Shown here: positions 1 to 32,309 of the stretch, piece after piece
Numbering within the stretch: the first letter of the stretch is position 1
How the letters are laid out: every line of letters starts with the position of its first letter
Assembly (NCBI GenBank): GCA_022508895.1
Contig: JAFLUH010000008.1
Location: 14,825-47,133, forward strand
Reading direction: 5' to 3'
DNA length: 32,309 nucleotides
From: Oscillospiraceae bacterium
GTDB taxonomy: Bacteria > Bacillota > Clostridia > Oscillospirales > Ruminococcaceae
Translations under genes and position numbers: made by a program
Notes under the pieces: model-generated
Databases searched by the model: none
Told to the model about the DNA's origin: nothing
The model's input: the letters and a program-made list of their open reading frames with translations, nothing else

Positions 1-126
1 ACGACCGTGACAGGGGCTATGACAGGAACGCAGGCTACGACCGTGACAGGGGCTACGACAGGAACGCCGACTACGACAGAAATGCGGGCGGCGACAGAGG
101 ATATGACAGGAACGCCGCTTACGGAA
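1..126 (+). repeat. 36-bp in-frame tandem repeat in the bactofilin N-terminal region
   Basis: The unit starting at base 1 recurs almost unchanged at base 37. More degenerate copies follow to about base 126. Each unit codes for 12 residues of the type YDRDRGYDRNAG, and the unit length is a multiple of three, so copy-number change would keep the frame. The array is cut by the window edge, so its true length is unknown. Confidence 0.85.
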
Positions 127-677
127 ACAGACAGGGTCCCGACAACAGAATGAGGGATACATACCCCATGGCAGGGCGCAGAGGTCAGGGTCCGACAGAG
201 GACAATCCCGAAGCCGAGCTGACCGTTATCTCCGCCAACACCATCGTTGACGGAAACGTGCGCTCCTTCGCCAACATGAGCATTGACGGCGACATAAAGG
301 GAGACGTTGAGACCACCAAGGATATCGAGCTGAACGGCCGTATCGTGGGCAACGTCACCTGCAACAACGCCAACATGATAGTGTCTCAGGTGCAGGGCAA
401 CGTGCTGCTGAAGGGCAACGTGGAGATAGGACGCGACACGCTGCTGATAGGCGACCTGACCTCCGGCTTTGCCAGCATAAACGGCAAGGTGAAGGGCAAC
501 GTGGAGATCTCCGGCAAGGCGGAGTTCAAGGCTGACGCAGTCATCTTCGGCGATATCAGCGCCTCCACCATCACGGTGGACGACGGCGCCATCATTCAGG
601 GCTATGTGAGCACCACCTTCCTCAACAAGGAGGAAAGCGCAAACATATTCCCCGAGGCTGTCAGCATAAGAGAGTGA
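1..677 (+). CDS. Bactofilin (polymer-forming cytoskeletal protein), 5' end missing
   Basis: The reading frame is open from the window edge (first full codon at base 3), so the gene starts upstream. The first ~45 visible residues are a disordered tail rich in Tyr, Asp, Arg, Gly and Asn, encoded by a tandem DNA repeat. The rest is a bactofilin/DUF583 domain with a short strand periodicity (motifs such as IDGDIKGDV, LNGRIVGNV, LKGNVEIG, INGKVKGNVEISG) typical of the right-handed beta-helix that polymerises without nucleotide. Bactofilins form membrane-associated filaments that organise cell shape, wall synthesis or polar machinery. An internal Met at 150-152 could be taken for a start, but the same frame continues upstream in matching composition, so the longer frame is preferred. 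A hairpin terminator follows 42 bases after the stop. The family call is firm; its cellular job here is not visible. Confidence 0.9.
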   Translation, partial: DRDRGYDRNAGYDRDRGYDRNADYDRNAGGDRGYDRNAAYGNRQGPDNRMRDTYPMAGRRGQGPTEDNPEAELTVISANTIVDGNVRSFANMSIDGDIKGDVETTKDIELNGRIVGNVTCNNANMIVSQVQGNVLLKGNVEIGRDTLLIGDLTSGFASINGKVKGNVEISGKAEFKADAVIFGDISASTITVDDGAIIQGYVSTTFLNKEESANIFPEAVSIRE

Positions 678-719
678 TGGCAGTACACAGTTACACAGTA
701 GTTAAGAATAACCAAAAAT

Positions 720-750
720 GCGCCGTTCTCAGCGAGCGGCGCTTTACTTT
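720..750 (+). terminator. Intrinsic terminator after the bactofilin gene
   Basis: A six-base GC-only stem (GCGCCG at 720-725, CGGCGC at 737-742) is followed by a T-rich tail (743-749). It lies between the bactofilin stop and the ribosome binding site of the next gene. Confidence 0.75.
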
Positions 751-771
751 TAACAAGGAGAGGACAGAAAA

Positions 772-1368
772 ATGGAACAGCGTTCTGTAGAAGCGATAAA
801 GCAGGAATTTACCGATATATACAACGACAAGATCAAGCGTGAGGGGGCTGACAAGCTGCTGGACTACCTCACCAACCGCTGCGATTTTTTCACGGCTCCT
901 GCCAGCACACGGTTCCACAGCTCTTATGAAGGCGGGCTCGCCCAGCACTCGCTGAACGTGTATGAGTGCCTTGTGCAGTATCTGGCGAGGGAGCGGGTAA
1001 AAGAGGTGTACGGACTTGCCTGCAGCGAGGAGACGGCGGCGATAGTGGCGCTGCTCCACGATATGTGCAAGATAGATACATATATAAGGGATTTCCGCAA
1101 TGTGAAGAACGAGCAGACGGGGCAATGGGAAAAGGTGCCGGTCTACCGTGCCGAGGACAAGCTGCCCTACGGACACGGGGAGAAGTCGGTGTATATGATA
1201 AGCGGCTTTATGCGGCTGACACGGGAGGAGGCTATGGCTATACGCTGGCACATGGGCTTTTCCGGCAGTGAGGACGCTAATCTGGTGGGACGGGCGCTGG
1301 AGGCGTACCCCCTTGCCTTTGCGCTGGCAACCGCCGATATGGAGGCTACTTACTTTTTGGAGGGGTAA
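772..1368 (+). CDS. HD-domain metal-dependent phosphohydrolase
   Basis: A 198-residue protein with the metal ligands of an HD-superfamily phosphohydrolase: H59 (GLAQHS), H96-D97 (ALLHDMCK), H125 (GHGEKS), H150 (RWHMG) and D179 (ATADME). The two extra histidines between the HD pair and the last Asp suggest a two-metal site. Such proteins cleave phosphomonoester or phosphodiester bonds of nucleotides; the substrate cannot be read from the sequence. The start is supported by AAGGAGAGG about ten bases upstream of ATG 772. It is transcribed in the same direction as the bactofilin gene but behind that gene's terminator, so its own promoter must lie in or before the short spacer. The stop codon is part of the left arm of the long palindrome that follows. 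The fold is clear; no gene symbol is justified. Confidence 0.8.
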   Translation: MEQRSVEAIKQEFTDIYNDKIKREGADKLLDYLTNRCDFFTAPASTRFHSSYEGGLAQHSLNVYECLVQYLARERVKEVYGLACSEETAAIVALLHDMCKIDTYIRDFRNVKNEQTGQWEKVPVYRAEDKLPYGHGEKSVYMISGFMRLTREEAMAIRWHMGFSGSEDANLVGRALEAYPLAFALATADMEATYFLEG

Positions 1369-1634
1369 CGTGTGCGGGGAGCGTGGTCAAAGTTTTTGAA
1401 GGTTCTTAGGGCTTCGCCGCGCGAAATCAAACTTCTTTTCAAAAAGTTTCCTAAGCAGGGTGTGGGACGGAGTCCCACGAATAAAAATTATACCCACCTT
1501 AAGGTGGGTATAATTTTTTTGGACTTCGCCCCAAACCCCACTTAAGGGAGACTTTTTTGCAAAGAAGCCTAATTCGCACGGCGAAGACCCTTAAGAATCC
1601 CCGAAAAGCTTTAACGCCCCCCGCACACGTTACC
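1364..1634. repeat. 271-bp concentric imperfect palindrome (two inverted copies of a dispersed ~75-bp repeat)
   Basis: The outer 16 bases (1364-1379) match the reverse complement of 1619-1634 perfectly. Inner sequence 1381-1455 is similar to the reverse complement of 1539-1617. The centre is a perfect 36-bp palindrome at 1483-1518. A third copy of the arm lies at 4342-4417. The left arm includes the stop codon of the HD-domain gene. No gene is visible in 1369-1675. The structure looks like a non-coding mobile or structural element that inserted at a gene end; no transposase is present. Confidence 0.85.
1483..1520 (+). terminator. Central hairpin of the palindrome, strong intrinsic terminator
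   Basis: Bases 1483-1500 are the exact reverse complement of 1501-1518, and the right side runs into seven T residues (1514-1520). The left side is A-rich, so it should act on both strands. It would end the HD-domain transcript. Confidence 0.75.
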
Positions 1635-1641
1635 TCTGCCC

Positions 1642-1670
1642 AAAAGTAAAGCCCACCGCATCGGTGGGCT
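1642..1670 (-). terminator. Terminator of the BMP-family lipoprotein gene
   Basis: An eight-base GC-rich stem (1651-1658 with 1662-1669, three-base loop) is followed on the minus strand by a T-rich tail (complement of 1642-1650), just after the stop of the minus-strand gene. Confidence 0.8.
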
Positions 1671-1675
1671 CATTC

Positions 1676-2908
1676 TTAATGATGTATCGACAGGTCGGAC
1701 TGCAGCGGTTCAACTACGGGCGAGCAGAAATCCTTCACCTCCGTGACGGACTCCTCCAGCCAGTCTACGGAGAGTATCTCGCCGCTTTTCAGAATGGCGC
1801 CCTTTTCAACCTTGACGTTGCCGAGATTGTCCTTTATCTCGCCGTTGAATATCACCGCTTTGCCCGCAGCACAAAGCTGGTACAGCGCGTCGCATATCTC
1901 AACGGTGCCTGCCTTGCAGTTTTCGTTGAAGTCAACCAGTCTCACTGCTCCCTCGTCGATGCCGCCGAGATAGGTCACCGATTGGGAGGTTTCGTACCTT
2001 ACGGTGCGGAGCATATCTACGATGAATATGGTAACATTGTAAAAGCAGCCTGTAAGGTAGTTCTCAGGCGCAAGCTCGGGAGTGTTGTACGCCATGCCTA
2101 TCACCTTCACGCCTCTCTGCTCACAGTACTCGACGGCAAAGGTGGAGTAGCTTGCGGTGAATATCACGTCGCAGCCCTGAGCTATCAGATCGTCGATAGC
2201 CTGCCTGTTTTCCTCGTCGTTGTTGCCCCATGCGTAATTCAGACGCACGTCGGTGGCGGACTCGGTAAGCTCCTTTGCCCCCAATATATAAGCGTCAACT
2301 ATGTTGTAGCAGGAGAGAATGGCAGGGTCGGCGACCACGCCCAGAATATTGCTGTTTGAGTTGTATGCGGCAGCCATTCCGCATACATAAGCAGCCTTGT
2401 ACATTTCCCCCTGGAAGCAGGCAAGGTTGAAGGAATTCTTGACCCCGCCCACGCTGATGAAGTATACCTTGGAGTTGGCTCTTGCCTCGTCGTATACTGC
2501 GTTGGCATAGCGGCTGCTGGCGGCTATTATCACATTGCAGCCGTAGGACACAAGCGCAGCCGTTGCGTCCTCGAACTGGCTCACAAGAACGTTTTCTATA
2601 TAGAATGTGTTGGCATTCAGCACACGCTCCGCCTGCACCCTTGCGCTCTCGAATATCTGTGAAACTGCGTCACCGCCTGCGACACCCGGGTAAATGAAGC
2701 CTACGTTCAGCTCCTTCTCCTCGGGTATAAGGGAGATGATGGAGGTCACCACATTGCCTTCATCATCGGTAACGGGATTGCCGTCCTTGTCCGTTACGGT
2801 GACCGACGGTTCGGTGCTGGTCGTTTCGCCGTCACCGTCGCCGCCGCTGCAAGCCGTCAAAAGCATACAGCCCGCTAATATCAGGCTCAATAATCTATGT
2901 TTTTTCAT
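1676..2908 (-). CDS. BMP/Med-family substrate-binding lipoprotein
   Basis: A secreted lipoprotein: MKKHRLLSL, a hydrophobic stretch and the lipobox LTAC, then a short acidic/Thr linker. The body has the BMP/PnrA (periplasmic-binding-protein-like) pattern: NVGFIYPG at the start, a segment ending NVIIAASSRYAN, then VYFISVGG, NILGVVADP and GCDVIFTASYS. Members of this family bind purine nucleosides or related small molecules at the cell surface and deliver them to an ABC transporter, but no such permease or ATPase is next to it. The frame could extend five codons to a TTG, but AAAGGA stands just before ATG 2908, so that start is chosen. A strong extended -10 promoter lies at 2948-2976 and a hairpin terminator at 1642-1670, so it is probably a single-gene unit. 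The ligand is unknown. Confidence 0.85.
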   Translation of the reverse strand: MKKHRLLSLILAGCMLLTACSGGDGDGETTSTEPSVTVTDKDGNPVTDDEGNVVTSIISLIPEEKELNVGFIYPGVAGGDAVSQIFESARVQAERVLNANTFYIENVLVSQFEDATAALVSYGCNVIIAASSRYANAVYDEARANSKVYFISVGGVKNSFNLACFQGEMYKAAYVCGMAAAYNSNSNILGVVADPAILSCYNIVDAYILGAKELTESATDVRLNYAWGNNDEENRQAIDDLIAQGCDVIFTASYSTFAVEYCEQRGVKVIGMAYNTPELAPENYLTGCFYNVTIFIVDMLRTVRYETSQSVTYLGGIDEGAVRLVDFNENCKAGTVEICDALYQLCAAGKAVIFNGEIKDNLGNVKVEKGAILKSGEILSVDWLEESVTEVKDFCSPVVEPLQSDLSIHH

Positions 2909-2947
2909 CGGATTTCCTTTCAAGCTGACGAAAGTTGTATATACCTA

Positions 2948-2976
2948 AGTATAACATACTTGTCGATTATTTGCAA
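2948..2976 (-). promoter_or_regulatory. Sigma-A promoter for the BMP lipoprotein gene
   Basis: On the minus strand: -35 TTGCAA (2971-2976), 17-base spacer, -10 TATACT (2948-2953), preceded by TG one base upstream (extended -10). Confidence 0.75.
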
Positions 2977-3001
2977 TACCTTGTCCTCAGAAAAATCATG
3001 A

Positions 3002-3030
3002 TTGCCTTTTGTGCGTTTTTGTGGTATACT
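3002..3030 (+). promoter_or_regulatory. Sigma-A promoter for the parvulin-like lipoprotein gene
   Basis: -35 TTGCCT (3002-3007), 17-base spacer, extended -10 TGGTATACT with TATACT at 3025-3030. It is divergent from the promoter at 2948-2976; the two -35 boxes are only 25 bases apart. Confidence 0.75.
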
Positions 3031-3059
3031 TGTTATACGAACAAAGAAAGGACCTGAAA

Positions 3060-4259
3060 ATGAACAAAAAAGTAATATCGCTTTTTCTTGCGGCTGCAAT
3101 GCTGCTTACTGCGTCGGGCTGTTCGGAGAGCGGCAGCAAAGAGATAAACGACCCCGTCGCATATATCGAAAATCCTCCTGAGGACGCAGGTACCCGTCTT
3201 AACGTGACCTACAGCGAATGGCATAACGAGTACCTGTTCAACATGGCAAAGGGCGGCTATGACGAGGAGCTTCACGTCGTCATGTCTGAAAAGTTCAAGC
3301 GGGAGATTTTGGAATATCTGGTGCAGGAGCACGTTTTCCTTTATCTTGCGGAGAAGGAGGGCATCACCGCCGCAATTTTCACCGAGGAGGATACCGCTTA
3401 TATCGAACAAAATGTGAAGCTGGCATGGGACGAATGGTGTAAGTCATACGAGGCGGAGGCAAAGCTGGAGCTGGGAGACGGCTACACCGAGGAGGAGCTG
3501 TACGAAAAGGAGTTCGAGCTGTTCACCGCATTTATGGCGGAATCGGGGCTGACGCCCGACATATTCTACACATGGGAAACCAACGAGGTGATACAGAAAA
3601 AGTTCTTTGAAAAAACCTCGGAGAGCATAACCGATGAAGATGTGAGGACTTTTGTGCAGGAAACCATCGACGACGCAAAAAACGCTTACGAAAACGACCT
3701 TGCGACCTTTGAGCAGACCTACACCGCATTTTACGTCCCCGAAGGGACAAGGCTGGTACAGCAGATATATCTGAAAATAAGTGCCGACGACGCAAATGAG
3801 ATAAAGGCGTACCGCAACGACGGCGACGACGCTAAGGCGGACGAGCTGCTGGAAGCGGCGCTGGAGCCTGTCCGTCCTATCATGGAGGAGGTGCTGGAAA
3901 AGCTGCTTAACGGTGAGGACTGGCTGGCGGTGCAGAAGGAGTACAATAAGGACGTCAACGGCAACGACGTCGATTATGTAGTTTACCCTAAAAGCTCTTA
4001 CATTCTTCCCGAAATAACCGAGGCTGCAATGGCAATAGCCGAAAAGGGCGGCGTTTCCGATATCATCGTCAGCGATTCGGGACTGTTCATTCTTTATTAT
4101 AAGGACGACCGTGTGTTCAGCGACGAGGAGATGCAGAGCCTGCTGGAGCAGGGGAGAGACTATCTCGAGCAGGATGTGTCGTATAAAAAAGTAAGCGATT
4201 TTATGGAGCAGTATCCTTATGCGTATGATTATGAGCTGATGGGATTGAGTGCTGAATAA
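3060..4259 (+). CDS. PrsA/SurA-like peptidyl-prolyl isomerase lipoprotein
   Basis: A lipoprotein with signal peptide MNKKVISLFLAAAMLLTA and a Cys in LTASGC, so it is anchored outside the membrane. The first ~200 residues are acidic and helical, as in the chaperone arms of SurA/PrsA. A C-terminal part (from RLVQQIYLKI to GLFILYYKDDRVFSDEE) has the order of elements of a parvulin (PpiC-type) rotamase domain, but is diverged. The likely role is folding of secreted or surface proteins. ATG 3060 follows AGAAAGGACC at good distance; an upstream in-frame Met at 3009 overlaps the promoter's -35 to -10 region and is rejected. A promoter at 3002-3030 and a terminator at 4262-4289 make it a single-gene unit. 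The rotamase activity is inferred, not shown. Confidence 0.75.
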   Translation: MNKKVISLFLAAAMLLTASGCSESGSKEINDPVAYIENPPEDAGTRLNVTYSEWHNEYLFNMAKGGYDEELHVVMSEKFKREILEYLVQEHVFLYLAEKEGITAAIFTEEDTAYIEQNVKLAWDEWCKSYEAEAKLELGDGYTEEELYEKEFELFTAFMAESGLTPDIFYTWETNEVIQKKFFEKTSESITDEDVRTFVQETIDDAKNAYENDLATFEQTYTAFYVPEGTRLVQQIYLKISADDANEIKAYRNDGDDAKADELLEAALEPVRPIMEEVLEKLLNGEDWLAVQKEYNKDVNGNDVDYVVYPKSSYILPEITEAAMAIAEKGGVSDIIVSDSGLFILYYKDDRVFSDEEMQSLLEQGRDYLEQDVSYKKVSDFMEQYPYAYDYELMGLSAE

Positions 4260-4261
4260 AA

Positions 4262-4289
4262 AATTGCCCGCTTGTGCGGGTAATTTTTT
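4262..4289 (+). terminator. Terminator of the parvulin-like gene
   Basis: The stem AATTGCCCGC / GCGGGTAATT (4262-4271 with 4276-4285, TTGT loop) is followed by T residues to 4289. Confidence 0.85.
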
Positions 4290-4341
4290 ATGGGGTTATT
4301 GCCTGCGAGGAAGCCCGACAAGTCGGATTTCCTCTGTACCT

Positions 4342-4417
4342 CACTTAGGAAATTTTTTTGAAAAGAAGTCCGATTTCGCACGGCGAAGCCCCTAAGAGCC
4401 CCCAAAAAGCACCACGC
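4342..4417 (+). repeat. Third copy of the dispersed ~75-bp repeat
   Basis: It is closely similar to the reverse complement of 1381-1455 and to 1539-1617. The shared core includes CTTAGGAAA, GAAAAGAAG, GATTTCGC and CGGCGAAGCCC. It lies between two terminators (4262-4289 and 4453-4480) in the 230-base gap between convergent genes. The gap also holds a small hairpin (GAGGAA...TTCCTC around 4309-4335) and no gene. Confidence 0.8.
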
Positions 4418-4452
4418 AATCTAAACGCACTGCTCCTTATCCGGGTGATGTG

Positions 4453-4480
4453 AAAAGCCCCGCCTGATGGTGGGGCTTTT
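4453..4480 (-). terminator. Terminator of the downstream major-pilin paralogue
   Basis: A twelve-base stem AAAAGCCCCGCC (4453-4464) pairs with 4469-4480 across a TGAT loop. It gives a T-tail in both directions, so it can serve as the terminator of the minus-strand pilin gene and a backstop on the plus strand. Confidence 0.85.
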
Positions 4481-4489
4481 GTGTCGATC

Positions 4490-5098
4490 TTAGTCCGGTT
4501 TGTACTTGCCGTAAACGCCGACGGCGCTTCCGTTGCCGTCATCATAAGCATAGGCGTCGTCAAAGCCGTCCACTGCGCCGATTATGACGGAGGAACCGTC
4601 GGGTGCGGCGGGTACGGTTGAGCTTGTGTTGATGTAAATAACGCCGTTGACGGCGGAATTGTTTACGGAAACGAGAAATGCGCAATTGTCGGGAAGAGCG
4701 ACCGCCAGACTGTCACACATTCTCTCTGCCGCCCGCTTTTCGCCTTTGTTGCCGATTCCGGTAGCGTCCTGAGCAACACCGTTCTGACTGATGGTAGCCA
4801 TCGCTTTCTCGGTGGCGTCGTAGTAGAGGGTTATGCTGAGCTCGCCGTTTTCCCTTACGCCCTCGATCAGGGTGATGTTTATGGCGTCTACCTGATTGCC
4901 GTCGGCAAGAGCGTTGTTGGCGCTGTCGGCAACGGTGCGTGCAGTGTCCTGAAGGGTAACGTAGCTCGCCTGCGCAGCGTAGCGCGCGATAAGAGGGATA
5001 AGTATTGCGGTGAGTATGGCGATGATGGCGATGACTACGATAAGCTCTACTAAGGTAAATCCTTTTTTGGCTTTTAGGCTGCGTATTATGTTTAACAT
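4490..5098 (-). CDS. Type IV major-pilin-like prepilin (paralogue 2)
   Basis: A class III signal sequence ends KAKKG13, followed by the N-methylated Phe14 and the hydrophobic helix FTLVELIVVIAIIAILTA, with the conserved Glu at +5 (E18). Cleavage and methylation would be by the PilD encoded at 9964-10710. The 202-residue length is normal for a pilin. It is clearly paralogous to the pilin at 6266-6868: both have PLIARY and ANNA in the helix and a late VDGFD motif. Unlike that gene it uses ATA, TTA and CTA codons freely, so it is probably less expressed. AGGAGAG precedes ATG 5098. A consensus promoter (5161-5189) and its own terminator (4453-4480) suggest a single-gene unit. It could be an alternative subunit rather than the main pilus protein. 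Confidence 0.9.
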   Translation of the reverse strand: MLNIIRSLKAKKGFTLVELIVVIAIIAILTAILIPLIARYAAQASYVTLQDTARTVADSANNALADGNQVDAINITLIEGVRENGELSITLYYDATEKAMATISQNGVAQDATGIGNKGEKRAAERMCDSLAVALPDNCAFLVSVNNSAVNGVIYINTSSTVPAAPDGSSVIIGAVDGFDDAYAYDDGNGSAVGVYGKYKPD

Positions 5099-5160
5099 TT
5101 TTTCTCTCCTGTAAGGATATGTATGACGGCAAACCCTTGGGAAAACCTTTCTCCGTTTTT

Positions 5161-5189
5161 ATTATAGCACACGAAGCGGCGTGTGTCAA
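5161..5189 (-). promoter_or_regulatory. Consensus sigma-A promoter for the pilin gene at 4490-5098
   Basis: On the minus strand: TTGACA (complement of 5184-5189), 17-base spacer, TATAAT (5161-5166) preceded by TGTGC. Both hexamers are perfect. Confidence 0.85.
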
Positions 5190-5205
5190 TGCTAAGCTTG
5201 TTCGC

Positions 5206-5234
5206 TTGCCCACTGTCGAAAAAAGTGGTATACT
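5206..5234 (+). promoter_or_regulatory. Promoter of the 34-codon hydrophobic peptide gene
   Basis: -35 TTGCCC (5206-5211), 17-base spacer, extended -10 TGGTATACT with TATACT at 5229-5234. It is divergent from the pilin promoter at 5161-5189. Confidence 0.75.
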
Positions 5235-5240
5235 GATATT

Positions 5241-5262
5241 GTCGGTTCCACCATACTCCGAC
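5241..5262 (+). promoter_or_regulatory. 5'-leader hairpin next to the peptide's ribosome binding site
   Basis: GTCGG (5241-5245) pairs with CCGAC (5258-5262). It would lie at the very 5' end of the transcript and directly before the strong ribosome binding site GGAGGAGG (5264-5271). Fst-type toxin mRNAs carry such a 5' stem-loop that limits translation. The role here is inferred. Confidence 0.5.
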
Positions 5263-5278
5263 AGGAGGAGGTGAGGAT

Positions 5279-5383
5279 ATGGCTCGCTACATATTAAGTT
5301 TTGTGCTGTCTGTTGCAGGGCGCATGGTCGGCTACTATATGTGTCGATTGCTTGACAGACTGCACGGAGCCGGCAAAAAGTAG
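5279..5383 (+). CDS. 34-residue hydrophobic peptide, candidate Fst-like type I toxin
   Basis: The ORF runs ATG 5279 to TAG 5381-5383, too short for usual gene finders. A near-perfect Shine-Dalgarno (GGAGGAGG at 5264) supports the start. The peptide begins MARYILSFVLSVAG and has one membrane-spanning stretch (residues ~4-25, with an unusual Arg15 inside), then a charged tail with a LLDR segment, ending in GKK. Fst/TxpA-type toxins have this form: one helix, then a charged tail. Its unit is complete: promoter 5206-5234, leader hairpin, terminator 5390-5420. An antisense RNA is driven convergently from 5461-5489. No sequence homology to a named toxin can be claimed by eye. Alternatives are a small membrane peptide acting on the pilus machinery or a bacteriocin-like peptide. 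The ORF is well supported; the toxin role rests on the layout. Confidence 0.7.
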   Translation: MARYILSFVLSVAGRMVGYYMCRLLDRLHGAGKK

Positions 5384-5384
5384 T

Positions 5385-5455
5385 CAAAACCCCCGGGAAT
5401 GCACCTCCCGGGGGTTTTTTGTGATGGTATGACTCGCTACTTAGAATCTTTCCGT
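5385..5455 (-). ncRNA. Predicted ~70-nt antisense RNA, candidate antitoxin
   Basis: A consensus promoter (5461-5489) faces the peptide gene. The predicted start near 5455 and the shared terminator (5390-5414 stem, T residues to about 5386) define an RNA of about 70 nt with no ORF. It overlaps the 3' end of the peptide mRNA and contains the complement of the direct repeat 5428-5443. Size and layout resemble the ~66-nt RNA II antitoxin of par pAD1. Start and end are predicted only. Confidence 0.65.
5390..5420. terminator. Bidirectional terminator shared by the convergent peptide mRNA and antisense RNA
   Basis: A nine-base stem CCCCCGGGA (5390-5398) pairs with TCCCGGGGG (5406-5414). Six T follow on the plus strand (5415-5420) and TTTT on the minus strand (complement of 5386-5389). 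Confidence 0.9.
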
Positions 5456-5460
5456 TAGCT

Positions 5461-5489
5461 ATTATAGCACAAAAGCTTATCTTTGTCAA
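5461..5489 (-). promoter_or_regulatory. Consensus promoter of the antisense RNA
   Basis: On the minus strand: TTGACA (complement of 5484-5489), 17-base spacer, TATAAT (5461-5466), with TG in the extended -10 position. Both hexamers are perfect, making it one of the strongest promoters in the window. If transcription passed the terminator it could also feed the pilin gene at 4490-5098. Confidence 0.85.
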
Positions 5490-5520
5490 CACTTGAGAGA
5501 AAAACCTCATTTTCCCATCA

Positions 5521-6186
5521 CTACGGCAGTATGAACGTGTTCTTCCCGCTCTGCGCCAGCTCCTCGGGCCATGCGCCTGCATAGCGGGCGTCGCCGCCGT
5601 CGCCCAGAACGCATTCGGCGCTGAAAAGCTTGCTCCTTGCGTCGGCAAAGACGGAGTCGAATACCTCACCGTCAGTCTTTGCCTCCACGAAATAGGTGCT
5701 GACTACACGGTACTTGCTGTCTATAACGGCAAAGTATACGCCGCTTCTCTCGTTGCTTATCAGCATTTTGCGCAGGGAGGTGGCAAACTCCTCGTATGCT
5801 TTGTAGGCGTGGGTGTTGGCAAGCTCCACCTTGTCGTCGGTGTCGTCAACGTCCTCCAGCCATGTGGGAGTGGTTGCGGTGAGAGTGCTGATGCTGTCGC
5901 TGTAGGACATATAGAGCTGTACGCCGGTGTAGTCCGTCTTGTTCCGGTTCACATGGGCGCAGACAAGGGTGTAATCCCCTTTCAGCTCGGTATTCGCCAG
6001 CTTCTCGTCCACCATCAGCTCCTGCACGTTGGAATAGAAGGAGCGCGCGTATTCTCTGACCTCGTTTTTGCGGGCGTCGGTGGTGGAAAGCATGGGTATA
6101 AGTATAGCAAGCATAATAGCCATCAGTGCTATCACCACTATCAGCTCCACCATGGTGAAGCCTTTTCTGTTCAGAAGCTTTTTCAC
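5521..6186 (-). CDS. Type IV pilin-like protein, divergent from the two major-pilin paralogues
   Basis: A prepilin with leader MKKLLNRKG9 and helix FTMVELIVVIALMAIMLAIL, with Glu at +5 (E14). After the helix (PMLSTTDARKNEVREYARSFYSN) the 221-residue protein differs from the two major-pilin paralogues on either side, so it is probably an accessory subunit. It contains two cysteines (CAHV, ECVLG) that could form a disulphide. The start is GTG 6184-6186, with AGGAGG eight bases upstream; no ATG is near. It follows the major pilin gene by ~80 bases, with a stem-loop in between but no clear terminator, so the two may share a promoter at 6909-6937 with reduced read-through. Its stop is followed by the antisense-RNA promoter at 5461-5489. 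Confidence 0.85.
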   Translation of the reverse strand: MKKLLNRKGFTMVELIVVIALMAIMLAILIPMLSTTDARKNEVREYARSFYSNVQELMVDEKLANTELKGDYTLVCAHVNRNKTDYTGVQLYMSYSDSISTLTATTPTWLEDVDDTDDKVELANTHAYKAYEEFATSLRKMLISNERSGVYFAVIDSKYRVVSTYFVEAKTDGEVFDSVFADARSKLFSAECVLGDGGDARYAGAWPEELAQSGKNTFILP

Positions 6187-6207
6187 GGTACGTTCCTCCT
6201 ATACAAG

Positions 6208-6234
6208 TTTCCCCGCCCAGTTTGAGCGGGGAAA
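6208..6234 (-). other. Stem-loop between two pilin genes
   Basis: TTTCCCCGC (6208-6216) pairs with GCGGGGAAA (6226-6234) across a nine-base loop. No T-tail follows on either strand, so it is more likely an mRNA-stabilising or partial-termination hairpin that lowers expression of the second pilin than a full terminator. Confidence 0.55.
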
Positions 6235-6265
6235 ACGTGTTTGGTTTAAATCAGGTTAAGTAAGA

Positions 6266-6868
6266 TCAGGTTTTACCAGGACCGTCAACGCCGTCGCCAA
6301 GGTAGTCGCCGGATACGCCGATAGCGGCACCGGTCTTGCTGCCGGATGCGTAAGCACTGTCAAAGCCGTCAACCTCATGGATGGAAGCAACGCCGGTAGC
6401 GGGTGTGTTTGCGTGGTCGGTGGTGTAAACAACGCCTGCAACTGCGGAAGCCTTAACCTTGATGAAGAAGGAAGCGCCATCGGGCAGAGTGCTGTACAGG
6501 GATTCCCAAAGCTTCTGTGCTGCTCTGGTGTTGCCGTCATTGCTGTAGGTCTGGTTGGGATCCGAGTTAACGGTTACTGCATCGGAGCCGGTACCTATGA
6601 CAATGGTGAGGGTAGTGCCTGTCTTGTTGCCGGTGATCTGAGTGGTGTTAACAACACCCTTCTGGTTCGCATCACTCATTGCATTGTTAGCTGCATTTGA
6701 GACGGTGCTTGCGGCTTCCTGAAGAGTTGTGTACTGAGCCTGAGCGGAGTAACGTGCGATCAGAGGCACGATAACAGCAGTCAGAATCGCAATGATTGCG
6801 ATAACTACGATCAACTCAACGAGGGTGAAGCCCTTTTTGTTCTTGAGTTTCTGGATCATTTTAATCAT
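6266..6868 (-). CDS. pilA: Type IV major pilin (paralogue 1, probably the main subunit)
   Basis: A prepilin leader MIKMIQKLKNKKG13 is followed by FTLVELIVVIAIIAILTA with Glu at +5 (E18). The mature protein is small and rich in Ala, Thr, Ser and Gly, with VDGFDSAYA near the end, as in its paralogue at 4490-5098. Codon use differs sharply from its neighbours: ATC/ATT instead of ATA for Ile, GCT/GCA for Ala and CGT for Arg, which suggests selection for high expression. AGGAGGG lies eight bases before ATG 6868, and a perfect TTGACA-17-TATAAT promoter lies at 6909-6937. PilD would cut after Gly13, and the subunit would be assembled by PilB, PilC and PilMNO. The symbol pilA is used for the role; naming varies between species. 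Confidence 0.9.
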   Translation of the reverse strand: MIKMIQKLKNKKGFTLVELIVVIAIIAILTAVIVPLIARYSAQAQYTTLQEAASTVSNAANNAMSDANQKGVVNTTQITGNKTGTTLTIVIGTGSDAVTVNSDPNQTYSNDGNTRAAQKLWESLYSTLPDGASFFIKVKASAVAGVVYTTDHANTPATGVASIHEVDGFDSAYASGSKTGAAIGVSGDYLGDGVDGPGKT

Positions 6869-6908
6869 TTTATTTGCCCTCCTGTCGGCATTAAAATATC
6901 GTAATTGT

Positions 6909-6937
6909 ATTATAGCACACTAAAGCGTATCTGTCAA
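6909..6937 (-). promoter_or_regulatory. Consensus promoter of the major pilin gene
   Basis: On the minus strand: TTGACA (complement of 6932-6937), 17-base spacer ending TGTGC, TATAAT (6909-6914). It is the same design as the promoters at 5161-5189 and 5461-5489. Confidence 0.9.
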
Positions 6938-6975
6938 ATGTTTTTTCGCAATTTTTTCATCTTTGTTGAAATGTT

Positions 6976-7028
6976 ATTAAAAGACGGTTACATTTTAAAA
7001 TAATATGATTTGAGTGAAATGTAACCGT
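6976..7028 (-). terminator. Terminator of the pilB-pilT unit
   Basis: A perfect 12-base inverted repeat (6984-6995 with 7017-7028, 21-base AT-rich loop) is followed on the minus strand by a T-rich stretch (complement of 6976-6983). The long loop makes it weaker than the other terminators, and a protein-binding role for the ACGGTTACATTT arms cannot be excluded. Confidence 0.55.
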
Positions 7029-7058
7029 TAAAACAGCGCACGGTATACGTTACGGACG

Positions 7059-8123
7059 TCACTTCACTCCCAGATACTGATCGAATTCCTTGCGGTCGTG
7101 GCAGCGTGTCTTTGCGATCTCCTCGGTGACCTTACCGCTGCGGACGAGCTGTGCAAGGTGCTGGTCGAGGGTGAACATTCCTTCGGACTTACCTGTGGCA
7201 AGGGTGTTGGGTATCTGGAATATCTTTGCCTCACGGATAAGGGCGGAAACGGCGTCGGTCGCCTTCAGCAGCTCAAGCGCCGCACAGCGTCCCTTTTTGT
7301 CGGCGGTGGGGAGCAGCGTCTGGGATACTATGCCTACAAGGACGTTACTGAGCTGGGAGCGTATCTGACCCTGTGAGTGGGCGGGGTAAACGTCCACGAT
7401 ACGGTCAAGGGTATCCGCCGCACCTGTTGTATGCAGGGTGGACAATACAAGGTGTCCCGTTTCTGCCGCAGTTACCGCCGCATTTATCGTCTCGAAGTCA
7501 CGCATTTCTCCCACAAGGATAACGTCGGGGTCCTCACGGAGAGAGCTTCTCAGCGCTCCCGCAAAGCTGTCCACGTCAACGCCCACCTCACGCTGGGTTA
7601 TCATGGACTGCTTGTGGTTATGTATATACTCGATAGGGTCCTCGATGGTGATGATGTGGCAGTTTTTGTTGCGGTTGATGTGGTCTATCATTGCCGCAAG
7701 GGTGGTGGACTTACCCGAGCCTGTAGGTCCCGTTACCAGCACAAGACCGCGGGGTCTCAGCGCAAAATCCCCCAGCATGGGAGGCAGTCCCAGATCCTTC
7801 AGGGTGGGTATCTCGTTGAGCAGGAGACGGAGAGCGACGGCATGATAGCCTCTCTGACGGTATACGTTGACTCTGTGGCGCTGTCCCGCCGTAGAGACGT
7901 AGGAGAAGTCGGCGTCGTTGCCCTGCTGGATCGTCTGCTTGTGCTTGACGGTGGTTATCTGGTTGATTATTCCCACGATAAGCGGCTCGGTCATGTCGGG
8001 GTATTTGGAGAATTTCTTGATGTCGCCGTTTACTCTCACTATGGGGGGCAGACCCACGGTGAAGTGTACGTCCGAGGCTTTTATCATTCGGGCTTCGTCC
8101 AGAATTTCGTTTACGTCTAACAT
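7059..8123 (-). CDS. pilT: Type IV pilus retraction ATPase PilT
   Basis: A 354-residue cytoplasmic hexameric ATPase that depolymerises pili and powers twitching or uptake. It has an N-terminal PAS-like domain (SDVHFTVGLPPIVRVNG), Walker A GPTGSGKST (132-140), an Asp box, Walker B (DPDVILVGEMRD, ~198-209) and a His box (ETGHLVLSTLHT, 221-232). The C-terminal part has a LIREAK segment in place of the PilT AIRNLIRE motif. It lacks the long N-terminal domain and the Cys-x2-Cys zinc motif of PilB, which separates it from the neighbouring extension ATPase. AAGGAG stands eight bases before ATG 8123. It follows pilB by 25 bases and is co-transcribed with it. A true PilT implies a retractile pilus rather than a type II secretion pseudopilus. 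Confidence 0.95.
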   Translation of the reverse strand: MLDVNEILDEARMIKASDVHFTVGLPPIVRVNGDIKKFSKYPDMTEPLIVGIINQITTVKHKQTIQQGNDADFSYVSTAGQRHRVNVYRQRGYHAVALRLLLNEIPTLKDLGLPPMLGDFALRPRGLVLVTGPTGSGKSTTLAAMIDHINRNKNCHIITIEDPIEYIHNHKQSMITQREVGVDVDSFAGALRSSLREDPDVILVGEMRDFETINAAVTAAETGHLVLSTLHTTGAADTLDRIVDVYPAHSQGQIRSQLSNVLVGIVSQTLLPTADKKGRCAALELLKATDAVSALIREAKIFQIPNTLATGKSEGMFTLDQHLAQLVRSGKVTEEIAKTRCHDRKEFDQYLGVK

Positions 8124-8148
8124 ATATGGATCTCCTTAAAAGTATATT

Positions 8149-9843
8149 TTATACTGTATAAGTTGCCTTTACAAGCTCGTCAAGAGAGGTCTGTCCTGCA
8201 AGCACCATGTCGGCGACGTTCTCACGCAGCAGCTTGGTGCCGTGATTGCGGGCGAATTCGTTTATCTCCTCGGCGGTGGCGTTGCGGGAGATAAGCTCCT
8301 TGATGTCGTTGCCTGCAACGATTATTTCGTGTATTGCGGTACGTCCTCTGTAGCCTGTGCCGCCGCATTCGCGACAGCCGCCCAGACGGGGAGTGTATAC
8401 CTCGGTGCGTTCTTCCCTGCCCACAAGCCGCAGGTCGGCGGGGTCGTTGAGGATTATCTTCTCCTTGCAGGCGGGGCACAGCAGCTTGACAAGTCGCTGG
8501 GCGATAACGCCGATAAGGGAGGAGGCGACCATGTAGGGAGCAACGCCCATGTCTATAAGACGGAGCATGGTGCTGGCGGCGTCGTTGGTATGGAGGGTGG
8601 ACAGTACAAGGTGTCCCGTGATGGCGGCACGGATAGCGATGTCCGCCGTCTCGCCGTCACGTATCTCACCGAGCATTATAACGTCGGGGTCCTGACGGAG
8701 GATACTGCGCAGTGCGGCGGCGAAGGTCATGCCTGCCTTTGCGTTTATCTGCACCTGATTTATGCCGTCCATCTTCTTTTCCACAGGGTCCTCAACGGTA
8801 ACTACGTTTACGTTGGGCTTGGACAGCTCGCCGAGGGCGGCGTACAGTGTGGTGGACTTACCCGAACCTGTAGGTCCCGTAACCAGCATAACGCCGTGAG
8901 GACAGCGTATGATGCTCTTGAACATTTCGTAGTTGTAGTCGGTCATGCCCAGGTCGGTTATCTTTCTCGCCTTTTCGTCGGCAGTTGACAAAAGACGGAT
9001 AACGCACTTCTCGCCGTAAACGGTGGGTATGGTGCTGACACGGACGTCAAGGTTCACGCCGTCGATGGTGGTACCGAAACGGCCGTCAAGAGGGACGCGC
9101 TTTTCGGCGATGTTCATGCCGGAAAGTATCTTGATACGGGTAATGAGGGCGTTGTGGACGTTGGATTTTACCGACATCTGCTCCACAAGCTCGCCGTCGA
9201 TACGGTCACGGATACGGGTCTTGGTCTTGAAGGGCTCGATGTGTATATCCGACGCATTCTTGCGGAACGCGCTTTCTACAAGGGTGTTTACCAGCTTTAC
9301 GATAGGGGCGTTGTCGATACGCTCGTCGGCGTTCTCCAGCTCCGCCTGCATAAGTGCGGCGTTGGCGTCATACTCCTGATTGATGTCGTTCATGATGTCG
9401 CTGGTGGCGTTCTGGGAGTATGCACGGTCGATGGCGTCGGTTATCGCCGATTTTGTGGCAAGCTGGGGAACTATCTCCATGCCTGCGGTTATCTTCAGCT
9501 CTTCAAAAATGTAGAAGTTTACCGGGTCGTTTGTGGCGACGTAAAGCCTGCCGCCCGACACTCTGTAGCCGATAAGGGTATTCTTTCGCGCCGTCTCCTC
9601 GGGTATCTTCTTCACCGCTTCAATGTCTATCTTGGCGGTAACCAGGTCGACATACGGCACCTTCAGCCTTGCCGACAGAGCGTGCACCACCTGCGTTTCG
9701 CTGACGAAGCCCATTTTCAGCAGTATCTCACCTATCTTTTCCCCCGCGTAGGTGGATTTTTGCTGCGTCAGCGCCTCGCCGAGCTGTTCCTCGGTGATGT
9801 AGCCCGATTCTACCAGAAGTTGACCTATCGGTACACTTTTCAT
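8149..9843 (-). CDS. pilB: Type IV pilus extension ATPase PilB (GspE family)
   Basis: A 564-residue cytoplasmic motor for pilus assembly. It has an N-terminal MshEN/GspE-N domain (IGQLLVESGYITEEQLGEAL, repeated as IGEILLKMGFVSETQVVHAL), then the secretion ATPase core with Walker A GPTGSGKST (~323-331), Walker B DPDVIMLGEIRD (~385-396) and the His box. A four-cysteine zinc site follows (C456, C459, C490, C493: CPAC and CREC). The frame could start upstream at a TTG, but the protein family begins at MKSVPIGQL and GGAAAGAGG lies just upstream, so ATG 9841-9843 is chosen. It is the first gene of a pilB-pilT pair, divergent from pilD across a 120-base spacer. PilB interacts with the PilC platform and with PilM, both encoded upstream in this locus. 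Confidence 0.95.
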   Translation of the reverse strand: MKSVPIGQLLVESGYITEEQLGEALTQQKSTYAGEKIGEILLKMGFVSETQVVHALSARLKVPYVDLVTAKIDIEAVKKIPEETARKNTLIGYRVSGGRLYVATNDPVNFYIFEELKITAGMEIVPQLATKSAITDAIDRAYSQNATSDIMNDINQEYDANAALMQAELENADERIDNAPIVKLVNTLVESAFRKNASDIHIEPFKTKTRIRDRIDGELVEQMSVKSNVHNALITRIKILSGMNIAEKRVPLDGRFGTTIDGVNLDVRVSTIPTVYGEKCVIRLLSTADEKARKITDLGMTDYNYEMFKSIIRCPHGVMLVTGPTGSGKSTTLYAALGELSKPNVNVVTVEDPVEKKMDGINQVQINAKAGMTFAAALRSILRQDPDVIMLGEIRDGETADIAIRAAITGHLVLSTLHTNDAASTMLRLIDMGVAPYMVASSLIGVIAQRLVKLLCPACKEKIILNDPADLRLVGREERTEVYTPRLGGCRECGGTGYRGRTAIHEIIVAGNDIKELISRNATAEEINEFARNHGTKLLRENVADMVLAGQTSLDELVKATYTV

Positions 9844-9893
9844 TGTTTTCCAACCTCTTTCCTTAAAGAGTAACAAGTTTTGAAAAAGCAGGC

Positions 9894-9922
9894 TTGCTTT
9901 TTTTCAGATATGATGGTAAAAT
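9894..9922 (+). promoter_or_regulatory. Promoter for pilD
   Basis: -35 TTGCTT (9894-9899), 17-base spacer, -10 TAAAAT (9917-9922) with TGG just before it (extended -10). The -10 overlaps the left arm of the inverted repeat 9920-9943. Confidence 0.55.
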
Positions 9923-9943
9923 ATACGAAGTATAAAGTATATT
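9920..9943. promoter_or_regulatory. Candidate operator between divergent pilB and pilD
   Basis: AATATAC (9920-9926) and GTATATT (9937-9943) are a perfect seven-base inverted repeat around a ten-base centre. It lies between the divergent genes and overlaps the pilD -10. It could bind a dimeric regulator, but AT-rich sequence gives such repeats by chance fairly often. Confidence 0.35.
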
Positions 9944-9963
9944 ACAAATTGAAAGGGATCGCT

Positions 9964-10710
9964 ATGGATATTGCATTGACTGTGGTGCTCAGCATTATGA
10001 TGTTTGCCTTCGGCAGCGTGGTTGGCAGCTTTCTCAACGTGGTGGCATACCGTGTTCCCAAAAAGGAGTCGCTGATAAAGGGGCGTTCCCACTGCACCAC
10101 CTGCGGAAAGAAAATACTCAACCGCGACCTTATCCCCGTGTTCAGCTGGATATTCCTCGGCGGCAAATGCCGCTTCTGCAAAAGCAGGATATCCTCTCAG
10201 TACATGGTCGTGGAGCTGATAATGGGGCTGTCTTACTTAGCGGCGTATCTGGTGCTGGGACTTACGCTGGAATTGGCGTACGCTGTGGTGCTGTTCCCCA
10301 TTCTGATGACGCTGAGCCTTTGGGATTACGAGCGCAAGGAGATACCCTACGCCTGCAGCATAAGCATCGCCGTGCTGGGGCTAATCTCCATCTTCACCGC
10401 CGAAATGCCGTGGTATGAGCACCTTATCGGAGCGGCGATAATCGCAGTTCCCTTTGCGGTGCTGGCGTTTCTCGGCACAATGGGCGGAGGAGACGTTCAG
10501 CTTATGGCGGCAGCGGGGCTGCTGCTGGGCTGGAACATTCTTCCCGCAGCAATGATCGGCATTATCTTGGGCGCCATCTTCGGCATCGTCATCAAGGCGA
10601 TAACCAAACACAACCTTATTTGCTTCGGACCGTTCCTGTCGATAGGTATCGCTGCGGGGTATCTTTTCGGCACCGATATAATCAACGCTTATGTGGGTCT
10701 GATAAGGTAA
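9964..10710 (+). CDS. pilD: Prepilin peptidase / N-methyltransferase PilD
   Basis: A polytopic membrane protein of 248 residues that cleaves class III signal peptides of the pilins in this window and methylates the new N-terminus. It shows GSFLNVVAYRVP near the start, the cytoplasmic zinc-binding Cys pairs (C44-x2-C47, C69-x2-C72) and the two catalytic aspartates of the A24 aspartic protease family: D121 (LWDYERKEIPY) and D177 (MGGGDVQLM). All motifs are intact. The frame could begin at 9880, but AAAGGG before ATG 9964 and the family's usual N-terminus support the later start. It is the only plus-strand gene within the pilus locus, with its own promoter (9894-9922) and terminator (10728-10755). 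It would process all six prepilin-like proteins encoded here. Confidence 0.95.
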   Translation: MDIALTVVLSIMMFAFGSVVGSFLNVVAYRVPKKESLIKGRSHCTTCGKKILNRDLIPVFSWIFLGGKCRFCKSRISSQYMVVELIMGLSYLAAYLVLGLTLELAYAVVLFPILMTLSLWDYERKEIPYACSISIAVLGLISIFTAEMPWYEHLIGAAIIAVPFAVLAFLGTMGGGDVQLMAAAGLLLGWNILPAAMIGIILGAIFGIVIKAITKHNLICFGPFLSIGIAAGYLFGTDIINAYVGLIR

Positions 10711-10727
10711 GATAAGAGTAAGAAACA

Positions 10728-10755
10728 GGGGCGGGGTTACCCGCCCCTTTTCTAT
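10728..10755. terminator. Terminator between convergent pilD and the minor-pilin operon
   Basis: GGGGCGGG (10728-10735) pairs with CCCGCCCC (10740-10747), followed by TTTTCTATTT on the plus strand. On the minus strand a TGTTTCTT tail follows, so it can also end the pilC-to-minor-pilin transcript. Confidence 0.85.
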
Positions 10756-10761
10756 TTCCTA

Positions 10762-11511
10762 TCAAGCTATATACACCGAAGTGTAAAGTATCAGATAGCA
10801 GTGTCCGTTTATCTCGGTCTGAGCCTCCGGATCCACGTCCGTGTACTCGCCTGTGCCGGTGATGTCGCTGAAGCCGTCCACTCTGGTGTTGAGCAGGTTG
10901 AAGCTGAGAACGTGCTTCTGATTTATGATTTCGCCGTTCCTGAAGCACTGGCTCGCCACCTGCAGGCGTTTGCCGCCGCTGTTGTAGAACTCAACTGCGC
11001 AGCTTATGTTGTCGCCGTAGAAGGGGTCGTTGAATACCGCGTACTCCTTCATCGCCTGAACGTCCGTCAGCACGCCCGACTGCGCCATAGTCATCAGGTT
11101 GTTGAGCTTGGTGAAGTCCTGCCCTGCGTCTCCGAGGTCAAACAGACGGTATATGGGAGGCTCGGAGGTGTCGGGGTTGACGTTGAGCACGGCGATCGCC
11201 CTCGCTTTGTTTGACGGCGTGCAGAACTGCTTCACGCTGTCTCTGTCGGCGTCGCTGATCTGGTTGAGGTCGTCAAGCTGGAAAAATTTCAGGCTCTTTG
11301 CCGATTGAAGGGTGCCTCTGAGGTATTCGTCCACGGTGGAGTTTACGGTGTCCATGTGGGAATTGCTCTTGAGGGTGTTCATCAGGTTCTTGACGGGCGC
11401 AAGCATTCCAAGCGCTATGGCAAGGATCACTGTTGTCAGAAACAGAGCGACTATAAGCTCCGTCAAAGTCAGACCCTTATTGTTCAGGAGGCGCTTCATC
11501 AGTTTTTTCAT
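10762..11511 (-). CDS. Minor pilin-like protein (PilW/PulJ type)
   Basis: A 249-residue prepilin with leader MKKLMKRLLNNKG13, helix LTLTELIVALFLTTVILAIA and Glu at +5 (E18). The long body after the helix (VKNLMNTLKSNSHMDTVNSTVDEYLRGTLQ...) and its place as the last of three pilin-like genes suggest a minor subunit that primes assembly, comparable with PilW/PulJ. The family match is by position and general form only. GGAGG lies six bases before ATG 11511. It follows the preceding gene by 14 bases, so both are co-transcribed. It ends just before the bidirectional terminator at 10728-10755. Confidence 0.75.
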   Translation of the reverse strand: MKKLMKRLLNNKGLTLTELIVALFLTTVILAIALGMLAPVKNLMNTLKSNSHMDTVNSTVDEYLRGTLQSAKSLKFFQLDDLNQISDADRDSVKQFCTPSNKARAIAVLNVNPDTSEPPIYRLFDLGDAGQDFTKLNNLMTMAQSGVLTDVQAMKEYAVFNDPFYGDNISCAVEFYNSGGKRLQVASQCFRNGEIINQKHVLSFNLLNTRVDGFSDITGTGEYTDVDPEAQTEINGHCYLILYTSVYIA

Positions 11512-11525
11512 ATCGTACCTCCGGT

Positions 11526-12290
11526 TTATACGTTCATGCTCGGTCCGGAGCCGCCGAAGTGATCGGCTATCAGCGAGCTGCTGTAGGAGCCGGCGGGAAT
11601 GGTGAAGCTTACGTCCACCTCAAAATCGCCGGTGTTCCCGGGTTCAAGCCTTATGGTGTAGAAGCCCATATTGTGAACGTTTTTGCAGGTGCCTTTCATT
11701 ACGGCGTAGCCGGCGATCTTTGAATTGCTCGGGAAAACCACCTTGAGGGATTTTTCCGTAGCTATCGTTCCTACAACGGTGAATTTTATTCTCCATGTAA
11801 CGGTATATGTGCCGTCGCCGTTATCCGTGTGTCCCATCTCGGCAACGGACACCTTATTGTCCTTTACTTCGGTGGCGCCGTATATCTTGTACATGGTGGA
11901 GGGTCTGTTCTCCTCCACATCGTCCGGAGTAGGCTCCGGATTTTCGTCGTCGGGGTCGGAGGGCATGGGGGTGTAGGTCACATCGTGATACTTCAGTGAG
12001 CCGATCTGAATGTCGCCGTCATCGAAGAATTCTACCGCAGGCCCTGCGATAACGATGCCGTTGCCAAAGTCTATCTCGCCGCCGGAAATGGAATGAGAAC
12101 CGTTTGTGTTGCCGTTCAGGACCTTTTCCACCTGATTATCTATATTGCGCTCCATGCTTATGCTGGCGTTGCGCTGTTTTACCGTTGCGCTGAGGATCAT
12201 CAGAAGTCCCAGCGTCATCACGGCAAGCACCGCCATGGCAACAACGCACTCTACAAGAGTGAAGCCGCTGTTTTTACGCAGTCTTTTCAT
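11526..12290 (-). CDS. Minor pilin-like protein (PilV/PulI type)
   Basis: A prepilin with leader MKRLRKNSG9 and helix FTLVECVVAMAVLAVMTLGL; Glu at +5 (E14) is present and an unusual Cys follows it at +6. The 254-residue body has a proline- and acid-rich insert (SDPDDENPEPTPDDVEENRP) and beta-rich segments. The FTLVECVVAMAVL start is typical of PilV-type minor pilins. AGGAGG lies eight bases before ATG 12290, and the gene follows the 738-residue protein by 18 bases. It probably sits at the pilus tip complex with the neighbouring minor pilins; the exact partner roles are inferred from order. Confidence 0.75.
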   Translation of the reverse strand: MKRLRKNSGFTLVECVVAMAVLAVMTLGLLMILSATVKQRNASISMERNIDNQVEKVLNGNTNGSHSISGGEIDFGNGIVIAGPAVEFFDDGDIQIGSLKYHDVTYTPMPSDPDDENPEPTPDDVEENRPSTMYKIYGATEVKDNKVSVAEMGHTDNGDGTYTVTWRIKFTVVGTIATEKSLKVVFPSNSKIAGYAVMKGTCKNVHNMGFYTIRLEPGNTGDFEVDVSFTIPAGSYSSSLIADHFGGSGPSMNV

Positions 12291-12308
12291 TTAGCCGACC
12301 TCCTTTCC

Positions 12309-14525
12309 TTATCTGTAGCCAAGGAACTCTATTGACACGTCTTTTGCGCCGCCGGAGCCGCCGCCGCCGTTTTGCAGCACGCCGCCGTTAGCCTTGCTGA
12401 TAAGATTGGATACCACGTTTCCGCCTACTACCTCGCCCGTGGAGGGGTCGATGTTGTATGGGTCGTAGGGAGAGCAGAAGGCGAGAATGGCGCTGGTGTT
12501 GATATACTTGTAGCTGCCCACTATCAGACCGCCGAAGAACTGGGTCATGCCGCCGGCGCCGCTGCCGATGTCCATTCTTACGTTAGGTGCGTAGATGTAG
12601 CCCGCCAGCATACACGAAACGTTGAAGTCGATAGTGTTGTCGCTGTCCTTGCAGACCAGGAATACGTTATTGTGTACCTTTGCGCCGCCGAACTTTGTGC
12701 TGTCAAGGAATCTGTATTCGGTGCCTTCATCGTCCGTTACGGTCTTGAACACTGCGTCGCCCAGTTTTGCGTTATATGCGTCTACGCTGGTCATTGCGCT
12801 CTGCCAGTCAACGCCTAAGCCGTTGAAATTCTTTTCAAGACCGTAAATTTTATGCGCAAGGTCATAGTGACCTATGAACGTCTGGTTGCTGCCCTTGAAG
12901 TCGGTGCCTACGGGGAGGACAAAGATAACGGAATGAGTGCCCGTTACATATACGCTGTTGGCGCTTGCCCAGTTTGTGAAGAACTGGAACAGCGGCTCGC
13001 CGTTGTCGCCCTTGTTGCCGTTGCTGTCAAGGTATACATATATGTCCTCGTCCGTTGCGTCAAAGATGTAGCAGTAGGTGCCCCAGCCTCCGGTAGGAGC
13101 GGGGACTATCCTGCAGCTTTCCTTGATGATGGCTCTGAAGCCGCTGCCTGAGCCGCCGGTAACGTATTCCACATAGCTTTTGCCGCTGTTGCCCACAGCC
13201 GTGGTTTTTCCGGTGTTGTAGCCGTTGGCGTCCGCAGCCGCCTTAAAGTTTATGGTAGGAGCGTCGGCATAATCGCCGCCTGCCTCAAAGAGACTCTCTG
13301 CGTCCCACACCTGATAGGTGCCTACCGCAGTCTGGTTGGATATATAAAGCGCAACCTCGTTCCAGCTGTTTACCAGCCCTCCGGAAACGCTTGTCAGAGC
13401 TGCCTGAGTCGTTGTAAGGATATCGTCCTTCTGCTGCATATCAACGGCATAAGAACCCTTGTTGCCGTAAACATTGCCGCCGTAATATATCTTGACGTTG
13501 CCGCCGTTCTCGCCGGGGTCGTCAAAGTATACGTCGCCCTTTACATAAACCGTTCCCAGCATACTGCGGTTCCAGGGAGCGGTGCTGCCTCTGCCGAGAT
13601 GCAGGTCGCCGTCCACATAGAAGTTGGCGTTTGCGCCCACATATCCCTTGATGTAGCAGTTGCCCTTTACAAAAACGGTCGATGCGATGCTGTTGCCGTT
13701 GCTTTCGTAGGTGAAATCGCCCAGCACATATACGCCCTGGGCATAAATGGGCTTGGTGGACTTGTCGTACATATCTGCGCCCACGAATATCTGCTTCATC
13801 TCCATGGCGTGACCGGCTACACCGTCAAGGTAGTAGTTATCTGCTATCACGACCTCCTTGTCGGCAGTGTTTTCAAACTCCCAACCGGTATCTATCAGCG
13901 TTCCTGCGGAGTATACCGACCTGTTCACACGGGCGGGGTTGTTTATAACGGTAAATTCGTTTTCAAAGTACGCCTCGCCGTAGATGCGCTGGCACTGGAT
14001 ATAGGTATCCTCCAAAACGCCTACGCCGGTGGTGGTCAGGAACCTTGTGAAATACTTTGTCTCGGAGGGAGACAGAGCGATCTTCCACACCTGAGTCAGC
14101 GTGGTGGTCTCGCCGTTGGTGTTGGACTTGATGATGACCTCGAAAACGGCTTCGTCACTGGTGGAGGCGGCGGACTTTACTATTTTGATGTCATACTCGC
14201 CCAAGCCGTATTCGCTGAAATCGTTGCCGGCGGTGAGAGCGTTCGCTTCACCGGTGCCCATGTTCATTATCTTCTGGAACAGACTTCCGTTATAGGCACT
14301 CGGATTGCTTGAGATCTGCGCGAAGGTGCTGGCAAGATAGTTTTCCAGCACGTCGCTCACCGAATAAGCCGTCTGATAGGACTGCTCGCTGTTGTAGTGG
14401 GCGTTTGCGGAGGCGTGCTGATTGCGCACGACGTAATACGTCGCCGATGCCGCAACCAGCAGCAGTGCCATTACTACCACTACCAGAAACAGGACGCTGC
14501 CCCTTTTGTTAAGTAATCTTTTCAT
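12309..14525 (-). CDS. Large pilin-like protein (738 aa, PilX/GspK-like N-terminus, no Glu5)
   Basis: The N-terminus MKRLLNKRG9 SVLFLVVVVMALLLVAASA looks like a prepilin leader and helix, followed by TYYVVRNQHASANAHYNSEQSYQTAYSV, which recalls the PilX N-terminal region. Position +5 is Leu, not Glu, as in GspK-type tip subunits. At 738 residues it is three to four times larger than a normal minor pilin. The body has glycine-rich beta segments in the style of bactofilin or beta-helix strands (TVFVKGNCYIKGYV, NFYVDGDLHLG, TVYVKGDVYF) and a late LAGYIYAPNVRMDIG segment, then a Gly-rich linker. It is likely a large tip or adhesive subunit. AAAGGATG precedes ATG 14525. It lies between pilO and two minor pilins in one operon. 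Function beyond this is unknown. Confidence 0.7.
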   Translation of the reverse strand: MKRLLNKRGSVLFLVVVVMALLLVAASATYYVVRNQHASANAHYNSEQSYQTAYSVSDVLENYLASTFAQISSNPSAYNGSLFQKIMNMGTGEANALTAGNDFSEYGLGEYDIKIVKSAASTSDEAVFEVIIKSNTNGETTTLTQVWKIALSPSETKYFTRFLTTTGVGVLEDTYIQCQRIYGEAYFENEFTVINNPARVNRSVYSAGTLIDTGWEFENTADKEVVIADNYYLDGVAGHAMEMKQIFVGADMYDKSTKPIYAQGVYVLGDFTYESNGNSIASTVFVKGNCYIKGYVGANANFYVDGDLHLGRGSTAPWNRSMLGTVYVKGDVYFDDPGENGGNVKIYYGGNVYGNKGSYAVDMQQKDDILTTTQAALTSVSGGLVNSWNEVALYISNQTAVGTYQVWDAESLFEAGGDYADAPTINFKAAADANGYNTGKTTAVGNSGKSYVEYVTGGSGSGFRAIIKESCRIVPAPTGGWGTYCYIFDATDEDIYVYLDSNGNKGDNGEPLFQFFTNWASANSVYVTGTHSVIFVLPVGTDFKGSNQTFIGHYDLAHKIYGLEKNFNGLGVDWQSAMTSVDAYNAKLGDAVFKTVTDDEGTEYRFLDSTKFGGAKVHNNVFLVCKDSDNTIDFNVSCMLAGYIYAPNVRMDIGSGAGGMTQFFGGLIVGSYKYINTSAILAFCSPYDPYNIDPSTGEVVGGNVVSNLISKANGGVLQNGGGGSGGAKDVSIEFLGYR

Positions 14526-14550
14526 AGCTTGTCATCCTTTCGCTCCCGCA

Positions 14551-15444
14551 TTATTCTGCGGGCTCTGCCTCTGCAAATACCTGCTCCTGCATGGGCGTTA
14601 CGCAGTACAGCGTCATGGAAACGAGAGCGGATACCTTTGAATTGTCGTTGAGCTGCACATCGTCTCCTCCGTTGCCTGCGGGTGCGGCGGGAGCTGCTTC
14701 CTCTCCCTCTCCTTCGGCAGGAGCGCCGTTGTTGTTATTGTTGTTGTCGTTGTTTGCCGATGATGTGTAGGATACCTTGGTGTTGTTGATGATGGTGGCT
14801 CTGTCAAGGTCTGCCACATAGTTGAGGAAATTAAGGAAATCGCCTCTTGTGCCTTCGATGGTGAAGGTCACGGTTATTGCGCCCACGGTCTGGGCCTGGG
14901 TGGAGAGCTTGGCGGTGAGGTATTCGGTAAGCGCCTGATCTCCGTACTTTTCAACATACGCCTCGGGAACTATCAGCTTGCCGTTCTCATCGTACTCTAT
15001 GGGGAAATTGGCGCCGTTGAGTATGCCGGGGTCGTAGCCGGAAAAATCCTTCAGAGGATAGCTTACCATCGTCTCGACATAGTCGGTAACGGTAAGCTCG
15101 GAAGCGGCGTAGTCGCTCAGAGTGAGGGACTTGGCGGACATATTGGTGGCTTCAAGTATCTCTCTTACGATAACGTCCGCCTCATAGGTGGTCAGATCCT
15201 CGTAGAAATAAAGAGCGAATTTGTTAGCCTGATCGATGGCGTCCTGTATCTCCTGATCGATGGTGTTTTCTCTTTCGAGGGACGCATAGAGCCGGTTCTT
15301 CTCGTCCTTTGCCGACTGAAGGGTGTTCTTGTTGGGCTCGATCTTTTCATACTCGGGCAGAATGAACACGAAGGTGCCGGCAACCATTATTACAATTGCA
15401 AGAAAGACCGAAAGAATGGTCAATTCCTTATTACTCAGCTTCAT
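14551..15444 (-). CDS. pilO: Pilus assembly protein PilO-like
   Basis: A 297-residue bitopic membrane protein: a short cytoplasmic start, one membrane helix (LTILSVFLAIVIMVAGTFVF), a coiled-coil region (about residues 35-75) and an outer ferredoxin-like domain (TVGAITVTFTIEGTRGDFLNFLNYVADLDRATIINNTKV), as in PilO. A low-complexity Asn run and a Glu/Ala/Pro-rich linker (near residues 235-265) are peculiar to this protein and sit before the last strand. PilO pairs with PilN in the alignment complex between PilM and the pilus. The start codon lies inside the end of the pilMN gene (14-base overlap), with GGGAGG upstream, so translation is probably coupled. Order and domain layout make the call good despite low sequence conservation in this family. 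Confidence 0.8.
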   Translation of the reverse strand: MKLSNKELTILSVFLAIVIMVAGTFVFILPEYEKIEPNKNTLQSAKDEKNRLYASLERENTIDQEIQDAIDQANKFALYFYEDLTTYEADVIVREILEATNMSAKSLTLSDYAASELTVTDYVETMVSYPLKDFSGYDPGILNGANFPIEYDENGKLIVPEAYVEKYGDQALTEYLTAKLSTQAQTVGAITVTFTIEGTRGDFLNFLNYVADLDRATIINNTKVSYTSSANNDNNNNNNGAPAEGEGEEAAPAAPAGNGGDDVQLNDNSKVSALVSMTLYCVTPMQEQVFAEAEPAE

Positions 15445-16927
15445 ATCCGTTGCCTCCCTTCAAAAGCATTGACAGCGAGAATGTGTAGGTCATGTTTTTT
15501 TCGTCCTCACCTGAGCCGGTGTAGCCGGTGTAGTTGATGCTCTCAAAGTAGCCCTGTTCGTTCAGCAGCCTTACATACTCGGAGGGCAGGCTGTCGTCAT
15601 GGCAGACGAACGTGGCGTTGATATTGTAGCCGTTGAAGTCGATATCGCCCTTTATGTACATATCCTCGGGCATCACCGCCGTCAGCTTATCCAGCACCTC
15701 GGTTATCAGAACGGGCTGGAAATCAAAGAGGTATTTTGCTACCTCGATGTTGTTGCTGTAGCGGGAAATGTCTTCCAGCTTGTTTATCTTTGCATTGAGA
15801 ATGTCCACCCTCTGCTTCAGAGCGGGATCCTCGATCTCCGCACGAACCATTGCGGTCTGGGATTTTATGTCGTCGTTCACATAATTCAGATAGAAGTATG
15901 CGCCGCCGGTAATGGCAAGGGAACCGAGCAGGCACAGCGCCAGCAGTGCGACGCCGGAGCCGCTCTTCTTTTTCTTTTCCTTGGCGGCAGACGCCTGCAG
16001 CAGGTCAACACGGTCGTACTCACGCTTGGTCTTGAAGAAGGCGGAGATGGCGTCCGCATATTCCGCAAAGTCGAACTCGCAGAAGGAAACCACGTTGCCC
16101 GGCGCGCTGAGTATGTGGGTGGAGGTGTTGAAGGAGGACATTGCGTTGTTGAGCAGTATGAAGTCGGGTATCGTGCCGTAGAAGGTGATCTCCTTCAGCG
16201 GCTTTCCGTCCCTGCGTCCGCTCATGAACTGCACCATGCGGAATACGTTGTCGTAAACCATCTGGACGAGCGCGTCGCTGTCCTTCTTGGTCTCCTCCAT
16301 GTCCACGGTGACACGGCGTGACAGCAGCAGGCGGCCTTCATCGTAAAGGTTGATGTTGATAAAGTCCTGCTCAACGTGCACCATCATCAGCGGCATCAGA
16401 GCCATCAGCTTCTGGCTGTTCTCAACCAGACGGGAGATGCAGTTTGCGCTGACGTACAGCGACCTCAGGGTAAGTCCGAGGTGAGAGAACAGCCTTGTGT
16501 AGCCGTCGGCAAGTCTCTGGGGAACGGCGGTAGCCATTACCCTTATCATGTCGTTGTTGTTCTCGTCCTTGTCCTCACCTACTATGGTGTAGGAAATGTT
16601 GTAATCCGAAGCAATGTTCATGTTGCTCTGGATCATGGTCTCGATGACGTAGGAGTTGGTCATCTTCTTGGGCTTGGGCAGCACCAGCTCCTTGTTCAGG
16701 ATAAGTCCGGAGCCTATCTCGGCGATTATTTCCTTTTCCTTTATATCCTTGGTCTGGAGAAATTCCAGCAGCTCGCTGGCAAGCATGGGGATATCAACGA
16801 CGAAGCCGTTTTCGATAAGCCCTGCGGGCAGCTCCAGCGTTTCTACCTGAATGACCCTTATCTTGCTTCCTGCGAGAGAACCGCGAACCATCTTGACGTT
16901 GCGGTCGGTAAAGTCCATTGAAAGCAT
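15431..16927 (-). CDS. PilM-PilN fusion protein of the pilus alignment complex
   Basis: One 498-residue frame contains both alignment proteins. Residues ~1-300 are an actin-like PilM domain (MLSMDFTDRNVKMVRG; LVLPKPKKMTNSYVIETMI; LLSRRVTVDMEETKKD). Then comes RVDLLQ (306-311), which resembles the PilN N-terminal NLLP peptide that docks on PilM, a Lys-rich patch, a membrane helix (~325-347), a coiled coil (~350-395) and a PilN-like ferredoxin domain to the end. The usual PilM nucleotide-site Asp-x-Gly is replaced by HVEQD near 184-188, so ATP binding may be lost. The whole resembles GspL of type II secretion. ATG 16927 is preceded by AAAGGAA at a somewhat long spacing. The frame is continuous with no sign of a frameshift, and pilO overlaps its end. 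Confidence 0.8.
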   Translation of the reverse strand: MLSMDFTDRNVKMVRGSLAGSKIRVIQVETLELPAGLIENGFVVDIPMLASELLEFLQTKDIKEKEIIAEIGSGLILNKELVLPKPKKMTNSYVIETMIQSNMNIASDYNISYTIVGEDKDENNNDMIRVMATAVPQRLADGYTRLFSHLGLTLRSLYVSANCISRLVENSQKLMALMPLMMVHVEQDFININLYDEGRLLLSRRVTVDMEETKKDSDALVQMVYDNVFRMVQFMSGRRDGKPLKEITFYGTIPDFILLNNAMSSFNTSTHILSAPGNVVSFCEFDFAEYADAISAFFKTKREYDRVDLLQASAAKEKKKKSGSGVALLALCLLGSLAITGGAYFYLNYVNDDIKSQTAMVRAEIEDPALKQRVDILNAKINKLEDISRYSNNIEVAKYLFDFQPVLITEVLDKLTAVMPEDMYIKGDIDFNGYNINATFVCHDDSLPSEYVRLLNEQGYFESINYTGYTGSGEDEKNMTYTFSLSMLLKGGNGYEAE

Positions 16928-16978
16928 ACTTTATTATATTCCTTTCGGTTTATTTTGTTTTTGCACAATGAAAGTACA

Positions 16979-18172
16979 TTAACCCAAGCTGCCCATAGCG
17001 CCGTACATTGCGGGGTAAACGGCAAGGAGCACCAGCATTACCAGTACGCCCATGATAAGTATCATGAGAGGCTGGAGCATACCCGTCAGCTTGTTTATCG
17101 CGGTGTCGGATTCGTCGTCGTAATAGTCGGCGGTCTTTTCAAGTATGTCGTCAAGGGTACCGGATTCCTCGCCTACATAAATTACCGAGGTGAAGATGCC
17201 GTCGAATATTCCCGTCCTGCCAAGAGCGGTGGAAAAGCTTTCGCCCTGCTTTACGTTTTCGATGACCGTTTCAAATTCCTTGCTTATGTAGCTGTTGCCA
17301 AGCACCTGCTCGGACTTCTGTATACACTCGACCATCTGCATACCCGACGCAAACAGGCTGCTCATGGTGTGAGCGAAGCGGGAGGTGTAGATGGTGCATA
17401 TCAGCTTGCCGGCTTTGGGGATACGGCACTTTGTCTTATCCCACCACAGCTTGCAGGCGGGTACCTTTTTCAGCACTCTGATCACCAGCACCAGACCGAC
17501 CACGCCGCCTAAGTAGAGGAACCAGTATTTGGTCATGGAGTCGCTTATCGCAAGCATTATCTTGGTGAGGGCGGGTATCTCGTCGGGGTCGGTGAACATT
17601 TCGGCGAAGGTGGGGATTATGAAGGTGAACAGCGCTATAACGATTATCACCATGATGGCGCCCAGCACCATAGGGTAGGTCATTGCGCTCCTTATCTTGT
17701 TGTTGGTCTTGTTTTCCTTGTCGTAGTGAGAGGAAAGGCGCTGCATGATCATGTCCAAGTTACCACTGCTCTCGCCTGCCGCAACCATGCTGACGAACAG
17801 GTTGGGGAACGCATTGCCCTGAGCCTGAAGCGCCTCCGAGAAAGATTTACCTCTCTGCACGTCGTCATACAGCTCGGTGAGCACCGCCTTCATCTTCTTG
17901 TTCTCCTGCTGGGCGACAAGTATGGACAGAGCCTTTACCAGCGTGATGCCGGAGGTGAGCATGGTGCTGATCTGTCGGCATATAAAAGACAGATCCTTGG
18001 TCTTGAACTTGACCTTGGCTTCCTGCACCTTTTCGGTTTCCTCCGTGAAGGATGTGCAGAAAAGTCCCTTATCCCTGAGCTTTTCTATCAGCGCATTTTT
18101 GTCCTCGGCGCTTTCCTTGCCTCGAACGGTTTTGCCGCCTAAGTCCGTGGCGGTGTACCTGAAAATAGCCAT
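16979..18172 (-). CDS. pilC: Type IV pilus inner-membrane platform protein PilC (GspF family)
   Basis: A 397-residue polytopic protein with two GspF/T2SSF repeats: one from LSFICRQISTMLTSGITLVKAL and a second from FAHTMSSLFASGMQMVECI. Membrane segments follow each repeat (MVLGAIMVIIVIALFTFIIP, a helix near YLGGVVGLVLVIRVL, and a last helix LMILIMGVLVMLVLLAV). It starts with the usual FRYTATDLGGKTVRG. PilC anchors PilB and PilT under the growing pilus. The frame extends four codons upstream to an ATG that lies on the ribosome binding site AAAGGATG, so ATG 18170-18172 (MAIFRY) is chosen. It is the first gene of the operon driven from 18275-18303 and reads through pilMN, pilO and the minor pilins to the terminator near 10728. 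Confidence 0.93.
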   Translation of the reverse strand: MAIFRYTATDLGGKTVRGKESAEDKNALIEKLRDKGLFCTSFTEETEKVQEAKVKFKTKDLSFICRQISTMLTSGITLVKALSILVAQQENKKMKAVLTELYDDVQRGKSFSEALQAQGNAFPNLFVSMVAAGESSGNLDMIMQRLSSHYDKENKTNNKIRSAMTYPMVLGAIMVIIVIALFTFIIPTFAEMFTDPDEIPALTKIMLAISDSMTKYWFLYLGGVVGLVLVIRVLKKVPACKLWWDKTKCRIPKAGKLICTIYTSRFAHTMSSLFASGMQMVECIQKSEQVLGNSYISKEFETVIENVKQGESFSTALGRTGIFDGIFTSVIYVGEESGTLDDILEKTADYYDDESDTAINKLTGMLQPLMILIMGVLVMLVLLAVYPAMYGAMGSLG

Positions 18173-18274
18173 TTTACCGATCATCCTTTCGTGGAGCGGG
18201 TCGGGAGACAGAGTCGTTTGTGCTCACGACCGTATTTTTGCTTTGCTTCCAAAGCAGATATTTACACAAGTATA

Positions 18275-18303
18275 AGTATAGCATAAAAAACTCTGTTTGT
18301 AAA
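18275..18303 (-). promoter_or_regulatory. Promoter of the pilC-pilMN-pilO-minor pilin operon
   Basis: On the minus strand: TTTACA (complement of 18298-18303), 17-base spacer ending ATGC, TATACT (18275-18280). The rest of the 241-base gap (18173-18413) is AT-rich leader without a gene. Confidence 0.7.
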
Positions 18304-18379
18304 TAAAAAATAAAAAAATTTTGCTCTCGGAACAATTTTTTGACTAATTACACAAAAAAGTAACTGCAAAATATAACAC

Positions 18380-18411
18380 AAAAAAAGGAAAAGGACGCAG
18401 TGCGTCCTTTG
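18380..18411 (-). terminator. Terminator after the conserved protein at 18414-18980
   Basis: AAAGGACG (18390-18397) pairs with CGTCCTTT (18403-18410). On the minus strand a TTCC-T7 tail follows. It begins right at the gene's stop codon. Confidence 0.8.
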
Positions 18412-18413
18412 TT

Positions 18414-18980
18414 TTACTCGTTTTCGCCGACGATAAGCTCCTTTGCGTAGGGCAGCTTTTCTATCTCGGCGCAGAACTCCCGCCACTCGGGAAGGCGGTG
18501 GGTCTTGCGCTGGCTGTAAATGGTCTTCAGACAGCGGTAGTTGGTGGTGAGGCGGGCGGTAAGCTCGAAGCCGCAGGGGTTGGAGTACAGCAGGCGCAGG
18601 TAGTCCTCGGGGTCCTGCGTCTCGTTGTAGCGGTCTTTCAGCTCCTCCATTATCTCTATCATGCGGGGATCGACATACTTGTTGTACTGCTTGGAAAGGT
18701 CGAATTTTGCTATCCTGTGCATGGTGGACTGGCTGGACACGAACTCAAGAAAGCGGTATCGCTCCGCCTCCGTCCACGCCTTAACCGTGAACGTCAGGTC
18801 AAAGGCCACGCGTATGCCTGTGAGGAACTGGTCGTGCCCCTCGCCCTTGGGGGTTTGGGCAAGGCTCTTTATGCGGTCGGTAATTTCGCCGTTCACCGCA
18901 GAGGTGTCCACCGCCATGGGGTATTTGCTTGCCTTGAAGCTCTCCTCCATGTCGTAGACCTTTATGTTTTCAAGTTTCAT
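18414..18980 (-). CDS. Conserved protein, possibly ThyX-like
   Basis: A soluble 188-residue protein without signal or membrane segment. It has a conserved-looking block HDQFLTGIRVAFDLTFTVKAWTEAER and a late block LTTNYRCLKTIYSQRKTHRLPEWREFC. These recall proteins distantly related to flavin-dependent thymidylate synthase that occur in phages and Clostridia, but the ThyX signature RHRxxSxNExSxRY is absent, so enzyme activity should not be assumed. GAGGTAAAAC stands before ATG 18980. It follows the aspartokinase gene by 21 bases on the same strand and ends at a strong terminator, so the two are probably one transcript from the promoter at 20374-20402. No functional link between them is evident. 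Confidence 0.55.
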   Translation of the reverse strand: MKLENIKVYDMEESFKASKYPMAVDTSAVNGEITDRIKSLAQTPKGEGHDQFLTGIRVAFDLTFTVKAWTEAERYRFLEFVSSQSTMHRIAKFDLSKQYNKYVDPRMIEIMEELKDRYNETQDPEDYLRLLYSNPCGFELTARLTTNYRCLKTIYSQRKTHRLPEWREFCAEIEKLPYAKELIVGENE

Positions 18981-19001
18981 GTTTTACCTCATATAATGTT
19001 C

Positions 19002-20321
19002 TTATGCCTCGGACAGCATGAACATATCGTATATCACCCTTATCGCCTGCTCAAAATCCTTCTCGTCTATGCCGATGATTATGTTCAGCTCACTGGAGCC
19101 CTGGTCTATCATCTTTATGTTGATATTGGCGTGGGAAAGGGCGGCGAATATCCTTGTGGCGGTTCCCTTCTTCTCTTTCATGCTTCTGCCCACAACTGCT
19201 ACAAGAGCCAGATTGTTTATCACCTCGATGTGGTCGGGGTGGGTTATCTGGGTGATGTACTTCATCAGGTTGGGGTGGCTCTCCAGCTCCTCCGTGCTGA
19301 TGACAAGGCTCATGGTGTCTATGCCGGTGGGAATGTGCTCGAAGCTGATGCCCTCATGGTCGAGCACCGTGAGTATGCGGCGCAGGAAGCCTATCTCCGA
19401 GTTCATCTCGTCCTTTTCGATGGAGATTACGCTGAAGTGCTTTTTGCCTGCTATGCCCGTTATTACACGTCCTCCCTCCTTGTCGGGCGCCTCGGGGACT
19501 ATCATGGTGCCTGCGGCAGAGGGGGAGTTGGTGTTTCTAATGTTTATGGGTATCTTTGCGGTGCGCACGGGGAAGATGGCGTTCTGGTGAAGGACGGAAG
19601 CGCCCATGTAGGACAGCTCACGAAGCTCCTTGTAGGTGATGAAGTCGATTATCTCGGGGTCGTCTACTATTCTTGGGTCGGCGGCAAGGAAGCCGTTTAC
19701 GTCCGTCCAGTTTTCGTACAGCTCGGCGTTTATCGCCTTTGCGACTACCGAGCCGGTGAAGTCGCTGCCGCCTCTGCTGAAGGTCTGTATCGTACCGTCG
19801 GGCTTTGCGCCGTAGAAGCCGGGAATGACCGCCTCGGAGTAGCCGCTGAGAATGGAGGACAGGCAGGCGTCGGTAAGGTCGGCGTCAAACTCGCCGTCGG
19901 CGGTGAAGAATACGCACTTTGCGGCGTCCACGAACTGGAAGCCCAAGTAATTGGCAAGGATTATGCCGTTGAGGTACTCGCCTCTGCTGGCGGCGTAGTC
20001 CCTGCCTGCTCTTTTGTGGAAGTTTTCGATTATCTTTTCGTATTCATGATCAAGACTGAGAGTTAAACCAAGGTCGCTGATTATGCCGTCAAAGCGCTCG
20101 GCTATGGGGAGAAATTCGGCGGTGGCGTTTTTGCCCTTGTCTACGTTGTCATAGCAGGTGTAGAGCATATCCGTCACCTTAGTGTCGTCGTCAAAGCGCT
20201 TGCCGGGGGCGGAGGGTATCACATAGCGGCGGTTTTTGTCGGAGCGGATTATCTCGGCCACCTTGCGGAACTGGTTTGCATCGGCAAGGGAGCTTCCTCC
20301 GAATTTTACTACTTTTGCCAT
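19002..20321 (-). CDS. lysC: Aspartate kinase (aspartokinase)
   Basis: A 439-residue enzyme that phosphorylates aspartate, the first step to lysine, threonine, methionine and diaminopimelate. It begins MAKVVKFGGSSLADANQFRKV with the KFGGSS motif, then TFSRGGSDFTGSVVA and the NWTDVNGFLAADPRIV block that binds aspartate and ATP. The C-terminal third has two ACT domains (SVISIEKDEMNSEIGFLRRIL and LVAVVGRSMKEKKGTATRIF...INIKMIDQG), which normally sense end products. The length matches monofunctional single-chain aspartokinases with the AK catalytic domain plus two ACT domains. AGAAAGG lies before ATG 20321. The leader is only ~45 bases, too short for a lysine riboswitch, so control probably lies in the ACT domains or the promoter. 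Confidence 0.93.
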   Translation of the reverse strand: MAKVVKFGGSSLADANQFRKVAEIIRSDKNRRYVIPSAPGKRFDDDTKVTDMLYTCYDNVDKGKNATAEFLPIAERFDGIISDLGLTLSLDHEYEKIIENFHKRAGRDYAASRGEYLNGIILANYLGFQFVDAAKCVFFTADGEFDADLTDACLSSILSGYSEAVIPGFYGAKPDGTIQTFSRGGSDFTGSVVAKAINAELYENWTDVNGFLAADPRIVDDPEIIDFITYKELRELSYMGASVLHQNAIFPVRTAKIPINIRNTNSPSAAGTMIVPEAPDKEGGRVITGIAGKKHFSVISIEKDEMNSEIGFLRRILTVLDHEGISFEHIPTGIDTMSLVISTEELESHPNLMKYITQITHPDHIEVINNLALVAVVGRSMKEKKGTATRIFAALSHANINIKMIDQGSSELNIIIGIDEKDFEQAIRVIYDMFMLSEA

Positions 20322-20373
20322 TTATTTTTATTCCTTTCTTATGTCCGGTATCATTTTATGTCGTGCAGTTAAT

Positions 20374-20402
20374 AGTATAGCATATATAAGGAAAAAATGC
20401 AA
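20374..20402 (-). promoter_or_regulatory. Promoter of the aspartokinase gene
   Basis: On the minus strand: TTGCAT (complement of 20397-20402), 17-base spacer ending ATGC, TATACT (20374-20379). Confidence 0.75.
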
Positions 20403-20416
20403 CAGTGGGTTGTCAA

Positions 20417-20555
20417 CGTACTTTCGGCGAAAGCCGAAAGTGCATGGCTGCGGTGAGGTAGTACGTGCCCAATGCCCGGTTTTGCGCAGCAAAACGGATT
20501 TCCATTAGGGAAATCCGAGGGCGTTGGGCGTACTTTCGGCGAAAGCCGAAAGTAC
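20417..20555. repeat. Palindromic element: two identical GAAA-loop hairpins around a branched structure
   Basis: The same 25-base sequence, itself a hairpin with a GAAA tetraloop, stands at 20417-20441 and 20529-20553; the second stem is 11 bp (20530-20540 with 20545-20555). Between them, 20461-20477 pairs with 20519-20533 (one bulge and one G-U) and encloses two further hairpins: 20479-20495 (loop GCA) and 20496-20516. No ORF is present. With the element at 20631-20675 it fills most of the 381-base gap between lysC and spoIIQ. It resembles a miniature non-coding repeat element or a structured RNA. Confidence 0.75.
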
Positions 20556-20630
20556 TGTGTATAATTTCCCACTATTTGCCCAAACTACCAATACGACCCA
20601 AATAACATACACAGCAGGATGCTGTAAAGT

Positions 20631-20675
20631 GTTCGCCCAAAGGCGTGGCACGGAGGCCACGCCAACAGAGCGAAC
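20631..20675. repeat. Nested hairpin upstream of spoIIQ
   Basis: An inner stem GGCGTGGC (20642-20649) pairs with GCCACGCC (20656-20663). An outer GTTCGC (20631-20636) pairs with GCGAAC (20670-20675). It ends about 14 bases before the spoIIQ ribosome binding site and has no T-tail. Confidence 0.65.
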
Positions 20676-20702
20676 AGATAAGACAAAGAAAGGGAATACA
20701 AA

Positions 20703-21431
20703 ATGAAAAAACAGGGATTTGCAAAAGTCAGAGCCGCACTCAAGGGCAAGGGCTTCATCTTCGCTCTTGCGCTGAGCGTGCTGGCAGTGGGTGCGTCCAC
20801 CTACTACGCCTACAACAGTGTGATGAGCGGCTTCGGGGAAGGAGATGCACTTGATGAGGAGCTTTTTATCGGCGTTGACAAAAATCAGGACGACGTACCT
20901 AAGGGCGCGCCCGTCACCACAAGCACAACGCCTGCACCCGCATCCGCCGTCCCCGACGAAACCACCACTCCGCCAGCCGAAGGCGAAACGGAATCCGCAA
21001 ATAATTTCTTTGCTGCAAGAGCGCCGAGAGCTTTGCCCGTTGAAGGCGAGGTCGTATGGGACTACAGCGACGGAGAGCTGGTCAAGTCGGAAACTCTGAA
21101 CCTGTGGCAGACCCACGACGGCGTTGACATCGCCGCCGAAGAAGGCACCGAGGTGAAGTCGGCAGGAGAAGGCACCGTCCTCAACGTATGGGAGGACGCT
21201 CTGTGGGGGATATGCGTGTCCGTTGACCACGGCGACGGCTATGTCAGCAGCTACTGCGGACTTGAAATAAGCGTGCCCGTCACCATCGGTCAGCAGGTAG
21301 CCTGCGGCGACGTTATCGGCAAGGTGGGCGTTACCAACCAGTGCGAGTGTCTGCTTCCCTCTCACCTGCATTTCGAGGTGAAGAAGGACGGAAGCTATAT
21401 CGACCCGATGATATTTGCGGAAGTTGAATAA
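20703..21431 (+). CDS. spoIIQ: SpoIIQ-like M23/LytM membrane protein of sporulation
   Basis: A 242-residue protein with one N-terminal membrane helix (~17-37), a Thr/Pro/Ala-rich linker (~66-95) and a LytM/M23 domain. The SpoIIQ-type sequence VVWDYSDGELVKSETLNLWQTHDGVDIA is followed by G-rich beta strands and SHLHFEV. The zinc ligands H138-x3-D142 and H221-x-H223 are all present, so it may be an active endopeptidase; B. subtilis SpoIIQ has a degenerate site while clostridial ones keep it. SpoIIQ in the forespore membrane binds SpoIIIAH of the mother cell to form the engulfment/feeding complex. AAAGGG lies before ATG 20703. Its place directly upstream of spoIIAA-spoIIAB-sigF supports the call over a plain M23 peptidase. 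No clear sigma-F promoter was found by eye. Confidence 0.8.
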   Translation: MKKQGFAKVRAALKGKGFIFALALSVLAVGASTYYAYNSVMSGFGEGDALDEELFIGVDKNQDDVPKGAPVTTSTTPAPASAVPDETTTPPAEGETESANNFFAARAPRALPVEGEVVWDYSDGELVKSETLNLWQTHDGVDIAAEEGTEVKSAGEGTVLNVWEDALWGICVSVDHGDGYVSSYCGLEISVPVTIGQQVACGDVIGKVGVTNQCECLLPSHLHFEVKKDGSYIDPMIFAEVE

Positions 21432-21466
21432 TCGAAAATTTTTCCTTTCCTCCGAATTTGACAAAT
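21431..21466 (-). promoter_or_regulatory. Candidate Spo0A boxes upstream of the spoIIA operon
   Basis: The minus strand of 21457-21465 reads TTTGTCAAA, close to the 0A-box core TTTGTCRAA, and ATCGAAAAT at 21431-21439 matches part of a second box. Phospho-Spo0A activates spoIIA in both Bacilli and Clostridia. The match is short, and no sigma-H promoter could be placed with confidence. Confidence 0.35.
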
Positions 21467-21474
21467 TTTGCGGT

Positions 21475-21507
21475 GCAAGCCTGTTACTATTAGGGTAACG
21501 GGCTTGC
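21475..21507 (+). other. Stem-loop between spoIIQ and spoIIAA
   Basis: GCAAGCC (21475-21481) and GTTAC (21483-21487) pair with GTAAC (21495-21499) and GGCTTGC (21501-21507), with one internal mismatch and a seven-base loop. There is no T-run, so it may be a leader or processing structure rather than an efficient terminator. Confidence 0.5.
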
Positions 21508-21538
21508 TGCCGTTTACCGAAAAACAAGGAGTATACGT

Positions 21539-21631
21539 TTGGAAAATAATTTTTTCAAGCCCGACGCCGTCCGCCGAAGCGGGCGATGCGAAGCAATGCG
21601 TGAACGTACTCAGGAGGAAGGAAAGATATAA
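21539..21631 (+). CDS. Possible 30-codon leader ORF abutting spoIIAA
   Basis: TTG 21539 has a good ribosome binding site (AAGGAG at 21526-21531, seven-base spacing). The frame runs 30 codons to TAA 21629-21631, directly against the spoIIAA ATG at 21632. The peptide would be polar and basic (ENNFFKPDAVRRSGRCE..., ending QEEGKI), without a membrane segment. It could couple translation to spoIIAA. A TTG start and short length make chance possible. Confidence 0.35.
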   Translation: MENNFFKPDAVRRSGRCEAMRERTQEEGKI

Positions 21632-21949
21632 ATGACTGTTGAGATGATAGGCGGAGAGGAGCATATCACCGCCGTACTTTGCGGAGAGCTTGACCACCAC
21701 ACCGCAGCCGCCGCAAGAGAGCTTATAGACGCAAGGCTGGAGCGCTGCACGCCAAAGCTCTGCATAATCGACATGGCGGGCGTCACCTTTATGGACAGCA
21801 GCGGGATAGGTCTGCTGCTGGGCAGACAGAGGGTGATGGAGATGTACGGCGGGAAGGTCAGAGTGAAAAACCCCTCGCGCCATGCGGAGAAAATAATAAA
21901 GCTCGCAGGTCTGCAGAGCATGATAATACCCGAAAAGTGCAAGGTGTAA
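21632..21949 (+). CDS. spoIIAA: Anti-anti-sigma factor SpoIIAA
   Basis: A 105-residue STAS-domain protein. The DSSGIG motif (55-60) carries the serine that SpoIIAB phosphorylates; dephosphorylated SpoIIAA (by SpoIIE, not in this window) releases sigma-F in the forespore. GELDHHTA near the start and the final LQSMIIP segment fit the family, and the length is normal. ATG 21632 is used, with GGAAAG upstream. It is the first main gene of the spoIIAA-spoIIAB-sigF operon, with 13 bases to the next start. The operon would be switched on early in sporulation; candidate Spo0A boxes lie upstream. Confidence 0.95.
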   Translation: MTVEMIGGEEHITAVLCGELDHHTAAAARELIDARLERCTPKLCIIDMAGVTFMDSSGIGLLLGRQRVMEMYGGKVRVKNPSRHAEKIIKLAGLQSMIIPEKCKV

Positions 21950-21962
21950 TAAGGAGAAGAAG

Positions 21963-22400
21963 ATGAAGTTCATAAATACAATGAAAATAACGATCCCCGC
22001 CAAGTCAAGGAACGAAGCGCTGGCAAGGAGCTGTATCGGCGCATTTGCCGCACAGGCCGACCCCACGGTGGAGGAAATGTCCGACCTGCGCTCCGCCGTC
22101 AGCGAGGCGGTGACCAACTCCATCGTACACGGCTACAAGGACGGCAGCGGCGACATAGTGATAACGCTGAAGCTCACCGAGGAAAACTGCATTTACATAA
22201 AAATAAGCGATAAGGGCTGCGGCATAGAGGACGTGGAAAAGGCGATGGAGCCCTTGTACTCCACGGCGTCAGAGGGAGAGCGTGCAGGCTTGGGCTTTAC
22301 GGTGATGGAGGCGTTCACCGACGACCTGCGGGTAAGAAGCAAGGTCGGCAAGGGCACCACCGTCACCATGAAAAAACAGCTTACGGGAAGATATGAATAA
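21963..22400 (+). CDS. spoIIAB: Anti-sigma F factor / serine kinase SpoIIAB
   Basis: A 145-residue GHKL-fold ATPase that binds sigma-F and phosphorylates SpoIIAA. The N-box reads LRSAVSEAVTNSIVHGY, the G1 box ISDKGCGIED and the G2 region ERAGLGFTVMEAF, with GKGTTVTM near the end, all intact. AAGGAGAAGAAG directly precedes ATG 21963. Its last eight bases overlap the start of sigF, so partner and anti-sigma factor are made from coupled frames. Confidence 0.95.
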   Translation: MKFINTMKITIPAKSRNEALARSCIGAFAAQADPTVEEMSDLRSAVSEAVTNSIVHGYKDGSGDIVITLKLTEENCIYIKISDKGCGIEDVEKAMEPLYSTASEGERAGLGFTVMEAFTDDLRVRSKVGKGTTVTMKKQLTGRYE

Positions 22401-23046
22401 GCTTGACGACAAATTCGTGCAGGAAAATTTAGGCTTGGTGCACTCCCTTGCCGCACGGTTCAGAGGCAGGGGCATCGAGTACGAGGAGCTTTTTGCTGCG
22501 GGCTGCGAGGGGCTTGTCAAGGCGGCTAAGGGCTTTGACGAGAGCAGGGGACTGAAATTCTCCACCTATGCGGTGCCGGTTATCATGGGGGAGATAAAGC
22601 GGCTGTTCCGTGACGGGGGCACCGTGAAGGTGAGCCGTGGGCTGAAGGAGCTTTCCCTCAAAGCCGCAAGAGTGCAGGAGCAGCTGCGGAAAAACGGGAA
22701 TGAGCCGCGGCTGTCCGACATCGCAAAGGCGCTGAACATAAGCATTGAGCAGGCAGGGGAGGCGATAGCCGCTGCGGTGCCGCCCATGTCCCTTACGGGC
22801 AGCGACGAGGAGGGCGGCGAGCTGGAGATACCCACTCCCCCCGAACAATTGAAGCTGACCGAGCATATCGCCTTGCAGCAGTGCCTTGCCATTCTGCCCG
22901 AGGAGGAGCGGAGGCTGATACACCTGCGGTTCTGGGAGAATAAGACCCAGAGCGAAGCGGGGGAGTTGCTCGGATTATCTCAAGTACAGGTGTCACGGAA
23001 GGAGAAGCGGGTGCTTATGAAGCTGAGGGAGCTGATGAACGGCTGA
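22393..23046 (+). CDS. sigF: Forespore sigma factor sigma-F
   Basis: A 217-residue sigma-70-type factor of the sporulation group. Region 2 contains EYEELFAAGCEGLVKAAKGFD and LKFSTYAVPVIMGEIKRLFRDGGTVKVSRGLKEL, which closely follows the sigma-F/sigma-G pattern. Region 3 (NEPRLSDIAKALNIS) and region 4 with its helix-turn-helix (NKTQSEAGELLGLSQVQVSRKEKRVLMKLRELM) follow. Order after spoIIAA-spoIIAB identifies it as sigma-F rather than sigma-G. It starts inside the end of spoIIAB and is followed by a strong terminator at 23095-23132. It directs forespore genes such as spoIIQ in known sporulators. Confidence 0.95.
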   Translation: MNKLDDKFVQENLGLVHSLAARFRGRGIEYEELFAAGCEGLVKAAKGFDESRGLKFSTYAVPVIMGEIKRLFRDGGTVKVSRGLKELSLKAARVQEQLRKNGNEPRLSDIAKALNISIEQAGEAIAAAVPPMSLTGSDEEGGELEIPTPPEQLKLTEHIALQQCLAILPEEERRLIHLRFWENKTQSEAGELLGLSQVQVSRKEKRVLMKLRELMNG

Positions 23047-23094
23047 AAACAGTCTGCCTGCATTACGCAACTGTGCAAGGCTGTTGACATAAAT

Positions 23095-23132
23095 AAAAAC
23101 TCTTTGGTATGTCCAAAGAGTTTTCTTTTTTC
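23095..23132. terminator. Bidirectional terminator between sigF and the convergent ABC cluster
   Basis: ACTCTTTGG (23099-23107) pairs with CCAAAGAGT (23113-23121). A T-run follows on the plus strand (to 23131) and TTTTTATTTA on the minus strand. Confidence 0.9.
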
Positions 23133-23140
23133 ATGATCCC

Positions 23141-23422
23141 TCACGCCGACCTCGAAAGCCATACATAAGCGAGATCAAGCGCTGCGTAAAGTCCGTTCTG
23201 CTCAGAGTTTTTCTTGATCATCTCGCTGGGGTCAACGCCCTCGGTGTCGGTGAGCATAAGGAACACCTTTACCCTGTCCGCTACCTCCAAGTCTCCCGCC
23301 TTGTGGCTTGACATTATCTGCAGCATTGCCACCGTTTCGCTGCCCATGTCGCCGTAATAGATCTGGTTGCCCTTTCTTACCAGCGGCAAGCCCTTGTAGG
23401 TGAAAAATTTCTGTTCAGCCAT
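23141..23422 (-). CDS. Small conserved protein at the end of the Gld-type ABC cluster
   Basis: A 93-residue soluble protein: MAEQKFFTYKGLPLVRKGNQIYYGDM, then VAMLQIMSSHKAGDLEVADRVKVFLMLTD and KKNSEQNGLYAALDLAYVWLSRS. No signal or membrane segment is visible. From memory similar small proteins accompany this transporter in related Clostridia, but no function is known. AAGGAG stands eight bases before ATG 23422; an in-frame TTG two codons upstream is less likely. It follows the DUF4340 gene by 18 bases on the same strand and ends before the bidirectional terminator, so it is the last gene of the cluster. Confidence 0.75.
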   Translation of the reverse strand: MAEQKFFTYKGLPLVRKGNQIYYGDMGSETVAMLQIMSSHKAGDLEVADRVKVFLMLTDTEGVDPSEMIKKNSEQNGLYAALDLAYVWLSRSA

Positions 23423-23440
23423 TTGCAATTCTCCTTTACC

Positions 23441-24952
23441 TTAAAAAGTTTGTACTATCTCTCCGCCGCTCACGAACGCCTGTGCGTTTTCCAGCAAGCG
23501 GGTGCCGTAATTCCACTTGGTCTTGAACATATTGCTTCCGTTTATCGCAATGATAACGGTGCGGTCCTCGTCGGAGGAATAGAACGTCACCGTGTCGTCG
23601 CCTCTGTCGTCCTCATAATGATATGTGAACTCGGCGATAAAATCCCCTCTCGCCCCGTCGGTGTACATCTCCTCGCCCCTGCAGCTCACAAGGAACTGGT
23701 AGAAGCTGCGGAAAAGACCTGCGTCTATCTCCTTGCCGTCCATATACATGGCGTTCTCGTCATTGTTGCCTGTTATTGTAACGGTGAAATCCACATTGCC
23801 GTCATGATACCTCACCGTTTCGATATCATAGATATAGGGCACCAAAAACAGCTCGGACATATATGTGTCAGGCTCCATCGTCACCCATATCAGACTTGAC
23901 GTGCCGAAAACATATATCACGTCGGGCACCTTGTTGCAGATGCCGTAGTAGCCGATGACCTCGGTGGTCACCTCGCCCGTTTCCCCGTCGGTTATCTCCT
24001 CGGTCACGGCGTCGCCGATATAAAGACGGTACACCACGTCCTCCACCAGCATATCCACCTCGCAGAAGGGGTCGTCCAGACCCGTCTGCTCCTTCAGCTC
24101 GTCGGTCACGCCCACATAAGCCGCTTTGCTTGCGGAAAGTCCGTACATCGCATACAGGAACTCGGAGCCGCTGTTAAGGTCAAGGTAAACGTCGCCGGGA
24201 GAGGTGAAGGAGTAGCCGTACACCTGTATGCTGTCGCTGCCCTCGGGCACGTCAGGCAGCTTCTCCAGTATTATCGGCTTGTCAAGATCCTTGCGGGAAA
24301 CGGTTATCTTCTTTATCTCGGGAGCGCTGCTGCTGTCGTAGGAGGGCGTTACCGCCGTGTTTATCATGGACAGCCAGTCCGCAGTCATAAGAATGTTTAT
24401 CTCATAAGTGTAGTAGGAATACACCGTGGGGTCGTCGTTTATCATAACGTAGTTGGCGGAGCCGCTGGTAACGGTGTCGCCTATCTTCAGCAGGAAGCTG
24501 TCGTCGGTGTAGTTCACCGTCACGGTCGCCTGAGGCTTGTCAAGCCCGTACTGGGCAAGGTCGGCGGGGGTTTCCTCCACCACCGAGCGGGCGACCATTT
24601 TGTCCACGGCTGTGACAAGGCTGTCAAACCTTGAGCTGCTCAGCAGCCTTTGGTCTATATCCATGCCCTCTATCGACCAGAGACGTGTTCCGTCCTTCTC
24701 CGTCAGCAGTGCGGTGAAGGCGCCGAGGCTGTTTTCCACCTTTATGCTCACAATGTCGTCTCTTTCCTCCGGCTGAAGTATAAGGGCGGGGTCCAGAGTG
24801 GAGGTGGAGGTAGCGGTGGCGTTACCCCCGTCTTCCTCGCCGTCAGAGGGGGCGGTGAGAGACAGAAGAAGTATCACCAAGCCAAGCACCGCAAGCCCTA
24901 TCACCGAGAACAGGAGTATGCGGAAGTTTTTGCTTTTTACGTTCAGTTTCAT
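23441..24952 (-). CDS. DUF4340-type membrane-anchored protein
   Basis: A 503-residue protein with one N-terminal membrane helix (ILLFSVIGLAVLGLVILLLS), an acidic/Thr-rich linker, then a large extracellular beta-rich part. The segments IVSIKVENSLGAFTALLTEKDGTRLWSIEG and LAQYGLDKPQATVTVNY are characteristic of DUF4340, which appears to be repeated in it. DUF4340 proteins are commonly encoded next to GldG-like proteins, and here the gene follows one by nine bases. The role is probably an external accessory part of the transporter. AAGGT precedes ATG 24952. No enzyme motif was found. Confidence 0.8.
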   Translation of the reverse strand: MKLNVKSKNFRILLFSVIGLAVLGLVILLLSLTAPSDGEEDGGNATATSTSTLDPALILQPEERDDIVSIKVENSLGAFTALLTEKDGTRLWSIEGMDIDQRLLSSSRFDSLVTAVDKMVARSVVEETPADLAQYGLDKPQATVTVNYTDDSFLLKIGDTVTSGSANYVMINDDPTVYSYYTYEINILMTADWLSMINTAVTPSYDSSSAPEIKKITVSRKDLDKPIILEKLPDVPEGSDSIQVYGYSFTSPGDVYLDLNSGSEFLYAMYGLSASKAAYVGVTDELKEQTGLDDPFCEVDMLVEDVVYRLYIGDAVTEEITDGETGEVTTEVIGYYGICNKVPDVIYVFGTSSLIWVTMEPDTYMSELFLVPYIYDIETVRYHDGNVDFTVTITGNNDENAMYMDGKEIDAGLFRSFYQFLVSCRGEEMYTDGARGDFIAEFTYHYEDDRGDDTVTFYSSDEDRTVIIAINGSNMFKTKWNYGTRLLENAQAFVSGGEIVQTF

Positions 24953-24961
24953 GAAAATACC

Positions 24962-26653
24962 TTATCTTCTCTTGCGGCGGATAATTACCACCACGCCTGC
25001 CGCTATCACCAGCAGGGGGATAACTACCGCAAAAATGACGGTTATGGTCTGAGCCTGAGTGCCGGTTATCTCAAAGGTGGCAACGCCGAATGCCTGAGGC
25101 TTTACGGTTATCTCAACGTCGTCCTTGCCGCTGGCAGTGTTGAAGATGCTCAGCATGATGTCGGCGTTGTTGATGGAGGAAGCAGTGAGGAATGCCTCGT
25201 CAAGGAAATACTCGCCGCTGACCACGAACACACGGCTGCGGAAGGGAGTAAATCCCTCAAAGCGGCTCTTGTTTGATTCCGCTGCCACAACGTAGGTTTC
25301 CGAGCTGCTTGCGGGAGGGGTCCAGTCCGCCGTGTCAAAGGGAGCTATCACCGCTCCGCTGTAGGTGGAGACGATGGGGGCGGTGACGTAGATGGAGCTT
25401 TCCTCAAAAAGCAGGGTTATCGCCTTCATTCCGTCGCTCTGGGTGGTTTTGGTAACGGTGTCTATCCCGTCGCTGTAATCGCCCTTCTCAAGAGCAAGCG
25501 CCTGATAGGTTGGGGAGGCTATAAAACCGTAGTCCGAATTGGTCTGATAAACATAGCCGCTTTCAAGGGAAAGTCCCCACTCCTTCAGATATGCGTTCAG
25601 CCTCGGCAGCACGTCCACCTGCGACGCAGGGACGTACAGCAGGTTCTTGCCGTACTTGCCTCCGTTGTCCAGCCATCTGTCCAGCTTGTTTATGTCGTCG
25701 TTGTCGTAATCGTAAAGAGGCGCAAGTATCACCGCAAAATCTATGTCGGAGTCTATCAGCTCCGCCTTATTTATATCCAGCGCCTCCACCGTGAAGGCGT
25801 TGTTCTCCAGCAGTCTGCCGAAGGCGGAGGTGTTGTCGTTTGCGCCGTAGCCCGTGAGGAACGCCACACGGACAGGGTTCTCGTTGGTGACGTTCATTAT
25901 TGCGGACAGCAGGCTGCGCTCGGCGGCGGCGTAATACTCAACGTAGCCGTAACCCATCTGATAGTAGTAATAATACTCCTCATAGGTTATCTCTGTGCTC
26001 TGTCCGTTGCTTGGGTTGATAAAGAAGTATCTGGGGGAGAGGTAATCCTCCTGCGTCACTATGACGTATCTGCCTGTTTTGGCGGATTCGACTATGATGC
26101 TGCCCGTAGACAGGGTGTTGCCGTACTTTGCGTAAAAGCTGGGGTTTTCGTCCAGATCGCGGTACTCTATGACGAATTTTGAGTTTGACGCCGCAAAGCG
26201 CTTGGCTATCTCGCTTACCTGCTTGAAATATTCGTAGGCGTTCTCAAAAACGGATTCATCGGCGGTGACGATGATGGAAACGCTGTCGTCCACGCCCGCA
26301 AGGTACTGCGCCGTGCTGTCGTCGATGGAGTAGAGCGCCTTGTCGGTAAGGTCTGCGGTGATGTCAAAGCGGTCCAGCACCATGTTGAATATCACGTTTA
26401 TCAGCACTATCGCCGCCACAAAGAACACGGTGAACACTACGGACAATGCGCCGTGCTTCAGCCGCTTGCCCTTGCCTGAGCCTGACGGCTCGGACTTTTG
26501 GGGAGCAGCCTTGGCAGATTTTTCGGAAGCCGCTTCTTCGGTTTCCTCGGCAGCGGCTTCTTCCGCTTCCTCGGCTGCTTCGGCTTTCTCCGCCTTTACT
26601 TCCTCCACGGTCTCCTGCTCTTTATTGTCTGTTTTCTTATTTTTCTTGCTCAT
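24962..26653 (-). CDS. GldG-like auxiliary protein of an ABC transporter
   Basis: A 563-residue membrane protein. Residues 1-65 are a low-complexity Glu/Ala/Lys tail; a membrane helix follows (LSVVFTVFFVAAIVLINVIFNMV). The long outer part begins YSIDDSTAQYLAGVDDSVSIIVTADES and contains PVRVAFLTGYGAND, matching the GldG/IFT52-like region of ABC-2 auxiliary proteins. A C-terminal helix (VIFAVVIPLLVIAAGVVVII) and RRKRR end it. GldG works with GldA and GldF in Bacteroidetes gliding, but Firmicutes have the same ABC set without gliding; the substrate is unknown. AGGAAGG lies seven bases before ATG 26653. It follows the permease gene after an 88-base gap that holds a short repeat. Confidence 0.8.
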   Translation of the reverse strand: MSKKNKKTDNKEQETVEEVKAEKAEAAEEAEEAAAEETEEAASEKSAKAAPQKSEPSGSGKGKRLKHGALSVVFTVFFVAAIVLINVIFNMVLDRFDITADLTDKALYSIDDSTAQYLAGVDDSVSIIVTADESVFENAYEYFKQVSEIAKRFAASNSKFVIEYRDLDENPSFYAKYGNTLSTGSIIVESAKTGRYVIVTQEDYLSPRYFFINPSNGQSTEITYEEYYYYYQMGYGYVEYYAAAERSLLSAIMNVTNENPVRVAFLTGYGANDNTSAFGRLLENNAFTVEALDINKAELIDSDIDFAVILAPLYDYDNDDINKLDRWLDNGGKYGKNLLYVPASQVDVLPRLNAYLKEWGLSLESGYVYQTNSDYGFIASPTYQALALEKGDYSDGIDTVTKTTQSDGMKAITLLFEESSIYVTAPIVSTYSGAVIAPFDTADWTPPASSSETYVVAAESNKSRFEGFTPFRSRVFVVSGEYFLDEAFLTASSINNADIMLSIFNTASGKDDVEITVKPQAFGVATFEITGTQAQTITVIFAVVIPLLVIAAGVVVIIRRKRR

Positions 26654-26705
26654 ATAAAAACCTTCCTAAAATTTGCGTCACACGCAAAACGTAAAAATCA
26701 AATAA

Positions 26706-26740
26706 TACTGTTTACTCTTTACTGTCCACTGTTTACTGTC
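26706..26740. repeat. ACTGTTTACT-type short intergenic repeat
   Basis: Between the permease and GldG-like genes the sequence repeats ACTGTTTACT twice, with further ACTGT copies close by. Similar ACAGT/ACTGT runs occur at about 681-702, 31683-31727 and 31817-31845. No gene or hairpin terminator is seen in the 88-base gap. Confidence 0.55.
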
Positions 26741-26741
26741 A

Positions 26742-27446
26742 TCACGCCCAACGTCTCTTTTCCAGCACCCTGACTGTTAAGAACAGGAACACGAACGCCA
26801 CGCTTACAAAGAAGAACACATTCGACAGGCTGAATATGCCCAGCGTGAACTCGTTGTATCTGGAATAGAAGGACAGCGAATAGAACACGTCCTGCAAAAA
26901 TTTGAAGGGCATTACAGATGCGAAGGAATCGACAAGGATAAATGCGATGTTGAGTCCTATGCTGCCTACCGCCGCTATCATCTGATTTTCGGTGAGGGTG
27001 GAGACGAACAGTCCCGAGGACACGCAAAGGGAGCCAAGCAAAAGCATTCCCACTATATTGCCCCAGATTATCGCCCAGTTCATTTCCGCAAAGCAGCTCA
27101 GCACGATGCCGTACACCACGAAGATAAGCACGCACATCACCAGAATAGAGAATGCGGAGAGGAATTTGCCCATCACGAGACGGGGCAGGCTTACGGGGGA
27201 GGTCAGCAGGAGCTGGTCGGTCTTCTGCCTGTTTTCCTCCGCCATAAGGCGCATGGTCAGAATAGGTATCATTATCAGCATTACAAAAAACATTCCGATG
27301 TACACACTGGACATATCCGCCGACTGGGAGTACAGGGTGAACAGGTACAGGAACACGCCCGAAAACAGGTAAAATACCGCCACGAAAACGTAGCCGAGGG
27401 GCGATGTGAAATAGGACAAAAGCTCACGCTTCATTATTGCAAGCAT
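26742..27446 (-). CDS. ABC-2 type permease (GldF-like)
   Basis: A 234-residue polytopic membrane protein with about six helices. It starts MLAIMKRELLSYFTSPLGYVF, the usual start of GldF-type ABC-2 permeases, and has the cytoplasmic segment TMRLMAEENRQKTDQLLLTSPVSLPRLVMGKF that contacts the ATPase. Its ATG shares one base with the stop of the ATPase gene (TAATG), and GGAGGTAAAAAG is its ribosome binding site inside that gene's end, so translation is coupled. Together with the ATPase, GldG-like and DUF4340 proteins it forms one transporter. The transported substrate is not known. Confidence 0.88.
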   Translation of the reverse strand: MLAIMKRELLSYFTSPLGYVFVAVFYLFSGVFLYLFTLYSQSADMSSVYIGMFFVMLIMIPILTMRLMAEENRQKTDQLLLTSPVSLPRLVMGKFLSAFSILVMCVLIFVVYGIVLSCFAEMNWAIIWGNIVGMLLLGSLCVSSGLFVSTLTENQMIAAVGSIGLNIAFILVDSFASVMPFKFLQDVFYSLSFYSRYNEFTLGIFSLSNVFFFVSVAFVFLFLTVRVLEKRRWA

Positions 27447-28441
27447 TACTTTTTACCTCCCTTTTCACGCTTGTTCAGTTTTTCCTCGTACTTATCCAGG
27501 TCGCCGTAGGTGTCGCCTGTGGTGAGCTTCAGGAATATTTCCTCGAGGGTCAGCTCGTTTGATTTCATCAGTAAGATGGGGTAGTTTCTTGAGGACAGCT
27601 TTTTGGATACGTCACGGCGTATGTCCCTGCCCTGCGCCGCTTCAAGGAAGAACTCCCAAACTCCCGGTTCCGCCTCACGGTTGACGTAAACACGCTCCAT
27701 TCCCGGAATGGTGCTCAGCAGCTTCTTTATCTCCTCGCTGTTTCCCTCGGCACGGACGACTAACTTGTGGTCTGCGGAAAGGTTGCGGGCAAGGGCGTCG
27801 GTGGTGTCGTTTGCCACAACGCTGCCGTTGCTGATGACCACTATCCTGTCGCACACCGCCTGCACCTCAGGGAGAATGTGTGAGGACAAAATGACCGTGT
27901 GGTGCTTGCCGAGGCGCTTTATAAGCGTTCTTATCTCGATTATCTGCTTGGGGTCAAGTCCGACTGTCGGCTCGTCCAGTATCAGCACGCCGGGATTTCC
28001 CACAAGCGCCTGTGCGAAGCCTACACGCTGCTGATAGCCCTTTGACAGGTTGCGTATCAGGCGGTTCTTCACGTCGGTTATCTTAACAAGCTCGCATACC
28101 TCCGCAAGATGGCTCTCACGGGGGAGCTTGCTCTTTTTCAGACTGTATACGAAGTTCAGGTATTCCTTCACCGTCATGTCGCCGTAGACGGGGGGCTTTT
28201 CGGGGAGGTAGCCTATGTGCTTTTTTGCGGCTATCGGGTCTTCCAGCACGTCTATGCCGTTTATGCTGGCGGTGCCGCTTGTGCTGGAAATGTAGCCTGT
28301 GAGAATGTTCATAGTAGTGGATTTTCCTGCGCCGTTGGGACCGAGGAAGCCTAATATCTCGCCCTCTCCCACCGTGAAGGAAACGTTCTTCACCGCAGTC
28401 TTGCTGCCGTATTGCTTGGTAAGATTTTTAACTTCTATCAT
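27446..28441 (-). CDS. ABC transporter ATPase (GldA-like)
   Basis: A 331-residue ATPase with all nucleotide-binding motifs: Walker A GPNGAGKST, Q-loop region YLPEKPPVYGDMTVKEYL, signature LSKGYQQRVGFAQAL, Walker B VLILDEPTVGLDP and switch His in ILSSHILPEV. The extra C-terminal domain (~215-331) is common in ABC-2 exporters of the GldA/CcmA type. It begins MIEVKNLTKQYG, with AGGACGG before ATG 28441. It is the first gene of the transporter cluster, 61 bases after ribF on the same strand, with no clear terminator between. It may thus have a weak promoter of its own (possible -10 TAAAAT near 28475) or receive read-through from the infB-ribF operon. Confidence 0.92.
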   Translation of the reverse strand: MIEVKNLTKQYGSKTAVKNVSFTVGEGEILGFLGPNGAGKSTTMNILTGYISSTSGTASINGIDVLEDPIAAKKHIGYLPEKPPVYGDMTVKEYLNFVYSLKKSKLPRESHLAEVCELVKITDVKNRLIRNLSKGYQQRVGFAQALVGNPGVLILDEPTVGLDPKQIIEIRTLIKRLGKHHTVILSSHILPEVQAVCDRIVVISNGSVVANDTTDALARNLSADHKLVVRAEGNSEEIKKLLSTIPGMERVYVNREAEPGVWEFFLEAAQGRDIRRDVSKKLSSRNYPILLMKSNELTLEEIFLKLTTGDTYGDLDKYEEKLNKREKGGKK

Positions 28442-28502
28442 CTTTTTACCGTCCTGAGAAATCGTTTGATTTATTTTAACATATCAAAATGAAAATCCCG
28501 TG

Positions 28503-29402
28503 TTAATTTATTGCAAGCTTTTTGTCTTTTTCCAATTGCTCGCTCAGCTCCTGCAAGCCGCCGAATTTACGCTCGCTTCTGATGTAGCTCAGCAGGGAAA
28601 CGCTTATCCTCTGCCCGTACAGGTCGCCCTCAAAGCCGATTATGTGCGTTTCCATCAGGGGGCTGCGTACCTCGCCCTCATCAAGGTCGATGGTTGGCTT
28701 TACGCCTATATTTGTTATCGAAGGATATTCGGTGTCGCCTATTTTGGTACGGCTTTTGTACACGCCGAATTTCGGCACCGTCATACCCTCGGGTATCGTC
28801 TGGTTGATGGTGGGAAAGCCAATTTTTTTGCCGTTTTCTTTTCCGTGGACGACTTCACGGCAGTAGGTCAGCTCATAGCCTAAAAGAAGGTTTGCTTTTT
28901 CCGTTTCGCCGCTTTTTATAAGCTGACGTATCAGGGTGGAGCTTACCGTTTCCCCGTCTATCTTTACGGCAGGGACTACGCAAACTTCTATTCCCCGCTT
29001 GCCGCACAGCTCGCGCAAGGCGTCCGCGTCTGCGTTCCCGCCCTTTGCAAAGCGGAAATCGTAGCCGCAGGACACAAAGCCTGCGTTAAGGCGGCGGCTG
29101 AGTATCTCCTCCACGAACTGCTCCGCCGTCATGTCCTTCACGTCGGCAAAGTCGGGAGCATATATGTGCTTCACGCCCATTTTTTCCAGCAGCTCAAGCT
29201 TGAGGTCGTGAGCAATGATGTCCTCTCTGCGGCTGAATTTCGGCAGCACCGAGCTGCCGCTGAAGGTGAATACGATGGAAGGCAGCTCCTGTATCAGTGC
29301 CTGCACTATCACCTGTGTATGTCCTAAGTGCAGACCGTCGAAGAAGCCCAAGGCAACTGCGCTTTTGCCGTCCCTGAAGCCTGCTGCGGTTATGTCTGTC
29401 AT
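28503..29402 (-). CDS. ribF: Bifunctional riboflavin kinase / FAD synthetase
   Basis: A 299-residue enzyme making FMN from riboflavin and then FAD. The N-terminal nucleotidyltransferase has ALGFFDGLHLGHTQVI; the middle has FVSCGYDFRFAKGG and SSTLIRQLI. The C-terminal riboflavin kinase has KKIGFPTINQTIPEG, KFGVYKSRT and the late ETHIIGFEGDLYGQRISVSLLSYIR. Both halves are complete. Its ATG overlaps the truB stop by four bases (ATGA), with AGGAGC upstream. It is the usual last gene of the nusA-infB-rbfA-truB-ribF order. Confidence 0.95.
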   Translation of the reverse strand: MTDITAAGFRDGKSAVALGFFDGLHLGHTQVIVQALIQELPSIVFTFSGSSVLPKFSRREDIIAHDLKLELLEKMGVKHIYAPDFADVKDMTAEQFVEEILSRRLNAGFVSCGYDFRFAKGGNADADALRELCGKRGIEVCVVPAVKIDGETVSSTLIRQLIKSGETEKANLLLGYELTYCREVVHGKENGKKIGFPTINQTIPEGMTVPKFGVYKSRTKIGDTEYPSITNIGVKPTIDLDEGEVRSPLMETHIIGFEGDLYGQRISVSLLSYIRSERKFGGLQELSEQLEKDKKLAIN

Positions 29403-30310
29403 GCTTGCTCCTGATTGTCCTGAGAGCCTGTGTTGAAGCGGCGCAAAACCTCTAACTTATGTCCTGCTCCTATCTTGCCCAGCCCTAAAAATACGCCGTC
29501 TGCGCCCTCTATATAGTAGCCCTTGTCCTGTATAGTGTCAAAGCGCACTCTGTCTGCGTCAAGTATTGCGCCGTTGCGGAAAAGGCGAGTCTGCTCCTCG
29601 TCCAGATGAGCCTTGGGCAATGTCTCGTACAGCTTTTCCAAGGGCATGAGCAGCTTTTGCAGCTCCTCGGGAGACCTGCCCACAAGGTCGCCTAATTTGT
29701 GGCAGTCCTCTAACTTGAATATGCCTGAGCGGGTGCGGACAAGGCTGGTCATGACTGCGCCCGTCTCCATTTTCATGCCGATATCGTGGATAAGGGTACG
29801 GATATAGGTGCCCTTGGAGCAGGTCACCAGCATCTCGCCCTCGTTGTCCTCGTACTTCTGGATTTTCAGATTGTATATGGTGATGGGGCGGGGCTTGCGC
29901 TCCACCTCCTTACCCTGTCTTGCAAGGTCGTAAAGCCGCTGCCCGTCCACCTTTACGGCGGAGAACATGGGAGGGGTCTGCATCATCTCGCCCTTGAACC
30001 ACCGCTCGATAAGTATCATTTTGTTGCGGCTGACGTATGCCTCGTCGGTACTCAGCACCTTGCCCGTTATGTCCTGAGTGTCGGTGATAAGACCGAACTT
30101 GAAGCCCGCAAGGTACTGCTTGGTGTTGTCGGGGCAGAAGTCCACCGCCTTGGTGGCGTTGCCCAAAAATATGGGAAGAACGCCCTCCGCCATGGGGTCG
30201 AGAGTGCCGCCGTGTCCCGCCTTTTTGGTGTCGAATATGCGGCGCACCTGCGCCACCACGTCAAAGGAGGTAACGTCCTTTTCCTTGTAGATACAAATTA
30301 TTCCGTCCAT
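29399..30310 (-). CDS. truB: tRNA pseudouridine-55 synthase TruB
   Basis: A 303-residue enzyme that makes pseudouridine 55 in the T-loop of tRNAs. It begins MDGIICIYKEKDVTSFDVV and has the catalytic motif GHGGTLDPMAEGVLP with Asp38. Further typical parts are KQYLAGFKFGLITDTQDITG, MQTPPMFSAVKVDGQRLYDLAR and SKGTYIRTLIHDIG. Its start lies 13 bases inside the end of the nrnA gene, so translation is probably coupled, and its stop overlaps ribF. The length and motifs are normal. Confidence 0.95.
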   Translation of the reverse strand: MDGIICIYKEKDVTSFDVVAQVRRIFDTKKAGHGGTLDPMAEGVLPIFLGNATKAVDFCPDNTKQYLAGFKFGLITDTQDITGKVLSTDEAYVSRNKMILIERWFKGEMMQTPPMFSAVKVDGQRLYDLARQGKEVERKPRPITIYNLKIQKYEDNEGEMLVTCSKGTYIRTLIHDIGMKMETGAVMTSLVRTRSGIFKLEDCHKLGDLVGRSPEELQKLLMPLEKLYETLPKAHLDEEQTRLFRNGAILDADRVRFDTIQDKGYYIEGADGVFLGLGKIGAGHKLEVLRRFNTGSQDNQEQA

Positions 30311-31272
30311 TGTTTTTCAGCCTTTTTCAGCGCTTCAGTCGCCGCTGCAACTACCTTTTCCTTTGCCTGCTGCAACCTCATATTTTTCAGTGAACAGCCT
30401 GCCGCACGGATATGACCTCCGCCACCGAACAAGCCGCATATCTCCTGCACGTTCACGTTGTTGGAGCGCATGGAGGCTTTCCAGCCGTCCTCACGCTCTT
30501 TCAGCACTATGCCTATCTCAACGCCCTGTATCTGTCGGGGCAGCGCCGCTATGCCGTTCACGTCCTCTGCGTCAACGCTGTCCATAAGCGCCTTTGTCAG
30601 CACTACCACTGCGCCTTTGTCCTCTGCGAAAAACTCCATGTGCTCAATAACGTACTGCTCTAATTTCAGCCTTGCCTTGGTCTTCATGTCGAACATGACG
30701 TAGTTTATCTCGGCTGCGTTGAAGCCGTATTCCATCAGCCTTCCCGCCTTTTCGTGGGTAGCTCGTGTGGTGCTGCCGTACTTGAAGCAGCCGGTGTCGG
30801 TGGCTATGCCCGTGTAGAGGCAGGCGGCGATATGCTCCGTCGGCTCCACGCCTAAAAGCAGTATCAAATCGTACACTATCTCGGAGGCGGCGGCAGCGGT
30901 GTCGTCCACATAAATTCGCTTTGCAAAGGGAACGTGGGAGACGTGATGGTCGATCGCCAAGTCAACCTTATCGCCGTATAGCTCCTCGCTGCTGCCCAGC
31001 AGCGCCTTGTCCGCAACGTCAACGGAAACTATTGTCCGCTCCTGAAATTCCTGCACCTCTATTGCCTTTTTCATGTAGGAAAACCGCTCGGACAGCGGGT
31101 CTGCGCAGACTATTCTGGCACGCTTGCCCATAAGCTGCAATGCGCCGCAAAGACCATGGGAGCAGCCGAAGGTGTCGCCGTCGGGATTTGCGTGGGAGAG
31201 TATCAGGAAATCGTCGTGCTCCCGAAGAAATCCTGCCGCCTGTTCAAGCGTGATATTGGTGGCTTTATTCAC
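30298..31272 (-). CDS. nrnA: NrnA-type DHH/DHHA1 nanoRNase / pAp phosphatase
   Basis: A 324-residue phosphoesterase that degrades short oligoribonucleotides and dephosphorylates 3'-phosphoadenosine 5'-phosphate. The N-terminal DHH domain shows FLILSHANPDGDTFGCSHGL, VSVDVAD and LAIDHHVSHVPFA (metal-binding Asp/His), plus YTGIATDTGCFKYG. The C-terminal DHHA1 domain ends with LFGGGGHIRAAGCSLK. The start is GTG 31270-31272, with AAGGAGG nine bases upstream. Its place between rbfA and truB is usual in Firmicutes. Confidence 0.93.
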   Translation of the reverse strand: MNKATNITLEQAAGFLREHDDFLILSHANPDGDTFGCSHGLCGALQLMGKRARIVCADPLSERFSYMKKAIEVQEFQERTIVSVDVADKALLGSSEELYGDKVDLAIDHHVSHVPFAKRIYVDDTAAAASEIVYDLILLLGVEPTEHIAACLYTGIATDTGCFKYGSTTRATHEKAGRLMEYGFNAAEINYVMFDMKTKARLKLEQYVIEHMEFFAEDKGAVVVLTKALMDSVDAEDVNGIAALPRQIQGVEIGIVLKEREDGWKASMRSNNVNVQEICGLFGGGGHIRAAGCSLKNMRLQQAKEKVVAAATEALKKAEKQWTE

Positions 31273-31305
31273 TTTAAGCTGCCTCCTTTCGCCCGTATTT
31301 ACGGC

Positions 31306-31671
31306 TTATTCTTCCCCGTCGTCGGTGCTTGCGGGAAAGCCTGCGATTATGTCGTTTATCTTTTCATAGTAATCGAGAGAATCGTCCGCCAAAAAGATCA
31401 ATTCGGGCATTTTCCTCATCTTTATCCTTGCGTTTATGCGGCGCTTGAAGAAGCCCTCCGCCTTTTGCAGAGCCTTTATCGCCTCGTCCCGCTTTTCGCC
31501 GCCGCCAAGCACGCTGACAAACACCTTGCAGTAGCTCAAATCATTGGTCAGCTCCACTCTTGTGACGGTGACGATGCCCTCGCTGATGTGCTTGTCCTTC
31601 AGCTGCGTCATCGAAACGGAAATCTCTCTCTTTACGTCCTCTGTAAGACGACCGATGTTGTGATTAGGCAT
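31306..31671 (-). CDS. rbfA: Ribosome-binding factor A
   Basis: A 121-residue single KH-like protein that helps mature the 30S subunit. It has RLTEDVKREISVSMTQLKD, VTVTRVELTNDLSYCKVFVSVLG and RRINARIKMRKMPELIFLADDSLDY. The open frame runs 38 codons further upstream, but this part lies in the repeat element; AAGGAGG four bases before ATG 31671 and the family N-terminus decide for the shorter protein. It lies 174 bases after infB, an unusually long gap for this operon, filled by a palindromic element. Confidence 0.93.
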   Translation of the reverse strand: MPNHNIGRLTEDVKREISVSMTQLKDKHISEGIVTVTRVELTNDLSYCKVFVSVLGGGEKRDEAIKALQKAEGFFKRRINARIKMRKMPELIFLADDSLDYYEKINDIIAGFPASTDDGEE

Positions 31672-31682
31672 TTTACCTCCTT

Positions 31683-31848
31683 CGACAGTGTACAGTGCAG
31701 AGTGCAGAGTGAAGAGTGCACAGTAACGGTGCGGCTTCGCCGAAATTTTAACCTTATGCAGTGCTGATTTTTCAGCACTTGTCATTCAAATATGTTTTGC
31801 GAAGCAAAACTCCTTTACTGTGTACTGAGTACTATACACTGTGCACTA
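31683..31848. repeat. Palindromic intergenic element between infB and rbfA
   Basis: The ends form a loose inverted repeat of ACAGTGnAC-type sequence (31683-31727 against 31815-31848). Inside are hairpins CGGC-TTC-GCCG (31733-31743), AGTGCTGA/TCAGCACT (31760-31767 with 31772-31779, TTTT loop) and GTTTTGC-GAA-GCAAAAC (31794-31810). The last is almost the same as the hairpin at 20479-20495. The element touches the infB stop codon and ends 12 bases before the rbfA start. None of its hairpins has a strong T-tail. Confidence 0.7.
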
Positions 31849-32309
31849 ATCACGGTATTCTTCCATAAAATAGCACTCAAAAATGTCGCCTTCCTTGATG
31901 TCGCCGAACTTTTCAAGTGAAACGCCGCACTCGAAGCCTTGGGCAACGTCTCTTGCGTCGTCCTTGAAGCGCTTCAGACCTGCGATCTTATCGTCCGCTA
32001 CTATTATGCCGTCACGGACGACTCTTATCATGGAATTGCGCTGAAGCTTGCCCTCGGTGACGTAGCAGCCTGCAACGGGACCTACGCCTGTTATCCTGTA
32101 GGTCATGCGCACCTCGGCTTTGCCAAGCATGATCTCTCTGTACTTGGGAGCAAGCAGACCCTTCATTGCGGTCTCTACTTCTTCTATTGCGTCGTAGATT
32201 ATTCTGTACATTCTAAGGTCAACGCCGTCACGCTTTGCGTTCTCCTGCGCAGCAGGGTTGGGTCTTACGTTGAAGCCTACGATTATCGCATTTGAAGCGC
32301 TGGCGAGCA
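31846..32309 (-). CDS. infB: Translation initiation factor IF-2, C-terminal part (5' end outside window)
   Basis: The frame is open to the window edge; the visible ~154 residues are the C-terminal end of IF-2. [47 protein letters not shown] spans the end of domain III/start of the C1-C2 region. Then come [27 protein letters not shown] and the final [23 protein letters not shown], the fMet-tRNA-binding C2 domain. IF-2 is a GTPase that places initiator tRNA on the ribosome; the GTPase domain is outside the window. An internal Met at 32209-32211 is not the start. The next genes are rbfA, nrnA, truB and ribF, the usual operon. Confidence 0.95.

Follow-up and report, generated by a model that had tools for sequence, protein, structure and literature searches.

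A candidate chromosomal type I toxin-antitoxin module with par-like architecture between pilin genes of an Oscillospiraceae bacterium

What is the role of a 34-codon plus-strand reading frame that sits between two minus-strand pilin-like genes (4490-5098 and 5521-6186)? The question arises from a 32,309-nt stretch of DNA (hereafter the window) in the 2.37-Mb draft genome of an Oscillospiraceae bacterium, where a terminator starts 2 nt past the stop codon of this frame and a minus-strand consensus promoter lies farther on. A first-pass annotation, made from the letters alone, read the arrangement as a relative of the par locus of plasmid pAD1, which encodes the toxin Fst. Our analysis supports this reading. 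Judged from sequence, the locus is very probably a chromosomal type I toxin-antitoxin module working like par of pAD1 (Table 1), and the module is most likely a divergent clade of the par/Fst family.

Table 1. Features of the candidate module, in window coordinates
Feature	Position	Strand	Details
Candidate type I toxin-antitoxin module	5206-5489	both	between pilin genes
Toxin mRNA promoter	5206-5234	+	TTGCCC-17-TATACT, extended -10 (TG), 9/12; inferred start ~5241
5' arm of long-range helix	5239-5249	+	TTGTCGGTTCC; pairs 11/11 (including G-U) with 5366-5376; compare upstream helix of par
Stem pairing Shine-Dalgarno (SD) bases	5250-5272	+	ACC/GGU and CUCC/GGAG; predicted; compare 5'-SL of par
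Direct repeat, copy a	5271-5293	+	from end of SD region through start codon into first codons; putative target of antisense RNA
Toxin-like ORF	5279-5383	+	34 aa, MARYILSFVLSVAGRMVGYYMCRLLDRLHGAGKK; ATG start; SD 6/6 to AGGAGG; coding-type divergence in homologues
3' arm of long-range helix	5366-5376	+	GGAGCCGGCAA; inside last codons
Predicted antisense antitoxin RNA	5385-5455	-	~70 nt; inferred ends
Shared bidirectional intrinsic terminator	5386-5418	both	13-nt arms 5386-5398/5406-5418, fully complementary
Direct repeat, copy b	5421-5443		read by predicted antisense RNA
Antitoxin promoter	5489-5461	-	TTGACA-17-TATAAT, extended -10 (TG), 12/12

The components named at first pass were largely borne out. 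The hydrophobic frame and its strong ribosome-binding site were confirmed, and across 101 aligned homologous segments divergence at codon positions 1, 2 and 3 was 0.385, 0.178 and 0.532, as expected of coding sequence. The extended -10 promoter claimed for the peptide was found upstream, with a weak -35 (4/6), as was the convergent promoter at full consensus. The hexamers of the latter are not special on their own, since pilin genes are preceded by two further 12/12 minus-strand sites (5189 and 6937); promoter-like sites between 4000 and 7000 numbered 8 vs 2.4 ± 1.6 in shuffles. The single bidirectional terminator, placed at 5390-5420, was recovered with its complementary arms slightly farther upstream, and the direct repeat described as 5278-5293 and 5428-5443 (14/16 identical) proved correct and extends over the full copies in Table 1 at 19/23 identity. 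An RNA starting on the minus strand near 5454 would therefore contain the whole terminator and 23 nt of which 19 are complementary to the start region of the message. This antisense RNA (72 nt as folded) gave a z of -4.6, and the duplex prediction suggested at first pass, between the antisense RNA and the mRNA start region, came to -34.2 kcal/mol. As a side observation, minus-strand TTGACA-17-TATAAT promoters with a TG occur three times in the window (5161-5189, 5461-5489 and 6909-6937), and the 12-mer TATTATAGCACA is common to the first two.

The accessible text of a recent review defines par elements by convergent promoters, a bidirectional terminator, direct repeats in the start region, an SD-covering stem and a sequestered 5' end (Weaver 2020, PMC7472228). 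All of these are present here. The convergent promoters and the one bidirectional terminator are found as sequence, also in homologues; the repeats lie in the toxin start region (DRa) and inside the predicted antisense RNA (DRb); and both the stem covering the SD (5'-SL) and the sequestration of the extreme 5' end of the mRNA (5'-UH) are found as predictions. The one element missing is the U-turn (YUNR) in the terminator loop, which reads AUGCACC; it was found in 20 of 140 units of the clade, and the same text describes some par homologues that lack it (PMC7472228). Nine plasmid Fst loci, fetched by a search with the pAD1 peptide, were run through the same script and had repeat scores of 18-21 in seven cases and of 10 and 5 in the other two. 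The 5' end paired with bases just after the stop codon in five of the eight that were folded (L183, L184, L185, L187 and L189), the promoter chosen by the script being doubtful in the other three. Convergent promoters, shared terminator, repeats and SD stem are features in which par/Fst of pAD1 (PDB 2kv5) and its plasmid homologues are like the module. At Fst loci (L182, L183, L184, L185, L187 and L189), two Rfam families filed as Enterococcus sRNAs coincide with the two units, RefB11 (+) with the toxin message and RefA9 (-) with the antisense unit.

The architecture is shared by relatives that were chosen without regard to it, as homologues were collected by peptide sequence alone and scored for architecture only afterwards. 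From the fetched loci, 88 units were extracted, of which 4 were incomplete and 84 were scored; the first set of 83 leaves out one with a profile score of 10. A second set holds 57 units from searches of the order, class and phylum, with 2 incomplete and some same-family genomes included; the two sets were de-duplicated only by identical core. Controls were small ORFs with a good SD taken from the fetched loci but outside the units; after removal of every place with a family-profile score of at least 9, duplicates included, 136 were left. Earlier control sets (19/135 with three features, 17/144 with all four) had been rejected as too loose. With thresholds of at least 9 for promoter scores, at least 20 for the terminator hairpin score and a repeat above all 100 shuffles, sense promoters were found in 71/83 and 46/57 units (6/136 controls) and terminator hairpins in 76/83 and 53/57 (24/136 controls). 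The repeat and the antisense promoter, on whose conservation the first-pass reading had been staked, were kept in 65/83 and 48/57 units (4/136 controls) and in 75/83 and 54/57 units (19/136 controls), respectively. All four tests were passed by 52/83 and 40/57 units vs 0/136 controls; the three control ORFs with three features were fetched Fst loci.

The relation between the repeats is also informative. Among the 84 scored units, 65 passed looser filters and 56 of these were non-redundant. In this subset the repeat score was 16.1 for cognate copies vs 6.9 ± 1.6 for non-cognate ones, with 52/56 above 95% of non-cognates, and the cognate duplex between antisense RNA and mRNA exceeded 95% of non-cognates in 53/56. 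The repeat thus drifts between loci while its copies match within a locus, as would follow from a need for the copy-b transcript to base-pair with copy a of the message.

The message itself has a predicted fold of -82.5 kcal/mol (z -6.5), equalled by none of 200 shuffles. The leader hairpin proposed at 5241-5262 stands as a possible helix; in the whole-message fold, however, the partner of the 5' end is 5366-5376, and a smaller stem holds the SD bases. Over 110 units, the first 14 nt paired with the tail at a mean probability of 0.47 (above 0.4 in 78), whereas shuffled bodies averaged 0.21, and the SD was paired at a mean probability of 0.74 (above 0.7 in 70/110), a figure that stands without a shuffled control. 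In both sets, the 5' end of the message formed better helices with the sequence around its own stop codon (the tail) than with that of permuted partners, at z 12.4 for the first set (n = 50) and z 9.2 for the second (n = 39), and in neither did any of 5000 permutations do as well; pairing with a mid-ORF control was flat (z 0.0 and -1.4). RNAduplex over the whole leader was weak for end-to-end pairing (10/56 above 95%), and the ungapped-helix permutation test was used instead.

Taken with the par model, these features suggest how the module may work. A plus-strand message of about 180 nt would encode a single-helix membrane peptide. With its 5' end anchored to sequence immediately ahead of the terminator and its SD held in a small stem, the message would be poorly translated while free. 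The strong convergent promoter would yield an antisense RNA of some 70 nt that shares the terminator and carries the complement of the repeat, such that pairing could begin at the terminator and then span the ribosome-binding site and start codon. Should the locus be lost or transcription stop, the antisense RNA would presumably decay first, and the peptide would then be made and might harm the membrane. A more elaborate reading, in which the message is a two-state switch uniting the logic of par and of hok, we consider unlikely. On that reading the 5' arm would have two alternative partners: the tail near the stop codon, giving the closed form together with the SD stem, or a local segment immediately upstream of the SD, whose pairing would compete with the SD stem. 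Trimming of the 3' end, or antisense binding there, would shift the RNA between states. The 5241-5262 hairpin would be the local alternative state in the window, and local pairing across units was modestly above permuted (z 3.7, n = 86, 2/5000), compared with a z of 17.4 for tail pairing under the same test. Against a switch, window RNA shortened at its 3' end is still predicted to have its SD paired.

The window peptide matched 10/71 genomes of the genus at E ≤ 0.01, and a 51-row profile later matched at least two more (G032 and G037). In the family sample, a 12-row profile matched 48/397 genomes and 25/122 genera at E ≤ 0.01, weak rows included; some of these weak rows lie inside long frames and are probably chance. 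The third peptide match (L003), inside a long unrelated frame, was dropped. At E ≤ 0.001 the 51-row profile matched 27/346 genomes of the order, 20/342 of the class and 12/299 of the phylum, samples that partly overlap and include the window's own genome. One single-contig genome had nine matches, five within 12 kb. A 14-kb piece of a single-contig genome (L053) holds five module copies within 12 kb, and other relatives also have multiple matches per genome. Many co-resident copies with differing repeats are a natural set for testing the evolution of antisense specificity.

Mobile elements carry relatives as well. At E ≤ 1, a composite query for the family matched 12 phage and 78 plasmid records; the latter were from Streptococcus (34), Enterococcus (15), uncultured sources (8), Ligilactobacillus (7), Aerococcus (5) and others, and 63 of them were below 60% identity. 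The gene table used, which describes itself as incomplete, shows no gene beneath any of the 30 plasmid matches listed. The repeat was kept in all 12 plasmid and phage loci fetched, above 300 shuffles (weakest score 12 vs a shuffled maximum of 10), and sense promoters were weak in several of them. The module also occurs in a rodent-faeces record that is filed under Inoviridae (L181:1501-1587), where an opposite-strand gene is annotated over part of it. The occurrence of relatives on plasmids of several genera, combined with the par architecture, points to an addiction-type origin. It argues against the reading that the small membrane peptide is regulatory and non-toxic, with its synthesis under antisense control. 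We hold that reading to be improbable, although in the accessible text of the par review the family has no verified function other than plasmid stabilisation by its founding member (PMC7472228).

Does a par-like module imply an Fst-like peptide? The first-pass annotation found the peptide not recognisably Fst, and this holds for the window peptide, which has L in place of the family W (CRLLDR) and R in place of G, but not for most clade members, which end Fst-like in (K/R)WLD. The string (K/R/E)W(L/I)x is present in 110 of 140 distinct clade peptides. Most members are spaced as S-x3-(G/S/R/N)-x7-K-W-L-D and Fst as P-x3-G-x7-x-(V/W)-L-D; the spacing from W is the same, and the S/P/D of the clade 13 residues before W is like the P of Fst. 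In contrast, the A, P, V and G of APxxVG, invariant in nine aligned Fst rows, are mostly absent in the clade, and Fst tails differ in being mostly acidic. By hhalign, the clade profile matched Fst at 94.6% (E 6.7e-8, one-residue gap), with 0/200 full column shuffles and 2/200 helix-only shuffles as good; the small gaps placed in the helix (1 residue by hhalign, 4 by BLASTP) leave the register ambiguous.

Existing models recognise the clade poorly. NCBIfam NF033608 matched all nine Fst rows vs 4/51 clade members (best E 0.013), and PF13955 matched 1/51 (E 0.078) and nothing in the window genome at E ≤ 0.1. Unrelated Pfam models match about as weakly as those for Fst and Ldr (DUF2158, 10/51, best E 0.015; ATPase_gene1, 8/51, best E 0.0051), and PHROG 738, for which no function is given, matched 32/51 (best E 3.4e-5). 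The Pfam and NCBIfam matches among the 51 members scanned were all weak, PADLOC matched none of the 51, and the window peptide had no match to a Pfam or NCBIfam model. A PDB profile search gave no match; searches of the literature with peptide strings gave no relevant match. The group is large, and most of its modules in bacterial chromosomes and plasmids carry no label. In the accessible parts of the literature, a 2019 review of type I systems in Clostridia gives Fst-like sequences in two Clostridium species and feature-based candidates (PMC6563280), and Weaver 2020 has one sentence on Clostridia (PMC7472228).

The nearest accepted relative of the clade is the pneumococcal SpF66/F67 locus (SpF66, Rfam RF02442, F66/srn502; neighbour F67/srn503). 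The printed RF02442 consensus translates to MSLILELVLTIIADVIAGIILYFVCKWLDGKE, 32 aa of the form DxxxG...CKWLD, which is like the clade in its CKWLD ending and in having D 13 residues before W where the clade has S. It is unlike the clade in reading DxxxG rather than SxxxG/S/R/N and in being four residues longer, the extra residues being placed inside the helix by BLASTP. The SpF66 model matched 7/11 clade loci at E ≤ 0.1, each time over the module, and missed L002, L010, L014 and L118. Two loci, on a Streptococcus and an Aerococcus plasmid (L174 and L179), were over threshold; at L174:953-1184 and L179:1462-1665 the SpF66 match covers a toxin-type ORF with a facing antisense unit. Among genus genomes, 13/71 matched at E ≤ 0.1, one over the cut-off, and these places overlap 6 of the 12 genus peptide places, with a short match beside a seventh. 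In a genome with no peptide match at E ≤ 0.01, two adjoining SpF66-type matches were seen (G019:C19:18158-18647), one over the Rfam cut-off. Within the window genome the model found the second copy of the module only; it was absent among matches up to E 10 for 5100-5560, and no Rfam family reached its gathering score in the window. A control search also matched Bacillus subtilis, below the cut-off.

What is accessible of the pneumococcal literature agrees with this placement. F66 gives a Northern signal (PMC3395615), M18 (= F67) is reportedly annotated as an Fst-family type I toxin in PneumoBrowse2 (PMC12323649), and a DxxxG clade in S. pneumoniae is mentioned by Weaver (PMC7472228). The SpF66 matches, the DxxxG/CKWLD consensus and the F67 annotation together place the clade within the par/Fst kind. 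Conversely, the clade results suggest that SpF66, an Rfam 'sRNA' whose mutant is reported to have a fitness of 0 in the nasopharynx (PMC3395615), is a toxin message rather than non-coding.

Other antisense-controlled systems are less close. hok/sok and ldr/rdl resemble the module in their antisense control, and the hok message is closed at its ends; neither system is known to have a shared terminator plus direct repeats. The Ldr_toxin model (PF13940) matched 4/51 clade members weakly (best E 0.0041), and ldr/rdl regulation is described, in the accessible review text, as hok-like and distinct from Fst (PMC7472228). The type I toxins of Clostridioides difficile are also small membrane toxins with a convergent antisense RNA, but differ in their length of 30-56 aa and in the long complementary region described in the accessible text; the main text of both papers does not use the term 'direct repeat' (PMC6563280, PMC7699646). 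Their model, NF047374, weakly matched 19/51 members (best E 7.5e-4), two of which reached 18.5 and 21.3 of the 60-bit cut-off, with no match in the window genome at E ≤ 0.01 and none of 60 relatives over the cut-off.

By itself, the window peptide fails two family sequence signatures: the W conserved where the membrane helix gives way to the charged tail (a V in Fst of pAD1), and the helix motif P/D/S/T-xxx-G(C), for which it reads SVAGR (SxxxR) 13 residues before the W position. The string (P/D/S/T)xxx(G/C) occurs anywhere in 45/83 first-set peptides. The lost W, the R at the last motif position, the weak sense -35 and the small number of genus genomes with a module would all suit a degenerate copy that no longer works. 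We give this only a slim chance, as the frame is intact and the SD (6/6), antisense promoter (12/12), repeat (19/23), 11-bp end-to-end helix and fold (z -6.5) are all retained; moreover, R at the last motif position is also seen in other clade members, and two relatives in genome G066 with the similar ending RLLD or RILD keep both promoters and the terminator.

The preferred reading, a working par-like module, does not involve the pilus. The middle pilin was matched in nine other genus genomes, and the second pilin adjoins it in the same arrangement in six of these (L161, L162, L163, L165, L167 and L169). Neither a third pilin nor the module was seen in the nine stretches, three of which are incomplete; the best family-profile score there was 4.8 vs 51.7 in the window's own stretch. 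The module therefore looks like a lineage-specific gain between pilin genes and no part of pilus function. That the pilin gene downstream (4490-5098) has a leader or attenuator made up of the minus-strand promoter and terminator, with the plus-strand ORF incidental, is highly improbable: although promoter, terminator and pilin gene are in line and the promoter resembles that of the pilin gene, this gene has its own 12/12 promoter (5189-5161) beyond the terminator, the plasmid stretches fetched with relatives in them have no annotated pilin gene, and homologues of the ORF show coding divergence. The weak Rfam histidine- and leucine-leader matches that would favour such a leader fall below the cut-off, and these families were set aside, the matches being read as terminator-driven.

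For pilin 4490-5098, on the far side of the module, none of the nine genus relatives showed a counterpart next to the middle pilin. This gene is about 45% identical to the pilin-like gene at 6266-6868, the two lying on either side of the middle pilin. The second copy of the module in the window genome (L002) lies on another contig, beside what looks, judged from its ORF by eye, like a decarboxylase subunit.
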